Assembly: GCA_958296055.1 (NCBI GenBank)
Contig: CATQHS010000001.1
Location: 880,277 to 944,276, forward strand
Length of the DNA: 64,000 bases
Reading direction: 5' to 3'
From: an uncultured Acidimicrobiales bacterium
GTDB lineage: Bacteria; Actinomycetota; Acidimicrobiia; Acidimicrobiales; Aldehydirespiratoraceae
Within the stretch, counting starts at the first letter, position 1. The number at the start of each line of letters is the position of its first letter. Of this stretch, positions 1 through 64,000 are shown piece by piece. The notes below the pieces were generated by a model. That model was not told where the DNA came from. It ran no database searches and worked only from the letters and a program-made list of their open reading frames with translations. The position numbers and the translations under genes were made by a program.

Positions 1-1
1 A

Positions 2-496
2 CGAGACGGGCGCCCTTGTTTCAAATGCTCCAAGTGCTTCCGAAGAGACATGATCCGCGCCGTCGTCGATCCCGATCATCGGCCGAATTGGAAGCCTTAC
101 GATCGGGTGGGCATACACGCATTCCTGAGCGCCAGACCTTTGTATTACGGCCACATATTCTCCTACGCCCGAGACCGGGTCGAAGACCTGCCCTCGTTCA
201 TCGCGTCCAGGATTAAGGACGTTCCCGCCATCAAGTCGGACTGGCCCGTGAGAGTGCACGACCGCACGTTCGAGTTCTGCGATCCAGGCTGGAGCAGCGC
301 CATCCGCGAGCGGGTGCTCGAGCATCTGGAGCCGATGGAGCCCGATCATGTGGCCGAGCTGGAGAGCTGGGACCAGAGAGGTCAGGCCCCGAGGCGGGCT
401 GGCCCCCGGACTCGTCTGCTCAACCTGAAGGCCCGGGCCGGGGCCCGGCTTCGGGGCCGGAGGCGGTCAGGGCGCGAGCAGGATGCGGGCCACTAG
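2..496 (+). CDS. C-terminal part of a gene entering the window (partial)
   Basis: The reading frame is open from the first complete codon of the window, so the gene starts upstream and only its C-terminal part is seen. The first residues contain a C-x2-C-x2-C cluster (CFKCSKCFRRD), which looks like a small zinc site. A hydrophilic stretch with several aromatic residues follows. After about residue 125 the sequence becomes Arg/Gly-rich, resembles frame read-through, and overlaps the 3' end of the convergent membrane-protein gene by 30 bp. An internal ATG at position 50 could be mistaken for a start, but the cysteine cluster lies before it. I do not recognise the family. Confidence 0.5.
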   Translation, partial: RDGRPCFKCSKCFRRDMIRAVVDPDHRPNWKPYDRVGIHAFLSARPLYYGHIFSYARDRVEDLPSFIASRIKDVPAIKSDWPVRVHDRTFEFCDPGWSSAIRERVLEHLEPMEPDHVAELESWDQRGQAPRRAGPRTRLLNLKARAGARLRGRRRSGREQDAGH

Positions 497-1222
497 GTCC
501 TGGCCGAAGGCGGTGACGACGGCCAGGTACATCAGACCGGTGACGGCCATCACCGCCTGGTAGCGCGGCTCCCGCAGGGCGGCGGTGGCCGCGGCCACCA
601 GAGCGGCGGTGGCCACCGTGCAGGCCACCCAGAACCAGCCCAGCAGACCGTTGTAGCCGTCGTCGATGGCGCCGCTGAGCACCGAGACCATCCCGGTCGG
701 CCACACCATGACCGCGGTCTCGGCCAGCCACAGCCCCCCGGCAGCGGCCACCAGCTCGCCGATGAGCCGGCGGGGCAGGCCGGGCTGCACCAGGTACCAG
801 TGGCCCAGCAGCATGGCCCCGGTCACCGCCCCGTAGAACAGCGCCCCCACCGTCGTCCGGGCCACGGCCAGCCCCGGCGGGCCGCTGGCCGCGGCCGCGG
901 CCAGCACCACCGCGGCCAGGCCGACGCCGGCGGTGACCAGATCGACGACGGGCGGCAGTCCGCCGGAGGACCGCCGGGCCACGGATGCAACCAAGGCGGA
1001 CAACCCGCAGACGGCGAAGACTGCGGTGGCCGCCTCCCGGGTCCAGACCGGCCCGGAGGCCAGGCCCGCGGCCAGCGACCCGGCGGCCAAGCCCAGGCCC
1101 AGGCCCCGCTGCAGCCAGCCGTACCCGGCGCCGATCCGGCGGCTGCGGGTGGCCGCCCACAGGAAGAACCACCCCCCGGCCGCCCACTGGACCAGCACGG
1201 TGGCCGCGTCAAGCCGGATCAT
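467..1222 (-). CDS. Polytopic membrane protein, unknown function
   Basis: The predicted 251-residue protein is made almost wholly of hydrophobic segments, about seven or eight, separated by short Arg-containing loops. There is no signal peptide beyond the first membrane segment (residues about 6-24) and no enzymatic motif that I can identify. A GHWYLVQPGLPRR segment near the middle sits in a loop after a membrane helix and may be a conserved feature. The start codon lies inside the first unit of a 35-bp tandem repeat that extends upstream, so duplicate copies of the start region precede the gene. The product is expected in the cytoplasmic membrane and no function can be assigned. Confidence 0.72.
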   Translation of the reverse strand: MIRLDAATVLVQWAAGGWFFLWAATRSRRIGAGYGWLQRGLGLGLAAGSLAAGLASGPVWTREAATAVFAVCGLSALVASVARRSSGGLPPVVDLVTAGVGLAAVVLAAAAASGPPGLAVARTTVGALFYGAVTGAMLLGHWYLVQPGLPRRLIGELVAAAGGLWLAETAVMVWPTGMVSVLSGAIDDGYNGLLGWFWVACTVATAALVAAATAALREPRYQAVMAVTGLMYLAVVTAFGQDLVARILLAP

Positions 1223-1316
1223 GGCCGGGCCGGGGGGCGAGAGCCGAGCCGGATCATGGCCGGGCCGGGGAGTGAGGGCCGAGCCGGGTCATGCGGCCGC
1301 GACGGCGCGACGCTGG
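1212..1316. repeat. 35-bp tandem repeat, three copies, at a gene start
   Basis: Units begin at 1212, 1247 and 1282 and share the core AGCCGGATCATGGCC with drift in the last copy. On the minus strand each unit carries an ATG-ATC-CGG start-like sequence. The copy nearest the gene is the real start of the membrane protein ending at 467. The repeat fills most of the gap between that gene and the M24 peptidase gene. It has no spacers and is a simple tandem duplication. Confidence 0.8.
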
Positions 1317-1339
1317 CCGGGCCTGATCACAGGATCAGG

Positions 1340-2449
1340 TCAGGCGAGTACGGCGAGGTCGTGGTCGACGGTGTTCATCGGGTCGGGCCCGGTCTCGCCG
1401 GCCACCACGATGTCCTCGAGCCGAGCCCCCCACTGCCCGGGCACATAGATGCCGGGCTCGATGGAGAAGGCGTTGCCGACGGCCAGCGGGGCCGGGTTGT
1501 CGGCGCCGATGTAGGGCTCCTCGTGGGCCTCCACCCCGATCCCGTGCCCGGTCCGGTGCACGAAGTACTCGCCGTAGCCGGCGGCCTCGATGACGGAGCG
1601 GCCAGCCCGGTCCACGTCGCAGGCCGGGACGCCCACGACGGCTGCGGCCGTCGCCGCGGCCTGGGCCTCGAACAGCACGTCGTAGAGCCGACGGAACTCG
1701 GCCGGCGGCGGGCCGGTGTACACACAGCGGGTGATGTCGGAGCAGTACCCCACCCCGTCGGCCCCGACCAGGGTTCCGCCGTAGTCGCACAGCACCACCT
1801 CGCCCGCGGAGATGACCCGGTCGGAGGGCTCGTGGTGGGGGCTGGCCGCGTTCGCTCCGGCGGCCACGATGGCGAAGTTCACCCGGTGGTGCCCCTCGGC
1901 CAGGATCTGGCGGCCCAGCTCGGCCGACACCTCGGCCTCGGTCCGGCCCACCAGCTCGATCTCGCCGCTCTGGAGCCGGGCCGCGATGCGGTCCACCGCC
2001 GCGCCCGCGGTCCGGAGCCGCTCGATCTCGTCGGAGTCCTTGACCGACCGGATGGGGGCGGTCACCTCCGAGGCCCGGCGCCATTCGACGCCGGGGAGGC
2101 GGCGGCCCAGCTCGATCAGGAACAGGGCCCAGGTCTGGTCCCCGATGGCCGCCACCGGCGCCAGGCCGACCAGATCGGCCACCATGCCCACCGGGTCGGC
2201 GGTGTCGGCCCAGGTCCTCAGCTCGAAGACGTCGGGCCGCTCCGTCACCCTGGGCACCTCCAGCCGGGGCACCACCAGAGTGGCCTCGGCCTCCGCGGGG
2301 ACCACCAGCATGGTGAGGCGCTCCAGGGGCATGGCCTCATAGCCGCAGAAGTAGGGCAGGTCGGCGCCCACCGACAGCAACATGACGTCGACGCCCTGCT
2401 CGGCCATCAGGGCCCGGGCCCTCTCCAACCGCTCCGCGAACACAACCAC
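1340..2449 (-). CDS. M24 family metallopeptidase (Xaa-Pro peptidase-like)
   Basis: This 369-residue protein has the creatinase N-terminal domain (about 1-130) followed by the pita-bread M24 domain. All five metal ligands of the family are in place: Asp222 in CDYGG, Asp238 in SDITR, His302 in GHGIG, Glu331 in IEPGIY and Glu345 in RLEDI. The expected activity is cleavage of an N-terminal residue before proline in dipeptides or short peptides, in the cytoplasm, with two divalent metal ions. Length and layout match bacterial PepQ/YpdF-type enzymes. It lies 4 bp from the stop of the lipBA gene in the same direction and is probably co-transcribed with the lipoate/E2 genes upstream. Exact substrate preference (dipeptidase or aminopeptidase P) cannot be told from sequence. 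Confidence 0.9.
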   Translation of the reverse strand: MVVFAERLERARALMAEQGVDVMLLSVGADLPYFCGYEAMPLERLTMLVVPAEAEATLVVPRLEVPRVTERPDVFELRTWADTADPVGMVADLVGLAPVAAIGDQTWALFLIELGRRLPGVEWRRASEVTAPIRSVKDSDEIERLRTAGAAVDRIAARLQSGEIELVGRTEAEVSAELGRQILAEGHHRVNFAIVAAGANAASPHHEPSDRVISAGEVVLCDYGGTLVGADGVGYCSDITRCVYTGPPPAEFRRLYDVLFEAQAAATAAAVVGVPACDVDRAGRSVIEAAGYGEYFVHRTGHGIGVEAHEEPYIGADNPAPLAVGNAFSIEPGIYVPGQWGARLEDIVVAGETGPDPMNTVDHDLAVLA

Positions 2450-2452
2450 AGC

Positions 2453-4258
2453 CTAGAGCCGGGCCGCCCCGCCAGCGGAGACCGCGGCCGTGGCCTGGCG
2501 GGCGTGGGCCGCCCCTTCAGCCGTTACCGCGGCCTGGCCGACCCCGCCGACACCTTCAGCCGTTACCGCGGCCTGGCCGACCCCGCTTACACCCTCGGCC
2601 GTGGTCGCGGCCTGGCGGGCGTGGTAGCTGGAGCGGGTGAGCGGCGACGACTCCACATGGGCGATGCCCAGCGACTCCCCCACCCGCTTCCAGCGGGCGA
2701 AGTCGTCGGGCGCCCACCACCGGGCCACGGGCAGGTGGCGCTCCGAGGGGCGCAGGTACTGGCCGATGGTAACGATGTCGGCGCCGGCCGAGTGCAGGTC
2801 GGCCAGCGTCTGGACGATCTCTTCGTCGGTCTCGCCCATCCCCGCGATCAGCGAGGACTTGGCGGTGAGCCCGGCCTCTTTGGCCCGGGCCAGCACCGAC
2901 AGGCTGCGGGCGTAGGAGGCCTGGGGCCGCACCGCCCGCTGGAGCCGGGCCACCGTCTCGATGTTGTGGTTCAACACGTCGGGCCGGGCCTCGAACACGG
3001 TCTGAAGCGCCGCCTCCGAGCCGCCCAGGTCGCTGATCAGGGTCTCGACCCGGGCGGCGGGCAGCCGATCCCGCACGGCTTCCACCGTGGCGGCCACCGC
3101 GGCCGCTCCCCCGTCGCTGAGGTCGTCGCGGGCCACCATGGTGACCACCACGTGCTCCAAGCCCATCCGGGCCGCGGCCTCGGCCACCCGGGCCGGCTCG
3201 CCGGGGTCGGGCGGGGCCGGCTTGCGGGTGTCGATCAGGCAGAAGCCGCAGGCCCTGGTGCACCGGTCGCCCAGGATCATGAAGGTGGCGGTGCCGTCGT
3301 TCCAGCACTCCGAGATGTTGGGGCAGCCGGCTTCCTCGCACACCGTCACCAGGTCCAGGTCTCTCAGGGTGGAGCGGACCCGGCGGAAGGTCGGCCCGGT
3401 GTCGAGGCGGACCTTCATCCACTCCGGCTTGCGCGACCGGAAGGCGATCTGATCGTCGGCGGCGACGCCGGCAGAGGCCAGCCGGACCTGCAAGCGGTCT
3501 CGGGTCCCGGCCTCGGCCTGGCTCCGGTCTGCGGCCGCTCGGGTGAACGGGGCCAGGTCGCCGGGGGCCACTCGGTGGGCGGTGTCGGCCCGGTCGATGC
3601 GACCGTGGGGGGCCCACTCGGCGGCGGCCCGCTCCGCCACCAAGTCCACCACCTCGGCCATGGAAACGTCGAGGCCCTCGGCCGCCAGCGACGTGACCGC
3701 CATGCCGGCGACGCCGCAGGGCACGATCCGCCCGAACCACTTCAGGTCGGGGTCGACGTTGAGGGCGAACCCGTGCATGGACCGGGCCCTGGACAGCCGC
3801 ACCCCGATGGCCGCCACCTTGCGGGGGCGGGGTCCGGCCGGGTCGACCCACACGCCGGGGTGGCGGTCCACCCGGCCCGCGTCGAGCCCCAGGCCGGCCA
3901 GCACGTCGATGAGCACCTGCTCCACCCCGCCGACGTAGGCGGCGGTGTCGGCCATCCCGCCCCCCCGCTTGCCGGGGACGGTGAGGATCGGGTAGCCGAC
4001 GAGCTGGCCCGGCCCGTGGTAGGTGACCTCGCCGCCCCGGTCGGTTTCGGCCACCTCGGCCCCGAGGGCCTCGACGTCGACCAGCAGGTGCCGCCGCTGG
4101 CCCCGCCGGCCCAGGGTCACCACGTGGGGGTGCTCCAGCAGCAGCAGATGGTCGTCGCTACAGCGGCGGTACAACCGCCGCTGCAGGGCCAGGGCGTCGC
4201 GGTAGGCGACCCGCCCCAGCCAGCGGATGCGCAGGGTCGGGTCCGACCGGGCGGTCAG
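2453..4258 (-). CDS. Fused octanoyltransferase-lipoyl synthase (LipB-LipA)
   Basis: One open frame encodes LipB followed by LipA. The LipB part has the RGGEVTYHGPGQLVGYP motif, the catalytic Lys in RKVAAIG and the Cys in IVPCGV. The LipA part has the auxiliary cluster motif CEEAGCPNISEC, the radical-SAM motif CTRACGFC and the terminal RSSYHA. The protein should move octanoate from acyl carrier protein to E2 and insert the two sulfurs. In-frame sequence homologous to the LipB N-terminus (LRIRWLGRVAYRDALALQ) continues upstream of the TTG at 4174, and no ATG, GTG or TTG exists there. I therefore place the start at a CTG (4258) that overlaps the E2 stop as CTGA. The C-terminus ends in 13-residue tandem repeats. 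The fusion is clear; the start codon is inference. Confidence 0.88.
   Translation of the reverse strand: MTARSDPTLRIRWLGRVAYRDALALQRRLYRRCSDDHLLLLEHPHVVTLGRRGQRRHLLVDVEALGAEVAETDRGGEVTYHGPGQLVGYPILTVPGKRGGGMADTAAYVGGVEQVLIDVLAGLGLDAGRVDRHPGVWVDPAGPRPRKVAAIGVRLSRARSMHGFALNVDPDLKWFGRIVPCGVAGMAVTSLAAEGLDVSMAEVVDLVAERAAAEWAPHGRIDRADTAHRVAPGDLAPFTRAAADRSQAEAGTRDRLQVRLASAGVAADDQIAFRSRKPEWMKVRLDTGPTFRRVRSTLRDLDLVTVCEEAGCPNISECWNDGTATFMILGDRCTRACGFCLIDTRKPAPPDPGEPARVAEAAARMGLEHVVVTMVARDDLSDGGAAAVAATVEAVRDRLPAARVETLISDLGGSEAALQTVFEARPDVLNHNIETVARLQRAVRPQASYARSLSVLARAKEAGLTAKSSLIAGMGETDEEIVQTLADLHSAGADIVTIGQYLRPSERHLPVARWWAPDDFARWKRVGESLGIAHVESSPLTRSSYHARQAATTAEGVSGVGQAAVTAEGVGGVGQAAVTAEGAAHARQATAAVSAGGAARL
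2475..2630. repeat. 39-bp in-frame tandem repeat in the 3' end of lipBA
   Basis: Units with a 39-bp period begin near 2514, 2553 and 2592, with a more degenerate unit near 2475. The 2514 and 2553 copies are almost identical. The period is 13 codons, so the repeat stays in frame and adds copies of a motif like TAEGVGGVGQAAV after the end of the conserved LipA domain. The repeat is Ala/Gly-rich and has no recognisable function. Confidence 0.8.
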
Positions 4259-5799
4259 CGGACTTCGGCCTCCCAGTCGCGGGTCTCGATGATCTCCTTG
4301 ACCCGGTGCAGGAAGGCGGCGGCGTAGGCGCCGTCGAAGGCCCGGTGGTCCCAGGCCATGGCCAGCACCCCCACCGAGTGGATGGCGATCGACTCGTTGC
4401 CGTAGCCGTCGGTGACCACCACCGGCTTGCGGGACACCCCGTCGGTGCTCAGGATGGCCACCTGGGGCTGGTTGATGATCGGGAACTGCATCATGGTCCC
4501 GTACTGCCCGGCGTTGGTGAGGGTGAAGGTGCCGCCGGTCAGGTCGTCGAGGCCGAGCTGCTTGGTGCGGGCCCGGGCGGCCAGGTCGACGACGTCCCGG
4601 GCGATCTGGCGCAGGCGCTTGCCGTCGGCGTTTTTGATCACCGGGGCCAGCAGGCCGTCGAAGTCGATGTCCACGGCGACGGCCAGGTTGACCGAGCCGT
4701 GCACGATCAGCTCACCGGCGCCGAAGGTGGCGTTCAGGTGGGGGTACTCCCGCAGGGCGTCCACCACCGCCCGGCAGATGAAGGGCAGGTAGGTGAGGCT
4801 GAACCCCTCATCGGCCTTCCAGGTCGCCTTGAGCGACCGGCGGACCTGCTCGACCCCCTCGTAGTCGATCTCGATGGCGGTGAGCACGTGCGGGGAGGTC
4901 TGCTTCGACATCACCATGTGCTCGGCCGTGCGCCTGCGGATGTTGTTGAGCGGCACGACCCGGTCGCCGGGCCGGACCGCAGGCGGACGGGCAGGGACCC
5001 GAGCTGGCGGCACCGGGGCCGGGGCCGGGGGCGGGGGCTCGGAGGGGGCCGCGGGAGTCGGGCTGGCTTCGGGTCCGGGCGGGGAAGTAGGGGTCAGGTC
5101 GGGCCCGGCTGAAGCCGGGGCCGCAGCAGGCGCGGGGGCTTCGGGCACCGGAGCGGGAGCCTCAGGCACCGGAGCAGGGGCTTCGGGCGCCGCAGCGGCA
5201 GGCGTCGCGGCAGCCGGGGCGGGGGCGGCCGAGGCCCGGGCCCGGATGACCGCCTCCACATCGGCCCGGGTGACCCGCCCGCCCAGGCCGGTCCCGACGA
5301 TGGCGTCGGGGTCCAGATCGTTCTCGGCTATCAGCCGCCGCACCACCGGCGACAGCACCTTGGCCATGACCCCGGCCGCGGCGGCTTCGGAGGCCGCTAG
5401 CTCAGGCGCCGGTTCGGGAGGCGGGGGCTCGGGGACCGGCGGCACCGCAGGCGGGGGCTCGGGGGCCGAGACTGGCGCCGACGCCATCGCCGGTTCAGGA
5501 GCCGGGGGCTCGGGGGCCGGGGCCGGCTCGGAGACCGGGGCAGACTCGGGCGCGGGGGCCTCGCCGGGCGAGCCGACCCGGGCCAGGACCTGGCCCACCT
5601 CCACCACGTCGCCCTCGCCGGCCAGGATCTCGGTCACCACCCCCGCGGCCGGGGAGGGCACCTCGGAGTCGACCTTGTCGGTGGAGATCTCGAAGAGGAT
5701 TTCGTCGACGCCCACGGGGTCGCCGACCTGCTTGAACCAGCGGATGATCGTGCCCTCGGTGACGGTCTCGCCCAACTGGGGCATGGTTACATCGACCAC
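4255..5799 (-). CDS. Dihydrolipoamide acyltransferase (E2) of a 2-oxoacid dehydrogenase
   Basis: The protein starts with one lipoyl domain (lipoyl-lysine in STDKVDSE, about residue 42). A long Pro/Ala/Glu-rich linker follows, then a peripheral subunit-binding domain (about 145-185) and a second Pro/Ala linker. The catalytic acetyltransferase domain follows, with the HRAFDG motif (HxxxDG) near the C-terminus. It transfers the acyl group from E1 through lipoyl-lysine to CoA and forms the core of the complex. I chose the GTG at 5799 because GGAGG lies eight bases upstream. Its neighbours are lipoyl dehydrogenase upstream and the lipoylation enzyme downstream, and an AceE gene lies 3.6 kb away. 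This suggests pyruvate dehydrogenase, though a 2-oxoglutarate or shared E2 role cannot be excluded. Confidence 0.92.
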   Translation of the reverse strand: MVDVTMPQLGETVTEGTIIRWFKQVGDPVGVDEILFEISTDKVDSEVPSPAAGVVTEILAGEGDVVEVGQVLARVGSPGEAPAPESAPVSEPAPAPEPPAPEPAMASAPVSAPEPPPAVPPVPEPPPPEPAPELAASEAAAAGVMAKVLSPVVRRLIAENDLDPDAIVGTGLGGRVTRADVEAVIRARASAAPAPAAATPAAAAPEAPAPVPEAPAPVPEAPAPAAAPASAGPDLTPTSPPGPEASPTPAAPSEPPPPAPAPVPPARVPARPPAVRPGDRVVPLNNIRRRTAEHMVMSKQTSPHVLTAIEIDYEGVEQVRRSLKATWKADEGFSLTYLPFICRAVVDALREYPHLNATFGAGELIVHGSVNLAVAVDIDFDGLLAPVIKNADGKRLRQIARDVVDLAARARTKQLGLDDLTGGTFTLTNAGQYGTMMQFPIINQPQVAILSTDGVSRKPVVVTDGYGNESIAIHSVGVLAMAWDHRAFDGAYAAAFLHRVKEIIETRDWEAEVR

Positions 5800-5839
5800 T
5801 GATCCTGCCTCCAAAACCTCTCCGGGAGGCTACCGGACC

Positions 5840-7249
5840 TCAGCCGTGCAGGGATCGGCCGGTGAGCGAAAGCACGCTCTCGCCGAACAGCTCGCTCAGG
5901 GTGGGGTGGGGCTGGATGAAGGCGGCCACCTCGTCCACGGTTGCCTCCCAGTTGACGGCCAGATACCCCTGCCCGAGCTGCTCGGTCACCCAGGGCCCGG
6001 CCATGTGGACGCCCAGGACCCGGCCGCCGGTCCCGTCGGGGCACCGCTCGGCGATCACCTTCACCACCCCCTCGGTGTCGCCCACGATCATGGCCCGCCC
6101 GTTGCCGACATGGCGATGCGATGAGGTCACCACCTCGAAGCCGGCGGCGGCGGCCGATTCCTCGGTGTGGCCGGCGAAGGCCACCTCGGGATGGCAGTAG
6201 ATGCACCACGGCGTGCCCAGGCGGTCGAGCGGCTCGGGGTCCTCGCCCAGGATGTCCTTGACGGCCAGCATCCCCTCGGCGAAGGCGGTGTGGGCGAGTT
6301 GGGGGGTGTCGATGAGATCGCCCACCGCCCACACCCCGGCCTCGCCGGTGCGGCACCGGCCGTCGACGGCCACGAAGCCCCGCTCGTCGACCGCCGCCCC
6401 GGTGGCCTCCAAGCCGAGCGAGCCGCTGCGGGGCCGCCGCCCCACCGAGACCACCACCACGTCCACGTCCGCCGTCTGGCCGTCGCCGTAGGAGACGACG
6501 GCGCCGGAGCCGTCGGGGCGGGGTTGGTGGCCGTGAACCTTCACCCCGGCCCGCACGGTGATGCCCCGCTTGCGGAACGACCGCTGCACCACCGATGCCA
6601 CGTCCGCGTCGCAGCCCGCCAGGATGCGGGGCAGCGCCTCCAAGACGGTGACCTCCACCCCCAGGTCGCCCATCATCGAGGCGAACTCGCAGCCGATGGC
6701 ACCCCCGCCGATCACCGCCGCGGAGCGGGGCAGCGCCTCGACCGACAGCAGCTCGTCGGAGGTCATCACCACGGTCCCGTCCACCTCGAAGCCGGCGATG
6801 GTGCGGGGGGTCGACCCGGTGGCCAGGATCACCGCCCCGGCCTCCAGGGTCGTCCGCTCGCCGGAGCGGCCCGCTACCGCCACCGCGGGGCCGGGCCTGA
6901 GCGACCCGGTCCCCTCGTACACCGTCACCTTGCGCCGGTTAAGCAGCGAGGACAGGCCGCCGGTCAGCCGGTCGATGACCTGTTGCTTGCGGGCCATGGT
7001 CGTCGTCCAGTTCAGGGCGGGCGGCCCGGCCTCCACCCCGAACTGGCCGGCCCGGGCCACGGTCCTGAAGACCGAGGCGGTCTCGAGCAGCTCCTTGGCC
7101 GGGATGCAGCCGACGTGCAGGCAAGTGCCGCCCACCCGGCCCATCTCCACTAGGCCCACATCGAGGCCGGCGGCGGTGCCGTAGAGGGCGGCCGCGTACC
7201 CGCCGGGCCCGCCCCCCACGACGATCACATCATGGGCGGTGTCGGCCAT
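5840..7249 (-). CDS. lpdA: Dihydrolipoyl dehydrogenase (E3)
   Basis: The 469-residue flavoprotein has the FAD-binding GGGPGGYAAA motif at the N-terminus, the redox-active disulfide in GGTCLHVGCIPAK, a second Rossmann motif for NAD (GGGAIGCEFA) and the C-terminal dimer-interface HPTLSE with the active-site His-Glu pair. It reoxidises dihydrolipoyl groups on E2 and passes electrons to NAD+. Length is typical. It is 40 bp upstream of the E2 gene on the same strand and so is the likely first gene of an lpd-E2-lipBA-M24 operon. No residue is missing that I can see. Confidence 0.95.
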   Translation of the reverse strand: MADTAHDVIVVGGGPGGYAAALYGTAAGLDVGLVEMGRVGGTCLHVGCIPAKELLETASVFRTVARAGQFGVEAGPPALNWTTTMARKQQVIDRLTGGLSSLLNRRKVTVYEGTGSLRPGPAVAVAGRSGERTTLEAGAVILATGSTPRTIAGFEVDGTVVMTSDELLSVEALPRSAAVIGGGAIGCEFASMMGDLGVEVTVLEALPRILAGCDADVASVVQRSFRKRGITVRAGVKVHGHQPRPDGSGAVVSYGDGQTADVDVVVVSVGRRPRSGSLGLEATGAAVDERGFVAVDGRCRTGEAGVWAVGDLIDTPQLAHTAFAEGMLAVKDILGEDPEPLDRLGTPWCIYCHPEVAFAGHTEESAAAAGFEVVTSSHRHVGNGRAMIVGDTEGVVKVIAERCPDGTGGRVLGVHMAGPWVTEQLGQGYLAVNWEATVDEVAAFIQPHPTLSELFGESVLSLTGRSLHG

Positions 7250-7315
7250 TGGACCTCCCGGTCGTCTCGGTTGTATCGGATCTCGGCTCGGGCCGGGCGA
7301 GCGGCGAGCCGCCCT

Positions 7316-7405
7316 TCACAGCGCCGACAACAACTGCACGGTGAAGGCCCCCAGTATCACCAGCCCGCAGGCCAGCGCGGCCAGGATCAGCATGCGGGTG
7401 CTCAC
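7316..7405 (-). CDS. Possible 29-residue single-TM peptide
   Basis: A GTG-initiated frame of 29 codons encodes VSTRMLILAALACGLVILG followed by AFTVQLLSAL. It is a single hydrophobic helix with a short basic N-terminus. It lies between the LapA-like gene (68 bp upstream on the same strand) and lpdA (67 bp downstream). There is no clear ribosome binding site, and composition alone could produce such a frame in this genome. It is listed because the shape and context fit small membrane peptides that automated callers miss. Confidence 0.3.
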   Translation of the reverse strand: MSTRMLILAALACGLVILGAFTVQLLSAL

Positions 7406-7472
7406 CGCGCCGACCCGGACCCGGGCCGCGGCCCAGGCTGCGGCGGCGTCCGCCGGTGAGGAGATCCCGGTT

Positions 7473-7724
7473 TCAGTCCTTGCCCTTGCGCCGGTTCCGG
7501 CGGACCATCCAGCCGATGACCTCGCTGAGCACGGCGCCCAGCACGGCCACCACCACGATGATGATCCACAGCGGTCCCTTGCCGCTGAAGAACAGCCATG
7601 AGATCTCGGTGCTGGCCGTGTTCTGGACTACGAACAGGATGAGGGCCAGCGCAACGAGGCCGACCACGATGATCCGACCCCAGGGCGGCCGGCGTTCGTC
7701 CACGGCTTGTTCTTGTTCGGCCAT
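7473..7724 (-). CDS. LapA/DUF1049-like small membrane protein
   Basis: The 83-residue protein has a charged N-terminus (about 1-17), two hydrophobic helices (about 18-38 and 50-72) and a basic tail RRNRRKGKD. The first helix ends in FVVQNTASTEISWLFF, the pattern typical of the LapA domain (VxxNxxxVxxxxF). In other bacteria these are inner-membrane proteins linked to lipopolysaccharide assembly. In actinobacteria the role is not defined. It sits upstream of lpdA with about 220 bp between. Confidence 0.75.
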   Translation of the reverse strand: MAEQEQAVDERRPPWGRIIVVGLVALALILFVVQNTASTEISWLFFSGKGPLWIIIVVVAVLGAVLSEVIGWMVRRNRRKGKD

Positions 7725-7843
7725 GACTCCGTCTCCTCTCCGGCCCCCGCTCGATGGCGAGACCGAGGACAGGGTTTTGTTGACCCAAGACTAGGCTTTT
7801 CCGCAGGCGTTGGGGCGGTATCTCCCCGGAAACGGAGCCCGGC

Positions 7844-8740
7844 ATGCGCGTGGCGGTCACCGGTTCGACCGGCTTCATCGGCCGAGCTCTCCTGAAGGGT
7901 CTGTTGGACGCCGGGCACGAGCCGGTGCCCGTGGTGCGGTCGGCGCCTGCCGATTCGATCGAGGCGGTGACCTGGAACCCGGAGGAGGGCCGGCTCGATC
8001 CCGGCGATCTGGCCGGCCTCGACGCGGTGGTGCACCTAGCCGGTGAGAGCATCGGCCGGCGGCGCTGGTCCGAGGCTCAGAAGCGGCGCATCCGCGACAG
8101 CCGAACCAACTCAACCTCGCTGCTGGCCGAGACCATGGCCGCCGCCGAGGACCGGCCCGGGGTGCTGATCTCGGCCTCGGCCGTGGGCTACTACGGGTCC
8201 CGGGGCGACGAGGTGCTGGACGAGACATCGGCTCCCGGCGACGACTTTTTGGCCTCGGTGTGCCGGGACTGGGAGGCGGCGGCCGATCCGGCCCGGGCCG
8301 CGGGGGTGAGGGTGGTGCATCCCCGCATCGGCGTGGTCTTCGACTCTTCGGGCGGGGCGTTGGGGAACCTGCTGCCGCTGTTCCGCCTGGGTCTGGGCGG
8401 GCGGATCGGCGACGGGCGCCAGTGGGTGAGCTGGATCACCCTCCCGGACTTGGTGGGCGCGCTGGTGTGGCTGCTCGACGCCGAGGTGGAGGGCCCGGCC
8501 AACCTCACCGCCCCGGTCCCGGTCACCAACCTCGAGCTCACCCGGACGCTGGGCCGAGTGCTGCGCCGGCCGGCCCGGCTGCTGACGCCCAAGCCAGCGC
8601 TGTGGGCCCGCCTGGGCCGCGAACTGGCCGAGGCCCTGCTCTACAGCAGCACCCGGGCCCAGCCCGAGGTGCTGAAGCGCCACGGCTTCGCCTTCGCCCA
8701 CCCCGAGCTAGAAGCCGGCCTCCGAGCCGTGCTTCCCTAA
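7844..8740 (+). CDS. TIGR01777/YfcH-type NAD(P)-dependent epimerase-like protein
   Basis: The 298-residue protein begins with the extended-SDR nucleotide motif TGSTGFIGRAL (about 6-16). It carries the family signatures HLAGESIGRRRW, SASAVGYYGSRGDE and the DFLASVCRDWE segment, and ends with a DUF1731-like C-terminal region (LLTPKPALWARLG to the end). YfcH-type proteins bind NADP(H), but their physiological substrate is not established. The gene is monocistronic here and is followed by a strong hairpin that would also serve the convergent rnhA gene. Confidence 0.9.
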   Translation: MRVAVTGSTGFIGRALLKGLLDAGHEPVPVVRSAPADSIEAVTWNPEEGRLDPGDLAGLDAVVHLAGESIGRRRWSEAQKRRIRDSRTNSTSLLAETMAAAEDRPGVLISASAVGYYGSRGDEVLDETSAPGDDFLASVCRDWEAAADPARAAGVRVVHPRIGVVFDSSGGALGNLLPLFRLGLGGRIGDGRQWVSWITLPDLVGALVWLLDAEVEGPANLTAPVPVTNLELTRTLGRVLRRPARLLTPKPALWARLGRELAEALLYSSTRAQPEVLKRHGFAFAHPELEAGLRAVLP

Positions 8741-8757
8741 CACCCTCTCTTCTTCAG

Positions 8758-8808
8758 TTTTTTCTGAGCAAAAATTGTCGCTATACGACAACGGATGCTC
8801 AGAAAAAC
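8758..8808. terminator. Nested inverted repeat, probable bidirectional terminator
   Basis: Outer arms TTTTTCTGAGCA (8759-8770) and TGCTCAGAAAAA (8796-8807) are perfect 12-base complements. They enclose inner arms TTGTCG (8775-8780) and CGACAA (8786-8791) around a CTATA loop. The element lies between the convergent yfcH-like and rnhA genes, and the T/A tracts at both outer ends let it work as a U-tailed hairpin in either direction. It is strikingly AT-rich for this genome. Confidence 0.72.
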
Positions 8809-8819
8809 CTTATGAAACC

Positions 8820-9401
8820 TTAGAAGTCGGGGTCGGGCGGGGCGGAACTGGGTGAGGTGAGGCCGGAGTTCGACCGGCGGGTCAGGGCGGCGTCCACCGC
8901 GAGCTGGTCGGCGATCTCGTTCCACTGGTCGCCGCCGTGGCCCTTGACCCAGCGCAGCTCGATCTCGTCGGAGCGGTCCAGGTAGAGGCCGATGAGCGGC
9001 TCCCACAGATCCCGGTTGGCCACCGGCTTGCCCGCGGAGTTGCGCCACCCCTTGCGCAGCCAGGACCGGTACCAGCCGTCCCGGAAGCAGTTGACGACAT
9101 AGGTGGAGTCCGACACCACCTCCACCGGCCCGGCCAGCGCCGTCAGCGCCTCCAGCACCGCCTGCAGCTCCATCCGCTGGTTGGTCGTCTCCGGGGCGAA
9201 GCCGCAGGCCCACGGCCCGGCCGGCGCCACCCATGCCCATCCGCCCGGTCCGGGGTTCCCCCGACAGGCCCCGTCGGTGTACACCACCGTCCGCCCCGTC
9301 CGGCCCGCCCCGTCCCTCACCGTCCGGCCCGGCCCGCCCAACCCGGTCGAGCCGGGGGAAGCCGAGCCGCCCGAGCCCCAGGAATCTGCCACGCCGACCA
9401 T
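8820..9401 (-). CDS. rnhA: Ribonuclease HI
   Basis: The type 1 RNase H core starts at about residue 38 with YTDGACRGNPGPGGW (first catalytic Asp). The second acidic residue is in RMELQAV, the third in VSDSTYVVN and the fourth in WNEIADQLAVDAA, so the DEDD set is complete. The enzyme cleaves RNA in RNA-DNA hybrids. The first 37 residues are low-complexity Gly/Ser/Arg. A start nearer the domain is possible, though the ATG at 9401 gives the longest frame. It is divergent from aceE with only 47 bp between start codons. Confidence 0.92.
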   Translation of the reverse strand: MVGVADSWGSGGSASPGSTGLGGPGRTVRDGAGRTGRTVVYTDGACRGNPGPGGWAWVAPAGPWACGFAPETTNQRMELQAVLEALTALAGPVEVVSDSTYVVNCFRDGWYRSWLRKGWRNSAGKPVANRDLWEPLIGLYLDRSDEIELRWVKGHGGDQWNEIADQLAVDAALTRRSNSGLTSPSSAPPDPDF

Positions 9402-9448
9402 GGTCGCGCTTAGCGGCTACGGCGGCGGGGACCTACCATGCCCCTCAG

Positions 9449-12169
9449 ATGACGGAGGACTTCACCCGGCAGTTGCCCGATCTGGACCCGGCCGAGACCA
9501 AGGAGTGGATCGACTCCCTCGACGCCATCGTCTCGGCCCAGGGCCGGGCCCGGGCCCGCTTCATCGTGGCCAAGCTGCTCCAGCGGGCCGACCAGCTCCA
9601 GGTGGGGGTGCCCCCCTCCACCTACACGCCCTACATCAACACCATCCCCGCCTCCGAGCAGCCCTTCTTCCCCGGCGACTACCACGTCGAGTGGCGGATC
9701 CGGTCCTTCATCCGCTGGAACGCGGCGGCCATGGTCATCCGGGCCAACAAGGCGGCCGACGGCATCGGCGGGCACCTCTCCACCTTCGCCTCCTCGGCCT
9801 CCCTGTACGAGGTGGGGTTCAACCACTTCTTCAGGGGCAAGGACGGCGGCCTGGCCGGGGACCACGTCTACTTCCAGGGCCACGCCGCCCCCGGCGTGTA
9901 CGCCCGGGCCTACCTGGAGGGGCGCCTCAGCGAGCGCCAGCTCGACAACTTCCGCATGGAGGTGGGCGGCGACGGGCTGTCCGGCTACCCCCACCCCCGC
10001 CTGATGCCCGACTTCTGGGAGTACCCGACCGTGTCGATGGGGCTGGGGCCGATCCACTCCATCTACCACGCCCGGTTCAACAAGTACCTGCACAACCGCC
10101 GGATCGAGAACACCGAGGGCAGCACCGTGTGGTGCTTTTTGGGCGACGGCGAGTGCGACGAGCCCGAGACCCTGGGGGCCATCGCCCTAGCCGGCCGCAA
10201 CGACCTCGACAATCTCAAGTGGGTGGTCAACTGCAACCTCCAGCGGCTGGACGGGCCGGTGAGGGGCAACTCCAAGATCATCCAGGAGCTGGAGGGGGTG
10301 TTCCGGGGGGCGGGCTGGAACGTCATCAAGGTGATCTGGGGCTCCAAGTGGGACGAGCTGCTGCTGGGCGACCTCGACGGGGTGCTGCTGGCCAAGATGA
10401 ACCAGACCGTGGACGGCGAGTACCAGCGGTACGCGGTGGAGTCGGGGGCCTACATCCGGGACCACTTCTTCGGCCCCGACCCCCGGCTGCGCAAGCTGGC
10501 GGAGCACCTGTCCGACCACGAGCTCAAGATGCTGCCCCGGGGCGGCCACGACTACCAGAAGGTGTACGCGGCGTTCAAGGCGGCCAGCGAGGTCCGGGGC
10601 CAGCCCACGGTCATCTTGGCCAAGACCATCAAGGGATGGACCCTGGGGCCAGGGTTCGAGGGCCGCAACGCCACCCACCAGATCAAGAAGATGACCAAGG
10701 CCCAGCTCTTGGAGCTGCGGTCTCGCCTGCACATGGAGGACGAGATCAACGAGGCCGACCTCAACGACGGCATTCCGCCCTATTACCGGCCCCCGCCCGC
10801 CTCGGCCGAGCACCGCTACATGATGGAGCGCCGCCGGGCCCTCGACGGCTCGCTCCCCAAGCGGGTGATCCGGGACCGCCGGCCTCTGTCGCTGCCCGCC
10901 GAGACGCCCTTTTTGGACATGAACAAAGGCTCGTCGGGCCGGGCCGTGTCCACCACCATGGCCTTCACGTCGCTGCTGCGGGACCTGATGCGCGACCCGG
11001 CCCTCGGCCCCCGGGTGGTGCCGATCATCCCCGACGAGGCCCGCACCTTCGGCATGGACTCGCTGTTCAGGGAGTTCCGCATCTACGCGCCGAGGGGCCA
11101 GCTCTACGAGCCGGTGGACCACGACCTGCTGCTGTCGTACTCGGAGTCCTCCGACGGCCAGATCCTCGAGGAGGGCATCACCGAGTGCGGTTCGCTGGCG
11201 AGCTGGATCGCGGCGGGCACCTCATATGCCAACCTCGGGGTGCCGATGGCGCCCTTCTTCTCCTTCTACTCCATGTTCGGCTTCCAGCGGGTGGGCGACT
11301 CGATCTGGGCCGCGGCCGACGCCCGGGCCCGAGGCTTCCTCATGGGTGCCACCGCGGGCCGGACCACGCTGCCGGGCGAGGGCCTCCAGCACCAGGACGG
11401 CCACAGCCACGTGCTGGCCTCCACCGTCCCGGCCTGCGAGGCCTACGACCCGGCCTTCGCCTACGAGCTGGGCGCCGTCATCCGCGACGGCCTGCACCGG
11501 ATGTACCCGCCCGCCGCAGCCGACGGGGAGGACGTCTTCTACTACGTCACCATCTACAACGAGAACTACGAGCAGCCGCCCCGGCCCGATCACGTCACCG
11601 ACGGCGACATAACCAGCGGCCTCTACAAGTGGGACGACGGCCCCGGCGGACGGCGGCACCGGGCCACGGTCTTGTTCTCGGGCCCGGCGGTGGGGGCGGC
11701 CCGGGCGGCCCAGGCCATGCTGGCCGAGCACCACGACGTGTCGGCCGAGCTGTGGAGCGCCACCTCCTACAAGCGGCTCCGAGCCGACGCCTTGGACGTG
11801 GAGCGCCGCAACCGCCTCAATCCCTCCGGCGAGCCCGAGGTTCCGGCGGTGACCCGCAAGCTGGCCGACTCCGAGGGTCCGATAGTGGCCGTCACCGACT
11901 ACATGGCCCTGGTGCCGGACCAGATCGCCCGCTTCGCCCCCCGCCCGATGCACGTGCTGGGAACCGACGGCTTCGGGCGCTCCGACACCCGGGAGAGGCT
12001 GCGGGGCTTCTTCGAGGTGGACGAGGCCCATGTGACGGTGGCGGTTCTGTCCGCGCTGGTCGACTCCGGCGAGCTGGCCCGGGCCGACCTTCAGGCGGCC
12101 ATCGACCGCTACGGCCTAGACCCCGGCCGCCCCGACCCGGCCCACCCCGAGACCGGCGCAGTCCGCTGA
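9449..12169 (+). CDS. aceE: Pyruvate dehydrogenase E1, homodimeric type
   Basis: The 906-residue protein matches homodimeric AceE throughout. It begins MTEDFTRQLPDLDPAETKEW and carries the thiamine-diphosphate motif GDGECDEPE about 35 residues before NCN. The GHAAPGVYARAYLEG and RTFGMDSLFREFRIY segments are characteristic. It decarboxylates pyruvate and acetylates lipoyl-E2. I chose the ATG at 9449 because all conserved sequence starts there and the frame upstream overlaps rnhA with no family similarity. The E2, E3 and lipoylation genes on the other side of the yfcH and rnhA genes make the complex nearly complete in this window. No residue of the motif is missing. Confidence 0.96.
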   Translation: MTEDFTRQLPDLDPAETKEWIDSLDAIVSAQGRARARFIVAKLLQRADQLQVGVPPSTYTPYINTIPASEQPFFPGDYHVEWRIRSFIRWNAAAMVIRANKAADGIGGHLSTFASSASLYEVGFNHFFRGKDGGLAGDHVYFQGHAAPGVYARAYLEGRLSERQLDNFRMEVGGDGLSGYPHPRLMPDFWEYPTVSMGLGPIHSIYHARFNKYLHNRRIENTEGSTVWCFLGDGECDEPETLGAIALAGRNDLDNLKWVVNCNLQRLDGPVRGNSKIIQELEGVFRGAGWNVIKVIWGSKWDELLLGDLDGVLLAKMNQTVDGEYQRYAVESGAYIRDHFFGPDPRLRKLAEHLSDHELKMLPRGGHDYQKVYAAFKAASEVRGQPTVILAKTIKGWTLGPGFEGRNATHQIKKMTKAQLLELRSRLHMEDEINEADLNDGIPPYYRPPPASAEHRYMMERRRALDGSLPKRVIRDRRPLSLPAETPFLDMNKGSSGRAVSTTMAFTSLLRDLMRDPALGPRVVPIIPDEARTFGMDSLFREFRIYAPRGQLYEPVDHDLLLSYSESSDGQILEEGITECGSLASWIAAGTSYANLGVPMAPFFSFYSMFGFQRVGDSIWAAADARARGFLMGATAGRTTLPGEGLQHQDGHSHVLASTVPACEAYDPAFAYELGAVIRDGLHRMYPPAAADGEDVFYYVTIYNENYEQPPRPDHVTDGDITSGLYKWDDGPGGRRHRATVLFSGPAVGAARAAQAMLAEHHDVSAELWSATSYKRLRADALDVERRNRLNPSGEPEVPAVTRKLADSEGPIVAVTDYMALVPDQIARFAPRPMHVLGTDGFGRSDTRERLRGFFEVDEAHVTVAVLSALVDSGELARADLQAAIDRYGLDPGRPDPAHPETGAVR

Positions 12170-12818
12170 CGCCAACGGTGACCGGCAAGAAAGTATCTAC
12201 GTGACCCGGGGGTGCTTCTGATGGCTAGGCCCAAACACCGTGCCCGCCTCTTGTCCGGCCGCCAGCCGGATGTGCGGTGGGGCTCTGGGAGTGGCTCCCC
12301 GAAGCCGGACCGCAAGCGCAAGCGTAGCCGCAAACCGCCTGGCCGAAGTCGGTCAATAGCCAAGAAAGGCACGAGGGTCCCCGAGTCGAAGGGGCAACGG
12401 GTGCCTCCGGCCCCGGCAGAGCGCCGTCGAGGGCGGCCTAGTCGATCTGAGCGGCCCGAGCCCAAGGGGCAGCGGGTGTCTCCGGCCCCGGCTTATGCCC
12501 GCTCTGGCCCACTCGGCTCCTACGTCGAGGCGGAAGTCCTCGAGATTCTTCTTGAACTCGACGACGAAGCCGGAGAGGGAGCTCGCCCGGTTCCGAACAG
12601 AAAGGCGAAGTCCTCAATGCAGAAGCGATCGTCTCCAACGTCGAGCCGGCTGCCAAGGTGAACTGCCGCAGTGAAGTCTGCCGCTGCGGGCCCGGGAGCG
12701 GGGCCCCGAAGGCAACCGTGCGTCCGCTGAATGCCACGCTGCGGACTTGGCCGTAGTGCACGACCAGACGCACCAAGGCGGCATCGCCGACGTTGTAGTA
12801 GTTGGAGGTGCTGGGACG
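12170..12818. other. Gene-poor stretch after aceE
   Basis: About 650 bp separate aceE from the HhH-GPD gene. Only one weak frame (12221-12661, listed separately) has any claim to be coding. Downstream of it, another frame of the same strand remains open to a TAG just before the HhH-GPD region, which may mean a frameshifted older gene. No clear terminator was found. Confidence 0.5.
12221..12661 (+). CDS. Doubtful Arg/Lys/Pro-rich hypothetical protein
   Basis: The 146-residue frame starts MARPKHRARLLSGRQPD after a G-rich tract that could act as a ribosome binding site. It is very basic, with many KRKRSRK-type runs, and contains two copies of a PKGQRVxPAPA-like motif near residues 50-95. One segment, YVEAEVLEILLELDDEAGEG, looks like a real acidic helix, but the rest resembles low-complexity read-through. 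It may be a decaying gene or not coding at all. Confidence 0.28.
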   Translation: MARPKHRARLLSGRQPDVRWGSGSGSPKPDRKRKRSRKPPGRSRSIAKKGTRVPESKGQRVPPAPAERRRGRPSRSERPEPKGQRVSPAPAYARSGPLGSYVEAEVLEILLELDDEAGEGARPVPNRKAKSSMQKRSSPTSSRLPR

Positions 12819-13382
12819 TTGGCGGTTACCGGCGACGAGGCCGCCGACCGGCTGGTCAACGCCAACCCGCTGGCCCTGCTGATGGCCATGCTGCTCGACC
12901 AGCAGATCACCATGGAATGGGCCTTCATGGGACCGCACCGGCTGCGCGAGCGGCTCGGCGTCGAGCTGGCACCGGCCGCGGTGGCCGCCCTCGACCCTGA
13001 GGACTTCGCTGCCGCGGTGGCGGCCCGCCCGGCTCTGCACCGGTTCCCCGCGGCCATGGCCGACCGGATTCTGCGGCTTTGTCATCACCTGGTAGACCGC
13101 TACGACGGCGACGCCGCTGTGTGGACCGGGGCGTCAACCGGCGCCGAGCTCTTGGGCCGCATCCGAGACCTGCCCGGCTACGGCGACGAGAAAGCGAAGA
13201 TCCTGGTGGCGGTGCTGGGCAAGCGTTTCGAGGTCCGGCCCGACGGCTGGGAGGCGGCCTCCGCCCCCTTCTCCGACGGCCAGCCCCGGACGGTGGCCGA
13301 CATCGACGGCCCCGAAGCCCTGAGCCGAGTCCGGGCCTGGAAGAAGGCCCAAAAGGCCAAGGGCAGGGCCAAGGACCAGTAG
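12819..13382 (+). CDS. HhH-GPD family base-excision-repair-like protein (TIGR03252 type)
   Basis: The protein has the family start (LAVTGDEAADRLVNANPLALL then MLLDQQITMEWAFMGP) and a helix-hairpin-helix GPD region, with the IRDLPGYGDEKAKILVAVL hairpin at about 120-138. It ends in a Lys-rich tail. The fold is that of DNA glycosylases such as Nth and MutY. The biochemical activity of this actinobacterial subfamily is not established to my knowledge. I chose the TTG at 12819 because GGAGG lies at 12804-12808, ten bases upstream, and family similarity starts here. Its 3' end has a second, detached copy at about 16562-16640. Confidence 0.85.
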   Translation: MAVTGDEAADRLVNANPLALLMAMLLDQQITMEWAFMGPHRLRERLGVELAPAAVAALDPEDFAAAVAARPALHRFPAAMADRILRLCHHLVDRYDGDAAVWTGASTGAELLGRIRDLPGYGDEKAKILVAVLGKRFEVRPDGWEAASAPFSDGQPRTVADIDGPEALSRVRAWKKAQKAKGRAKDQ

Positions 13383-13469
13383 TCCGGGCTGCGCTCCGCC
13401 GCTCTCGGACCACTTCCAGCATGGGCCGCTCTGAGCGGGTCGGGTGCAGGGGCCTGACTTGGGGTGGAG

Positions 13470-13557
13470 CTATGATGGATTATCGATTACGCTATGATGG
13501 ATTATCGATTAGACTATGATGGATTATCGATTACGCTATGATGGATTATCATGCAAC
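13470..13557. repeat. Four 22-bp tandem repeats at the start of the DUF4143 ATPase gene
   Basis: Four direct units start at 13470, 13492, 13514 and 13536. The shared core is CTATGATGGATTATCGATTA. The third unit repeats the first, the second differs in its last two bases, and the fourth diverges after TTATC where the ATG (13551) of the ATPase gene begins. Each unit carries a TATGAT hexamer like a -10 element and a TATCGATTA palindromic core. The array is AT-rich in a GC-rich setting. It could be a set of operators or stacked promoters. There are no spacers, so it is not CRISPR. Confidence 0.85.
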
Positions 13558-14852
13558 CTACAGGTAACCTTCAAAGAGCACTAACGCCGGTTGTTGAGAA
13601 GCATCTCAAGATCATGCCGGTGGTGGTGTTGACTGGAGCCAGGCAGAGCGGCAAGACGACGTTGGCCAGAGATCTGGTCACCGAACCTCGTCGGTTCCTG
13701 ACCCTGGACGATACAAGGGTCCGCAGCATGTCTCGCACTGATCCAGACTCTTTGCTAAGGGGGTCGGTGCATTCGCGGCCTCCCGTTGGCTTCGCGCTTC
13801 CCCAAGAACGCATTGATCCAAACACCCCGCTGAGTGGACCAGGACCGCTCACGCTAGACGAAATCCAGCGTGAGCCCAACCTGCTACACGCCATCAAGCG
13901 CTTGGTCGACGAAGAGCGGCGAACTGGCCAATTCCTGCTGACCGGCTCGGCTGACCTATTGCTAATGAAACGAATTTCGGAGTCGCTGGCCGGGCGGGCC
14001 AGTTTTCTGAACTTGCGACCCATGACGCGACGAGAGTTAGGCGGTGCCGGGCGCAGCGGAATCTGGGGCGAACTGTTGCGTGCCCCGGTCCGCGACTGGG
14101 CCGCCATCGCAGCCTCGCAGCCGAGCGAACCCGAGAATTGGCAGAACCTGGTGCGCCGGGGTGGCTTCCCCTTTCCCGCAGCCCAAATCGATTCAAATGA
14201 AGATCGAGCGGTGTGGTTTGACGGTTACGTGCGCACCTACTTAGAGCGCGACCTGCACGAACTGTCGGCTGTATGGTCTCTGCCGGACTTCCGCCGGCTC
14301 ATGGCCGCGGTCAGCCTCAATATCGGCCAGACCCTTAACGCTGCACAACTAGGCCGCTTCCTGTCCATGACATCGACAATGGTGAGCCGGCATCTCAAAT
14401 TGCTGGAAGCTTCTCACTTGCTGGTGAGAGTCCCCGCCTTCACGATCAGCCGAAATCAACGGCTCATCAAATCGGCGAAGCTTTACTGGGCCGATCCGGG
14501 TCTGGCCATGTTCTTGAGTCAGGCACCTGAACCCACAAACGCCCATCTAGAAAATCTGATCTTGTGCGACCTTCTCGTTTTCTGCGACACGGAAATGTCT
14601 TCGACAGCGGTGTTCCACTGGCGCACCTCCACCGGACAAGAGGTTAATTTCGTACTGGAACACGAACGCAGACTGATCCCCATTGATATCAAACTGACAC
14701 AAAACCCCCACATCGCCCACGGAACTCGTCTGAGCGCGTTCAGGCGTGCGTACGGCGACCACTCGCTACCGGGACTGTTGATTCACTGCGGTAATCAAGT
14801 GGGCTGGCTGGCTTCCGGGATTTTGGCCGTCCCCTGGTGGAAACTGATCTAG
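13551..14852 (+). CDS. AAA-family ATPase with DUF4143 C-terminal domain
   Basis: The 433-residue protein has a Walker A motif GARQSGKT at residues 29-36, a sensor-like DLVTEPRRFLTLDD segment and a Walker B motif (LTLDEIQREP) near residue 104. A winged-helix-like middle part contains SMTSTMVSRHLKLLEAS. The DUF4143 nuclease-like C-terminal region contains VFHWRTSTGQEVNFVLE (E-V-x-F) and PIDIKLT, a pattern reminiscent of PD-(D/E)XK cores. Such COG1373 proteins are common, mobile and mostly uncharacterised. The gene has lower GC than its neighbours and sits directly behind the 22-bp repeats. This points to a transferred, self-regulated gene, but that is inference. Confidence 0.85.
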   Translation: MQPTGNLQRALTPVVEKHLKIMPVVVLTGARQSGKTTLARDLVTEPRRFLTLDDTRVRSMSRTDPDSLLRGSVHSRPPVGFALPQERIDPNTPLSGPGPLTLDEIQREPNLLHAIKRLVDEERRTGQFLLTGSADLLLMKRISESLAGRASFLNLRPMTRRELGGAGRSGIWGELLRAPVRDWAAIAASQPSEPENWQNLVRRGGFPFPAAQIDSNEDRAVWFDGYVRTYLERDLHELSAVWSLPDFRRLMAAVSLNIGQTLNAAQLGRFLSMTSTMVSRHLKLLEASHLLVRVPAFTISRNQRLIKSAKLYWADPGLAMFLSQAPEPTNAHLENLILCDLLVFCDTEMSSTAVFHWRTSTGQEVNFVLEHERRLIPIDIKLTQNPHIAHGTRLSAFRRAYGDHSLPGLLIHCGNQVGWLASGILAVPWWKLI

Positions 14853-14885
14853 CCCAACAGGGCCAGCTCGCAGCCAGAACGCCCC

Positions 14886-14906
14886 GTGAGCGCGTCATGC
14901 GCTCAC
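14886..14906 (+). terminator. Hairpin after the DUF4143 ATPase gene
   Basis: GTGAGCGC (14886-14893) and GCGCTCAC (14899-14906) form a perfect 8-bp stem with the loop GTCAT, 33 bases after the ATPase stop codon. No long T tract follows, so it may be a Rho-type or processing hairpin rather than a classical intrinsic terminator. Confidence 0.5.
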
Positions 14907-15110
14907 ATCCTTGTGTCCTCCCCTTCGGCTTACCGCTGGAGGCCGACGACACGGTGACCGTCTCGAACGGCAGCCGCCAAGATGAACCACCGGGCCAAGG
15001 ACCCGGGAATCCCCCTGACGATCTCGCCCCCAAGGGGAGGCAGCCCGGGGGCAAGGCGTCTGCCGGGGCTGCCCATCCAAATCAGGGCACATCGGATGGC
15101 GGAGGACTGC

Positions 15111-15295
15111 GCTGTCGACGGGGAGCGTGGCGAAAAGTAAAACCCCGCCAATCCGGGCCGACTAGCGGCCGCGGAGGGCGGGGAGGTAACGAGCACCGTA
15201 CCAGACCGTCACCAGGGACGCAACTTCCGGCGGCCTGGCAGCAGGTCTGCGTCGCCTGAGAACACCACGGCAGCGCTGAACTAAACCCGGCCAGA
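15111..15295 (-). pseudogene. Broken copy of the 3' end and downstream region of the NYN gene
   Basis: Bases from 15111 to about 15227 match 15571-15690 (the downstream flank and last codons of the intact NYN gene). Bases from about 15230 match 15838-15890 (an internal part of that gene, including the GCAGGTC-CGTCGCCTGAGAACACCAC segment). The 145 bp between these parts in the intact gene are missing. The result is an internally deleted, non-functional copy in the same orientation. Confidence 0.7.
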
Positions 15296-15671
15296 AGAAC
15301 AGCCCGCGCCGACATCGGCCCTGCCGACGAAACGGAAGGGCTGGACCCCCGGGTGGCCGGCGGCGGCGCCTCGGGCTCGCGCCGACAGCGGCCCCGCCGC
15401 CGAAACGGAAGGGACTTTGGACCTTCGCCCCGTATGACGATCTCGCCGCCCGTGCTTGTGACACCGATCTCGACGATGCGACCGCTGGTGTGCGACACGC
15501 TCGCGGCACCCCTCACAGCAAGCCGACGCGGCGCACCGGCAGGTCAGGCACCGGCAGGGCCGGTACGGGCTGCGCTGTCGACGGGGAGCGTGGCAAAAAG
15601 TGAAACCCCGCCAATCCGGGCCGACTAGCGGCCGCGGATGACGGGGAGGTACCAAATACCGTATCAGACCG

Positions 15672-16319
15672 TCACCGGGGACGCAACTTCCGGCGGTAGT
15701 CGGTGTGGTCCCTGACCATGCGGTAGTCCTCGCTGCTGAGCAGATACGAGTATTCGACCGGCTGCTGCTGCAAACGCCGGCCGCCTCCTACCCAGGAGGC
15801 CGAGTCGCACGCTACGCCCAGGCTTGCTGCGGCTTCAACGCCTGGCAGCAGGTCCGCGTCGCCTGAGAACACCACAGCGGCGCTGAACTGGTCACGGGCA
15901 GCGCCCAACGCTAGATCGACCACCAGCATCGTGTCGATCCCCTTCTCGTGCGGCTTGCCATCGTTGTCGTATGCCAGTGGTCGCGTTCTGATCTTCAACG
16001 GGGCCTTCAATTTCGCGGCGTCGCGTTTCCAGCGCGCCACCTGTCTGTATGACCTAGAAGCCCCTTGTCTGTCGCGCGTCGGCGATGGCATACCCCGGTA
16101 GACGCCGACCATGACAAGCAGATGCGGCCGTCCTCTCCTCTCCTCGCGCCGGGCGACGATCAGCCTTGCCACCGACCACGGGTTGAACTGGCCCGCGGTC
16201 CCGGGATTGGAGCGGTCCGCGCCGACTGCTTGCATGGCGCCCTCGTAGGCGTTCATGAAATCAATGAGCACGGCGACGCGTTCCGGCGCGCCGGTTTTCG
16301 GCTCAGATTGAATGGTCAC
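15672..16319 (-). CDS. NYN-domain (PIN-like) ribonuclease
   Basis: The protein has the NYN core: an N-terminal acidic strand VAVLIDFMNAYE with the first Asp, a middle KGIDTMLVVDLALGAARD segment with the second acidic cluster, and VVFSGDADLLPGVEAAASLG with the third. These residues form the metal site of the PIN-like nuclease fold. The family cleaves RNA, often in tRNA processing or phage defence. I chose the GTG at 16319 because GAGGAG lies eight bases upstream. A longer frame from 16364 lacks such a site. A broken duplicate of its 3' end lies just downstream. The targets of this copy are unknown. Confidence 0.8.
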   Translation of the reverse strand: MTIQSEPKTGAPERVAVLIDFMNAYEGAMQAVGADRSNPGTAGQFNPWSVARLIVARREERRGRPHLLVMVGVYRGMPSPTRDRQGASRSYRQVARWKRDAAKLKAPLKIRTRPLAYDNDGKPHEKGIDTMLVVDLALGAARDQFSAAVVFSGDADLLPGVEAAASLGVACDSASWVGGGRRLQQQPVEYSYLLSSEDYRMVRDHTDYRRKLRPR

Positions 16320-16694
16320 TGACGCTTCTCCTCGGATCTCTTCGGATCCGTCACGGAATATCACTAAACTAATGTTAAAATACTGGAATTACAACAGCCA
16401 GGGCGGCCACCGAGCAGCGCGGGCGGCCGCACGCGCTGAGGCCAAAGCCCGCACCTCCGGGCCAGCGGTCGAGGACCCCGACACTCTGGCAGCCGCGCCG
16501 TGCTCCGACATTGAGAGGCAGCGGCAGTGTCCGCCGACGTCCCCGGCCGGGGCAGTGATGGCCGCCCCCCTTCTCCGACGACCAGCCCCGGACGGTGGCC
16601 GACATCGACGGCGACGAGGCCCTGAGCCGGGGCAGGGGCAACCAGGGCCAAGCAGGCGGTAGTCCCTGCCAACCGACAGGTAGGCTTGACGCGA
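16320..16694. other. Intergenic stretch with a detached HhH-GPD gene tail
   Basis: About 375 bp lie between the divergent NYN gene and the first thioredoxin-like lipoprotein gene. The first 60 bases are AT-rich and likely hold the NYN promoter. The middle is GC-rich and non-coding. The end holds a copy of the HhH-GPD 3' sequence (listed separately). Confidence 0.5.
16562..16640 (+). pseudogene. Detached copy of the 3' end of the HhH-GPD gene
   Basis: Bases here match 13263-13341 of the HhH-GPD gene with few changes, including CCCCTTCTCCGACG and GGTGGCCGACATCGACGG. No upstream or downstream part of the gene is present. Together with the intact gene it brackets the DUF4143 and NYN genes like a direct repeat. 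Confidence 0.75.
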
Positions 16695-17774
16695 ATGGAC
16701 CGGCCGGCAGATGTTGTGGACATCCGGCCGCTTCGGGTCGGACGGGCCCGGCGGCACCGCTTCGCTGCCGGTGTGCTGATCGTCGCCGGGCTGACCGCGG
16801 CCGCCTGCGGCCGGGGATCGACCCCGGCGGAACCGGCGGAGGCATCCGGGAGTTTTTCAGCCCCGTCCGAGCCGTCCTCCGCAGGCACGGCCCCCAGCCA
16901 ACCGGCGGCCACCACGGCCGACGAGACCAGTCCCGCGCCAGAAGCCACCGCCTCCGGGGACTCCGGCACTGAGACGGCGACCACGGCACCAGAGGACCTC
17001 GGCGCCGACGCCACCAGCCCGACACCGGAAACCACCGCCCCCGGAGAACCTGGCACCGACACCAGCACCAGCACCGAGACGGCCGCCCCGAACCCCGAAG
17101 AACCCGCCCCCGAAGAACCCGGCACCAGCCCCGCGGCCGAAACGGAAGCCCCCGAAGAACCCGCCGGTGACCGCAGCCCCGCCCCCGAAGAACCCGCTAC
17201 CGATCAGACCACCCCTACCTCGCAAGCTCCCGCCCCCGAGGACCCCGGTGCCGGCACCACTGACAGCGGTCCCGCCGCTGAGACGGAAGCCCCTGAGGAC
17301 TCCGGCGACCCCGGAATCGGCGACGGCGACCCCGCTGAGACGGTGTCCGCGGTGGCGGTGTCCGCCGACGTTCCCGACTTGGAGATGATCGACGTGGCCA
17401 CCGGCGGCCGCGTGCAGCTCGTGTCGCTGGTGACTGGCGACAAGCCGCTGCTGCTGTGGTTCTGGGCCCCGCATTGACCGATCTGCCGGGGCGAAGCCCC
17501 GATCCTCGAGCAGTTCGCTCGAGACAACGCCCACCGGCTCACCGTCATCGGCGTCGGCACCCAAGACGACTTGGACTATGCCAAGCGCTTCGTGTCCGAC
17601 ACCGGCACCACCTTCACCATGCTGTGGGACCCCACCTTCGAGTCGTGGCGCCACTACGGCGTCCAGCGCAACTCCGACCTATGGCTGCTCGACCCCAACG
17701 GCGACCGGGTAGGCGAGCGCTTCTACCGGCTCGACGAGAGCTACGTCGAAGAGCTGCTCTCCGGCCTGGCCTGA
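16695..17774 (+). CDS. Thioredoxin/TlpA-like lipoprotein, probable selenoprotein (copy 1)
   Basis: A signal peptide with a lipobox-like end (LIVAGLTAAAC, Cys near residue 38) precedes about 180 residues rich in Pro, Glu, Thr and Ala. The domain that follows is thioredoxin-like. The active-site region reads LLLWFWAPH, then an in-frame TGA (17475-17477), then PICRGEAPILEQFARDN. Family members have WCxxC at this place, so the TGA stands exactly where the first catalytic Cys would be, giving UxxC if read as selenocysteine. The frame then continues with full similarity to the family up to a TGA at 17774. Two hairpins follow the internal TGA. The paralogue at 18848 has the same TGA. I infer a membrane-anchored extracytoplasmic thiol oxidoreductase. 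Annotation that stops at 17477 would lose the catalytic half. Confidence 0.8.
17475..17523 (+). promoter_or_regulatory. In-frame UGA with candidate bacterial SECIS hairpins (copy 1)
   Basis: The UGA codon at 17475-17477 is followed by hairpin A, CGGGGC-GAA-GCCCCG (17487-17501). Hairpin B, CTCGAGC-AGTTC-GCTCGAG (17505-17523), comes next and has a perfect 7-bp stem and a 5-base loop with G as its second base. Bacterial selenocysteine insertion needs a stem-loop just inside the coding sequence after UGA, usually with a G near the start of the apical loop. Either hairpin, or both, could serve. Which one binds SelB cannot be told here. Confidence 0.65.
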
Positions 17775-17924
17775 GGCTCCGCGTGGGATGGCGCGAAATA
17801 GCTCCACGCAGGAAGTGGGGCAGCCCCGGGTGGTGACTCGGAACTTGGTTGAACGCCGTTCGGCCGTTCCGCCAGGCGATGCCTAAGCTAGGCTAGAAAT
17901 CCGATGGAGCAGAGAGGTGCAAGC

Positions 17925-18218
17925 ATGAGCAGGGCGCGAACCTCCGACACGCCATCCAACGATGCGCTTGACCTCGTCGGCGTCCCGGACTGGCAGCCCG
18001 CAGACGCGCTGGTGCCTCCCGTGGCAGCCGACGACGCGAAGGCCACGCCGGCGCCGCCTTGCGAAGAGCCGCCTTGCGAACACTTGGCGGACCAGGCTGA
18101 TTTTCTTCTCGACGCCGAGGGCTGGGAAAAATGGCTGGAGATCGTCAACAGCCCGCCCCGCGACCTGCCAGGCCTGCGCGCCTTTCTGACCAAGCCCGTT
18201 CATTGCGTGACCGAGTGA
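17925..18218 (+). CDS. TacA-like (DUF1778-type) antitoxin
   Basis: The 97-residue protein ends with the pattern FLLDAEGWEKWLEIVNSPP then LPGLRAFLTKP. This is the C-terminal toxin-neutralising region typical of DUF1778/TacA antitoxins. The usual N-terminal ribbon-helix-helix is not obvious; instead the N-terminus is Ala/Pro/Asp-rich, so DNA binding may be altered. I chose the ATG at 17925, which follows AGAGGTG at good spacing. Its stop overlaps the toxin start as GTGA, which supports co-translation. Confidence 0.75.
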   Translation: MSRARTSDTPSNDALDLVGVPDWQPADALVPPVAADDAKATPAPPCEEPPCEHLADQADFLLDAEGWEKWLEIVNSPPRDLPGLRAFLTKPVHCVTE

Positions 18219-18760
18219 CGGATAGGCAACGCGCCTATCCATCGCCGAGGCTGCTATCCAGCGCCGACAAACTGGATTCGTTCAAGTGCCAGTCCGTCAT
18301 GCAGACGGACTGGCTGCGCAACATCGCCCGCAGGGCGCACTCGACCAACACGGCGCGGGTTTACGTAGTCACTGAACCTGACAGCCCCATCGTTGTCGGC
18401 TACTACGCATGGTGCATGGCCAGCATTAGCAATGCGGAAGCGCCCAAACGAATGCTGAGCGGCGCGGGCCGCTATCCGCGGCACCCTGTCGCCTTGCTGG
18501 CTCGGCTGGGGGTCGACATCCGCCACCAAAACCGCAAGATCGGGATGAGCCTGCTGCAAGATGTTGTCAGACGCGCCGCTGAGATCAGCGGGCAGATCGG
18601 TTGTCTTGGCCTGCTGGTGCATGCCGAGACAGAAGAGGCAGCCAAGTTCTACACCCGACACATCGCGGACTTCAAACAGGCGCCGACGAACTCCACGCAT
18701 CTCGTGCTGATGCTGAGGCACGCCCGCAAAGCCCTGCAGAACCAGCCTCAGGACGGCTAG
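18215..18760 (+). CDS. GNAT toxin of the TacT type
   Basis: This is an acetyltransferase of about 181 residues. It has the toxin-family segments DSFKCQSVMQTDWL, a VVGYYAW strand, an acetyl-CoA loop in RHQNRKIGMSLL and a KFYTRHIADF C-terminal strand. TacT-type toxins acetylate the amino group of charged tRNAs and stop translation. The GTG at 18215 overlaps the antitoxin stop by four bases. The pair lies between two paralogous thioredoxin-like genes, so it may be an insertion into, or a stabiliser of, that tandem duplication. Confidence 0.82.
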   Translation: MTDRQRAYPSPRLLSSADKLDSFKCQSVMQTDWLRNIARRAHSTNTARVYVVTEPDSPIVVGYYAWCMASISNAEAPKRMLSGAGRYPRHPVALLARLGVDIRHQNRKIGMSLLQDVVRRAAEISGQIGCLGLLVHAETEEAAKFYTRHIADFKQAPTNSTHLVLMLRHARKALQNQPQDG

Positions 18761-18847
18761 CTATAGGCAGCTCTGCATTATGAAGTTTGTGCCTTGATCT
18801 GACCCAGGCTCGGTCGGCGCTCGACGGGGCCGGTAGGCTTGGCGTCG

Positions 18848-19654
18848 ATGGGCCGATACTCCGATGCTGCCGGTATCCGACCGCCTCGGACCGGGCGAGC
18901 GAGGCGAGCTGCTGGAAGCCATGTCGGCCGCGGGGCGGGTGGTTACCGCCCGCGGCAGCACCTTGCCGGTGTTGGCCGGTGTGCGCTGATCGCCGCCGCG
19001 CTAGTCGCGCTGGCCGCGGCCGCCTGCGGGGGCGGGTCAACCACAGAAGGGGCGGACGCCGCTGGCAGTTCTTCGGCACCAGTCGCCGGCGGGGCGGACT
19101 CCGGCCCGACGACGGCACCGGCTGAGACGGCCACAGCCTCTGAGCCCGGTAGCGAAGAGGCCAGCGACGAAGGGGCCGCCACCACCGAAGACCCCGGCGG
19201 CGAGGGCTCCGAGGGCGCCGGTGGAGCCGCAGTGGCCGTGGCCGCCGATGTTCCCGACTTTGAGATGGTCGACGTGGCCTCCGGTGCCAGCGTGCAGCTC
19301 GTTTCGCTGGTGACCGGCGACAAGCCGCTGCTGCTGTGGTTCTGGGCCCCGCATTGACCGATCTGCCGGGGCGAAGCCCCGATCCTCGAGCAGTTCGCTC
19401 GAGACAACGCCCACCGGCTCACCGTCATCGGCATCGGCGCCCAAGACGACCTCGACATGGCCCAAAGCTTCGTGACCGGCACCGGCACCACCTTCACCAT
19501 GCTGTGGGACCCCACCTCTGAGTCGTGGCGCCACTACGGCGTCCAGCGCAACTCCGACCTATGGCTGCTCGACCCCAACGGCAACCGGGTAGGCGAGCGC
19601 TTCTACCGACTCGACGAGGACTACGTGGAAGAGCTGCTGTCCGGCCTGGTCTGA
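18848..19654 (+). CDS. Thioredoxin/TlpA-like lipoprotein, probable selenoprotein (copy 2)
   Basis: This is the paralogue of the gene at 16695. The signal peptide ends LAAAACGGGS near residue 60, and the linker is much shorter (about 70 residues). The thioredoxin-like domain again reads LLLWFWAPH, in-frame TGA (19355-19357), then PICRGEAPILEQFARDN, and continues in frame to the TGA at 19654. The last 98 codons are closely similar to copy 1 with scattered, mostly conservative differences, while linkers and N-termini have diverged strongly. Retention of the same internal TGA in both, with coding sequence conserved on both sides, argues for recoding and against a random nonsense mutation. The likely role is extracytoplasmic thiol-disulfide or peroxide chemistry. 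Confidence 0.8.
19355..19403 (+). promoter_or_regulatory. In-frame UGA with candidate bacterial SECIS hairpins (copy 2)
   Basis: The arrangement is the same as in copy 1: UGA at 19355-19357, hairpin A CGGGGC-GAA-GCCCCG at 19367-19381 and hairpin B CTCGAGC-AGTTC-GCTCGAG at 19385-19403. The whole block from UGA through hairpin B is identical in the two copies, although sequence further downstream differs. Confidence 0.65.
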
Positions 19655-19701
19655 GGCCCGGCGGTCCGCCAACATCGCCCGCACAGCATTATTCACCGGG
19701 T

Positions 19702-19733
19702 GTTCACCCGAATTAACCGGCGGTTCAGGCGCC
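19702..19733 (+). promoter_or_regulatory. Candidate PHO box upstream of pstS
   Basis: GTTCACCCGAA (19702-19712), a weaker TTAACC-type unit and GTTCAGGCGCC (19723-19733) are spaced about one helical turn apart. Streptomyces PhoP boxes are direct 11-base repeats resembling GTTCAYYYRSG, and the first unit fits well. Location about 150 bp upstream of the pstS start supports phosphate-starvation control, but it is a visual match only. Confidence 0.4.
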
Positions 19734-19878
19734 TCTGAATTGCCCGAAACCTGGCCCGTTTATCTTGCGGGGCGGTTCGCGGAGTGCGGGCCCGATCGCC
19801 TTGCGAGGCGGTCGCCATTGTCAATTCCAGTTCCCAAATTTCCAGTTCCCCACCAGTTCCCCAAGGAAAGGGTCTTTA

Positions 19879-20925
19879 ATGCGCAAGTCAAGGCGTCGGC
19901 GTCTGATGCTGCCGGCCATCTGTGTGAGCTTCCTGCTGTTGGCCTCAGCCTGCGGCAGCGACAACGGCGATAACGAAACGTCGTCGTCCAGCGGATCCAG
20001 CGACGCATCCAACGACGGCAGCAACAGCAACGACGAAGCCGCCAGCGTGTCGGGCAACGTCACCATCTCGGGCTCGTCCACGGTGGAGCCGATCTCGATC
20101 CGGGTGGCCGAGTTGTTCGAGGATGTGGCCCCGGACGTGTCGGTCACCGTCGACGGCCCCGGCACCGGCGACGGGTTCAAGCTGTTCTGCGAGGGCGAGA
20201 CCGACATCTCCGACGCCTCCCGCCAGATCAAAGACACGGAGAAGGCCTCCTGCTTCGAGAACGGCGTCGACAACATCGTCGAGCTCAAGGTGGGCGTGGA
20301 CGGCATCGCGGTAATGACCAGCGCGGCCAACACCGCGGTGGAGTGCCTGAGCTTCGAGCAGTTGTTCGCCCTCATCGGCCCGGCCGGCGAGGGCACCAAA
20401 ACCTGGGGCGAGGCCTCGCCGGGCCTGCCCGACACCCCCCTCGACGTGTTCGGCCCCGGCGAGGAGTCCGGCACCTTCGACTCGTTCCTGGAGATCGTCT
20501 TCGAGGACCTGGCCGAGGAGCAGGGCCTCGAGGCCACCACCCGCACCGACTACAGCCCCTCGGGCGACGACAACGTCATCCTCCAGGGCATCCAGTCCAG
20601 CGACACCAGCCTGGGCTGGACGGGCTTCGCCTTCGCGGTCAACGCCCAAAACGTGAGGCTGATCCCCGTCGACGGCGGCGACGGCAACTGCGTCGAGCCC
20701 ACCCCGGACTCCATCGCCTCCAACCAGTACCCGATCAGCCGGGACCTGTGGATATACGTGAACGCGGACAAAGCCGCGGCCAACCCGGCCGTGACCGCCT
20801 ACATCGACTTCTACGTCACCGAGGGCCTCAAGCAGGCGGTGGGCGAGGTCGGCTACGTGCCCCTCACCGACGCGGCCCAAGCCGAGACCCAGGGCCGCTG
20901 GAACGCCATGGAGACCATCAGTTGA
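19879..20925 (+). CDS. pstS: Phosphate ABC transporter substrate-binding lipoprotein
   Basis: The 348-residue protein starts MRKSRRRRLMLP with a lipoprotein signal ending LLLASAC, then a Ser/Asp/Asn-rich tether. The phosphate-binding fold follows, with family motifs ISGSSTVEPI, VDGPGTGDGFKLFCEGETDISDASR and PGEESGTFDSF. It captures phosphate outside the membrane for PstCA. I chose the ATG at 19879, preceded by AAGGAAAGG. It is the first gene of pstS-pstC-pstA-pstB-phoU-kinase, all in one direction. Confidence 0.95.
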   Translation: MRKSRRRRLMLPAICVSFLLLASACGSDNGDNETSSSSGSSDASNDGSNSNDEAASVSGNVTISGSSTVEPISIRVAELFEDVAPDVSVTVDGPGTGDGFKLFCEGETDISDASRQIKDTEKASCFENGVDNIVELKVGVDGIAVMTSAANTAVECLSFEQLFALIGPAGEGTKTWGEASPGLPDTPLDVFGPGEESGTFDSFLEIVFEDLAEEQGLEATTRTDYSPSGDDNVILQGIQSSDTSLGWTGFAFAVNAQNVRLIPVDGGDGNCVEPTPDSIASNQYPISRDLWIYVNADKAAANPAVTAYIDFYVTEGLKQAVGEVGYVPLTDAAQAETQGRWNAMETIS

Positions 20926-20995
20926 CGACCCCGCCGGCGCGCCCATCGGCCGAACTGATGCCAGCGACGACCCCGCCGACGCGCCCATCGGCCGA
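20924..20995. repeat. Direct repeat between pstS and pstC
   Basis: A 30-base segment starting GACGACCCCGCCGGCGCG occurs at 20924-20953 and again, with one visible change, at 20966-20995, giving a 42-bp period. The first copy overlaps the pstS stop codon. It fills most of the pstS-pstC gap. Confidence 0.8.
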
Positions 20996-21022
20996 GCCGC
21001 GGCTGCGGTAGGTTTCCCGCCC

Positions 21023-22174
21023 GTGACCGACGCGAGCCTCATCGGCGCCGTCCCTCCCACCCTCGAAACGCTGCGCATATCGAAGGGGAGGCGGCGCCGT
21101 GAGGTTCTCGTCCGCTGGACCCTGCTGCTGGCCGCCCTGGTGTCGGTGGTGGTGAGCGCCCTGATCCTGTGGAGCCTGTTCCGGGAGGCGTGGACGTTCA
21201 TCACCGGGGTGGTCTGGGCCGAGACCTGGGGCCAGTCGGGATGGTTCCCCCGCCGGGGGATCTACGACATACCCACCATCGTGGTGCCCACGGTGATCGT
21301 CACCGCCATCGCCATGGTGGTGGCCGGGCCCATCGGCCTGGGGGCGGCCGTGTACCTGTCGGAGTACGCCCGGGCCGGGGTGCGGGCCTGGGTGAAGCCG
21401 GTCCTGGAGATCCTGGCCGGCATCCCGTCGGTGGTGCTGGGGTTCTTCGCCCTCACCTGGATCGCCCCCAACCTGGTGGGCCGGATCGGCAAGCCCGCCC
21501 TTCTGACGGTGGGCCTGGGGGTGCTCGGGCTCTACGCGGCGGTGGCCGGGTTCTTCGCCTGGTCCCGGCTGAAGCGGTACCGGGACGGGTCGAGCGACTC
21601 GTCGGCCCTCATCGGCGTGGTCGGGGCCGCGGCCCTGCTGGCCGCCATGGGGGTGGGCTACCTGTTCTGGCTGCTGAGCCTGCTGGGCGACTTCGCCCCG
21701 GCCCGGGCCGGGTCGCTGGCCGCGGCCGGCATCGGGGTGGGCCTGCTCACCATCCCGCTGGTGGCCTCGGTGTCCGAGGACGCCATGGCCGCGGTGCCCG
21801 AGCACCTGCGGGAGGCCTCGGCCGGGCTGGGGGCCCGCCGGATGGCCACCGCCACCAAGGTGGTGGTGCCCGCGGCCATATCGGGCATCGTGGCCGCCTT
21901 CATAGTGGCCACCTCCCGGGCCATCGGCGAGACGATGGTGGTGTTCATGGCCGGCGGGGCCGCCGACGCGGCCCGGTTCACCGACTCCCCCTTCGAGGGG
22001 GGGTTGACCATGACCGCGGCCATGGCGTCGCTGGCGTCGGGCACCGACAGCGTGGTGGGCGAGGGTCTCACCTTCCAGAGCCTGTACTTCGTGGGGCTGC
22101 TGCTGTTCGTCATCACCTTGGCCCTCAACGTCGTGGCCGCCCGGTTCGTGGACCGGGTGCGCGAGCAGTACTAG
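21023..22174 (+). CDS. pstC: Phosphate ABC transporter permease PstC
   Basis: The 383-residue membrane protein has a first TM helix at about 30-52. The inner-membrane transport domain carries the permease signature around EHLREASAGLGARRMATATKVVVPAAISGIVAA-type sequence (the EAA loop, near residue 265). It forms the channel with PstA. The central region between TM3 and TM4 is longer than in the E. coli protein and contains an extra hydrophobic pair. The GTG start at 21023 gives the expected N-terminus. Confidence 0.93.
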   Translation: MTDASLIGAVPPTLETLRISKGRRRREVLVRWTLLLAALVSVVVSALILWSLFREAWTFITGVVWAETWGQSGWFPRRGIYDIPTIVVPTVIVTAIAMVVAGPIGLGAAVYLSEYARAGVRAWVKPVLEILAGIPSVVLGFFALTWIAPNLVGRIGKPALLTVGLGVLGLYAAVAGFFAWSRLKRYRDGSSDSSALIGVVGAAALLAAMGVGYLFWLLSLLGDFAPARAGSLAAAGIGVGLLTIPLVASVSEDAMAAVPEHLREASAGLGARRMATATKVVVPAAISGIVAAFIVATSRAIGETMVVFMAGGAADAARFTDSPFEGGLTMTAAMASLASGTDSVVGEGLTFQSLYFVGLLLFVITLALNVVAARFVDRVREQY

Positions 22175-22198
22175 GCGGGGCGGGGCGGGCAGAGGCTG

Positions 22199-23161
22199 AT
22201 GATCAGCCGCCTCGTGGACGACCGGGCCCGCTCGGCCATCGCCGGCTCGATTCGCAGCCGCCGGGTCGACGTCCGGGGCGCGCTGTTCCGAAGCCTGCTG
22301 CAGAGCGCCCTGGTGCTGACCCTGCTGATCCTGGCCGTCCTGCTGGTCAGCGTGTTCACCGACAGTTGGAGCCAGATCAGCGGGCGCCTCGGCGATTTCT
22401 TGTCCGGCACCCTGCGGTCCCGTTCCAGCGACGGCGGGCTCGGGGTCCATCAGGGCATCTACGGCTCGCTGTGGATCGGCGTCATCGTGGCCGTGCTCGC
22501 CTTCCCCATCGGGATCGGGGCTGCCGTCTACCTGGAGGAGTACGCCCCCCGCAACCGGTTCACCTCCTTCATTGAGGTCAACATCCGCAACCTGGCCGGG
22601 GTGCCCTCGGTGGTGTACGGGCTGCTGGGCCTGGCCATCCTGGTCAACGGCGACATCTTCGGGCTGGACCGGCTGACCGGCGGGCGCTCCACCCTGTCGG
22701 CCGGGATCACCCTGGCCGTGCTGGTGCTGCCCATAGTGATCATCACCTCCGGCGAGGCGTTCCGGGCCGTGCCCAACGAGCTGCGGGAGGGGGCCTACGG
22801 GGTGGGGGCCACCCGCTGGGAGATGATCCGGACCCAGGTCCTGCCCTACGCCGCCCCCGGCATCCTCACCGGCACGCTGCTGTCGATGGCCCGGGCGGTG
22901 GGTGAGGCCGCGCCGCTGATCCTGGTGGGGGCGGTTACCGGCCGGCTGGGGGACAACCCGGCCCTGCTCGACCTGGGGGCTCTCGCCGACCGCTTCACCG
23001 CGCTGCCCATCGTCATCACGAGCTGGACCCAGCAGTCGGGCCGCGACGTGGGGTTCGCGGCCGCGGCCGCCGGGGCCATTGTGGTGCTGCTGGTGTTCGT
23101 GCTGATAATGAACTCGGCGGCCATCGGGCTGCGCAACCGGTTCGAGAAGAAGAGAGGCTGA
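22199..23161 (+). CDS. pstA: Phosphate ABC transporter permease PstA
   Basis: The 320-residue partner permease has about six membrane helices. Family segments include GIYGSLWIGVIVAV, YLEEYAPRNRFTSFIEVNIRNLAGVPS and an EAA-type loop, NELREGAYGVGATRWE. It is separated from pstC by 24 bp and from pstB by 18 bp, consistent with one transcript. Confidence 0.93.
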   Translation: MISRLVDDRARSAIAGSIRSRRVDVRGALFRSLLQSALVLTLLILAVLLVSVFTDSWSQISGRLGDFLSGTLRSRSSDGGLGVHQGIYGSLWIGVIVAVLAFPIGIGAAVYLEEYAPRNRFTSFIEVNIRNLAGVPSVVYGLLGLAILVNGDIFGLDRLTGGRSTLSAGITLAVLVLPIVIITSGEAFRAVPNELREGAYGVGATRWEMIRTQVLPYAAPGILTGTLLSMARAVGEAAPLILVGAVTGRLGDNPALLDLGALADRFTALPIVITSWTQQSGRDVGFAAAAAGAIVVLLVFVLIMNSAAIGLRNRFEKKRG

Positions 23162-23179
23162 GAGGGGCTTAATCTCGCC

Positions 23180-24157
23180 GTGACCGATATCACTGCCGAT
23201 ACCACTGTTGACGCCGGTGCCGGTGCCACTGTCGGCGCCGCCGCCGGGGGGGCCGCCGCCGTCGGCATCGGGGCGGCCGCCGCACCGCCCGCGACCGCTG
23301 CGCCCGCCTCCCCCGCGGTCCCCGCGCCCGATGCCGCCGCGCTCGGGCTCGCCGGGGCCGCCGAGCCTGCCCCCGACCGGCACACGGTCTTTTGCACCCG
23401 CGACCTGAACGTCTACTACGGCCAGTTCCGGGCGGTGCGCGATGTCACCTTCGACGTGTGCCAGCACGAGATCACCGCGCTCATCGGGCCGTCGGGATGC
23501 GGCAAGACCACGGTGCTGCGGTGCTACAACCGGATGAACGACCTGATCGACGGGGCCAGGGTCACCGGCACCATCGAGTACCACGGACTGGACCTCTACG
23601 ACGAGCGGGTGGACGCGGTGGAGGTGCGGCGCCGCATCGGCATGGTCTTCCAGAAGCCCAACCCGTTCCCCAAGTCGATCTATGACAACGTGGCCTACGG
23701 GCCCCGGGTGGCGGGTCAGCGCAAGGGCCTGGACGAGGTGGTGGAGGGCTCGCTCACCAAGGCGGCGCTGTGGGATGAGGTGAAGGACCGCCTGGGCGAC
23801 TCCGCCTTCGGGCTGTCGGGCGGCCAGCAGCAGCGGCTGTGCATCGCCCGGGCCATCGCCGTGGACCCCGACGTGCTGCTGATGGACGAGCCCTGCTCGG
23901 CCCTCGACCCCATCGCCACCGCCCGGATCGAGGACCTCATGCAGGAGATCAAGCGGGAGTACACCATCGTCATCGTCACCCACAACATGCAGCAGGCAGC
24001 CCGGGTGAGCGACATGACCGCCTTCTTCACCGCCGAGATCCACTCCGAGAACGACACCCGCACCGGCATCTTGGTGGAGTGCGACCACACCAAAACCATC
24101 TTCTCCAACCCGTCCGACGAGCGGACCGAGAACTACGTGACCGGCCGGTTCGGTTAG
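23180..24157 (+). CDS. pstB: Phosphate ABC transporter ATPase PstB with Ala-rich N-terminal extension
   Basis: The ABC domain starts near residue 72 ([16 protein letters not shown]). It has Walker [10 protein letters not shown], a Q loop in [16 protein letters not shown], the signature LSGGQQQRL and Walker [14 protein letters not shown]. It powers phosphate import. The first 70 residues, rich in Ala, Gly, Pro and Thr, are not part of the family. A start inside this stretch is possible, but no better ATG, GTG or ribosome site is evident near the domain. The total length of 325 exceeds the usual 250-270. Confidence 0.93.
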
Positions 24158-24170
24158 CCCCTGATGACCC

Positions 24171-24238
24171 CTGACGACCCTGAGACCCTGACGACCCTGA
24201 GACCCTGACGACCCTGAGACCCTGACGACCCTGAGACC
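24171..24238. repeat. Four 17-bp tandem repeats between pstB and phoU
   Basis: Units of CTGACGACCCTGAGACC start at 24171, 24188, 24205 and 24222 and are identical. A degenerate partial unit flanks each side. They occupy most of the 101-bp pstB-phoU gap. There is no dyad symmetry that would make a strong hairpin. Confidence 0.88.
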
Positions 24239-24258
24239 CCGATGACTGCGAGACCGCC

Positions 24259-24978
24259 ATGACCGAAGAGACCCGCAGGACGTTCCACGAGGATCTCGAC
24301 TCGGTCCGCGACCAGATCATCCAGTTGGGGGCGTCGGCCACCGAGGCCGGGGCCCGGGCCACCCAGGCCCTGCTGGACGGCAACCTGGTGGCGGCCCAGG
24401 CCATCATCGACGGCGACGACCGGCTCGACGCCGCCGCGGTGGAGATCGAGGAGAACTGCCAGTTGCTGCTGGCCCTCCAGCAGCCCATGGCCATCGATCT
24501 GCGCCGCATCCTGGCCGCCATCTGGATAACGGCGGAACTGGAGCGCATCGGCGACCTGGCCTGCAACATCTGCAAGGGCACCCGGCGGGTTTTCGGGACT
24601 GAGTTCTCGCCCCGGGTCCGGGGCCTGATCGCGGAGATGAGCGACGAGGCGCTGCGCCTGACCCGGCTGGGGGTGGACGCCTACGTGGACGAGGACGAGG
24701 GCCTGGCCGCGGCCCTCGACGACATCGACGACCGGCTCGACACCCTTCACGCCGACTTCGTGCAGGTGCTACTCGAGCATCGGGGCGAGGGGGGGCTCGA
24801 TCTCCAGCCCGCGGTGCAGCTCGCCCTCGTCGCCCGCTATTACGAGCGGATCGGCGATCACGCGGTGAACATCGGGGAGCGGGTGCGCTACCTGGTGACC
24901 GGCTGGAAGCAGGAGCACGCCGGCGCGGCCCGCGAGCACGAGCGCCTGCGGCGCGGGCTCTCGGAGGACCCGGCTTGA
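24259..24978 (+). CDS. phoU: Phosphate signalling regulator PhoU
   Basis: The 239-residue protein is all-helical with two PhoU repeats. The metal-binding-type signatures are ELERIGDLACNICKG in the first repeat and YYERIGDHAVNIGERV in the second. PhoU links the Pst transporter to the sensor kinase and restrains Pho signalling when phosphate is plentiful. Its place between pstB and a PhoR/SenX3-like kinase gene fits this role. Confidence 0.95.
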   Translation: MTEETRRTFHEDLDSVRDQIIQLGASATEAGARATQALLDGNLVAAQAIIDGDDRLDAAAVEIEENCQLLLALQQPMAIDLRRILAAIWITAELERIGDLACNICKGTRRVFGTEFSPRVRGLIAEMSDEALRLTRLGVDAYVDEDEGLAAALDDIDDRLDTLHADFVQVLLEHRGEGGLDLQPAVQLALVARYYERIGDHAVNIGERVRYLVTGWKQEHAGAAREHERLRRGLSEDPA

Positions 24979-25021
24979 GGGGCGCGGGCCCGCGGCGGGG
25001 CGCGGAGGGTTGCCCGGCGCC

Positions 25022-26239
25022 ATGATTTGGCTGATCGCCGTAGCCGCCTTGGCGGTGGGAGCGGTGATCGGCTTGGCCGTCCATCACCTCTGGGTTCGGG
25101 CCGCGGTCGCCGCCGCGGACCCCGAGGCTTCCGGGTCGGGCTCTGTGTCCCAGGCCCTGACCCGCTCCCGGCATCTAAGGGAGCGGGCCTCATCGGAGCG
25201 GGCGGCGGCGGAGCTCGAACTCCGACGCCTGCGGGGGAGTCTTGACGAGTTGGAGACCGGGATCGTGGTGTGCGACCGGGCCGGGGAGGTGGTGGCCCGC
25301 AACCGGGCCGCGGCCGTCTTCGCCGCCGCCCGCCACGGGGAGGCGCTGGTGAGCCGGGCGGTCACCGAGCTGTTGGAGCGGGCTCGGGCGGGCGAGGCCG
25401 GGGCTCGGGACATAGAGCTGGCCACTCATCCCCGCCGCATCTATCACGTGGGGGCCGCGCCGGTTGTCGAAGCTGGCGACGAGGCCGGGCCGGGCGAGGT
25501 GCTGGGGGCGGTGGCCTTCGTGCGCGACGTCACCGATCAGCAGCGCATCGACGAGGTGAGGCGGGATTTCGTGGCCAACATGAGCCACGAACTCAAGACC
25601 CCGGTGGGGGCCTTGAGTCTGCTGGCCGAGGCTCTGGGGGCCGAGTCGGCCGCCGACGAGGCTCTGGTCGGCCGCATCCGGGAGGAAGCCCAGCGGGTGG
25701 CCCGCACCATCGACGACCTGATGGCTCTCAGCTATGTAGAGGGGGAGCCGCCCACCGATGAGCGGGTGGATGTCGGGGCGGTGGTGGCCGGCGCGGTCGA
25801 GCGCATCTCCGAGGCCGCCGGCCAGCGCCGGGTGGGGGTGCGGGTCTTGGCGGGATCGGTGTCGATTCGGGGGTCTGCGGTGCAGCTTGAGTCGGCGGTG
25901 TTCAACCTGCTCGACAACGCGGTCAAGTTCAGCGAGCCGGGCGGGACGGTCGAGTTGGTCGTCGCCCGAGACGACGGCGGGGTGGCGGTGAGCGTGCAGG
26001 ACCGCGGGATCGGCATCCCCCGGGCCGAGCAGGACCGGATCTTCGAGCGGTTCTACCGGATCGACAAGGCCCGCAGCCGCCTGACCGGCGGCACCGGGCT
26101 GGGCCTGGCCATCGTGCGCCACGCCGTCTTGAACCACGGCGGAGAAGTGGAGGTCGACTCCCGGGAAGGCGAGGGCTCAATCTTCACCATCCGCCTCCCC
26201 GTGCCCAGCCCCGACGCCGAGGCGATGCCTGACGGTTAA
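25022..26239 (+). CDS. PhoR/SenX3-type sensor histidine kinase
   Basis: The protein has one N-terminal membrane helix (about 2-24), a short coil and a PAS-like region (about 70-175). The HisKA dimerisation motif is FVANMSHELKTPVGAL with the phospho-acceptor His. A HATPase_c domain follows with N box NLLDNAVKFSEPG, G1 DRGIGIP and G2 GGTGLGLAI. I chose the ATG at 25022, with GGAGG at 25005-25009. Linkage to pst and phoU indicates phosphate sensing. No response regulator gene follows, although SenX3-type kinases usually have RegX3 next door, so the partner must lie outside this window. Confidence 0.9.
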   Translation: MIWLIAVAALAVGAVIGLAVHHLWVRAAVAAADPEASGSGSVSQALTRSRHLRERASSERAAAELELRRLRGSLDELETGIVVCDRAGEVVARNRAAAVFAAARHGEALVSRAVTELLERARAGEAGARDIELATHPRRIYHVGAAPVVEAGDEAGPGEVLGAVAFVRDVTDQQRIDEVRRDFVANMSHELKTPVGALSLLAEALGAESAADEALVGRIREEAQRVARTIDDLMALSYVEGEPPTDERVDVGAVVAGAVERISEAAGQRRVGVRVLAGSVSIRGSAVQLESAVFNLLDNAVKFSEPGGTVELVVARDDGGVAVSVQDRGIGIPRAEQDRIFERFYRIDKARSRLTGGTGLGLAIVRHAVLNHGGEVEVDSREGEGSIFTIRLPVPSPDAEAMPDG

Positions 26240-26586
26240 CAGCCGTGGTGACCACTCGTCGTGTGTCGGCAATGAGGCCGAGTGGGTATAATTGCCCCTT
26301 GAAAGCCCCGGAACCGTCCCTGCCTTCGGGCAAACGGCCGGGGTTACGCCTTTCTGGGCGCGGACGCCGGAGGCTGGTGGCGGCTAGGCGATCAGACTAC
26401 GCCCCCAGCGCGCGGGAAATACGACGAAGATCGGCAAGGTCCCAAACGATTCAGGGCACGGTGCACGTTCACCATCGACACGAAGCCGGTGGCGAGAAAG
26501 GATCGACCTTTCCTTCAACATCGTACGAGTCCACAAAGACGGGAACACCGAGATCAGTGCCAATCATCTCAACACCTCGTGCGGGG
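26240..26586. other. Gap after the kinase gene, with hairpin and possible gene remnant
   Basis: This 347-bp gap has no intact gene. It contains a strong nested hairpin (26306-26343, listed separately). On the minus strand, two short frames in different phases look coding. One holds EMIGTDLGVPVFVDSYD. The other ends WDLADLRRISRALG before a stop at about 26400. They may be pieces of one decayed gene. I cannot name a family. Confidence 0.4.
26306..26343 (+). terminator. Nested hairpin with UUCG tetraloop after the pst-phoU-kinase genes
   Basis: CCCCGG (26306-26311) pairs with CCGGGG (26338-26343). Inside, CCGT pairs with ACGG, and TGCC-TTCG-GGCA forms a four-base-pair stem with a UUCG loop. It lies 66 bases after the kinase stop and is followed by TTACGCCTTTCT, a weak U-rich tail. 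It probably ends the pst transcript, though a structured RNA element is an alternative. Confidence 0.55.
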
Positions 26587-27348
26587 TTAGGCCAGCAGTG
26601 AGCGGCGGCGGGCTTCTAGCCAGCCGATCAGTACCGCTACCGCTCGGGGGTCGTGGCGGAGGTGGTGGCCGGCACCACCGATGACGCGCAGGTCGGCACC
26701 GGGACAGGCGTCGGCTATGGCCCGGGCGTCGAATACCGGCACCGTCTCGTCGTCGCTGCCGTGGATCACCATCAGGTCGCGGTCACCCAGAGCGGCGGCC
26801 GCCGCGGCGGCTCTCACCTCACGGATCTCGTTGGCCCACCGGTCGAACGACGGCGGGAACCGGGGGTCGCGAATGACGCCGATCTCCCGGGCCAGCAGCA
26901 GCAGCTTGCGGGGATTGCGGGCCCAGTTCTCGAAGTCGGCGGGCGCGGCCACAGCCGCCGCTCCCCTGACCCGGTCGTGCCCAGCGGCCACCACGGTGGC
27001 CAAGGAGCCGCCGGTGCCGAAACCGACCAGCCAGACGGCCCGGCAGGGCGTGGTGGCGACCAGGTGGTCGACGGCCCCGGCCAGGTCCCGGCGCCAGCCG
27101 CCCAGGGAAAAGTCGCCCTCGGAGCGGTCCACCCCCCGACTGGCGTAAGCGAGGGCGACGAACCCGGCTTCAGTGGCGAACCGGTCGGCCAGGGCCGGGA
27201 AGGTAGCCGTGGAGTTGATCCCTCCCCCGGCCTCGGTGGGGAACCCGTGGGCGATCACCACCCCCGGCTGGGTGGTGGGATGCAGGCGGGGCGGGCGGGC
27301 GATGTGGCAGGTCAGCTCGTTGCCGTCCACCACGAACCGGTCCTCCAT
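26587..27348 (-). CDS. Alpha/beta-hydrolase-fold protein lacking the nucleophile serine
   Basis: The 253-residue protein has the hydrolase fold: an oxyanion-side HGFPTEAGGG strand-loop, a nucleophile-elbow position, an acidic residue in HGSDDETVP and a terminal His in GGAGHHLRHDP. At the elbow the sequence is VGFGTGGS, where the usual GxSxG serine is replaced by Gly. A single base change (AGC to GGC) would account for this. Catalysis by the standard triad is therefore not expected unless a neighbouring residue (Thr or the later Ser) substitutes. The natural substrate is unknown. Confidence 0.82.
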   Translation of the reverse strand: MEDRFVVDGNELTCHIARPPRLHPTTQPGVVIAHGFPTEAGGGINSTATFPALADRFATEAGFVALAYASRGVDRSEGDFSLGGWRRDLAGAVDHLVATTPCRAVWLVGFGTGGSLATVVAAGHDRVRGAAAVAAPADFENWARNPRKLLLLAREIGVIRDPRFPPSFDRWANEIREVRAAAAAAALGDRDLMVIHGSDDETVPVFDARAIADACPGADLRVIGGAGHHLRHDPRAVAVLIGWLEARRRSLLA

Positions 27349-27636
27349 GCCGGGAACCTACCGGTTGCCGCCCGGCGGTCGCGAACCCCGGCGCGAGCGA
27401 GGGCGAGCCCTGGGCGGGCCCGCCCTCGACACGTCGATCAGATGATCGTTGTTGAATTGCTGGAAGACCCAGGCCCGGTCGGCAGTCGCCGCGGCGAGGA
27501 GCTGCGGCGCTCCGGGCTGGATGTGACGGGTCCAGCCACCGGAGTCTGGGGGTGGAGCTGGCGTGGATTCGCCAGTGGGTCCAGCGGCCGTAGCTAGCGG
27601 CCAGCCACCTCCAAGGTCACGTTTCGTTCAGGTAAG

Positions 27637-29106
27637 TCAGAACTCAGTTGGACCACCTCCTTTCCCTTGTGCCCCCGATGATAGACCCTCCGCTCCGGTT
27701 TTGGGCGACCCTCGTGGACCCGAGGCCGGGCGGGCGGCCCGTTGCCGGTTGGGGGTGCTGGCGGTCCAACTGCCGTCGGGGGCTCGGGTGAGGGTGAGGT
27801 TGTGCTGGTGGATGTGGTGGTGATGGCGGTTGCAGACCAGCACCAGGTTGTCGATGTCGGTGGGGCCTTCGGCCGGCGGGGTCCACGGGATGATGTGGTG
27901 GGCGTGGCAGTAGGAGGGGCCGGCGCCGCATAAGACGCAGCCCCGGTCTCGGGCGACGAGGGCTCGCCATTGCTGGGGTGAGACGGATCTGGTCTTGCGG
28001 CCGTGCCACAAGGGCAGGCCTTTGCCGTCGAAGAGGACTCCGAACAGGTCCGACTCGCAGGCGAGGCGCTCCAACTCGGATCTCGGTATGGGGCCGGTGC
28101 CGGGGATCTCACAGCGAGCCGCGGGGTCGGCGCCGGTGATGGCGTCGGTGTGGGCGACGACGAGGACCTGGTTGCGCAGGCTGGGGGGCTTAGCCCGGCC
28201 GGCGGGTCCTGTCACGGGCTGTTGCCGTTCGTTCCGGCCGGCGGGTCCTGTCACGGGGGCGGTCGTCGCCGCAAGCGGCGCCGACGCTGACCCCCGTGCC
28301 ACCCCCCGGCCTGGCGCACTGGCCCCTAGGCCGGGCTCTTTGCTCACTGATTTGGGGGCGGGATGACGAACGGGGGCGGGGGTGATGCCCAGGGCGGCAG
28401 CTAGGGCGTCGGCGTTGCGCTGGTCCCAGGTGCGGACCCGGTCGCCGCCGTCTCGGCCGCCGTCGGCTTCATAGAGGCGGTTGGAGACGTCGTCAATGAC
28501 GGACCGGATATGGGCGCCGGTCACCGGGTCGAAGCGGCCCCTGGTGTTGAACATGCCGTCGGCGTCGGTCCAGGTGCGGTGGCTGCGCAGCTCGCGCTGG
28601 CGGCAGAACTTCGCCTCGCGATCCTCAATGGACTGCTGGCGGTGAGCCCAGTCCGCCGCCGCCCGGGCGGCCAGATCGGCGGGCAGCGACTTAGCCTTGG
28701 CCAACAATGCCGAGTCGGCGTCCACCGCCTCGGCCGAGGTGGCCTCAGCGGCCCTAACCAGGGCGTCGGCGTGCTCGGCAGTGATGTCGCCCTCGGCCAG
28801 CGCACCGGCCACTTCGGGCATCTCCACCAGGGCCTCGGCCCGGCGGGCCCGGCGGCGGGCCTCCCGCTGGGAGCAGCCGCCCGCGGTCCGCACCAGCTCG
28901 GCCCCGGCCGCGCCTCCGTCGAAGGCCCGGTTGGCCGCGGCCAACAGCCGGGCCTCGTAAGCGTCGAGGGCCGAACGAGCCCGCTTGACCCAACCGGCCG
29001 CCTCGTCCAGCCCAGCCCGGCCCAAACTCCCCACATCAGAGGAGTTCAGCGCATAAGTGAAGGTCTTGAATGCCTCGAACACGACGCACTTCCTCGTAAA
29101 GCCCAT
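27637..29106 (-). CDS. DUF222 / HNH endonuclease domain protein
   Basis: The protein has an N-terminal Ala-rich helical DUF222 region (about 20-330 of the longest frame). A Pro/Gly-rich linker with a duplicated PVTGPAGR motif follows. The C-terminal HNH nuclease motif has CVLCGAG, CHAHHIIPW and DIDNLVLVCNRHHHHIH, with paired cysteines for zinc. This family is abundant in actinobacteria, often in many copies, and is related to the 13E12 repeat proteins. Its function is not settled. I place the start at the ATG at 29106; the frame is open to 29157. It is divergent from the Ssp-like locus. Confidence 0.85.
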   Translation of the reverse strand: MGFTRKCVVFEAFKTFTYALNSSDVGSLGRAGLDEAAGWVKRARSALDAYEARLLAAANRAFDGGAAGAELVRTAGGCSQREARRRARRAEALVEMPEVAGALAEGDITAEHADALVRAAEATSAEAVDADSALLAKAKSLPADLAARAAADWAHRQQSIEDREAKFCRQRELRSHRTWTDADGMFNTRGRFDPVTGAHIRSVIDDVSNRLYEADGGRDGGDRVRTWDQRNADALAAALGITPAPVRHPAPKSVSKEPGLGASAPGRGVARGSASAPLAATTAPVTGPAGRNERQQPVTGPAGRAKPPSLRNQVLVVAHTDAITGADPAARCEIPGTGPIPRSELERLACESDLFGVLFDGKGLPLWHGRKTRSVSPQQWRALVARDRGCVLCGAGPSYCHAHHIIPWTPPAEGPTDIDNLVLVCNRHHHHIHQHNLTLTRAPDGSWTASTPNRQRAARPASGPRGSPKTGAEGLSSGAQGKGGGPTEF

Positions 29107-29387
29107 CCCCCGAAGGGTCCGGGTCGATCCTGAAGCCGGCCGAAGCCGACGGGCCACCGGTCCGGGGAAGTGCCAGAACCCCTGCGAGCAAACCGCTCAA
29201 GAGGTTCCGTGACCGGCAACCACACTGTACCAGACCCCCTGTGACAGTCCAACACCCGTTCGCAAAAACCCCCGGCCCCCGCGGCACCGCCGACCCCGGA
29301 GACAACCGGCGCAACCAGCGCCGATCCCCCGGCGAGGCCCCCGCCCGCCGTAGTCTCCCCAGAGCCCGCCGAACCACCGGAGCCGCC

Positions 29388-30656
29388 GTGAGCGAGGCGT
29401 ATCTCAACTATGAGGTGTACCTCGACTACAACGCCTCGGCGCCGCTGGACCCTCGGGTGGCCGAGGCGATGGCGGCGATCCTCACCGACACGGGCAACGC
29501 CTCGTCGGCGCACCGCTTCGGCCGCCGCCAGAGCGCCACGGTGGACGAGGCCCGCGAGCACGTGGCCGCCCTGGTCGGGGGGCGGGCCTCGGGGGTGGTG
29601 TTCACCGCCGGCGCCACCGAGGCCAACAACCTGGCCCTGACCGGGGCCGTGCTGGCCGCCCCCGCCGACCGGCCCCGCATCCTGATATCGGCGGTGGAGC
29701 ACGCCTCGGTCCGCCAGACGGCGCGCTGGCTCGACGAGCAGGGTCTGGCCAAGCTCGACGTGATCCCCGTCACCGGCGGGGGCTTCGTGGCGCCGGCCGC
29801 GGTGGAGTCGATGATGGGCGACGACGTGCTGCTGGTGTCGGTGATGGCGGCCAACAGCGAGACCGGGGTGCTGAACCCGGTGGGCGAGATCGCCGAGCCG
29901 GTCCGGGCCGCCGGGGCGCTGTTCCACTGCGACGCCACCCAGATGGCGGGCCGCCTCCCCTTCGACCTCGACCGGTGGGGATGCGATCTGGTCTCGGTGA
30001 GCAGCCACAAGATCTGCGGACCGGGCGGGGTCGGGGCTCTGGTGGGCGCTCGGCGGAGCCTGGCCCGGCTGCGGGCGGTGATCCACGGCGGCGGCCACGA
30101 GCACGGCCTGCGGTCGGGGTCGCTGAACGTGGCCGGGATCGCCGGGTTCGGCGAGGCGGCCCGCATCGCCATCGCCGAGCGCCAGTCCGAGTCGGTGCGG
30201 GTCGCCGCCCGGCGCGACCGGCTGGCCGGAGAGATAAAGGACCGGATCGCCGGGGCCCAAGAGAACGGAGATGTCGCCCGGCGGCTCCCCAACACGGCCA
30301 ACATCGGGTTCGAAGGGGCGGACGCCGAGGCGGTGGTCGCTCGCATGGACCCGGTGGCGGCCTCCACCGGCAGCGCCTGCAGCTCCGGGGCTATCGAGCC
30401 GTCGGAGGTGCTGCTGGCCATGGGGATCGACCGGGAAGCCGCCTTCGAGGCGGTGCGGTTCAGCCTGGGCCGGTTCACCACCGAGCGAGACATCGAGGTA
30501 GCGGTGGAGAGCACTGTCACAGCCGTGGAGTACGTTCGGGCCATGACCGGATACGGAGACCGGAGACGGCCCGGGGCCGACGAAGGGCGGCCCAGCGACC
30601 TGAACCGAGACCGGCCCGGCGAGGCCAACGAAGGGCGGCCCGATGCGCCTGGTTGA
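29388..30656 (+). CDS. sspA: Cysteine desulfurase, SspA-like
   Basis: The protein is a class-V aminotransferase fold with the PLP lysine in VSVSSHKICGPGG and the persulfide cysteine in STGSACSSGAIEPS. The N-terminal YLDYNASAPLDP is also typical. It takes sulfur from cysteine and passes it on as persulfide. The start is the GTG at 29388; upstream sequence in frame has no family similarity. It overlaps the DUF4007 gene by 14 bp and is followed by the large ATPase and PAPS-reductase-like genes. This order is the one known for SspABCD single-strand phosphorothioation. On its own it could be IscS, so the symbol rests on context. Confidence 0.85.
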   Translation: MSEAYLNYEVYLDYNASAPLDPRVAEAMAAILTDTGNASSAHRFGRRQSATVDEAREHVAALVGGRASGVVFTAGATEANNLALTGAVLAAPADRPRILISAVEHASVRQTARWLDEQGLAKLDVIPVTGGGFVAPAAVESMMGDDVLLVSVMAANSETGVLNPVGEIAEPVRAAGALFHCDATQMAGRLPFDLDRWGCDLVSVSSHKICGPGGVGALVGARRSLARLRAVIHGGGHEHGLRSGSLNVAGIAGFGEAARIAIAERQSESVRVAARRDRLAGEIKDRIAGAQENGDVARRLPNTANIGFEGADAEAVVARMDPVAASTGSACSSGAIEPSEVLLAMGIDREAAFEAVRFSLGRFTTERDIEVAVESTVTAVEYVRAMTGYGDRRRPGADEGRPSDLNRDRPGEANEGRPDAPG

Positions 30657-31725
30657 GGCGGCCCGGCCCACCTTCGCTCGTCACGAGACCTTCCATCCCC
30701 GCTACGGATGGTTCCGCAAGGCCTACGACGCCGCCGCCCGGGACCCGGGCATCTTCACCCACGAGGACGCGCCAACGGAGATCGGCGTGGGCAAGAACAT
30801 GGTGCGGTCCATACGGTTCTGGGGCCTGGCCGCCAAGCTGATCGTCGAGGACCCCCGCCGCGCCGACCGGCGGACCCCGAGCGTCGTGCCCACCCGGTTC
30901 GGCCACGCCCTGTTCGGCCAGTCCGGATGGGACCGGTTCATGGAGGACCCGGGCACCCTGTGGCTGCTGCACTGGCGGCTGCTGGCACCGCCGTCCCGGC
31001 TGCCGGTGTGGTGGCTGGCGTTCAACGAGTTCAGCGCGGTCGAGTTCGACGACGACGACCTGGAGTCGGCGGCGGCCACCCACGTCGAGGCCGCCGCCGG
31101 GTGGAAAACCCCGCACCGGTCGTCGGTCAAAAAAGACGTGAGCGCGCTGCTGCGCACCTACGCCCCGGCGGAGCGGGCGAAGGGCCGCCCGGGCCGGCGG
31201 GCCGCCCTCGACGACATCCTCGACTGCCCGCTGCGGGAACTCCGCCTGATCGGCCGGTCCGAGGCCACCGGCCGACACCGGTTCTCGCTGGGACCCAAGC
31301 CGACCCTGCCCCCGGCTGTAGTCGCCTTCGCCCTGCTCGACTACATCGCCCGCACCGGCGCCGGGGGCAAAACCGCCACCCTGAGCCGCCTGGCCGGCGA
31401 GCCGGGGGCGCCGGGCTGCGCTTTCAAGCTCAACGAGTCGGAGTTGCTGGCCGCGGTCGAGCCGGTGGTCGAGCAGACCGACTATCTCGACCTGGTCCGG
31501 CCGACCGGCGCCTCGCAGCTCGCCTGGTCGGAGGAGCCGGCGGTCATCGCCATGTCGATCCTGGAGGACCACTACGGCGCTCAGGCGTTCGACGTGGTGG
31601 CCGGCCCGGTGGGCGACGACCCGATCGACGACGACTTGGTGGAGCATCTGGGCATGGGCCGCAACGCGCCGGACTCGATGCGTAAGCTTGAGGCCGCGTC
31701 GCTGTCCACCGCGGGGGTTCGGTAA
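30643..31725 (+). CDS. sspB: DUF4007 protein, SspB-like
   Basis: The 360-residue protein opens with the DUF4007 signature FARHETFHPRYGWFRKAYD, then GVGKNMVRSIRFWGLAAKL. In the characterised Ssp system the DUF4007 member SspB is the nickase needed to open one strand for sulfur insertion. The family lacks a classical nuclease motif I can point to. It overlaps sspA at its start and shares TAATG with sspC at its end, so translation is likely coupled. GC content is as high as in the host core genes. Confidence 0.85.
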   Translation: MRLVEAARPTFARHETFHPRYGWFRKAYDAAARDPGIFTHEDAPTEIGVGKNMVRSIRFWGLAAKLIVEDPRRADRRTPSVVPTRFGHALFGQSGWDRFMEDPGTLWLLHWRLLAPPSRLPVWWLAFNEFSAVEFDDDDLESAAATHVEAAAGWKTPHRSSVKKDVSALLRTYAPAERAKGRPGRRAALDDILDCPLRELRLIGRSEATGRHRFSLGPKPTLPPAVVAFALLDYIARTGAGGKTATLSRLAGEPGAPGCAFKLNESELLAAVEPVVEQTDYLDLVRPTGASQLAWSEEPAVIAMSILEDHYGAQAFDVVAGPVGDDPIDDDLVEHLGMGRNAPDSMRKLEAASLSTAGVR

Positions 31726-34700
31726 TGGCCGTGCTGGCCGATCACGTCAGGGTCGCCAGCCGGTTCGCGCGCTCGGCCAACGTCGAGCGGGACATCGCCG
31801 CCACCGAGCCCCTGGACGGGTATGTGGTCACGGCCCGGGCCCTCGACGTGGTGGAGCGGGTGGCTGCGGCCGCGGCGGCGGGCCGGGCCGGCGGGGCGTG
31901 GTCGCTCACCGGGCCGTACGGGTCGGGCAAGTCGTCGCTGGCCCTGCTCCTCGATGCCGCCCTGGACGGCGACTCGGCCCCCCGGCGGGCCGCCCTCAAG
32001 CTGATCGCCGAGGCCTCGCCGGCCGCGGCCGAGCTGATCGCGGCCGGCCACGAGCGCCACGGGACCCAGGCGTCGGGGTTCCACCGGGGGCTGGTCACCG
32101 CCGACCGCGAGCCGTTGAGCCACACCGTCCTGCGGGCGCTGCACGCGGCCACGGTCCGCAGCTTCGGGCGGATTCCCCCGTCCGGGGAGTTCAAGGCCGC
32201 CGACGCGCTGCGGGGGGCCATGGAGGACGCCGCCGTCAATGACCCCCGCCGGACCGGGCCGTCGCCCGCCGCGCTGGTGGAGGTGGCCCGGGCCCTGGCC
32301 GCCGACCGGCCGCTGCTGGTGGTGATCGACGAGTTCGGCAAAAACCTCGAAGCCATCGGCGACGGCGGCGACACCGACCCCTACCTGCTGCAACAGCTTG
32401 CCGAGGCCGGGCAGGGGGCGGGGCTGCCCATCTTCTTGCTGACCCTGCAGCATCTCTCCTTCGAGGATTACCTGGCCGGCGTGGACGGCCCCCAGCGGCG
32501 CGAGTGGGCCAAGGTCCAAGGCCGGTTCGAGGACGTGGCGTTCGTGGAGTCGCCCGCCCAGACCCGGGCCCTGATCGCCACCGTCTTCACCGTCGGCCAT
32601 GACAAGCTTCGCGACCGAATCAAACGTTGGGCGATCGCACAGGCCAAGTCCATGCGCCAACTCGGGATCGCCGACCTCGCCGATCCTGCCGTGGTCGCGT
32701 CCTGCTATCCCCTTCATCCGCTCGCCTCGCTGGTGCTTCCGGAGCTGTGCAGCCGCTACGGCCAGCACGAGCGGACGCTGTTCTCGTTCCTGACTAGCCC
32801 AGACTCGGCTAGCGCAGCCTCTTATCTCATCAAAACCAACCTGCCATCACGGGGACCACTCCCGTCACTAGGCCTAGAGGCGGTGTACGACTATTTCGTC
32901 GCCAGCGGAACGCTGAGTGCCCGATCATCCAGCCAATCAAGCCGCTGGACCGAGATAGCGATCCGCCTTCGAGACGCTCACGGGTTGTCAATACGGCAAA
33001 AGCGACTGGCCAAGACGATCTCGCTTTTGAACCTCGTTTCAACCTCGGGGACTCTCAGAGCTTCACAAAAAGTTTTACGCCTAGCCGAGGGTGAAGTAAG
33101 CGAATCCCTATCCCGGCTCGAAGTTGAGGGACTCGTCACCTATCGGAATTTCGCCGATGAGTACCGGATCTGGCAGGGAACCGACATAGACATAGCCGAC
33201 CTTCTCGATGCGGCCCATCAACACGTCAAACACCAAGAACTCGTCAAAGTCCTGAGCGATATCGAAGAGCCTTCCCCGGTCGTGGCCGCTCGCCACAGCG
33301 CTGAACGCCACCTGTTAAGGGTGTTCGCCAGACGCTGGGCTAGCAGCGACGAGTGCGCCGAACCCCTCGACGCCTTCTCTCCCTACGACGGCGAGGTTCT
33401 TCTCCTCGTCAACACCGATCCAGTAGCTCCAGATTTAAATCTTTCACAGCCAGCAGTCAAGCCAATAGTCGCCGCTATTCCAACTGACGTTGGCGCGCTG
33501 GAGATGGCGGCACGAGAGGTAGCCGCTGTCAAGATGGCTCTCGACAATCCCGCGGTGGCAGACGACTGGGTAGCACGGCGAGAACTCGGAGAACGATTGG
33601 CTCAGACCCGGGTAGAGTTGGATCACGTCATCGTCTCGACTTTCGGTGTTGGCCCATGCCGGTGGGTGTTGCTGAGCAACGACGGCAACCAGGAGTTGCC
33701 TGACGGACAAGGATCAGCGGCCCTGTCTGTGGCCGCCGACATCGCCTACCCCGACACCCCCAAGGTTCGCAACGAGATGCTCAACCGCACGAACCTCACA
33801 TCCCAGGGAGCGAAGGCCAGGCGGCTCCTCATCGAAGCCATGATCGAGCGAGGCGGCCAGGCAGGGCTAGGTTTCAGCGGGCACGGGCCCGAAGTGGCCA
33901 TGTACCGCGCCCTCTTGGAACGGACAGGCCTCCACGGCCTCGACGAGCGCAACGACACCATGACGTTCCGAGAGCCGAGTGACCCATCCCTTCAAGTCTC
34001 GTGGGATGTACTGACCAAGGAGTTCAAGCGATCCACGGCCCGACGCACCAACCTCACCGATGTCTACGCCGCCCTGCTCTCACCCCCCGTCGGCATGAAG
34101 GGCGGGGTCGTTCCAGTCTTCGTCGTTGCCGGCCTGCTCGCCTTCTCTAACGAGGTCGCCATATACGAACACGGCACCTTCACCCCCCTACTAGCGCCAG
34201 AAGTGGCCGAGCGGCTTGTGCGTAATCCCAGACACTTCGATATAAAGCATTTCGCCAACACAAGCGGTGTACGGCGGCAAGTGATTGACAAACTGGCTGC
34301 CCGCCTCGGGGTCCGACCCCATTTCCGCAAACACCGGGTAGCCAATGTCTTGGCCATCGTCGGGCATCTCGTATCAGAAGTGAACCGGCTCGATAACTAC
34401 ACCCTCCGCACCGGCAACCTCGGGCCAACCACGCTGAACGCCAGGGAAGCGCTTGTTAGAGCCGTCGAACCCGATGAACTGCTCTTCAACGCTCTTCCGA
34501 AAGTTTTCGGGTTCAGGCCGATCCCCGCTGACACCAAGTCATACGGCCAAACCGGTGCCTACGCCGAAGCCGTGGGTGCTGCCCTTGACGAGTTGTCGGC
34601 ATGCAGCGAGAATCTGCTCAGCGAACTACTGAGTCTGCTTCTCAATACCAGCGCCGAGAGCACGCGCTTGGCCATCACCGGTCAGGCCGCCTCGCTCCAA

Positions 34701-35195
34701 GGCGAGGTGTTCGACCCCAACGTAAGAGCTTTCGTGCTGACGATGGCCAACGACACCGCATCCACCAACGAAGACTGGATCAAGACCATCGCCACCGTCG
34801 TTGCCCAGAAAGCGCCAGCCGAATGGACCGACGAGGACTTCGAGCGGTTCCGCCACGAACTGCCGGAACGGGTAGCCGCCTTCCAGCGCCTTGTCGCCCT
34901 TCACGCTGACCGCCGGGCCCACGGCGGAGGGCCCTTCGACGCCCACCGGGTCACCGTCACTCGGTCCGACGGGCACGAGCATGTCCAGCTCGTCAGCATC
35001 AACCAGAGCCATCGCGGCCAAGTGGAGCAGGCCCTCAACAAGGCGCTGGATCAATTAGAGGGCATCACCGGGTCAAGGAGCCAGGCCCGCCGATCGTTGC
35101 TAGCGCTGCTAGGAGAACAATCGCTACCCGAACAGCCCACCGTCAGCCTCGGGGCCGAACAGGCAGCGGCCGGAGAGCTGGTGGGCCATGGCTGA
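31725..35195 (+). CDS. sspC: Large P-loop ATPase, SspC-like
   Basis: The 1156-residue protein has Walker A GPYGSGKSS at about residues 63-71 and Walker B LLVVIDEFGKN near residue 203. A long helical C-terminal part without other motifs follows. In Ssp systems the ATPase SspC drives the modification complex. Base composition changes within the gene. Up to about 32.6 kb it is extremely GC-rich like sspAB, and from there to the stop it is distinctly lower in GC. That suggests recombination between two lineages, with the ATPase N-terminus kept and the rest replaced. A BrxC-like identity was considered and seems less likely given the neighbours. Confidence 0.8.
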   Translation: MAVLADHVRVASRFARSANVERDIAATEPLDGYVVTARALDVVERVAAAAAAGRAGGAWSLTGPYGSGKSSLALLLDAALDGDSAPRRAALKLIAEASPAAAELIAAGHERHGTQASGFHRGLVTADREPLSHTVLRALHAATVRSFGRIPPSGEFKAADALRGAMEDAAVNDPRRTGPSPAALVEVARALAADRPLLVVIDEFGKNLEAIGDGGDTDPYLLQQLAEAGQGAGLPIFLLTLQHLSFEDYLAGVDGPQRREWAKVQGRFEDVAFVESPAQTRALIATVFTVGHDKLRDRIKRWAIAQAKSMRQLGIADLADPAVVASCYPLHPLASLVLPELCSRYGQHERTLFSFLTSPDSASAASYLIKTNLPSRGPLPSLGLEAVYDYFVASGTLSARSSSQSSRWTEIAIRLRDAHGLSIRQKRLAKTISLLNLVSTSGTLRASQKVLRLAEGEVSESLSRLEVEGLVTYRNFADEYRIWQGTDIDIADLLDAAHQHVKHQELVKVLSDIEEPSPVVAARHSAERHLLRVFARRWASSDECAEPLDAFSPYDGEVLLLVNTDPVAPDLNLSQPAVKPIVAAIPTDVGALEMAAREVAAVKMALDNPAVADDWVARRELGERLAQTRVELDHVIVSTFGVGPCRWVLLSNDGNQELPDGQGSAALSVAADIAYPDTPKVRNEMLNRTNLTSQGAKARRLLIEAMIERGGQAGLGFSGHGPEVAMYRALLERTGLHGLDERNDTMTFREPSDPSLQVSWDVLTKEFKRSTARRTNLTDVYAALLSPPVGMKGGVVPVFVVAGLLAFSNEVAIYEHGTFTPLLAPEVAERLVRNPRHFDIKHFANTSGVRRQVIDKLAARLGVRPHFRKHRVANVLAIVGHLVSEVNRLDNYTLRTGNLGPTTLNAREALVRAVEPDELLFNALPKVFGFRPIPADTKSYGQTGAYAEAVGAALDELSACSENLLSELLSLLLNTSAESTRLAITGQAASLQGEVFDPNVRAFVLTMANDTASTNEDWIKTIATVVAQKAPAEWTDEDFERFRHELPERVAAFQRLVALHADRRAHGGGPFDAHRVTVTRSDGHEHVQLVSINQSHRGQVEQALNKALDQLEGITGSRSQARRSLLALLGEQSLPEQPTVSLGAEQAAAGELVGHG

Positions 35196-36036
35196 ACAGG
35201 TCCGCCATATCTGCGGCATCTCCGGCGGTAAGGACTCCAGCGCGCTGGCCGTGTATCTGCGCCACACGGTGCCCGATATGGAGTACTTCTTCTGCGACAC
35301 CGGCGCAGAACTGCCCGAGACCTACGAGTACCTGACCCGGCTCGAAGTGATCCTGGGCCAGCCGATAGTGCGGCTGAACTCCTCGCGGGGCTTCGACCAC
35401 TGGTTCGAGGTGTTCCGGGGCGCTCTCCCCTCGCCTCAGATGCGCTGGTGCACCAAGAACATGAAGATCAAGCCAATCGAGGATTGGATCGGCGATGCGC
35501 CTGCCGTTTCCTACGTGGCCATCCGGGCCGACGAATCAAACCGCAAGGGGTACATATCCACCAAACCCAACATCGAAACCCGATTCCCCTTCGTCGAGGA
35601 CGGCGTAGACCACGACGGCGTGATGAGGATTCTCGACGACGCCGGCATCGGGCTCCCCGCCTACTACGAGTGGCGGACTCGGTCGGGCTGCTACTTCTGC
35701 TTCTACCAGCGGAAAGCCGAGTGGGTGGGACTCGCCGACCGGCACCCTGAACTCTTCGAGCGGGCCGTGGCCATAGAGCAGAAGGTACTGCGAGACGCTG
35801 GCATCGACGGAGAAGCTGACTTCACTGACCGGGCCATGCGCGGCCGCCCATACACTTGGTCGGGGGGCGAGACCCTGCTCCAACTCCACTCCCGCCGAGA
35901 CCAGATCCTTGAAAAACACGAAGCCGCCATGACCCGAGCCCAACAAACCAAGGTCAACCGCCCTCTGATCAAGGTTCTCAGCGAAACCCTGGATGAAGAC
36001 GACGACACGCTCCCATGCACGGTGTGCGCCTTATGA
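35188..36036 (+). CDS. sspD: PAPS-reductase-family ATP pyrophosphatase, SspD-like
   Basis: The 282-residue protein has the PP-loop CGISGGKDSSAL near the N-terminus, a WCTKNMKIKP segment, RADESNRKG and the cysteine pair GCYFC, with a further CTVC at the C-terminus. SspD and DndC of this family activate the DNA backbone phosphate and carry a cluster or persulfide for sulfur transfer. It overlaps sspC by 8 bp. A 135-bp gap then separates it from the helicase operon downstream. Confidence 0.88.
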   Translation: MAEQVRHICGISGGKDSSALAVYLRHTVPDMEYFFCDTGAELPETYEYLTRLEVILGQPIVRLNSSRGFDHWFEVFRGALPSPQMRWCTKNMKIKPIEDWIGDAPAVSYVAIRADESNRKGYISTKPNIETRFPFVEDGVDHDGVMRILDDAGIGLPAYYEWRTRSGCYFCFYQRKAEWVGLADRHPELFERAVAIEQKVLRDAGIDGEADFTDRAMRGRPYTWSGGETLLQLHSRRDQILEKHEAAMTRAQQTKVNRPLIKVLSETLDEDDDTLPCTVCAL

Positions 36037-36171
36037 AGGGACTGACATCGGATATAACTTTCATCGATATCATGGGGAAGTTTCTCAACAAGGTTGATCT
36101 AGCTGCTAGCCGATGAACGCACCCTTCGCCCCGGGCTTTACCGGCTGCCTGACGAACCAGTAGGTCCACGC

Positions 36172-38340
36172 GTGCTTATTCCTGGTTTCAGATCCGCTAC
36201 ATCAGTTAGAGGCGCTTTTGGCTGGTTCACCGCAGGATGGATATCAAGGCTTGCCCCTGGTCTCGCTGAATACCTCAATCGTCAAGACACTATTCCCATT
36301 GACTTCACAGTAGCACCAGCTCTCTTCTCTCAAGAACGAACGGCCATCGAACAAGGCTATCAAATGTCGGCAGACGAAGCCGCACAACGAGTTGTTGATG
36401 TGTTCATGAATGGTCGAGTCCAGGCAACAGCGTTGGCTCGTCACGCCTTAGACTGCCTAGCTTGGATGATCGCCACCGAACGACTCCGACTCCGCATCGC
36501 CATCCCAAAAATTGGATCTAACTATCATCCCAAGATTTGGCTGTTTAACGATGGGACGCATCAAGTGCTCGCTCGCGGTTCAGGCAACGCAACCGGTCGC
36601 GGCGTCGCCGGTGGTGTTGAGCACCTCGATGTCGATGTCACATGGATCGACTACAGTCGCGCCCGTGTTAGAGAAGGTGTCGCTATCCTTGAAGACTGGG
36701 CACGAGGACGCAGTTCTGGAATCGAGCGCATCGTGGAACTTCCAGAAGCCCTTGAACAAGACATCATCCGTAGCGCTCCCGAGTCCGCACCAAGCCAAGC
36801 CGACTATGAGGGAGCGATGATCGAGGACACGAATCCGCCGTGGGCAATGGACCCTAGTGAGAAACTGAGACTTAGATTCTTAGTTCCACATTCCTCTAAT
36901 CAGCCTCGTTTGATGATTCCGAATGATCTCCGATGGAGAGATGGGCCCTACGCTCACCAGGGCCACGCCGTAGACGCCTGGGAGTCAGAGCCGGGCTCTG
37001 AACACGGCACGATCTCCATGGCAACAGGTGCAGGTAAGACGGTCACAGCGTTAATATGTGCAACGCGTGTGCAGAATCGAATGGCAGATAAACCTTTATT
37101 AGTAGTCATCTCAGCTCCATCCATTCCGCTTATCATACAATGGAGTGAAGAGGTAAAGAGATTCGGGATAGATGCCATAATTCCAAGCCTTGAGTCCAAC
37201 ACAGAGCTAGCATTAACTAACCTGTTCCGTGGACTATCCGCAGGTGGCACTCAAGTTATTATCGTCACCAATAATCTTCTCTGCTCCTCGGCATTTCAGT
37301 CAACTATAGCTCGTAAGATTAAAGGAGCTGCGACGCTCTTCATCGCTGATGAAGCGCATACACTCGGTGCAGAAGGATTCCTAGCCCACAAACCAGAATT
37401 CTTCGAAAGACGTATGGCGCTCTCTGCCACTCCTGAACGCCAATATGACTACGATGGCACCGAAGCAATCTTTGCTTTCTTCGGACACCCGGTATACGAA
37501 TTTGATCTTGGCCAAGCAATCGATTTCTGTCTATCGCCCTATGATTACTATGTACACGCAACTACCCTAGATGGAGATGAGCTAGACGAGTTCGACGATC
37601 TCACCCGTCGAATCGGAGCTGCCATAGGTCAAAGGACAGACGAAAACGATGACATACTGACCAGCCTAGTAATGGCCCGACGTAAAATCATCGAAACAAC
37701 ACACTCCAAATTGTCGCTACTGCGAACAGTGTTAGAACGACGCAAGCCTCGCTCACTAACTCAAGCTCTGATCTACGCCTCTGCCAAAAACCCTAAACAA
37801 TTTGAAGATATAGCCGAAATGCTCACCGATCTTGACATTCGATGGGCCCCCGTAACCCAAGATACAACAGCTAATAGATCATTGCTAGCACAAACATTCG
37901 CTACCTTCAAAAAGGGCGGCTATCAAGTCCTTCTAGCCAAGAAAGTCCTTGATGAAGGTATTGATGTACCTAGCATCAGAGAAGCTTTCATTGTAGCCTC
38001 ATCTACTGTACAGCGAGAATGGATCCAGCGACGAGGGCGCGTACTCCGTAAACATCCAGATAAACAATGGGCTATAATGCATGACTTCCTAGCACTACCG
38101 CCTGCACAGGTGCTCCATTCTGAGGAAACAACGAACATGAAGAAAATCATTAGGACTGAGCTTTATCGTGCTTACTCATTTGCTGCCCATGCAAGGAACT
38201 CAACCGACGACGACGGAGTGCTCGCCGACCTGCAACGGATCAAATCTGCATATTGGCCAGAAGGAAATAATTCTCCTATCCTTCAGCGTGCAGGCGACAG
38301 CATCGTATCTCCAGCAACACCACAAGGGACACCATGGTAA
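36172..38340 (+). CDS. PLD-domain / DEAH-box helicase, likely defence effector
   Basis: The 722-residue protein has an N-terminal phospholipase-D-like half with HPKIWLF near residue 118 and a GSGNATG motif, typical of the HKD nuclease set. A superfamily 2 helicase follows: Walker A ATGAGKT (about 283), DEAH in ADEAH (about 392), SATP, and motif VI QRRGRVLRKHP. PLD-helicase proteins occur as restriction components in phosphorothioation and other islands. The first available start is the GTG at 36172. The frame upstream (LADERTLRPGLYRLPDEPVGP) looks coding back to a TAG but lacks ATG, GTG or TTG, so a CTG start is possible. GC drops sharply compared with sspAB. Confidence 0.82.
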   Translation: MLIPGFRSATSVRGAFGWFTAGWISRLAPGLAEYLNRQDTIPIDFTVAPALFSQERTAIEQGYQMSADEAAQRVVDVFMNGRVQATALARHALDCLAWMIATERLRLRIAIPKIGSNYHPKIWLFNDGTHQVLARGSGNATGRGVAGGVEHLDVDVTWIDYSRARVREGVAILEDWARGRSSGIERIVELPEALEQDIIRSAPESAPSQADYEGAMIEDTNPPWAMDPSEKLRLRFLVPHSSNQPRLMIPNDLRWRDGPYAHQGHAVDAWESEPGSEHGTISMATGAGKTVTALICATRVQNRMADKPLLVVISAPSIPLIIQWSEEVKRFGIDAIIPSLESNTELALTNLFRGLSAGGTQVIIVTNNLLCSSAFQSTIARKIKGAATLFIADEAHTLGAEGFLAHKPEFFERRMALSATPERQYDYDGTEAIFAFFGHPVYEFDLGQAIDFCLSPYDYYVHATTLDGDELDEFDDLTRRIGAAIGQRTDENDDILTSLVMARRKIIETTHSKLSLLRTVLERRKPRSLTQALIYASAKNPKQFEDIAEMLTDLDIRWAPVTQDTTANRSLLAQTFATFKKGGYQVLLAKKVLDEGIDVPSIREAFIVASSTVQREWIQRRGRVLRKHPDKQWAIMHDFLALPPAQVLHSEETTNMKKIIRTELYRAYSFAAHARNSTDDDGVLADLQRIKSAYWPEGNNSPILQRAGDSIVSPATPQGTPW

Positions 38341-38552
38341 ACAATTCTGATAGGATCAAGACAGAGATAAGAAAGCAAGCACAGCAGTTAGCACTTGAAA
38401 ATGCGATTGACCCTGACGCACTTTCGGATTTAACTATGCAAATTGTTGATCTAGTAGATGAACATAACAGAAAGAGGAATCCCCGTATCAATCAAGCTAT
38501 CGAGAATAAAATTACAACTATGATTAGAAATATCAAGGCGGAAGAGACTTAG
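38334..38552 (+). CDS. Small helical protein, unknown
   Basis: The 72-residue product is charged and predicted helical. It starts inside the last codons of the helicase gene (7-bp overlap) and ends 2 bp before the zinc-hook ATPase gene. Segments such as DLTMQIVDLVDEHNRKRNPRI look like an amphipathic helix. Size and position resemble small accessory subunits of nuclease complexes, but I do not recognise the family. It does not look like DndE. Confidence 0.65.
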   Translation: MVNNSDRIKTEIRKQAQQLALENAIDPDALSDLTMQIVDLVDEHNRKRNPRINQAIENKITTMIRNIKAEET

Positions 38553-38554
38553 CC

Positions 38555-40807
38555 GTGTTAAAACTACGAAGAATCGAAATAACCAATTTCGCCTTTTTTG
38601 ACAACATAGTGATTGAGCCATCCATCAATCCCGAAAGGCCGCTCACAGTAATCCGAGCAGAGAACGGTTCAGGTAAGACCACTCTTTTACGTGCTATACG
38701 GTGGGGCATGTATGGAGAAAAAGGTCTACCAGTGGATTCGAAACAGTTCTCTGTTCATCCAGCCTGGTGGCATCCAAACGATGACAGAATTGAAACATCG
38801 GTTAAGATTGAATTCGAAACAGATGGCTCTAGCAGATACGATACAGATAGAAGTCCAACCACTACAATCTTTGAGTTAGTTAGATCTGTAACGACAATTG
38901 GTAATCCGACGGCGAAGGACGGTGAACCAGATTTCCAGCGCATCCAGGAACAAACACAACTAATGTATAAGGACGGTAATAGAACATGGAAGCCGCACAC
39001 AGCCGGGGTTGACATCATTGTTGAACAACTTCTTCCCTGGGGGCTCCGTGACTTTTTTGTGATGGATGCTGATGAAGCAACGGATTTCGTAGGGGGTAGT
39101 GAAAATAAAGAAATGGGCCACCAGGAAGTAATTGACAAAACGACATCTGCAGTTCACAATCTTCTCGGTCTTGAAGTCTTTAGAGAAGCATCAAAAAGAG
39201 TAGCAAATAAGGCACGAGAATTTGGTGCTCAAGCAACTAGAGCCATAGGCAATGATGACTTAGATGCGCTCCAAGATGAACTCGACCAAATGATATTTAA
39301 AGCCTTCGAACTCGAAAAAAGATTGAAAGAACACCGAACACAAGTCAAGAAAACTGAAGACCGAATCCAGCAAGGCGAGTTCGATTTAGGGAACGAGTTG
39401 AAAGGTATGGGCGCAGTCGAGGAACTGAGGAAACGCCGAGAGGCTAACCAGGTCAACGATGATAGAGCTACTAAGCGAAGGACATCAACTTTGAACTTAC
39501 TCGCTGGCGAACTTGAATCAGTTGATTTATTAGCTTCATTAGCAACTAATCAAATTACTAGCTCATACGATATGCTTCAACCACTTTATGAATTAGGTCA
39601 TATTCCACTCAAACATCTTAATTTCGTTCGTGATCTACTGAGGTCAGGAACTTGCGTCTGTGGCCAAAACATCTCTGAAGAAGGTCTCCATCGTCATAAC
39701 GTTAAAAATCGTATCGCTAAATCCGCCGAACAAGAAGACCGCGCTAACTATCTCGGCCAACTGTACGACGCTACTCGATCACTAATGAACCATACATCAG
39801 CTACTAGTTGGGACAACCGACATAATGAGTACGTCAGAGATCTAGCGGCTCTTGACGACGAATTGGCCAACCTCAGTCTAGATAAACAAGAAATTGAAAC
39901 CAAACTAAATGCTATTGATGAAGAAAAAATTCAGATTATTCGCAGTGAGATAGCAGCTTTAGACATTCAAAAGGATAATCTTAACAGAAACATTGTTAGA
40001 GATGAAGTAAGACTCGCATCTATAGAAGAACTAATTGACTCTCATGAGAAGAAAATCAATCAACGACAACGCAACGAACGAGCCGCTACTGACAAACGTA
40101 CGGCGAAAGCGATTGCACAACTCATCGTCAAGATACTTGATCAAGCTTACAATACCATCCAAACCGAACAGGTAAATGAGCTTTCTCAACAGATGAACCG
40201 GCTCTTCGCACAAATGGCGGCTAACGTCTCCGATAATGATTTTGAAGATATACAGCGCAACGAAACAACGCTCAGAATGATTACTGAAGTCGGTATTCGT
40301 TCTCTTGATTCTAATCCAGATGAATATGAAATCTATGCACTAAATAATCGTGGACGCTCCATGCCAACCATCGAGATCAATGGTGCTTCTCGACGGATAC
40401 TCGCTTTGTCATTTATACTCGCATTGTGCATTGAATCTCAGACATACGCTCCTTTTATTGCGGATTCACTTCTAAATTTCATGTCTGGTACAGTCAGGCA
40501 TAACACACTGCGTGTAACTACTATACGCTCTAGTCAACCGATACTACTACTCACGGGCTCCGATTTAGAAACTTCAGAAGTGATCAAAATAATAGATCAG
40601 TATTCCGATACTACTTATACTCTTACCGGACAATGGGATGCTGTTGATGCCGGTTACGGCGGAGATGTAGTGAACTGGACTGCTCAATCTCAAGTGGCAC
40701 TCTTATGCCACTGCAGACCTCGGCAGTATTGTGACATCTGCGAGCGGATCGGGCAAGATGCTTCACAGGGGTGGGAGAAGCGTTCTTATGGAAAGAAGAA
40801 TTTATGA
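38555..40807 (+). CDS. DndD-like SMC/Rad50-type ATPase with zinc hook
   Basis: The 750-residue protein has Walker A in RAENGSGKTTLLRAI (about 37), a long coiled coil (about 200-550) with a CVCG zinc-hook motif near 367, and an ABC-type signature around NGASRRILALSF (about 610). The Walker B region reads PFIADSLLNFMSG, so the usual acidic pair is only partly kept. A short C-terminal tail holds a second cysteine cluster, CHCRPRQYCDIC. DndD in phosphorothioation systems has this shape. Start is GTG at 38555. The unusual Walker B and the extra cysteine tail set it apart from DndD. Confidence 0.82.
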   Translation: MLKLRRIEITNFAFFDNIVIEPSINPERPLTVIRAENGSGKTTLLRAIRWGMYGEKGLPVDSKQFSVHPAWWHPNDDRIETSVKIEFETDGSSRYDTDRSPTTTIFELVRSVTTIGNPTAKDGEPDFQRIQEQTQLMYKDGNRTWKPHTAGVDIIVEQLLPWGLRDFFVMDADEATDFVGGSENKEMGHQEVIDKTTSAVHNLLGLEVFREASKRVANKAREFGAQATRAIGNDDLDALQDELDQMIFKAFELEKRLKEHRTQVKKTEDRIQQGEFDLGNELKGMGAVEELRKRREANQVNDDRATKRRTSTLNLLAGELESVDLLASLATNQITSSYDMLQPLYELGHIPLKHLNFVRDLLRSGTCVCGQNISEEGLHRHNVKNRIAKSAEQEDRANYLGQLYDATRSLMNHTSATSWDNRHNEYVRDLAALDDELANLSLDKQEIETKLNAIDEEKIQIIRSEIAALDIQKDNLNRNIVRDEVRLASIEELIDSHEKKINQRQRNERAATDKRTAKAIAQLIVKILDQAYNTIQTEQVNELSQQMNRLFAQMAANVSDNDFEDIQRNETTLRMITEVGIRSLDSNPDEYEIYALNNRGRSMPTIEINGASRRILALSFILALCIESQTYAPFIADSLLNFMSGTVRHNTLRVTTIRSSQPILLLTGSDLETSEVIKIIDQYSDTTYTLTGQWDAVDAGYGGDVVNWTAQSQVALLCHCRPRQYCDICERIGQDASQGWEKRSYGKKNL

Positions 40808-41322
40808 ATTATTACACAATCTTTTTGTGCTCTCAAGCGCACACTCTCCGCCTGCCAAGCAAATCAAAAGACGACATTGAACGATACATATTGCAACACA
40901 AGAAGAAGGGCTCTGTCAGCCCAGAAGTAGCTCCTTTCCGCCGTCAGCTTGATTTTTGGGCACTTTCTATCGCAACAGCTCTAGCTCGCGGTACTCCACC
41001 GCTTAAGGAACCTTCCACCCGATGGGGAACGAAATTTGCTGATACTAGATCTGTTGAGATGCCAGACGGTCTGTGCGAGTTATTAGCTGTCATCACTCTA
41101 GCTGTGCTAGGACCTGAGGACGAAAGAATAGATGATCCTGCACAGATTATTGAGTTAGGCAACCAATTAGCAGGTGCCGGATGCCCAGAACTTCTCAAAC
41201 AACTAAGCAACCCAGATCTAAGAACCACAGCACTTGACAAAGCACTAGAATTTGCAGTATCATTACGATCTGCGGTACGCATTGCTACATTCGGTCAGTC
41301 GGTCAGTCAGAGGGGTACGTAA
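40804..41322 (+). CDS. Unknown operon protein (172 residues)
   Basis: The ATG at 40804 overlaps the stop of the zinc-hook ATPase as ATGA. The product is mixed alpha with a hydrophobic mid-part (CELLAVITLAVLG) but no real membrane helix. The N-terminus YYTIFLCSQAHTLRLPSKSKDD is distinctive. I know no family for it. Its fixed place between the ATPase and the DUF262 gene suggests that it is a subunit of the same system. Confidence 0.7.
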   Translation: MNYYTIFLCSQAHTLRLPSKSKDDIERYILQHKKKGSVSPEVAPFRRQLDFWALSIATALARGTPPLKEPSTRWGTKFADTRSVEMPDGLCELLAVITLAVLGPEDERIDDPAQIIELGNQLAGAGCPELLKQLSNPDLRTTALDKALEFAVSLRSAVRIATFGQSVSQRGT

Positions 41323-42399
41323 ATGAAGAGACAAACTAGTGAATGGGCAGTGACGATGTTAGCTGCCTTACGTGGTCGCATAAATATAGAAGCAGAATAC
41401 CAAAGAGGTGAAGTGTGGTCAGAGTCACAACAACAGCTACTAATTGATTCAATTTTGAGAGGCTTTGACCTTCCTAAAATATTCCTTAGAAGACTTCCAG
41501 ATGGTTCCGATTTGCTCTTTGATGTCGTGGATGGGGTTCAGCGACTTACGTCAATTTGGCGGTTTTTAGCAGACGAATTTTCTCTTCCGAGGCACTACTC
41601 ATATCCTGATCTTGGGGATGTGGGTGGTAAGAGTTGGTCTCAATTACCTCAAGCTGCAAAGGACCGACTTGAGCTAACTAAAGTTACCGTGTCTGAAATA
41701 GAAACTGAAGATGAGTACGAAATCAGAGACTTATTTCAACGTCTTCAGAAAGGTGAGCCGCTCAACGCAGCCGAACGACGTAATGCTATATCTGGTCCTG
41801 TAAGAAATTTCGTAGCTGACGAACTAGCAATACACTCCTTTTGGCCTAAAACAGGGCTCAAAGAAAAACGATTTGGATGGCATGAAATGTCAGCAATTGC
41901 TTTAGCCTTGGTGAAAGCTAAAGGTGCTACAGGTTTAAAGGCTGCCGACCTTTTTACTCTGTACGAAGATCAATCATTTGATCCGCAAGGCGAAACTGCT
42001 GAATTAACTAAAGACCTTTTAGGTAGTCTTGAAGCGGTAGTTGATAAAGAACCTAAATTGATACGGACACGCTGGGGCCTAGTAGATCTATTGCTATCAA
42101 TTATGCAACTAAGAACCAAAGGTACTGTTCCGCTCGTAGATGAAATCATAGGATTCTTCAAAATTTTTGAAGACGAGCGTAGGATGGGGACCGCAGAATT
42201 ATCGGATCTCAGAGCCACAGTTATTGATTTAGCTTCAGACAAGATAACCGAAGAAGAAATTGAACCTTTAGCTATCAAACCAGATATGCTGACATATCTC
42301 AATGCTTTCACACATGAAGGTGCTTCAGAAAAAAATGTGAAGACACGGGCTGAGGTTATGACGAATCGCTTATATCAATATTTGCAGGAAGCACCTTAA
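41323..42399 (+). CDS. DUF262 (ParB-like N-terminal GmrS-type) protein
   Basis: The 358-residue protein has the DUF262 fold with EYQRGEVWSESQQQLLIDSIL then FDVVDGVQRLTSI. The family's nucleotide motif is normally DGQQR; here it is DGVQR, with Gln replaced by Val. The HNH/DUF1524 nuclease half found in GmrSD and SspE is absent, so this is the sensor or NTPase half alone. The start codon follows the preceding stop directly, and the stop shares one base with the next start (TAATG). It may regulate the helicase and ATPase module or sense modified DNA. Confidence 0.82.
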   Translation: MKRQTSEWAVTMLAALRGRINIEAEYQRGEVWSESQQQLLIDSILRGFDLPKIFLRRLPDGSDLLFDVVDGVQRLTSIWRFLADEFSLPRHYSYPDLGDVGGKSWSQLPQAAKDRLELTKVTVSEIETEDEYEIRDLFQRLQKGEPLNAAERRNAISGPVRNFVADELAIHSFWPKTGLKEKRFGWHEMSAIALALVKAKGATGLKAADLFTLYEDQSFDPQGETAELTKDLLGSLEAVVDKEPKLIRTRWGLVDLLLSIMQLRTKGTVPLVDEIIGFFKIFEDERRMGTAELSDLRATVIDLASDKITEEEIEPLAIKPDMLTYLNAFTHEGASEKNVKTRAEVMTNRLYQYLQEAP

Positions 42400-43139
42400 T
42401 GCTCGGTAGACCTTCTGGCGTTGATATAACGCTAAGTGTTTTAGCCGCCTCTGCCACAATCGTTTTAGCCACTGTTGGTCTCATTCGAACCGAAGATATA
42501 TCTTGGATATGGATAGTCGCTGTAGTCGTTAGTTCTTTCTTTTTACTTATACATGCGGCAGTTAGTTCCTTCCGTGACAAAGGAATTGTTCGTAGTCTCG
42601 GCCAAAATTATGATCAAGTTCAGCAACGGACACTGCGTATTATATCAGAGTTAGGTGAGTTGTCCACATATGACCTTTGGATGATTGATATTTATTTACC
42701 CATTCGAAAATATCGTATAGTTAAAACTTTGCCATTTATTGAACGTAAACGATGGCTCTCACGTCAACTATCTGTTTCGCTTATTGATGCCCTTCGTCAG
42801 CCACCTTGCGTAGAGCCATCTTCTGGGCCATACGGAGAATGTTTTGAGGAAGCTAAGCCACTGTTGTGGTTTGATCAAGACTTGCACGGCCCATACCCAG
42901 AGAATGCTCAGATAACATTTTACAGCAATGCGAATTTTGATCTGCCAAGTACTTACGGACTCGTATGTGTTTTTCCACTAGTTGATCATTTAAATAAGAA
43001 CTGTTCAGGAGTTTTAGTTATTCATGTCAAACCAGAGTTGGAAGTGGTTTTCAAGACCTTAGTAGTCCTGAAATCACAGCAGGGATGCCACCGAATTAAT
43101 AATGCCTGCATTGACATTCATAGGCTTCTAGATAAGTAA
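42399..43139 (+). CDS. Two-TM protein with GAF-like cytoplasmic region
   Basis: The 246-residue protein has two hydrophobic helices (about 12-29 and 34-54) and then a soluble domain ending in GVLVIHVKPELEVVF, which resembles the last strands of a GAF domain. This is the last gene of the AT-rich operon. A membrane protein at the end of a defence operon may act as a killing or signalling effector, but nothing here proves it. No catalytic motif is visible. Confidence 0.65.
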   Translation: MLGRPSGVDITLSVLAASATIVLATVGLIRTEDISWIWIVAVVVSSFFLLIHAAVSSFRDKGIVRSLGQNYDQVQQRTLRIISELGELSTYDLWMIDIYLPIRKYRIVKTLPFIERKRWLSRQLSVSLIDALRQPPCVEPSSGPYGECFEEAKPLLWFDQDLHGPYPENAQITFYSNANFDLPSTYGLVCVFPLVDHLNKNCSGVLVIHVKPELEVVFKTLVVLKSQQGCHRINNACIDIHRLLDK

Positions 43140-43177
43140 GGGCAGGCGTTTTAGTCGACATACTATACTGGATATAG

Positions 43178-43624
43178 CTAATCCCCTGGCGGGTCGGCTT
43201 CAGAAGGGCCGATGGCGCCTATCTCGGCGAGGTACTGCATCTGGAGTTCGCAGATGCACACCACGTCGACCGGCTCGGGGCCGCCAGCCTTAAGGGCGCG
43301 GGCCACCACCGCGTCTATGGCGGCGTCGGTGTCGGCCACGGCCACTGCCCCCTCATCCACGGCCGAGTCGCCCAGCTCAATGCCGTATTCGGTGGCCAGG
43401 CCCACCGAGGCGAACCAGTCGAGATGCCAGCCCGCCACGGTGCGGACATCGTCGTAGCCGACCCGAGCCGTGACCTCGGCGGGCAGGCGGTCGGCGATGT
43501 AGTCCACCGCCCCGGCCAGCTCGTAGACGCTCGGCGCCGTCTCGCTCTCCAGGCGGCCCACCGCCATGGCCACGGCCGCCACCGCGATGGCCAGCACCGC
43601 CACCGCCCCCACAGCCACCAACAC
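43178..43624 (-). CDS. Membrane-anchored conserved hypothetical protein
   Basis: The 148-residue protein has one N-terminal membrane helix (about 2-23) and an acidic soluble part with SVYELAGAVDYIADRLP and YDDVRTVAGWHLDWF. I recall proteins of this shape in actinobacteria but no function. GC content returns to the host level here, marking the end of the AT-rich operon at about 43.14 kb. Confidence 0.68.
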   Translation of the reverse strand: MLVAVGAVAVLAIAVAAVAMAVGRLESETAPSVYELAGAVDYIADRLPAEVTARVGYDDVRTVAGWHLDWFASVGLATEYGIELGDSAVDEGAVAVADTDAAIDAVVARALKAGGPEPVDVVCICELQMQYLAEIGAIGPSEADPPGD

Positions 43625-43754
43625 CCAGAGCAGCGCCGCCCCCCAGCCCTGTCAGAACCCCGGCCCGAACCCGGTCGGCGCCGCCGCGGGCCGCGGCCGA
43701 ACCGGCGGTCGGCTCGGCCCCACCGAACCCCGAAACCCGAAACCCCGAACCGGC

Positions 43755-44906
43755 CTAGATGCCGATCCGCTGGGCCAGCAGCTCCCGGTGATATGTCGGG
43801 TCCCCGAACAGCAGCTCGGAGCTCTTGGCCCGCTTGAAGTACAGGTGCGCCGGGTGCTCCCAGGTGAAGCCGATCCCGCCGTGGATCTGGATGTTCTCAG
43901 CCGCGGCGTGGAAGTAGGCCTCCGAGCAGTAGCTCTTGGCCATGGAGGCGACCTGGGGCAGCTCGTCGTTCATCTCCGCCGCGCACCACCCCGCGTAATA
44001 AGCGGCCGACTTGGCCGACTCCACCTGCAACAGCATGTCGGCGCACTTGTGCTTGATGGCCTGGAACGACCCGATGGGCCGCCCGAACTGGACCCGCACC
44101 TTGGCGTACTCCACCGCCATGTCCAAACACATCTGGGCCCCGCCCACCTGCTCGGCGGCCAGCGCCACCGCGGCCAGGTCCAGCACCCTCTCCAGCACCG
44201 GCCAGCCCTCGCCCTCGGAGCCCAGCAAAGCAGCCTCCACCCCTTCGAAGGTCAGCTTGGCCTGCTTGCGGGTCTGGTCCATGGTCGACAGCGGGGTCCG
44301 GGTCAGCCCGGCGGCGTCGGGCTCCACCAGAAACAGCGACACGCCCGAGCCGGTGCGGGCGGCCACCACCAGCAGGTCGGCGGTGTGGCCGTCCAGCACG
44401 TACGTCTTGATCCCGTCCAGCGTCCAGGCGCCAGCGCCGGAGCCGTTCGAGCCGGAGCCCGAGTCCGGGCCCGGGCCCGACGCGGCCATGGCGATGCCGG
44501 CCTCGTCCCAGCGCCCGCTCTCCTCGGTGAAGGCCAGCGCCCCCCGGCGGCAACCCGTGGCGATGTCGGGCAGATGGGCCTGGCGGGCCTCCTCGTCGTC
44601 GCAGGCCAGCAAGGCGTTGGCGGCCAGCACCACCGACGAGAAATAGGGGGCGCACAGCAGGGCCCGGCCCATCTCCTCCAGCACGATGACCTGCTCCACG
44701 AAGCTGAAGCCCTGGCCGCCGTAGGCCTCGGGCACGGCCAGCCCCTGCAGGCCCATCTGGTCGGCCATCTGGCCCCACACGTCGGGGTCGTAGCCCCGCT
44801 CGGTGTCCATCTGCTCCCGCACCGCCGACTCGGGGGACTTGTCAGCCAAGAAGTCGCGGACGAAGCCGCGGAGCTGGTCCTGCTCCTCGGTGAAAGCGAA
44901 GTTCAA
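43755..44906 (-). CDS. Acyl-CoA dehydrogenase
   Basis: The 383-residue protein has the usual order: an N-terminal helical domain, a beta domain with LAFTEESGRWDEAG and a C-terminal helical domain with FQAIKHKCADMLLQVESAKSA-type sequence and the HGGIGFTWEHPAHLYFKRAK segment. It would oxidise an acyl-CoA at C2-C3 using FAD. The C-terminus (ELLFGDPTYHRE) resembles the actinobacterial FadE group used in heteromeric or steroid-side-chain enzymes. The usual catalytic glutamate is not obvious, so it may work with a partner subunit. Chain-length preference is unknown. Confidence 0.88.
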   Translation of the reverse strand: MNFAFTEEQDQLRGFVRDFLADKSPESAVREQMDTERGYDPDVWGQMADQMGLQGLAVPEAYGGQGFSFVEQVIVLEEMGRALLCAPYFSSVVLAANALLACDDEEARQAHLPDIATGCRRGALAFTEESGRWDEAGIAMAASGPGPDSGSGSNGSGAGAWTLDGIKTYVLDGHTADLLVVAARTGSGVSLFLVEPDAAGLTRTPLSTMDQTRKQAKLTFEGVEAALLGSEGEGWPVLERVLDLAAVALAAEQVGGAQMCLDMAVEYAKVRVQFGRPIGSFQAIKHKCADMLLQVESAKSAAYYAGWCAAEMNDELPQVASMAKSYCSEAYFHAAAENIQIHGGIGFTWEHPAHLYFKRAKSSELLFGDPTYHRELLAQRIGI

Positions 44907-44967
44907 GGGTTTCTCCCGTCGCTCATGAGGCCCGCAAGCGTCGCCGATGAGACGCCCGCGAGCTTAG

Positions 44968-45354
44968 ATGGTGGGCATGGTGACGCCTCTGCCCGCCGAC
45001 AAGCGGCCCTTCGACCCCACCCCGGTGCACACCGAGGACCTGCCCCCCACCCCGGTGAGGGACCGCAACATCCCGGCCGCGGCCTGGGTGGAGGCCCCGG
45101 CGGCCCTGCTGGAGGCCGGCGACGACATCGGCCGGCCCCCCATCGCCTACAAGCGGCGGCTGGGGCGGTGGCTGCTGTGGCGAGCCGGCCCGGCTCGGGG
45201 CGCCGACGCCCGCTATGTGGCCGTGGACTCCGCCGACCTCGCCCGGCTGTGCGCCTTCCGGCTCCTCCCCGACGGCTCGGGGTCCGGCGTCGGCCCGTCG
45301 GGTCGGCGCCACAACCGGTTCCGGGACTGGAAGCAAGACCTCCACGACGACTGA
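44968..45354 (+). CDS. Conserved hypothetical protein, 128 residues
   Basis: This soluble, Pro/Arg-rich protein has a conserved-looking core, PIAYKRRLGRWLLWRAGPA then ARYVAVDSADLARLCAFRL. It is divergent from the acyl-CoA dehydrogenase gene and ends about 160 bp before sufC. A second ATG nine bases downstream is an alternative start. I recognise no family. Confidence 0.55.
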   Translation: MVGMVTPLPADKRPFDPTPVHTEDLPPTPVRDRNIPAAAWVEAPAALLEAGDDIGRPPIAYKRRLGRWLLWRAGPARGADARYVAVDSADLARLCAFRLLPDGSGSGVGPSGRRHNRFRDWKQDLHDD

Positions 45355-45511
45355 CCCCGGCGGCTGGGCCGGCTGGGCCCGCCGAGCCGAGCCGCCGACG
45401 GCGCGACCCGACACCCACTCCTCCCCCGCCGGCAACCGCCCCCTCCCCGACGACCGCTATTTCTCCTATGTCCGTAGTGCTAATGGCGGTCGGGGCGTAG
45501 AATCCGCGGCG

Positions 45512-46258
<747 letters not shown>

Positions 46259-46267
<9 letters not shown>

Positions 46268-46372
46268 GCGCCAGCCTTCCCCCCGCGATCAAGGACGGGC
46301 CGTGAGCGCCAGCCTTCCCCCCGCGATCAAGGACGGGCCGTGAGCGCCAGCCTTCCCCCCGCGATCAAGGAC
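46259..46372. repeat. 38-bp tandem triplication of the sufC-sufS junction
   Basis: Three identical 38-bp units start at 46259, 46297 and 46335. Each contains GGGCCGTGAGCGCC, in which a GTG start overlaps a TGA stop. The first GTG overlaps the sufC stop. From each of the first two GTGs a 13-codon frame runs to the TGA in the next unit, where another GTG begins. The third GTG (46340) is the sufS start. The result is two overlapping minigenes in a translational chain. Confidence 0.95.
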
Positions 46373-47575
46373 GACTTCCCGCTGCTTAGCCGGTCGGTGC
46401 ACGGCCGCCCGATCGTCTACCTCGACTCGGCCGCCACCTCCCAGAAGCCCCGGGCGGTGCTGGACGCCATGGCCGTGTACTACGCCACCGTCAACGCCAA
46501 CGTGCACCGGGGGGCCTACGAGATAGCGGCCCAGGCCACCGAGGCCATGGAGGGGGCCCGCCGGGCGGTGGCCCGGTTCGTCAACGCCGCCTCGGCCAAC
46601 GAGATCGTGTTCACCAAGAACGTCACCGAGGCCATCAACCTGGTGGCCCGGTCCTGGGGCGGCGCCAACCTCGGGCCCGGCGACGCGGTGCTGGTCACCG
46701 AGATGGAGCACCACGCCAACATCGTGCCCTGGCACATCATGGCCGCCGAGCGGGGCTTCGAGCTGCGGTGGATCCCGCTGACCCCCGACGGCCGGCTCGA
46801 CCTGGAGAACCTGGACCGGCTGCTCGACGGCGTGAAGCTGGTGGGCTGCACGGCCATGAGCAACGTGCTCGGCACCCTCAACCCGATCCGGCGGCTGGCC
46901 GACGCCGCCCACGGCGCCGGGGCCCTGCTGCTGGTGGACGCGGCCCAGTACGTCCCCCACCTCCCCACCGACGTGCAGGCTCTGGGGGCGGACTTTCTGG
47001 GCTTCACCGGCCACAAGATGTGCGGCCCCACCGGGATCGGGGTGCTGTGGGCCAGAGCCGAGCTCCTCGACGCCATGCCCCCGTTCCTGGGCGGCGGCGA
47101 GATGATCCTCGATGTCCGCAAGGACGGGTTCCTGCCCAACGAGATCCCCCACAAGTTCGAGGCCGGCACCCCGCCCATCGCCGAGATCGTGGGGCTGGGC
47201 GCGGCGGTGGAGTACCTGAGCGGGCTGGGCATGGACCGGGTGCGCGAGCACGAGGTGAGCCTCACCGCCTATGCGCTGCGGACCCTGAGCGAGCGCTACG
47301 GCGACGACTTGGTGGTGCACGGACCGCCCGAGCCGGCCGCCCGGGGCGGGGTGCTGTCGATGGCCTACCGCGATGTCCACCCCCACGACGTGTCGCAGGT
47401 GCTCGACCAGCACGGGGTGTGCGTGCGGGCCGGCCACCACTGCGCCAAGCCGCTGATGCGCCAGCTCGGGGTGGGCGCCACCGCCCGGGCCTCGCTGTAC
47501 GTCTACAACGACGAGTCCGACATCGACGCCTTGGCCGACGCCCTGGCCGAGGCCGGCGAGCTGTTCGCCTGGTAG
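46340..47575 (+). CDS. sufS: SufS-type cysteine desulfurase
   Basis: The 411-residue type II desulfurase has YLDSAATSQKP at the start, the PLP lysine in FTGHKMCGPTG and the catalytic Cys in RAGHHCAKPLM. It supplies sulfur for Fe-S assembly with SufU as acceptor, and SufU follows. The start is the third GTG of the 38-bp triplication. This enzyme is separate from the SspA-like desulfurase at 29.4 kb. Confidence 0.95.
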   Translation: MSASLPPAIKDDFPLLSRSVHGRPIVYLDSAATSQKPRAVLDAMAVYYATVNANVHRGAYEIAAQATEAMEGARRAVARFVNAASANEIVFTKNVTEAINLVARSWGGANLGPGDAVLVTEMEHHANIVPWHIMAAERGFELRWIPLTPDGRLDLENLDRLLDGVKLVGCTAMSNVLGTLNPIRRLADAAHGAGALLLVDAAQYVPHLPTDVQALGADFLGFTGHKMCGPTGIGVLWARAELLDAMPPFLGGGEMILDVRKDGFLPNEIPHKFEAGTPPIAEIVGLGAAVEYLSGLGMDRVREHEVSLTAYALRTLSERYGDDLVVHGPPEPAARGGVLSMAYRDVHPHDVSQVLDQHGVCVRAGHHCAKPLMRQLGVGATARASLYVYNDESDIDALADALAEAGELFAW

Positions 47576-47587
47576 GGCGGGTTGGCG

Positions 47588-48076
47588 ATGAGCGGGCTGG
47601 AGGACCTCTACCGGGAGATCCTGTTGGACCACTACCGCAACCCCCGCCACCGGGGTGAGTTGGAGGTGCCGCCCGCGGTCCGGGCCGAGGGGTTCAACCC
47701 GCTGTGCGGCGACGAGGTGATCGTCTACGTCGACGTCGGCGCCGACGACGTGGTGCAGGCGGTGGCCATCGGCGGCCAGGGCTGCTCGATCAGCCAGTCG
47801 TCGGCCTCGATGATGGCGGCGGGGATCAGGGGCAGGCCGGTGGCCGAGGTGCGCAGGCTGGTGCGGGCGTTCAAGTCGATGATGTCGATCCACTCCCACG
47901 AGATCGGCGGCGAGGCCGAGGATGACGACGAGGGCGGGGGGCTCGACCCCGACGACATGAAGCTGGGCGACCTGGAGGCCCTGCGGGGCGTGGTGAAGTT
48001 CCCAGTGCGGATCAAGTGCGCCACCCTGTCGTGGAACACCCTGGTCCAAGCCCTAGACGAAACCGCCCACCCCTAG
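47588..48076 (+). CDS. sufU: SufU-type sulfur-transfer protein
   Basis: The protein is of about 162 residues, with LYREILLDHYRNPRHRGEL at the start and the three zinc/sulfur cysteines in NPLCGDE, GGQGCSIS and IKCATLSW. SufU takes persulfide sulfur from SufS. The acidic insert EAEDDDEGGGLDPDD is longer than in Bacillus SufU. It ends 4 bp before the convergent helicase gene. Confidence 0.92.
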   Translation: MSGLEDLYREILLDHYRNPRHRGELEVPPAVRAEGFNPLCGDEVIVYVDVGADDVVQAVAIGGQGCSISQSSASMMAAGIRGRPVAEVRRLVRAFKSMMSIHSHEIGGEAEDDDEGGGLDPDDMKLGDLEALRGVVKFPVRIKCATLSWNTLVQALDETAHP

Positions 48077-48080
48077 CCGC

Positions 48081-49940
48081 TTACTTGACGAGTCCCGCTT
48101 CAACAAGAAATCGAGAAGGTTGCTGCGTATGTGATCTTCCGTATCTATCGACAGTAGTCATAGGCCACGAGATGACTAGTTCTCGGGAGGCTCGGGTCAT
48201 CGCTACGTAAAGTCTCCGACGTTCTTCATTAATTTCTTGAACTGTATCACTATGGTAATGGGGTATCATTCCATCGCGAGTGCCTACAATAGCTACTGCT
48301 TTAAACTCCAGACCCTTGGCCCTATCTATGGTCAGTAATCGTATACCCGGATCAGTAGGCCGAGTTCGTTGTATCTTCTCTAGGTGCCACAAATACCCTT
48401 TCAGAGATCGATCCTGTACCGATGTTAGCAGCAGATAATTACCCCAAACTTCAGCGAGCGAACGAGCACTATCTCCCCATTCATGAGCTTCGCCATAGTC
48501 AACTATCTTATCCATAGCAACTTCTAATGAAGAGCCTTCCTCCAACCCAAGCTTTACTAAATGAGACAAGTAGTCTAAGGATGATATGTTATCCAGCGCA
48601 GTCAGAGGATCGTCAGAACGATCTGAACCTGTCAGTTCATGTAATTCATCAAACACTCGACGAGCTGCTGGAAAATCGTCTCTATTTCTACCGAAAGCTA
48701 GGCAATCAACAAAAATTCTGGCCTCTGGCTCTGGGAGAAATACTTTGGCCTCCGTCTGGATGGTGTATTCTATACTACGGTTAGCCAACTTCTCCACAAT
48801 AGGAGTTAGAGTCCATCTAGTTCTTCCGATTATGGCTATGTCTTCCGTCCTAACCGAAGAGTCTTCGCCCGGAATTAAGGTATCATAACAGAGTCCATTA
48901 TCTAATAATTCGCAAGCCCATGAAGTAATAAAATCGGCTTCTGCATCTGCCGATTTCTTTGTAACTAACTGTACTCTGCCAGGTGGCGTATCAGGTGGGA
49001 TCAAAGCATTTATTGCATTTCCATTTACCTGAGATAGAACGGCTTCTGCAGCACAGAGTATCTTAGTTGCACTGCGAAAATTGTGGCGTAGATATAATGG
49101 ATCTTTAGCCGCCATAGGTACCAGATCTTGAGCATTTTTGAATGCACCACCAGCGTACCCTCTTATCGATTGCTTATCATCCGCTACAACAAACAGATTT
49201 ACTCTATCACCAGCCAGGTTACGCAGAAGGCATGATTGCACCGCTGTAAGATCTTGTCCTTCATCAACCAAAATATCCCGATAGAGAGTACGGAAATGTT
49301 CAAGTACCCACTTATCTTCCTCAATCAACCGATTGAGGCCAACCAACATACCTAGAAAATCAATAGCTCCTCGTGCCTTCAGAGCAGCTTCGTAAGCATC
49401 TACCAACTCTTTTATCTCTATTCCAAGAGGAGGATAGATTCTCTGATGCATATGTTGCTCACCGTTCGTTTGAGTACGATAGGCATCAATAACCTCCAGA
49501 AGAGGTTTCACAGTGGTCCTAATACCCTCACCAAGATATTCATTCAAACCTACAGATCTAAGATATTCAGCCACAACAGTCACACGATCTATATCGTCGC
49601 TCAGCACTACAACATCAGGACTAACTCCAATTTCTCTACCATAGCGGCGTAACCAGTCATGCGCGAAACCGTGGATGGTGTTCGCATCAACGCGCCAGAG
49701 TTCGTCAGCAAGCGATTGACCGGCTCGCTTTCGAAGCTCTTCGGCTGCTTTGACGGTGAAAGTCACCGCAAGAAGCCGAAACGACTCACCGGCACTTTGC
49801 TTAAGAAGGCGAATGACTCGTTGGATTAGCACCTCTGTCTTGCCACTCCCCGCTGGAGCTATGACAAGCACTTCATGCCCTTGAGCCGAAATTGCACACT
49901 CCTGATCAGGTGTAAGAGACTGAGGCGCGCTTCTATTCAT
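48081..49940 (-). CDS. gajB: UvrD-like helicase, GajB-like
   Basis: The 619-residue superfamily 1 helicase has Walker A APAGSGKTE, motif Ia LAVTFTVKAAEELRKR, Walker B VDEGQDLT, motif III VVADDKQSIRGYAGG, motif IV LRHNFRSA and motif VI ERRRLYVAMTRA. It follows an OLD-type nuclease gene with a 4-bp overlap, the arrangement of the Gabija system, where GajB senses ends or nucleotides and works with GajA. AT-rich composition contrasts with flanking sufU and the DHPS-like gene. Confidence 0.85.
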   Translation of the reverse strand: MNRSAPQSLTPDQECAISAQGHEVLVIAPAGSGKTEVLIQRVIRLLKQSAGESFRLLAVTFTVKAAEELRKRAGQSLADELWRVDANTIHGFAHDWLRRYGREIGVSPDVVVLSDDIDRVTVVAEYLRSVGLNEYLGEGIRTTVKPLLEVIDAYRTQTNGEQHMHQRIYPPLGIEIKELVDAYEAALKARGAIDFLGMLVGLNRLIEEDKWVLEHFRTLYRDILVDEGQDLTAVQSCLLRNLAGDRVNLFVVADDKQSIRGYAGGAFKNAQDLVPMAAKDPLYLRHNFRSATKILCAAEAVLSQVNGNAINALIPPDTPPGRVQLVTKKSADAEADFITSWACELLDNGLCYDTLIPGEDSSVRTEDIAIIGRTRWTLTPIVEKLANRSIEYTIQTEAKVFLPEPEARIFVDCLAFGRNRDDFPAARRVFDELHELTGSDRSDDPLTALDNISSLDYLSHLVKLGLEEGSSLEVAMDKIVDYGEAHEWGDSARSLAEVWGNYLLLTSVQDRSLKGYLWHLEKIQRTRPTDPGIRLLTIDRAKGLEFKAVAIVGTRDGMIPHYHSDTVQEINEERRRLYVAMTRASRELVISWPMTTVDRYGRSHTQQPSRFLVEAGLVK

Positions 49941-51697
49941 TGAGCGCCCCTGTCTGGCTTTGTATAATTGGTTATATCTAAACCCTCTTCAAGGCGTCGG
50001 CCCAATTCAATAATAGGATCGGGAAGTGGACGCTTATTTTTTATAGCTCTTATAGCAACCCGTTCAGCAGCCCAGGGCTTGTTGTCTGCTAGAAAATCCA
50101 AGTATCTTTTTTTATTCGGGGCCATCTTTATATTATTCTCATCTGCAACTTCTTCTATCTCTTCCAAATAGTCAGCGTCCACGAGTAACTGCTCAATCTG
50201 CTCATCCCCGCTTACAATCACTTCCTCAGATTCTATCGTAAGCTTTTCGCCTGTTAGTGGATGGTATATTCGGTTTAGAGCCTTACTACCTGAAGGATCA
50301 TTATCAACAAATATCAGCCATCTTATACCTAAATCATGTGCAGCTTTCACAACTACCCCTGTCTGGTTTTGATCCATGGACTCACAGTCAAAAAACGAAA
50401 TCCCTAAACCAGCCGGATGGCATCCGAAATAGCCGGAAAGTAGAACCGGTAGAACACACCTTTCTGTACTTCCATCGCCAAATACTATAGCTCTCGCAAA
50501 TAGGATCTCCCCAAAAGGACGCTCAACATATTTGCGGAACTGTGCTACACGCCTTGCCGTTTCAGGAGTGAGACTTACAACTCTAATTGACTCTGCTGAC
50601 CGTCGTATGATTCGAACAGACCGAGGGTCGGTATGAACAACGAGCTGAGGGGAATGCGTTGATACGATGCGTTGTCCCGGTAGGCGATCTAATAAGGACT
50701 GCAGTACAGAGATAGCCTGTGGATGCAGATGCGCTTCTGGTTCTTCTAATAATGTAACGAGATGAGGTTTAGATCCGCTGTCTGCGCCCAGACGAAACTC
50801 CGCAAGGGTCTTGAAGACAAGCATTGTGGCGAGACTGCGGCTTCCAAGCCCTTGGAACCGCAGCGGCAAAACAGGCTGTCCTTCCTGATGAAGCACCACT
50901 TCGGCCGTTTTTGCTAGTTCTTCAAGTCGCGGTGGCACTGGTTGGAGTTCAACTCTTCCTACGCTGGCCTGAGCTTCAGCGATCCCCTTTAGATCTTCTT
51001 CAAGAGAACTCAGAACCGGACTAGCATCGCGTATGCGTTGTGCGATATCAATAAGAGCATTCTCCAGGTCAACGCGGGTCTCACCTGGTTCTGCATTTTG
51101 ATCAATTTGCAAATCAGCAAGAACTCTCCCCCATATGCTAGTACGATTCCCAAACTCTTCCACTAAATCTCGGGATGCATGTAACAAGTGAGCTTCAAGT
51201 AGATTCATAAGGCGTGGCGGAAGAGTGGGAGCCTCCACAGGCACCCACTCATCTTCATCGTCTAGCTGCAAGAAATATCTTCGAGTCAAAAGAATGCCGC
51301 CTTCTCGACTCGATTTGAACACCGAGCGAATCCCAACAATACTTCTACCTGTAGACGGGTCACGCTGCACATGCACAAGTTGTTGACTCAGTTCCGGTGA
51401 GAAATTATCACTTGTGTCTGAGGGCACGATCCATATATCAACTGATGCTTCTTCCGCTGTCGTTCCATCAGATGCTCGATGCAAATCGTCATCGAGCGGT
51501 CGGCGGCTTCCAAGAGCAGACCATAAGGCATATAAAATTGAAGTCTTGCCGGAGTTGTTCTCACCTACAAGATAAGTGGTACCAGGTTCCAAATCTAGCT
51601 GAATCTCGTCAATGCAACGAAAGTCGCGTATCGCTACTCGACTTATTCGTAGGCCAGCGGCAGGCTCAGGTGGAGCGTTTGCACTTGAGTCGGTCAT
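49937..51697 (-). CDS. gajA: OLD-family ATPase with TOPRIM nuclease domain, GajA-like
   Basis: The 586-residue protein has an N-terminal ABC-type ATPase with Walker A GENNSGKTS (about 44-52), a signature around LGSRSLATMLVF and LLEEPEAHLHPQ as Walker B. The TOPRIM domain contains FGDGSTERCVLPVL (acidic residue) and FVDNDPSG (DxD). GajA binds and nicks DNA and is held back by nucleotides until phage infection depletes them. Size, domain order and the overlapping UvrD-like gene match Gabija. A non-Gabija OLD class 2 system is the alternative. Confidence 0.86.
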   Translation of the reverse strand: MTDSSANAPPEPAAGLRISRVAIRDFRCIDEIQLDLEPGTTYLVGENNSGKTSILYALWSALGSRRPLDDDLHRASDGTTAEEASVDIWIVPSDTSDNFSPELSQQLVHVQRDPSTGRSIVGIRSVFKSSREGGILLTRRYFLQLDDEDEWVPVEAPTLPPRLMNLLEAHLLHASRDLVEEFGNRTSIWGRVLADLQIDQNAEPGETRVDLENALIDIAQRIRDASPVLSSLEEDLKGIAEAQASVGRVELQPVPPRLEELAKTAEVVLHQEGQPVLPLRFQGLGSRSLATMLVFKTLAEFRLGADSGSKPHLVTLLEEPEAHLHPQAISVLQSLLDRLPGQRIVSTHSPQLVVHTDPRSVRIIRRSAESIRVVSLTPETARRVAQFRKYVERPFGEILFARAIVFGDGSTERCVLPVLLSGYFGCHPAGLGISFFDCESMDQNQTGVVVKAAHDLGIRWLIFVDNDPSGSKALNRIYHPLTGEKLTIESEEVIVSGDEQIEQLLVDADYLEEIEEVADENNIKMAPNKKRYLDFLADNKPWAAERVAIRAIKNKRPLPDPIIELGRRLEEGLDITNYTKPDRGAQ

Positions 51698-51713
51698 CGT
51701 CTCGATTCCTCTC

Positions 51714-52577
51714 TCAATGCAAGTTACACGATTCGATTACGGCTTGGACCCGGGCGGGGTCGTGGCAGCGGCCGTAGTCGAACCCGGACCGCACGCAGAT
51801 CTCCAGCAGCTCGTCGTGCTGAGGGGTCCGCTTCCACGGCAGCGGCAGGTAGACGGGCAGCCCGAAGGCCCGCAGGGCACCGAGGTTGGTGTACACCCGC
51901 TTCTGGTAGCGGTAGCGGTCCTCCCAGGCCCAGTCGTCGGGGCCGAACCCGGTGCCGGGGTCCAAGACGAGTTGGGACCGGTCCACGCCGGCCGCCTCCA
52001 GGGCCGGAATCGACCGCCGGAACCAGGCGGTGATCGCCTCCACCGGGTCGCCGGCCACCGGTTCGACCGCCTTGGGGTCGGGGCCGGGCAGGAAGGGCAG
52101 GATCACCGACGCTCCCCGCTCGGCGGCCAGATCCACCATGGCCGGGTTCTGCATCCCGTCGGAGGCGTTCATGATGGTGGCCCCGCAGTCGATGGCCCGG
52201 CGCATGATCTCGGGCTGCCAGGTGTCCACCGACAGGTCCAGGCCCAAGGCGGCGATGGCCTCGATCTTGCCGTCCAGGCGGCGCCATTCCTCGTCGATGC
52301 TCACCCGGGCCGCGCCCGGCGTGGACCCGGCGCCGCCCAAGTCGATCCCCGCGCACCCGGCCTCGGCCAGCGCCTCGGCCCGGCGCCGGGCCTCATCGAC
52401 GGTGGAGACCACCGAGAAGCCGGCCAGGGAGTCGGGTGAGGCGTTGACCACGCCGTGCAGGACTGGAGCCGCCGGGCGGTCGGGGACCGAGCCGGAGCCA
52501 GCCGGGCGGGGTTCGAGGGCCGAGTCGGGGGCCGAGCCGGAGCCGAGAACAGGGCCCGGGGCGGTCGGAGGCCTCAC
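51714..52577 (-). CDS. Dihydropteroate-synthase-like protein
   Basis: The 287-residue TIM-barrel protein has HGVVNASPDSL (NxSPDS), GCAGIDLGGAGSTPGA, LSVDTW and DPGTGFGPDDWAW, the order of DHPS motifs. The C-terminal half lacks the usual SRK signature and instead ends LPLPWKRTPQHDELLEIC then DYGRCHDPARV, so it may be a diverged homologue rather than true FolP. I chose the GTG at 52577, which overlaps the stop of gpgS as GTGA. The first 45 residues are Pro/Gly/Ser-rich and not part of the fold. Confidence 0.78.
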   Translation of the reverse strand: MRPPTAPGPVLGSGSAPDSALEPRPAGSGSVPDRPAAPVLHGVVNASPDSLAGFSVVSTVDEARRRAEALAEAGCAGIDLGGAGSTPGAARVSIDEEWRRLDGKIEAIAALGLDLSVDTWQPEIMRRAIDCGATIMNASDGMQNPAMVDLAAERGASVILPFLPGPDPKAVEPVAGDPVEAITAWFRRSIPALEAAGVDRSQLVLDPGTGFGPDDWAWEDRYRYQKRVYTNLGALRAFGLPVYLPLPWKRTPQHDELLEICVRSGFDYGRCHDPARVQAVIESCNLH

Positions 52578-53809
52578 CAATCCATGGACCGGTCGGTCCG
52601 CAGGGCCTCCAGCAGCATCGGCGCCGCCTCGGGCTCGGCGGCCAGCACCTGCTGCCACGAGGGGTTGAGGACCGGCCCCCGCCGGCGGGACAGGTGCCGC
52701 CGCCCGGCGGCGTCCACCGCCCCGGCGAACACCGCGGCCGCGCTCTCCTCAGCGGAGATGTCGATCCGGTAGCCGTTCAGCTCGGCGTCGTTGGCGTAGT
52801 GGCGGATCAGTTCCTTGGCCCTGATCCGGTATTCGTCGCCCGTCCGGGCCAGCCGGTCCCGGTCCAGGGGCCCGATCCCGGCAGCAGCCCCGGCGGCGGC
52901 CAGGCCGTCGAGGACGGTGGCGGTCACGTCGATGCTCACCTTGTGCAGGCCGCCGGTGGGGTCGTCGGCCGAGAGGTCCTGGTGCTTGTGGTCGTAGGTC
53001 CGGGCCACGTCCACCTGGCAGATCGAGGACAGGTCGCAGCGGCGGTAGACCTCGGTGAGGATCCCGATCTCCAGGCCCCAGTGGTCGGGGATGCGCAGGC
53101 CCGCCGCGGTGGCCGCGTCCATGGCTGACTCCCCGGCTAGGGGGTAACGGAAAGAGCCGAGGTAGCGCAGGTACCGGCAGTCGCCGACCACGGCCCGCAG
53201 CGCCTCCAGCAGCGGCCCCATCAGCAGCCGGGTCACCCGACCCCCGAGGCGGCCCTCGGTGACCCGGGCGTAGAAGCCCTTGGCGTAGCGGTACCCGAAC
53301 GACGGGTGCGCCACCGGGTAGGCGAGCCGGGCCAGCAGCGACCGGTCGTAGCCGACGATGTCGGCGTCGTGGAGGGCCACCACCTCGGCCCGGCCCTGGG
53401 CCAGGACCGCCCCCAGGCAGTACCAGACGTTGCGGCCCTTGCCCGCTCCGGCCGGCGCTAGCCCCCGAGCGGCGAGGCGCTCATGCACCCGGCCTAGGGC
53501 GGGCCCGTCGTTCCAGACGACGTCGTGGTCTTGAGGCAGGCGGCCGAAGAGCCGACGAGCGCGCCGGTAGCCGTCCTCGTCGGCCTCGTCCAGCCCCACC
53601 AGCACGTAGTCGAGCCAGTCGGCCCCGGCCAGCTCCGACACCATGGCGTCGAGGGCGGGCGAGCCGACCTCCGAGCACAGGCAGGGGATGATCAGGGCGA
53701 CGGGCCGTTCCGGGGCCCAGGCCCGCAGGTCCCGCTCGAAGCTCTCGGCGGACCGATGCCCGATGTCGTGCAGGGTGGGCACGACCCCGGTCTGGCTGAA
53801 GTCCGCCAC
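52574..53809 (-). CDS. gpgS: Glucosyl-3-phosphoglycerate synthase
   Basis: The protein is a GT-A glycosyltransferase of 411 residues from the GTG at 53809 (VADFSQTGVVPTLHDIG). It has LIIPCLCSEV near the start, the donor-binding VALHDADIVGYD (DxD-type) and a YAKGFYARV acceptor loop, and ends with helices typical of GpgS. It joins glucose to 3-phosphoglycerate, the first step to glucosylglycerate and methylglucose lipopolysaccharides. Upstream in-frame residues to 53869 show no family similarity. Confidence 0.88.
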   Translation of the reverse strand: MADFSQTGVVPTLHDIGHRSAESFERDLRAWAPERPVALIIPCLCSEVGSPALDAMVSELAGADWLDYVLVGLDEADEDGYRRARRLFGRLPQDHDVVWNDGPALGRVHERLAARGLAPAGAGKGRNVWYCLGAVLAQGRAEVVALHDADIVGYDRSLLARLAYPVAHPSFGYRYAKGFYARVTEGRLGGRVTRLLMGPLLEALRAVVGDCRYLRYLGSFRYPLAGESAMDAATAAGLRIPDHWGLEIGILTEVYRRCDLSSICQVDVARTYDHKHQDLSADDPTGGLHKVSIDVTATVLDGLAAAGAAAGIGPLDRDRLARTGDEYRIRAKELIRHYANDAELNGYRIDISAEESAAAVFAGAVDAAGRRHLSRRRGPVLNPSWQQVLAAEPEAAPMLLEALRTDRSMDW

Positions 53810-53919
53810 GGCGCCAGTCTCGCACGACGACGGGGCGATCCAACCTCCGGGCGGACAACGCGGGCCCACGGCCTCGAGCTGAGGGTGTAGGCTCTATCCA
53901 CCCCCGTGTCCCCGCCTGA

Positions 53920-53925
53920 TACAAT
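53920..53925 (+). promoter_or_regulatory. Candidate -10 element for the 54-60.6 kb operon
   Basis: TACAAT lies 63 bases upstream of the first ATG, in a short AT-rich patch (GATACAATAAAATTGCCC) that begins where the GC-rich gpgS upstream sequence ends. No convincing -35 is visible at 17-19 bases. It is probably the start of the transcript that covers the five-gene operon. Confidence 0.35.
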
Positions 53926-53987
53926 AAAATTGCCCTAATAGTCAGAGCCCGCCCGCGTCCCACCACCGAGCAGAAAGCAACGTAGTG

Positions 53988-55517
53988 ATGAAAATCTCTG
54001 ACCTAATGTTTGAGGCACAGAGCGGTCAACTCCAGATTCCAAGATTTCAACGCGGCTGGGTGTGGACGAAGAAACAAGTACTCAAATTCTTCGAATCCTT
54101 GTACAAGGGGTATCCCGTTGGCACATTGATCATATGGCCGAGCAAGCGAGATGGCCATTCTATACGTAGTGTGATTGACGGTCAACAAAGATTGACAACA
54201 CTCTATGGCATTATCAATGGAGAGACACCGCCTTGGTTCAAAGATGAAACAAGCAGCTCATTGCAAGATCTTATGTTCAATGTAGATTCCGAAGAATTCA
54301 AGTATAAGATAAGAGATATGACTGATAATCCTCTGTGGGTTGATGTCACTAAGTTATTTCATATAGGACTCAGAGGATGGGCAGAAGAATATAGGAATAC
54401 TTTTGGAAAAGACGCAGAAGTTTCTTACTACGAAAACGTAGCAGATCTCCTAAAAATCCGCGAACGAGATCTGCATATAGATAGACTTCCAGATAATATA
54501 AACCCAGAAGAAGCGGCTGTAGTCTTTCGTATAGTTAATCGCGAAGGAACCAGGGTCACTGAAGGAGACCTTGTTCTAGGGCAGTTGAGTCTGAAATGGG
54601 ACGATGCCAGAGAGCAAATCAACGAAGTTCTCGAAAAATGGAGAAACAATGGCTACACAATATCTCTCGAATGGCTTCTGCATGCAATGTCTGCCAGACT
54701 AGGTGGGAGAATAAATTTCGAAGAAGTACTTACAAAAGAACGTACAGAAATAATAAGTGCCTTTGAAATAGTAACTCACAGTACTTCAGAAATTCTAGAT
54801 AGGCTTAGAGATATTCTGGGACTCGATTCAACTACCTCTACTGCTATCAACAACGGTTTAATTGTTGTCATAATTAATCAGATCATGGTAGAGCAGAAAG
54901 ATCAAAGTCGAGAATTGATAGGATGGTGGCTACTGAGCACTCTATTCGATCGTTGGAAAGGAGATATACGCAACCGAACAAATAAGGACTTAGAGATAAT
55001 CATGTCTGGAAGAGGGTTACACGGGTTAATTGAAGAGCTTTATAACACAACGCCCTACCTTGATCTGAGGCCCAATGCATTCAAAAAGACGCGATCTTCA
55101 AAGTCTCATTATAGGCTGCTGCTCACTCTAACTCGGCGTCGCGGATCTAAGGATTTGAGTTCAGGGATATCTCTATCTTTTTCACAGATTAGTGAACATT
55201 CCAAACTTGAAGCTCATCACATTTTTCCACGTAAGCTTCTAAGTAATAATGGCTTCGAAAAATCGAATATCGACCAATTAGCCAATCTAGCGTTCATTAC
55301 TAAGGGTACTAATCTGCGGATCGGATCGCGCTCACCAGATGAATACTTGCCTCAACTTGAAGAATCCCATCCGGGGGTTCTTGAATCGCAGTGGATTCCT
55401 CAGAACCCTCATCTCTGGACAGTAGATAAGTACCTAGAATTTTTGGAAGAACGAAGCGATCTTCTTGCTGATGTAGCGAACGAATTCTTGCGTGACCTAA
55501 TCGGTGATTACTATTAA
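53988..55517 (+). CDS. DUF262-DUF1524 (GmrSD/SspE-like) protein
   Basis: The 509-residue protein joins a DUF262 domain (IPRFQRGWVWTKKQVLKFFE, then VIDGQQRLTTLYG near residue 64) to a C-terminal DUF1524 HNH nuclease (LEAHHIFPRKLLSNN near residue 410, then NIDQLANLAFI). The DGQQR motif binds and hydrolyses nucleotides in GmrSD and in the phosphorothioate-sensing effector SspE. This domain order is that of SspE, so the protein may restrict phage DNA by reading the mark laid by the sspABCD-like genes 18 kb away, or it may serve its own operon. I chose the ATG at 53988 over the GTG three bases earlier. Confidence 0.86.
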   Translation: MKISDLMFEAQSGQLQIPRFQRGWVWTKKQVLKFFESLYKGYPVGTLIIWPSKRDGHSIRSVIDGQQRLTTLYGIINGETPPWFKDETSSSLQDLMFNVDSEEFKYKIRDMTDNPLWVDVTKLFHIGLRGWAEEYRNTFGKDAEVSYYENVADLLKIRERDLHIDRLPDNINPEEAAVVFRIVNREGTRVTEGDLVLGQLSLKWDDAREQINEVLEKWRNNGYTISLEWLLHAMSARLGGRINFEEVLTKERTEIISAFEIVTHSTSEILDRLRDILGLDSTTSTAINNGLIVVIINQIMVEQKDQSRELIGWWLLSTLFDRWKGDIRNRTNKDLEIIMSGRGLHGLIEELYNTTPYLDLRPNAFKKTRSSKSHYRLLLTLTRRRGSKDLSSGISLSFSQISEHSKLEAHHIFPRKLLSNNGFEKSNIDQLANLAFITKGTNLRIGSRSPDEYLPQLEESHPGVLESQWIPQNPHLWTVDKYLEFLEERSDLLADVANEFLRDLIGDYY

Positions 55518-55596
55518 GGAGTCTCAGTGTCACACCCTTGTGCCATAATTGCATAACATAACATTCACAGTACGTCAAGGCAGAAAGGCAGCAACG

Positions 55597-56895
55597 ATGG
55601 CAACCGTGATAGCAATCCCGACAAGGACTCGCACACCCCCGAAGCTCAATATGATTAACTATCGTTCACCAGAGCACGCTGATGTACCGCATATAGCGAG
55701 CTTTTCGGGTGGGCGCTCATCAGCAGCACTCACATTTATGGCGGCAGACCAAGGTCTTCTGCAACCAGAAAGAGGGGACATTGTTCTGTTCGCCAACACA
55801 TCAGCAGAGCACCCTGGGACCTACGAGTTTGCAGCTCGATGCAAGGAAAAATTGGAAACCGACTTCGGGCTGCCGTGCTTCTGGTTCGAGTTCTGCACTG
55901 TCGAAGACGCTTGGCGTGGCGAATATCGGCGCAAAGCGTCATATCGCCTAGTAAAGCCAATACCCATCGAACAAGATGCAGACGGATACCGGTCATCAGG
56001 TGAGTTGTTTGAGGAGCTAGTATGCTTACAAGGCATGCTACCCAATCCCCATTCTCGTACCTGCACCGCGAAATTGAAGCTATACCCTTCACATGAACTG
56101 TTGAGTGAGTGGCTAGGTCGCACGGAGGGACCAGTGCATTCAGGCCATCATTGGGCTAGTAGCGGCCATGGTAGACTCGTAGATCCTGTTCATGTCGCTG
56201 AACTCTACGTCAAGAATGGGGGAACGGCATCTAAAGAATCCGTTCTTCGCCGCGCCGAGCATCTAGCTACTCTACCCGCGGCACGGCCTACCCAGCGTTG
56301 GCAGGAGTTTACCACAACTCACTTACCCATAGAAACTTACCCAACTACTAGACCTGCTCCGATGCGTGGAGCTAATGCGGCTTTACACGTCCGACTCTTA
56401 GGACTACGTGCCGACGAACCTAACCGAGTTGGGCGTGTGTTATCTCGCACTCTTTTTGCTGAAGGTGCTACTACTGTGGCTTGCACGGTTAAAACACAAC
56501 CACCAGGTGAGCGACCTTACTTCCCGTTGTTTGACGCTGGCATCACTGCCGAAGATGTCGCCCAGTATTGGAAGCAACAAGGTGACCTAGACCTTGACAT
56601 TCCGCAAGGTGCAGGGAACTGCGTTTTTTGCTTCATGAAGGGCACTAAGCAACTGGTAACCTTAGCTTCTAGCCAAGATGTACGTAGACTCCCAAATACT
56701 CCTACAGATATCGACTGGTGGGCCGATCTCGAAAGACGCCACCTCCGCACTGCACCAAAACGAAACGGTGATGGAAAATCACACTTTGGCTTCTTCGGGG
56801 TAAACGATGCGTTATTTGCAGATTTAATCAACGAAAGCTACACTCCAAATGGTAGATACGCGTACGGTACCCCAGCCTGTGACTGTACAGACTGA
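55597..56895 (+). CDS. PAPS-reductase-family PP-loop protein
   Basis: The 432-residue protein has a modified PP-loop, FSGGRSSAALTF (SGGRSS instead of SGGKDS), near residue 36. A cysteine appears in SRTCTAKLK, and a C-terminal cysteine pair, CVFCFMKG, near 342 parallels CYFCFYQR of the SspD-like protein. The protein ends with CDCTD. This suggests an ATP-using sulfur-transfer or nucleotide-activating enzyme. It is longer than SspD/DndC by about 150 residues. Start is the ATG at 55597 with AAAGG upstream. No desulfurase gene accompanies it here. Confidence 0.82.
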   Translation: MATVIAIPTRTRTPPKLNMINYRSPEHADVPHIASFSGGRSSAALTFMAADQGLLQPERGDIVLFANTSAEHPGTYEFAARCKEKLETDFGLPCFWFEFCTVEDAWRGEYRRKASYRLVKPIPIEQDADGYRSSGELFEELVCLQGMLPNPHSRTCTAKLKLYPSHELLSEWLGRTEGPVHSGHHWASSGHGRLVDPVHVAELYVKNGGTASKESVLRRAEHLATLPAARPTQRWQEFTTTHLPIETYPTTRPAPMRGANAALHVRLLGLRADEPNRVGRVLSRTLFAEGATTVACTVKTQPPGERPYFPLFDAGITAEDVAQYWKQQGDLDLDIPQGAGNCVFCFMKGTKQLVTLASSQDVRRLPNTPTDIDWWADLERRHLRTAPKRNGDGKSHFGFFGVNDALFADLINESYTPNGRYAYGTPACDCTD

Positions 56896-56917
56896 CCGGA
56901 AAGGGAGCTTTTTGTAA

Positions 56918-58828
56918 ATGAACATTGGCGACGCTGACCTATACTTCGGTCCCACACATCAGCCGGTTGGCTTCACTAATAGTGCGCTCGCTCAATATGA
57001 CGGCTCTGCTGAGCCCATAGTTCGAGAGTTGATACAGAACAGCATTGACGCCGCTTACCATGCAAATAAGGAAGTTGCAGATGTAAGATTCATTATTACC
57101 GAAGTTCCAAGCACCGAATTACCCGGATGGTCTACCTATAAGAATGTATTACATCAAGCTCTACAATATCGAAAGATATGGCACAGTGGCCATCCATCTC
57201 ATGATGAAGAAATGATCACCTCTCGTATGAAACGAGTAAGCGAACAGGAACTGATCCCCCTTCTACTATGCATCGATAACGGTTGTGGCCTAAGTGGAAA
57301 ACGCATGGATAGATTACTTACTCCTGGTAACACTGATAAAGGTGAGGGTGGTGCTGGTTCTTATGGGTTAGGGCATCATGCTGCATTTGGTGCATCCAAT
57401 CTACGCTATGTACTATACGCTTCTCAAAACAGAAATAAATCTGGTTCTATTGAGTCCGTCAACTCCGGTCACGCTATTTTAGCCAGTCATGGTACTGGCA
57501 AACCTATATGCGCTGCTGATGGATACTGGTTCAGTTCAGGGTCAGAAGAATATGCCTTCGATGGTAGTTGTGAATCCTATCCAGATACACCACCATTGCT
57601 CTTATCTGATTACTTGAACAGTAAACAAACAGGCACAGTTGTATGCATGGTTGGATTCAACGACTTCAACCGTAATAAAAGCGACCCAACATCCGTAGAG
57701 TCGATATGTCGAGTAGCAGCTTCTAACTTTTCAGATGCAATTCATAACGAACAATTGACGATCACCGTTAGAGATAAAAGAGATAATACAGTCGCGTCTG
57801 TAACTCCTTCTGATCTTGGCAAGATATTGGGACCACATTCTCATAACAAGCGAGCTTCAAAACAAGGACAAATCAACGGCGAAATAGCTTTCAATGCTTG
57901 GAAAACTATAAGTTATGGTCTAAAGATTCGCGGCGCTAGCGAACAAATTCGATGGCGCAGGTTGGAAGGGTCTGAACAGCTTCGGACACGTGTCCACTTA
58001 TTCCGCAAGGGCATGTGGATCACTTCAATGGCACCCGGATTGCAAGCAAACAACTTCTCAGATGTGTGGCCATTTGACGCCGTACTATCATTAGAAGATG
58101 GTCCATTGGAGCGACTTGTCCGCAACGCGGAAGGTCCAGAGCATCGTGGAATCGATAGAAAACGATTGAACAGAGAAGATCAGAAACAGCTCAATGAGTT
58201 GATCGCTCAAGTCGCAAATCATTTGCGCGTTGCCGTAGGTGAACGAGACGACACTACAGAGTTTATACCTGCTGGATTTGCTATAGTGGCAGGTCATCAG
58301 ATCCAAAGAGCCGAACGTATCCGACGTCCACGTACACGAGCTGGTGGCGGAAACAAGCAAGACAACGTGAACGTAGGTGAAAAAGAAGGCGACAGCGACT
58401 CCAAGCGCAAGACCCCGCGTCGTCGAGGAACACCTCAACCTGGCTCTACTCCCCGCTATCGTACTGCACTGCGATTAGACGGGACATCAGTAATCGAAGC
58501 ACTTATAGAGTACGACGAAGAGATCGGAAAACAGTCAGAGATAGGAATCCGAGTTCGTGCCGTATCCGGTGCTGATGGAACCTGCGAAAAACCCTTACCG
58601 GATACTTACTTGGAACTTGTAAGTGTAAGCGATCACGAAAGGGGTATAAATAACACGGCTAGCGATTCCGGTAATGATTTAGAATTGACATTACCGGCTG
58701 TCTCGGGATCACGCACCATAAAAGTTGAACTAGCGTCGCCTACTACTAACCCACATCTTCTAGAACTGGATATTGTCAAGCGCACTCCCAAAAATGACAA
58801 AGAGCTACCTACTGGAGAGGACTCATGA
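56918..58828 (+). CDS. GHKL (Hsp90/MutL-type) ATPase, defence-associated
   Basis: The 636-residue protein has the GHKL N box VRELIQNSIDAAYHANKE (about 36-53), the DNGCGLSG motif (about 120) and GSYGLGHHAAFGA (about 146), which together bind ATP. The middle is mixed alpha/beta. A basic linker (about 470-510) precedes a C-terminal beta-rich domain. Similar GHKL ATPases occur in several defence systems next to nucleases. It starts behind AAAGGGAG and overlaps the next gene by ATGA. I do not recognise the exact family. Confidence 0.82.
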   Translation: MNIGDADLYFGPTHQPVGFTNSALAQYDGSAEPIVRELIQNSIDAAYHANKEVADVRFIITEVPSTELPGWSTYKNVLHQALQYRKIWHSGHPSHDEEMITSRMKRVSEQELIPLLLCIDNGCGLSGKRMDRLLTPGNTDKGEGGAGSYGLGHHAAFGASNLRYVLYASQNRNKSGSIESVNSGHAILASHGTGKPICAADGYWFSSGSEEYAFDGSCESYPDTPPLLLSDYLNSKQTGTVVCMVGFNDFNRNKSDPTSVESICRVAASNFSDAIHNEQLTITVRDKRDNTVASVTPSDLGKILGPHSHNKRASKQGQINGEIAFNAWKTISYGLKIRGASEQIRWRRLEGSEQLRTRVHLFRKGMWITSMAPGLQANNFSDVWPFDAVLSLEDGPLERLVRNAEGPEHRGIDRKRLNREDQKQLNELIAQVANHLRVAVGERDDTTEFIPAGFAIVAGHQIQRAERIRRPRTRAGGGNKQDNVNVGEKEGDSDSKRKTPRRRGTPQPGSTPRYRTALRLDGTSVIEALIEYDEEIGKQSEIGIRVRAVSGADGTCEKPLPDTYLELVSVSDHERGINNTASDSGNDLELTLPAVSGSRTIKVELASPTTNPHLLELDIVKRTPKNDKELPTGEDS

Positions 58829-59613
58829 TTACTGTGCGTCATCCTGTTCTAATGGAAGATGCTTCACGGTTAGAGTGGACCAGTGCTCGTTACGAAGTAC
58901 ACGTAGAAGTTAAGGGTAGCCACGTCTACATCGTACATAAGCTGTATGATGCAGACGAATTAGTTGAGCTAATTCGTAACGGAAATGCCGAATGGGTGAC
59001 AGAGTTACGATGCCCTAAAACTCTCTTAAGCCGTCAAGAATGCTCGGGCGAACCTGAGCAGGTAATCGACTTGACTGCTGAAGATATCTTAGGAGAGGCA
59101 TTTATAATTCCTGGTCTTGTCGCTACACAAGAAATTGAATTATTGTCGTCAGGGAATTTGAATAATTTTGTGTGGCCACTTGGCTTGAAGGTGCTCGTGC
59201 CCGCCGGTTGGTGGCTAGCTAGAGGAGAGCCTCGAACCACCAAACCCCTCACAGCATCATTGGTTAGGTTTTACCGCGATCTAAGGGGCCAACTCGAGCC
59301 TGGACAGATGTCAGTAACAGAAGAAGCAGACGGTGACGATCCGTATTTCGGTGTGACTTTGGCCGGGGACCTATATGACGAACGAAGAGACTGTCGTGAT
59401 GTACAGATCTCAGGTCTGATCGCAGCGTGTGGAATGCTACCTAAGAGTTCTATGGCTGACAACGGTGATAACGCTGATCATCCTATCACTTTGCGTCTGC
59501 ACGCCGCTCTTGAGGAGGCGGGCATTGATTGGAATGGCTACTCTTATGACCCGGCGCTAGCTGCTACAGTGTTAGAAGAGTTTTATGTAATGACAGAGAG
59601 TGTAGAAGATTGA
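58825..59613 (+). CDS. Unknown operon protein (262 residues)
   Basis: The start overlaps the GHKL gene stop as ATGA, and the stop overlaps the next start as TTGA. The sequence is mixed alpha/beta and acidic, with WPLGLKVLVPAGWWLARGEPR as the most distinctive part. No catalytic motif, membrane helix or metal site is evident. The overlaps on both sides suggest it makes a fixed complex with its neighbours. Confidence 0.72.
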   Translation: MITVRHPVLMEDASRLEWTSARYEVHVEVKGSHVYIVHKLYDADELVELIRNGNAEWVTELRCPKTLLSRQECSGEPEQVIDLTAEDILGEAFIIPGLVATQEIELLSSGNLNNFVWPLGLKVLVPAGWWLARGEPRTTKPLTASLVRFYRDLRGQLEPGQMSVTEEADGDDPYFGVTLAGDLYDERRDCRDVQISGLIAACGMLPKSSMADNGDNADHPITLRLHAALEEAGIDWNGYSYDPALAATVLEEFYVMTESVED

Positions 59614-60587
59614 GCAGACCACTAGAAAATCTGGTAGATCGTACAATCTACGAGGGTTGGCAAAAGTCAATTATTTACGAAAAAAATCGCTTCCCTGATC
59701 AAGAAAGTGATGAAGCCGTAAGCAAACGTCAAAGTGTGATGGAGAAGCAAGATCGTTTAGCCGATGCCGTGAACACTGGGTGGGCCAAAACCGCACAATA
59801 CCTTTTTGAGGAGTTAGATATCAAGGATAAAGACCGCGCACTAAGCGATGTGCCGGAATTACCAAACCCATTGACGACCGGAGAAATGAACCATTTGCCA
59901 GCACACGCGGAACGCGAGTTAGCAATGCGACTGCACGATTCACTCACCCGAGCGGAAGCGGCCGAACCAGCAATATGGACATTATGTCATGCAGTATGGA
60001 TTCACCGTGGCATGTTTGATAGAAATCTGTCAGAAGTCTTCTTTGAAGGCCCTAAGGCTAATACATCAGAAGCGCGGACTAGAAATTTTCTGCGACGCAC
60101 CGGTGGGCTCAACCGCGTGCGGGGTAAAACATCTCCACTCGTCGACTGCCCAATCTCAGCAGCATGGTGGCGTTACTACATTGCAGGTGAAGTGAGCGAG
60201 ATCGCTCAAGGCGAGGGCATGATTATATCTGTAGAAGTAGCGCACAATACTCTACGGATCAGAGAGATCTGGGAAAACTTGGTGACGATGTCGCTCAAAC
60301 AAGTTACTTCAGTATGTGCACCGCGGGCACGAGCAGCAATCGTTACGGTTCTGGAACGACATTGCACATCCATGCCCCACCGCGTAATGCGAGCACAAGT
60401 TCAGGGAGCAATCCGTGAATTAGCGCGCTTCGGTCATACGCACAGCCTTTGGCATATACCTTGGGGGCAACTCATTAATGCGGTACGAGAAGGAGTAGAG
60501 AATGCTAACATTAGCGGAAGCATGATATTTGATGATTCTAATACTGACACCGAAGATTTGCCTCAACTAGAAGCAGATGACACTTAG
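59610..60587 (+). CDS. DUF6339-like protein
   Basis: The 325-residue protein is mostly helical. The central part, AIWTLCHAVWIHRGMFDRNL, then an arginine-rich FLRRTGGLNRVRGKTSPL and CPISAAWWRYYIAGE, resembles the pattern I associate with DUF6339 proteins that sit beside GHKL ATPases in defence islands. That match is from memory and unverified. TTG start at 59610 with TTGA overlap. It is the last gene of the operon; a 10-bp inverted repeat flanks the gap after it. Confidence 0.65.
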   Translation: MSRPLENLVDRTIYEGWQKSIIYEKNRFPDQESDEAVSKRQSVMEKQDRLADAVNTGWAKTAQYLFEELDIKDKDRALSDVPELPNPLTTGEMNHLPAHAERELAMRLHDSLTRAEAAEPAIWTLCHAVWIHRGMFDRNLSEVFFEGPKANTSEARTRNFLRRTGGLNRVRGKTSPLVDCPISAAWWRYYIAGEVSEIAQGEGMIISVEVAHNTLRIREIWENLVTMSLKQVTSVCAPRARAAIVTVLERHCTSMPHRVMRAQVQGAIRELARFGHTHSLWHIPWGQLINAVREGVENANISGSMIFDDSNTDTEDLPQLEADDT

Positions 60588-60591
60588 AGGG

Positions 60592-60661
60592 CGCACAGAT
60601 AAGGCCATGGATTCACGCGTTATCACTGCTCATACGCATTTGGACTTCATCTATCTGTGCG
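60592..60661. repeat. 10-bp inverted repeat at the right edge of the AT-rich operon
   Basis: CGCACAGATA (60592-60601) and TATCTGTGCG (60652-60661) are perfect inverted copies separated by 50 bp, just after the last gene of the operon. The loop is too long for a typical terminator. It may mark an insertion boundary or be a weak long hairpin. Confidence 0.5.
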
Positions 60662-60683
60662 GCTTCTTAGAGTGCTTTTTGTC

Positions 60684-61673
60684 ATGAGCGATCTCCCAAC
60701 CCCCGACTGGTACACCGACCCCGAGGACGACCGCCAGTACCGGTACTGGGACGGCGAGAGGTGGACCGAGCACCACGCCCCCCGCCACATCGACAACAAG
60801 CCGAGGCCGACGGGCAAGCTGATCAGCGACTCCGTCTCGATGATCCGGCGCCACTGGCGGGTCTACGCCGTCGTGATCGGAGTGGCGGCGGCGATCTCGG
60901 CCGTGATCTCCGAGATGAGCTTCCGGCTTCAAGTCGGTGCGTTGGACAGATTCCTGGGCAGAGAACTGGACGAGATCGTGGCTCAGTTCTCCTCACCCGA
61001 TTTCGATCCGAGTTCGCCGGAGGGCCAGGAGTTCTTCGACTCCATCCGGGTCGATCTGAGCTGGTGGGCGGCGGGTCAGGCGGCTCTGGGGCTGCTGATC
61101 ACCCTATTGGCCCCCCTGTTCGGGCTGGCGGTCATATCCAGGGCCGTGGTCGCCGACCTCCTGGGCCGCGCCCCGACCGCGGGCGACGCCTTCCGGGGCG
61201 GGCTGGTCCGCCTGGGCAGAGTCGTGGGCGTGTGGCTTCAGATCGTCGTGGCCATAGCAGCCGTGCCGATCGTGATGGTGGCGATAGTGGTGTGGACCGG
61301 AGGGTCATACATCCTTTTCTTGCTGATCATCCCGCTGGTTGTGGCCGCCCTGGTCTTCTTCATCGTCGCTTTGCCCGTTATGGGCCTCGCTCCGGTGACG
61401 GCCGCCGTCGCCCCCAAGACGCCATCGCTGCGGTACACCATCTCGCTGGTGAAAAGGGCCTTCTGGCCCATTTTCGGACGGCTCCTCCTGATAACTCTCC
61501 TAGCTTTGGTGCTCGCCTTGGCCTTCAGTCTGGCGATGCTCTCCATACCCGGGGATTCGCTGATCCACACCATTGTGAGCAGCACCCTGGCTAGTGCGGT
61601 GGGGCTAGCCGCCACCATCCCGATAGTGCTCGTCTACCGCGATCTCGGCGGCGAGATCGCTCCCAACCCATGA
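60684..61673 (+). CDS. DUF2510 membrane protein (paralogue 1)
   Basis: The protein begins with a DUF2510 motif (PDWYTDPEDDRQYRYWDGERW, residues about 6-26). A basic stretch and a membrane region of about six helices follow. DUF2510 motifs are common at the cytoplasmic N-terminus of actinobacterial membrane proteins. The helical part resembles generic glycerophosphoryl/YciC-like membrane families. Start is the ATG at 60684, after sequence TGCTTTTTGTC. It overlaps its paralogue by four bases (ATGA). Confidence 0.8.
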   Translation: MSDLPTPDWYTDPEDDRQYRYWDGERWTEHHAPRHIDNKPRPTGKLISDSVSMIRRHWRVYAVVIGVAAAISAVISEMSFRLQVGALDRFLGRELDEIVAQFSSPDFDPSSPEGQEFFDSIRVDLSWWAAGQAALGLLITLLAPLFGLAVISRAVVADLLGRAPTAGDAFRGGLVRLGRVVGVWLQIVVAIAAVPIVMVAIVVWTGGSYILFLLIIPLVVAALVFFIVALPVMGLAPVTAAVAPKTPSLRYTISLVKRAFWPIFGRLLLITLLALVLALAFSLAMLSIPGDSLIHTIVSSTLASAVGLAATIPIVLVYRDLGGEIAPNP

Positions 61674-62665
61674 GCGAACTCCCGCCCCCCGACTGGTATC
61701 CCGACCCCGAGGACGACCGCCAGTACCGGTACTGGGACGGCGAGAGGTGGACCGAGCACCACGCCCCCCGCCGGCTCGACAACAAGCCGAGGCCGACGGG
61801 CAAGCTGATCAGGGACTCCGCCTCGATGATCCGGCGCCACTGGCGGGTCTATGTCGTCGTGGTGGCCGTGGGCGCGGCGGTCGCGGCCGTTATCACCGAG
61901 CTGGGCTACAGGGCTTGGCTCAGCTCTTGGAACACAGCTTTTGGCGGGCAACTGGAAGAGATCATGAACCGGCTCACTTCGCCGGGCTTCGATCCCACCA
62001 CCCAGGAGAGCCAGGACTACTTCTCCTCCATCGACTTCGATCCGAGCTTGGGGGCGTTGGGCCGGGGGGCTCTGGGGGGTCTGCTCATGGCAGTGGCTCC
62101 CCTGCTCGGGGTGGCATCCATGGCTCGGGCCGCCGTCACTGATCTCCGGGGCCGCACCCCGGCCGCGAGCGACGCTCTCCGGGGCGGGCTGGGCCGGCTG
62201 CCCCGAGTCCTAGGCGTTTGGCTCCAGATCTTCGCTGTCATGGCGGCGGTGGGGACGGTGGTGGTGATCGCAGCCAGATTCTCCCCCCTGCTTGCTCTCC
62301 CGCTGGGCCTGGCGGCTCTGGTCCTCTTCGTGGCCGCCTTTCCGGTTATGAGCATGGCTGGGACGACGGCCGCCGTCGGCCCCAAGACGTTGTCGCTGCG
62401 TTATGCCCACTCGCTGGTGAGAGGCACCTACTGGCCGACTTTCGGTCGGTTGCTGGTGATAGCCCTTCTGACCGGGGTGTTCGCCTTGGTCGTCGGCTTG
62501 GCCTTTTTTGCGATATCTCCAGGAGACGCGCTGGACCCCTCCGGAGGCTCGCTTATCATCAACATGGTGAGCTACTTCCTGAACTCGGCCATAGGACTGA
62601 CCGCTACCATCCCGTCGGTGCTCCTCTACCGCGACCTCGGCGGCGAAACCCCCACCGACCCGTGA
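61670..62665 (+). CDS. DUF2510 membrane protein (paralogue 2)
   Basis: The 331-residue protein is a tandem duplicate of the preceding gene. The first 60 residues are nearly identical to paralogue 1, also at DNA level, and the membrane part has diverged while keeping helix positions. The extracytoplasmic loop after TM1 (GQLEEIMNRLTSPGFDP) is a conserved feature of both. The function is unknown. The near-identical 5' ends suggest a recent duplication or gene conversion. Confidence 0.8.
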   Translation: MSELPPPDWYPDPEDDRQYRYWDGERWTEHHAPRRLDNKPRPTGKLIRDSASMIRRHWRVYVVVVAVGAAVAAVITELGYRAWLSSWNTAFGGQLEEIMNRLTSPGFDPTTQESQDYFSSIDFDPSLGALGRGALGGLLMAVAPLLGVASMARAAVTDLRGRTPAASDALRGGLGRLPRVLGVWLQIFAVMAAVGTVVVIAARFSPLLALPLGLAALVLFVAAFPVMSMAGTTAAVGPKTLSLRYAHSLVRGTYWPTFGRLLVIALLTGVFALVVGLAFFAISPGDALDPSGGSLIINMVSYFLNSAIGLTATIPSVLLYRDLGGETPTDP

Positions 62666-62717
62666 GAACCCGACGGCACCTCTTGGCGATATCAAAATGT
62701 CGCCATATCATGATTGC

Positions 62718-62927
62718 ATGACCAAGCAGACGACAGTGCGGCTCCCGGACGAGCTGGCCGACCAAGCCGAGGCCGTGGCCCGCATCCAGGACACCAGCAT
62801 GAACCAACTGATCATCGACTCCCTCGCCAAGGAGATCGACCGAGTGCGGTCTGACCACGACTTCACGAACCGAGCTAGACGGCTGCTCGAGCGCGACAAG
62901 GAGCTTCTCGAACGCCTGGCCAAGTGA
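62718..62927 (+). CDS. Ribbon-helix-helix antitoxin-like protein
   Basis: The 69-residue protein starts MTKQTTVRLPDELADQAE, a ribbon-helix-helix strand and helix, with a second helix SMNQLIIDSLAKEI and a charged C-terminal tail. Such proteins are usually antitoxins or small repressors. The upstream bases contain GGCGA and TCGCC in inverted orientation around the likely promoter and could be an operator. No toxin gene follows; the next gene encodes a permease. Confidence 0.75.
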   Translation: MTKQTTVRLPDELADQAEAVARIQDTSMNQLIIDSLAKEIDRVRSDHDFTNRARRLLERDKELLERLAK

Positions 62928-62982
62928 CCAGGTACCTCGATCGCCAACCTATTGTCTTGGATCGAATGGGAACTGACTGCCG

Positions 62983-63990
62983 ATGACATCGCCGTCTGCT
63001 GCCGCCTTGCTTCTGGCCGAGATGGTCGCCCTGCTGCTGGGGGTCACGTTCTTGATCTCCCTGCTGCGGCGGCGGCTGGGCGACGAGACGATCCAGCGGT
63101 GGATGGGAGGCCCGCCGCACAAGGCCGCCCTCAAGGGGATCGCCCTGGGCGCGGTCACCCCCTTCTGCACCTACTCGGCCATCCCGGTGCTGCTGGGCAT
63201 GCGCCAGGCCGGGGTGAGGCCGGCCGGCTACACCGCCTTCCTGTTCGCCGCGCCGGTGGTCGACCCCATCCTGGTCGGCGCCCTGGCCATCATCATCGGC
63301 CCGGCCGGAGCGGGGGTGTACACCGTGGCCGCCTTCACCGCCGCCTTCACGCTGGCCCTGATCGTCGACGCCATCGACATCACCCCCCACCTCAAGCCGG
63401 TCCCGGCCCTAGCCCCGGCATCGGCCCCCTCCCCGGTGCCGGCGGCGATAACCGAACCGGCCCCGGCGTTGGCGCCATCGGCGGCGGCAGTGCCCGGGGC
63501 AGGGGTGCCAGCGCCGACCGGCTCATCCGCACCCCCAGCATCGTGCCCGTCGTCGGACCCGGAGCCGTGGCGGGGATGGCGGGCCGAGGCCCCGGCGGCG
63601 TGGCAGCGAGCCCTGGGGCTGCTGCGGGGCATGGCCTGGCTCATCGTCATCGGCGTCGCCGTCGGCCTGGGCATAAGCCTGGCCATGCCCGCCGACTCCC
63701 TGGCGGGCATCGCCGGCTCGCAGAGCCCGCTGGCCATCCCGATCGCCGCGGCCGTGGGCGTCCCGTTCTACGTGGGCACCGAGCTGTTCGTGCCCATCGG
63801 CGACGCCCTCCGAACCAGCGGGGTGGGCGTCGGGGCCATCGTGGCCCTCACCATCGCCGGGGCCGGGGCCAACCTGCCCGAGTTCGCCCTGCTCACCAAG
63901 CTGGCCCGAGGCCGTCTGGTGGCCGCCTTCTTCGCCTACGTGTTCTTCGTGGCCGTCGTCGGCGGCCTCGTCACCGATCTGGTCCTCTGA
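62983..63990 (+). CDS. Permease of the ArsP/DUF318 family
   Basis: The 335-residue protein has eight or so membrane helices in two blocks, split by a long Pro/Ala-rich loop (about 145-205). The family segment GIALGAVTPFCTYSAIPVLLGM carries a CTYS motif and FAAPVVDPILVGAL follows. The second block has VGVPFYVGTELFVPI. Members are predicted permeases; some export organoarsenicals, and the substrate here is unknown. The gene is complete, ending 10 bp before the window edge. Confidence 0.85.
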   Translation: MTSPSAAALLLAEMVALLLGVTFLISLLRRRLGDETIQRWMGGPPHKAALKGIALGAVTPFCTYSAIPVLLGMRQAGVRPAGYTAFLFAAPVVDPILVGALAIIIGPAGAGVYTVAAFTAAFTLALIVDAIDITPHLKPVPALAPASAPSPVPAAITEPAPALAPSAAAVPGAGVPAPTGSSAPPASCPSSDPEPWRGWRAEAPAAWQRALGLLRGMAWLIVIGVAVGLGISLAMPADSLAGIAGSQSPLAIPIAAAVGVPFYVGTELFVPIGDALRTSGVGVGAIVALTIAGAGANLPEFALLTKLARGRLVAAFFAYVFFVAVVGGLVTDLVL

Positions 63991-64000
63991 CTACCGGCTG

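Follow-up and report, generated by a model that had tools for sequence, protein, structure and literature searches.

A probable bifunctional LipB-LipA enzyme, fixed in Acidimicrobiia and, in this lineage, apparently started at a CTG overlapping the upstream E2 stop codon

Most work on LipB and LipA treats them as separate proteins and, to our knowledge, the route by which octanoylated domains reach LipA is still an open question. In the window (the whole 64,000-nucleotide stretch analysed here), a single minus-strand reading frame appeared to hold both enzymes and to begin at a CTG codon. Do the two halves form one genuine enzyme, and where does its translation start? Considering all the results below, we regard it as very likely that this gene, lipBA, encodes a genuine bifunctional LipB-LipA enzyme that is fixed in Acidimicrobiia and that, in this lineage, starts within a CTGA overlapping the E2 stop codon. 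The locus comprises the following features:

1340..2449, minus strand: Xaa-Pro peptidase-like gene, which begins just past the lipBA stop
2453..4258, minus strand: lipBA, fused octanoyltransferase/lipoyl synthase, 601 aa counted from the CTG; stop codon TAG at 2453-2455
2456..2584, minus strand: low-confidence C-terminal tail, residues 559-601, holding most of a 39-bp tandem repeat array (2514-2616)
2585..3508, minus strand: LipA domain, residues 251-558, with auxiliary-cluster Cys307/312/318, radical SAM Cys333/337/340 and RSSY at 542-545
3509..3568, minus strand: low-confidence hinge between the domains, residues 231-250, of varying length among relatives
3575..4234, minus strand: LipB domain, residues 9-228, with a Lys147/Cys181 dyad and RGG and HGPGQ motifs
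4256..4258, minus strand: CTG start codon, overlapping the E2 stop TGA (4255-4257) as CTGA
4269..4273, minus strand: GGAGG ribosome-binding-like motif in the 3' end of E2, 10 nt before the CTG
4255..5814, minus strand: E2 of a 2-oxoacid dehydrogenase, SucB_Actino-like though below the cut-off of that model, a lipoyl acceptor, directly upstream of lipBA
5840..7249, minus strand: dihydrolipoyl dehydrogenase (E3), upstream of E2

The LipB half scored 135.2 bits against NCBIfam TIGR00214 (cut-off 83.55; residues 34-194) and 187.4 bits against PRK14345 (cut-off 155), while the LipA half scored 361.6 bits against NCBIfam TIGR00510 (cut-off 310.25; residues 274-551). The Pfam domains follow in the order LplA-B_cat, LIAS_N, Radical_SAM, and by sequence the nearest solved structures are chain 5exi (LipA) and chain 1w66 (lipoyltransferase), both from M. 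tuberculosis. With both NCBIfam models matched over their cut-offs and the checked catalytic motifs present, the original prediction of LipB and LipA in one chain is confirmed. A search of the source genome (3.3 Mb, 95% complete) for a separate lipA or lipB, which had been proposed as a check, returned neither: lipBA is the only LipB and the only LipA over the cut-off, and two further LipA-profile matches reached 20-25 bits, far under it. The C-terminal tail extends beyond the point where the matches of most relatives stop, and the tandem repeat in this region (2.6 copies) codes for VTAEGV.GVGQA-like units at the end of the LipA tail.

One could suppose that a sequencing or assembly error has merged two distinct genes, lipB and lipA. 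Most of the collected fused loci do come from metagenome-assembled genomes, and the general error rate of such assemblies is the sole argument in favour of this explanation. However, when the fusion was searched for in related genomes, 151 distinct loci in Acidimicrobiia were found to carry both halves in one frame with zero stops between the domains, an arrangement far beyond chance. Since the join recurs in 151 distinct loci, we conclude that it is real, and the chance that an error produced it is negligible. The original prediction had also named a second observation that would speak against it, namely homologues kept apart by a stop codon in relatives; such stops were encountered only outside the class.

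The conservation of the fused protein is extensive. Full-length matches to the query occur in most genomes of the same order and of the class; the named relatives are Acidimicrobiia, and the nearest are Acidimicrobiaceae and Acidimicrobiia bins with 74-78% identity. The LipB Lys and Cys, the three auxiliary-cluster Cys (CX4CX5C), the three radical SAM Cys (CX3CX2C) and the RSS of RSSY are invariant in 151/151 loci, with Tyr in the last position of RSSY in 131. The RGG and HGPGQ motifs of LipB are likewise kept in all 151, save for one P to D replacement in HGPGQ. A LipA profile search of 197 class genomes gave 184 over the cut-off, and among the matches listed the frames are at least 541 aa long, except for contig-edge cases and one 5-kb contig (G165). 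This contig (G165:C83) carries a separate lipB-lipA pair, L147, which is 45% identical to the query and comes from a bin that also has a fused copy. We considered and rejected this pair as the class's own split gene, and read it as probable contamination or else a second copy.

Outside the class, the LipA and LipB matches in a sample of the phylum are separate. In seven loci (L148-L152, L157, L158) lipB is followed by lipA in the same frame, always with one or two stops between the domains, and in L167 the two genes are adjacent in different frames. The fusion thus looks like a class-wide derived trait, judging from these sequence comparisons. Because the outside-class pairs stay split by stops or by frame, a single origin from neighbouring genes, no later than the base of the class, is most likely; the loss of the stop between an adjacent lipB and lipA would have yielded the fused gene. 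A tree built by a fast method and rooted on the eight outside-class rows (L148-L152, L157, L158, L167) is consistent with a single origin, which it does not prove. The piece that precedes LipA in lipBA resembles the N-terminus of separate actinobacterial LipA proteins (L157, L158).

We then turn to the start of translation. The E2 gene ends in CGC TGA, and the LipB frame takes its CTG from the last base of CGC together with TG. The open frame of lipBA spans 752 aa, and the first ATG, GTG or TTG listed after the upstream stop is a TTG at 4174. Initiation there would delete the conserved LRIRWLGRVAYRDALALQRR segment, as anticipated by the original prediction, which had placed LipB N-terminal sequence upstream of any such codon. 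Gene finders that accept ATG, GTG and TTG alone would misplace the N-terminus of lipBA and cut into the LipB domain.

An NTGA overlap between the lipBA start and the E2 stop recurs class-wide; some lineages have ATGA or GTGA, and the source lineage has CTGA. The overlap is in phase in 83 loci, where N is most often C (52 loci), followed by G (20), A (9) and T (2). Among the 54 loci that lack a canonical start downstream of the E2 stop, 53 keep phase with the NTGA overlap; where such a start is present, the three phases account for 54, 18 and 9 loci. A group of 25 CTGA loci lacks any ATG, GTG or TTG from the E2 stop onwards, and three of them have a TTG slightly upstream, inside E2. The distance from the CTG to the LRIRW core in these CTG-only loci is 15, 24, 30, 33, 36, 42 or 72 nt and changed about eight times on the tree, always by multiples of three. 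A start at the CTG overlapping the E2 stop, as originally proposed, thus agrees with the phase and position kept in these 25 loci, and we consider it well supported at the level of sequence comparison. Of the 52 CTGA loci, 19 have GGAGG 10 nt before the CTG and another 15 have it 4 or 7 nt before, and in L015, L021 and L076 the lipBA frame opens just two codons before the CTG.

Part of the conservation of the CTG may come from E2 codon use, as its C doubles as the third base of the last E2 codon (mostly Arg CGC). The final residue of E2 differs among loci (Arg, His, Asn, Leu, Thr, Phe and others), whereas the third base of its codon stays C; since C makes up 51% of E2 third positions, this constancy is modest evidence when taken alone. 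The GC content by codon position in the CTG-to-core spacer (0.67/0.77/0.78) offers no discrimination. Several close relatives have a GTG or ATG shortly downstream of the CTG, so the CTG need not be the sole start in all of them. Four further lipBA loci (L095, L106, L166, L207) lack CTGA and also have no canonical start from the E2 stop onwards; three of them have a TTG upstream of the E2 stop, and L207 has CTG codons only. Functional CTG starts have been described in E. coli, at reduced rates, in a passage of PMC13068326 that cites Hecht et al. 2017.

In one alternative reading the fusion is real but another codon starts translation: the CTG in the LRIRW segment (4234-4232), a near-cognate ATC or ATT, or TTG 4174. 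ATG-started relatives indeed begin only a few residues before LRIRW (such as MSPLRIRWLG in L077 and L080), and initiation at 4234 would still yield a complete LipB. However, about half of the CTG-only loci have CTC, CTT, CTA, TTC or TTT in place of the LRIRW CTG, and this codon is not preceded by a ribosome-binding motif in the source genome, while TTG 4174 comes at the cost of conserved LipB sequence. Starting at either codon would moreover leave unexplained why the distance from the E2 stop to the core keeps its phase through some eight changes, and we regard this reading as improbable.

It is very improbable that, besides the single frame, a separate LipA is made from an internal start: a start codon with a strong ribosome-binding motif precedes LipA in 6 of the 151 loci, but these sites are not conserved in position and the source gene has none. 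Even less likely, to the point of being remote, is a -1 frameshift at the end of E2 that would give an E2-LipB-LipA chain. In the source genome the LipBA frame stays open deep into E2, and a -1 shift at CGC TGA would lead into this frame; on the other hand, inspection by eye revealed no slippery heptamer in the E2 end, several relatives have a LipBA frame that is closed immediately before the CTG, and in many relatives a separate ATG follows the E2 stop. A single fused product initiated at the CTG is therefore the reading that we retain.

An AlphaFold2 model of lipBA (28-sequence alignment) reached a mean pLDDT of 80.6 and a pTM of 0.83, with residues 231-250 and 559-601 below 50 pLDDT. Foldseek aligned the LipA half with M. 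tuberculosis LipA 5exk (target TM 0.91) and the LipB half with M. tuberculosis LipB 1w66 (target TM 0.85). The LipB catalytic region is separated from the first LipA Cys by 125 residues here and by 91 to 237 among relatives, with conserved pieces flanking a variable hinge. Because the hinge varies in length, this argues for LipB and LipA domains on a flexible tether rather than around a fixed channel, although the AlphaFold2 model alone leaves the relative placement of the domains unsettled.

In the known pathway, as outlined in a passage of PMC12246082, LipB shifts octanoyl from ACP to the lipoyl domain and LipA then adds two sulfurs. Judging from its motifs and profile matches, the LipB half of lipBA would accordingly transfer octanoyl from octanoyl-ACP to the lipoyl-domain lysine of E2, and probably also of the glycine cleavage H protein, and the LipA half would then insert two sulfurs into the same octanoylated lipoyl domain. 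The fusion would ensure 1:1 production of both enzymes and might raise the local concentration of octanoylated product near LipA, should proximity bring any benefit. A hand-over of substrate between the LipB and LipA sites is plausible, and both steps might take place on one docked E2. Translation would most likely begin at the CTG by termination-reinitiation, aided by the GGAGG within the E2 coding sequence. A weak CTG at the E2 stop could tie LipBA output to E2 at a low level, which would keep the catalytic protein well below its substrate. Reinitiation at non-canonical starts is touched on in a passage of PMC4648390, where the channel concerned was made in eukaryotic cells, and is not evidence here. 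We are doubtful of the boldest version of this model, a class-wide single processive enzyme that hands one lipoyl domain on from its LipB site to its LipA site, never letting go of it, and whose dosage, in a large lineage, is fixed by obligate reinitiation at the conserved CTG in the E2 stop overlap.

Compared with known systems, the LipB half resembles LipB proteins (TIGR00214, PRK14345; M. tuberculosis LipB, PDB 1w66) in its over-cut-off match, invariant Lys/Cys dyad and fold, but it is fused at its C-terminus to LipA and has a CTG start in the source lineage. The LipA half shares with LipA (TIGR00510, PRK05481; M. tuberculosis LipA, PDB 5exi/5exk) an over-cut-off match, both Cys motifs, RSSY and the same fold, whereas here it lacks an evident start of its own and forms the C-terminal half of a larger chain. 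Among NCBIfam fusion models, only LplA_LipA_fuse (NF053790, bifunctional lipoate-protein ligase/lipoyl synthase) matched the window protein. It likewise describes a natural fusion of an attachment enzyme with lipoyl synthase, but its N-terminal half is by name a lipoate ligase and not LipB; the window protein scored 337 bits against a cut-off of 800, through the LipA half alone (profile positions 330-605). The LplA-LplB lipoate ligase fusions described in a passage of PMC10332631 are also gene fusions within lipoate assembly, yet join two parts of one ligase instead of two successive pathway enzymes. We did not find a natural LipB-LipA fusion in the literature searched, where the fusions mentioned in the relevant passages of PMC10332631, PMC3917532, PMC12246082 and PMC3904984 are all of other kinds; the architecture may already be recorded in other databases. 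Such a fusion would offer a ready-made test of hand-over and of one enzyme serving several acceptors, and the conserved CTG would represent natural, phylogenetically replicated non-canonical initiation in bacteria.

The original claim that lipBA directly follows E2 holds in the window, by way of the CTGA overlap; in 135 of the 151 loci an E2 lies within 700 nt upstream. Further candidate acceptors encoded in the genome are another E2-like gene, a larger one that includes an E2-type catalytic domain, a short match to E2 and a single H protein. With several acceptors in the genome, one LipBA would have to serve them all unless an LplA-like gene relays. A second protein with an LplA/B catalytic domain is indeed encoded in the genome (L169, 1267-2148; G000:C1, about 3196576); it carries RRRSGGGAVYLD and GGRKIVGVSQ motifs and matches NCBIfam ligase models weakly. 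This LplA-like protein may act as a lipoate ligase or as a LipM-like transferase, and could share the attachment work with LipBA. Divergent from the E3-E2-lipBA cluster, a 978-aa ORF on the plus strand (9233-12169) reads by eye like an AceE-type pyruvate dehydrogenase E1.

Follow-up and report, generated by a model that had tools for sequence, protein, structure and literature searches.

Among the defences of prokaryotes, PDC-S01 is ranked fourth in frequency in a 2026 paper, which describes it as an ATPase domain fused to a member of the PD-(D/E)XK superfamily and states that for most candidates like it experimental validation is pending (PMC12988326). The portions of the PDC-S01 literature consulted contain no mention of a start-codon operator, and in the portions of the open-licence literature consulted we found no reports of operators at DUF4143 genes. 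Here we describe a gene of this kind, preceded by a short tandem repeat that runs up to its start codon, in a 64,000-nucleotide stretch of the genome of an uncultured Acidimicrobiales bacterium (contig CATQHS010000001.1, assembly GCA_958296055.1), hereafter referred to as the window. The encoded protein has the AAA_14-DUF4143 layout of PDC-S01 (PF13173 + PF13635) and differs from it in an altered nuclease motif and an insertion.

The fold of the modelled protein resembles SSO1545, PABY2304 and the STAND NTPases (Apaf-1, NLR, Avs), from which it is set apart by a C-terminal PD-(D/E)XK domain, by having no added sensor domain and by a winged helix that we propose, from the structure model, as a DNA binder. 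In ATPases of the NLR/CED-4 type the winged helix acts in ADP autoinhibition, and the domain therefore need not touch DNA. The operators of toxin-antitoxin and defence regulators lie over the promoter that they control, and each system has its own. The sites at DUF4143 genes may likewise overlap the promoter of their own gene and are mostly private, but they take the form of 22–24-bp direct arrays or of palindromes, and no separate regulator gene was found, the presumed repressor being the ATPase. With plasmid iterons the window array shares tandem units that each span about two helical turns, and the neighbourhood of a gene for an ATPase with a domain of DNA-binding type. DUF4143 arrays differ from iterons in standing at the starts of chromosomal genes, at most of which the sequence is a different one.

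A repeat array in front of the DUF4143 gene

The first-pass annotation had described AT-rich tandem units at the start of a DUF4143 ATPase gene (Table 1); the repeat is real, and the ATG follows it directly. TRF gives a period of 22, 3.7 copies and a score of 150, the GC content is 35% (63% in the whole window), and the score of the array was reached by no dinucleotide shuffle (p 0.003, which is the floor with 300 shuffles). Four near-identical units had been counted, of which the near identity holds (three overlapping 37-nt copies are 95–100% identical, and the last two bases of unit 2 are unlike those of the other units) but the number does not, the fourth unit being only partial. The hexamer TATGAT occurs, as claimed, in 4/4 units, but the TATCGATTA core that was assigned to each of them is missing from the fourth, whose sequence ends with ATTATC immediately before the ATG. 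The array had also been drawn to position 13557, seven bases into the coding sequence, and was shortened to its true end.

The 19-bp core has three sites in the 3.3-Mb assembly, all inside the array, and no reverse copy there (up to three mismatches were allowed in both cases); an exact search of genome contigs with the 37-bp array sequence gave no matches. A consensus promoter scan of positions 13300–14000 found no promoter on the + strand, and its four matches on the − strand recur with the array units.

A coding origin of the unit was considered and rejected: read from its ATG the unit gives MMDYRLR, like some DUF4143 N-termini, and a period of 22 shifts the frame. Likeness to the upstream sites of relatives, described below, explains the window unit better. 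An RNA hairpin before the start was also set aside, being possible for the palindromic class of sites, whereas direct repeats need not form one. We prefer a DNA site because it would be common to the palindrome and direct-repeat classes.

Elsewhere in the window, PADLOC matches outline a possible defence island at 38555–42399, and further tandem repeats lie at 46257–46373 (perfect 38-bp repeat, 3.1 copies, 100% matches) and at 24159–24239 (17-bp repeat, 4.6 copies).

Table 1. Coordinates of the array, the DUF4143 gene and other features, numbered from the first base of the window
Feature	Position	Strand	Remarks
22-bp direct-repeat array, predicted multi-site operator	13470..13550	+	3.7 units
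Array units	13470-13491, 13492-13513, 13514-13535 (22 bp each), partial 13536-13550 (15 bp)	+	
TATGAT of last unit, candidate -10 element	13537..13542	+	8 nt before ATG 13551
AAA_14-DUF4143 ATPase gene, 433 aa, PADLOC candidate PDC-S01	13551..14852	+	
AAA_14 ATPase domain, residues 23-163; Walker A G29-K35, Walker B D103 E104	13617..14039	+	
24-codon insertion, ~residues 75-98, between Walker A and B	13773..13844	+	low model confidence
Winged helix-turn-helix, ~residues 244-296, candidate repeat reader	14280..14438	+	structure model
PD-(D/E)XK nuclease-like domain, residues 312-433	14484..14849	+	
N366 codon	14646..14648	+	Asp near-invariant at aligned position
NYN-domain protein near DUF4143 gene	15672-16364	-	weak PADLOC HEC-09 match
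PbeC/DndD-like ATPase	38555-40807		PADLOC
NsnA/PD-T4-2-like protein	41323-42399		PADLOC; after PbeC/DndD-like ATPase

The encoded protein

The identification of the gene product as a DUF4143 ATPase was confirmed, with AAA_14 and DUF4143 domains above their curated cut-offs, both Walker motifs intact and a PADLOC match to PDLC04790 (PDC-S01) at 1e-94. A winged-helix-like segment, also noticed at the outset, is seen in the confident AlphaFold2 model (mean pLDDT 91.2); the match to an ArsR-type HTH at residues 249–292 is far under its cut-off, and the Foldseek rows for the protein include CzrA and MexR, their aligned range not being shown. Among the families present in the fold tables, the best matches were PABY2304 (2qen; Z 15.9, 259 residues, rmsd 4.7) and SSO1545 (2fna; Z 15.2, 260 residues, rmsd 3.8), with NLRs and CED-4 next in the ranking at Z about 13–14, and the AAA+ core is followed by the winged helix in the SSO1545 arrangement. 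The C-terminal domain, folded separately (pLDDT 95.8), matches Can2 (Z 8.5–9.4), a McrBC chain (Z 8.5) and other PD-(D/E)XK nucleases; the scores are moderate, with Z reaching 9.4 and Foldseek E no lower than 3.8e-4, in agreement with a PD-(D/E)XK fold. As modelled, the window protein is an SSO1545/STAND-like ATPase with a winged helix and a PD-(D/E)XK domain.

The nuclease motif is not intact: in place of D366, E379 and K381 the window protein has N366, D379 and K381. The structure alignment took 71 of 76 listed relatives. Asp stands at position 366 in 71/72 aligned proteins, the window protein being the exception; in a larger alignment, with the window protein included in the 133, Asp is found in 131/133 and the remaining non-Asp entry is a gap. 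At position 379 nearly all aligned proteins have Glu. Because N366 replaces a near-invariant Asp, nuclease activity of the window copy is doubtful; judged by its residues the nuclease is probably inactive, and the copy may be a repressor-only one or a decaying gene. The 24-residue insertion is filled in 4/133 aligned proteins, the window protein included, and a search with the 111-bp piece that carries it matched only the piece itself. Membership in PDC-S01 rests on the domains and stands despite the altered nuclease motif. A PHROGs search with the protein gave no match, a single-protein scan of viral contigs found no relative, and DUF234 was not found in the window's own genome.

Direct repeats at DUF4143 genes of the phylum

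The window's own genome has ten DUF4143 matches, and at L004, L005, L006 and L007 direct repeats lie just upstream of the gene, each of a different sequence. The window core has no site in the assembly outside its array, and these other genes have repeats of their own.

Direct repeats were scored against dinucleotide shuffles in the stretch from 260 to 20 nt before Walker A, in 110 genes from 116 loci (10 from the window's own genome, 26 from relatives with a listed strand and 80 chosen at random). For the random genes, 108 among the rows listed were taken, of which 104 were usable; the rows left out by hand were mainly ones with short or interrupted frames. Loci L038–L040 were not used; nor were L008, L011, L027, L037 and L048 (no usable gene) or L028, which has too little upstream sequence for the test and shows a 24-bp triple repeat by eye. 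Upstream direct repeats were present in 71/110 genes at p ≤ 0.05 and in 62/110 at p ≤ 0.01, one row (L012) being a mis-chosen neighbour ORF that is absent from the later pooled set. An interior stretch of the same genes gave 6/110 and 0/110, respectively, and TetR upstream regions from the same genome set gave 0/29 at p ≤ 0.05 (29 of 30 were used, and the stretch may be misplaced in the cut loci L146 and L151). Among DUF4143 genes drawn phylum-wide, 11/28 had direct repeats at p ≤ 0.05 and 6/28 at p ≤ 0.01.

In the pooled phylum set (144 loci, 135 genes kept, 133 used), direct repeats reached p ≤ 0.01 in 68/133 DUF4143 genes. The period of these arrays is strikingly uniform, falling at 22–24 bp in 66/68 and at exactly 23 bp in 52; at the thresholds used, 53/133 genes have neither direct repeats nor a strong palindrome. 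One group of 90 genes in the protein tree has 63/68 significant arrays and a best period of 22–24 bp in 84/90, and the other 43 genes, with the window gene among them, have 5 significant direct repeats and 11/16 strong palindromes, the split into 90 and 43 having been made after the labels were seen. The window gene is a direct-repeat member within the more palindromic part of the tree. Long near-perfect palindromes of the GGCTAATTCAAAATT...AATTTTGAATTAGCC type, without direct repeats, precede the start at L014, L015, L017 and L018.

The number of these genes varies widely between related genomes. A relative of the window genome has 46 DUF4143 matches in a single 3.5-Mb genome, and several relatives of the same family as that genome have none, which points to strong gain and loss.

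Sites of the nearest relatives

The nearest relatives of the window protein are 48–50% identical to it, and the Thermus relative 42.5%. Near relatives, Thermus included, have a palindrome of the TGAATGATTATCATTCA type that resembles the window unit. At L199 (50% identity) the palindrome-like CGTGAATGATTATCATTCACG stands directly before the start, and the distance from the palindrome centre to the next TATG is, by eye, equal in L199 and in the window unit. When the window array was compared with upstream regions of relatives, 10/17 aligned beyond shuffles (p ≤ 0.015) and 7/17 had no significant likeness to the window unit, with none at all at L196, L203 and L205. The best reading of the array is therefore that a site typical of the subfamily has been multiplied in tandem, and a recent tandem expansion would fit the near identity of its units.

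In 98 relatives, which are related genes and not 98 independent events, the hexamer TANNNT peaks at 6 nt (14 genes) and 7 nt (15 genes) before the start codon, a total of 29/98 where about 6 would be expected from the other positions, at which about three genes each have it; at 8 nt, the distance seen in the window, the count is 4/98. The hexamer forms part of the palindrome in the nearest relatives, and its position probably reflects the layout of a leaderless promoter.

The Thermus plasmid pTT27 has three DUF4143 genes. One of them, at 210 kb, is a member of the window gene's subfamily (44% identity), and by eye TGAATGACTATCATTCA is seen three bases upstream of its ATG, although the script scored another palindrome there as the best. 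From gene order, it would correspond to TT_P0211 of T. thermophilus HB27 (AAA_14, DUF4143), which is listed as up 6.6-fold in plasmid-carrying cells in the part of the report consulted (PMC4406477).

DUF4143 genes beyond the phylum

A non-random, collection-wide scan took the best 80 of 473 confirmed loci, from many phyla, and 6 viral loci; 84 of the 86 were used (78 genes on genome contigs and 6 viral), L265 having no upstream sequence and L237 no start codon. Direct repeats (p ≤ 0.01) or a strong palindrome were found in 50/84 genes. The same features occurred in 14/77 stop regions, to which terminators contribute palindromes, in 5/73 stretches far upstream and in 1/84 within the gene. Direct repeats account for 21/84 genes, with periods of 22 bp (14 genes), 23 bp (5), 18 and 30 bp (one each), and strong palindromes for 36/84, 28 of them near the start; several palindromes distant from the start resemble terminators of the preceding gene.

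Fifteen plasmid loci were read, and 10 of them have repeats or a start palindrome: 22–23-bp repeats in Rhizobium, Agrobacterium, Sphingomonas, Lentilactobacillus and Actinomyces, and a palindrome at or overlapping the start in Azotobacter (where the gene is broken in the record), Roseovarius, Aminobacter and two Runella loci. The start at L182, with a frame broken in the record, was set by hand, and the 30-bp repeat scored at L181 and L195 lies in the upstream gene and was not counted. Neither feature is clear in the remaining five, among them both Thermus loci, which despite failing the test have a short palindrome two bases before the ATG. On Thermus and Actinomyces plasmids, DUF4143 genes were observed within 2 kb of cas3 (L181, L195, L193) or cas2 (L187).

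Candidate binders of the sites

Close homologues in different genomes commonly share their site (29/40 pairs at protein identities of at least 65%), and at 38–65% identity sharing falls to 24/640 pairs, made up of 6/49 same-genome and 18/591 different-genome pairs; the sample holds no same-genome pairs above 65%. At the threshold used, 43/49 same-genome pairs have no common site. Selection for orthogonality inside genomes was not supported, as pairs from the same genome share slightly more.

The protein that occupies these sites could in principle be another one, an unlinked regulator or a nucleoid protein with many DUF4143 genes under its control, which we regard as rather unlikely. Such a regulator would agree with the slightly higher sharing inside genomes at like identity, and with a co-variation scan of the repeats against segments of the protein, in which no peak fell on the winged helix; moreover, binding by the ATPase is something that we infer. 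As for variability along the protein, recognition-helix positions vary, but loops do so more. However, the sites are largely private, and the assembly has the window core nowhere but in its array, so that unlinked control would need about one regulator per gene. Nor does a neighbouring regulator gene recur in the 15 plasmid loci, for which gene tables are incomplete; CopG, GntR, an HTH protein and an antidote gene were each encountered once. The array units are thus presumably bound by the ATPase itself.

Discussion

DUF4143 genes often carry their own repeated sites at the start codon, most likely for docking of the encoded protein, which would in this way silence its own gene. That the window array functions as an operator is well supported, and we consider it rather probable that it is an autoregulatory, multi-site operator through which the encoded ATPase represses its own gene. 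The first-pass annotation had named autoregulation by the winged-helix ATPase as one option, and this is now the best supported of its readings, as the site geometry tracks the family across phyla, −10-like boxes lie in the same place and no neighbouring regulator gene recurs in the plasmid loci read; it would involve direct binding. Autorepression by the protein's own winged helix is the simplest reading of sites that are placed where the core promoter is expected, mostly private and shared by close homologues. Weighing against it are the missing winged-helix peak in the co-variation scan, the role of this domain in autoinhibition in NLR-type ATPases, the genes and plasmid loci with neither repeats nor a palindrome, the near relatives without likeness to the window unit, the slightly higher sharing of sites inside genomes and the signs of decay in the window copy.

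The usual site of the subfamily would be a palindrome of ~17 bp that overlaps a −10 box just upstream of the start codon, at a promoter that is probably leaderless, and the window gene would have a variant of it in head-to-tail copies spaced 22 bp apart. Its product would bind the units via the winged helix, cooperatively along the DNA, and in the bound state would exclude RNA polymerase from its own promoter. Invasion or another signal, passing through the STAND-like ATPase, would cause release, and the defence protein would then accumulate. For the window promoter we infer repression rather than activation, as well as the trigger.

A quite improbable alternative is that the units are stacked −10 boxes acting as a rheostat, so that copy number sets promoter strength and expression without a dedicated binder. 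Stacked promoters, which had been suggested earlier, are half right at most: each unit has a −10-like box, the last one 8 nt before the ATG, and the near-identical units suggest recent tandem expansion, but many other arrays repeat gene-specific motifs with no −10 evident by eye, many relatives have a palindrome instead of an array, and the consensus scan found no promoter on the coding strand. Neutral, functionless tandem duplication of the start-codon segment is very improbable; the window units are almost identical and the window copy shows signs of decay (N366 and the insertion), but arrays with the same 22–24-bp spacing and unrelated sequences precede dozens of genes, and the sites persist between close homologues of different genomes. 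Transposon ends that bear repeats are partners of AAA+ ATPases such as MuB, and some genomes have many DUF4143 copies, but that the ATPase is part of a mobile or replication unit recognising iteron-type or transposon-end repeats at one end is hardly credible, as the core has neither a reverse copy nor a copy outside the array, the two neighbouring genes searched encode HhH-GPD and NYN proteins, and the sites of relatives hold −10-like boxes. Ends of the Tn7/Mu type, with inverted copies at a second end, were rejected (three forward sites, none reverse), and the earlier comparison with replication or partition iterons is not supported, judging by location and diversity, since the arrays lie where genes begin and those of a single genome are unlike one another.

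Returning to autorepression by the encoded ATPase, a more ambitious form of it, which we think unlikely as a whole, would make DUF4143 (PDC-S01) a self-silencing defence in one polypeptide, in which the winged helix on its private repeats serves as repressor, the STAND-like ATPase as switch and the PD-(D/E)XK domain as nuclease effector. With 10.5 bp per turn, a register of 23 bp amounts to about 2 1/6 turns and would place successive protomers at roughly 60 degrees, so that AAA+ protomers might line up on the promoter as they would in a ring. Their removal from the promoter, by invading DNA or by ATP turnover, would leave the cell armed.

As a set of operator sites the array is an ordinary kind of element; its form, with a fixed geometry and sequences that are mostly private to the gene, is more general than expected, and the gene family that hosts such arrays is a very common, little-tested defence candidate. 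With a private operator at the start codon, each promoter would disclose the DNA-binding specificity of the protein encoded behind it, a promoter reporter would allow a screen for the inducing signal, and mutations could separate DNA binding, ATPase and nuclease from one another. The family would provide a large natural set of operator-protein pairs in which specificity changes quickly between homologues.
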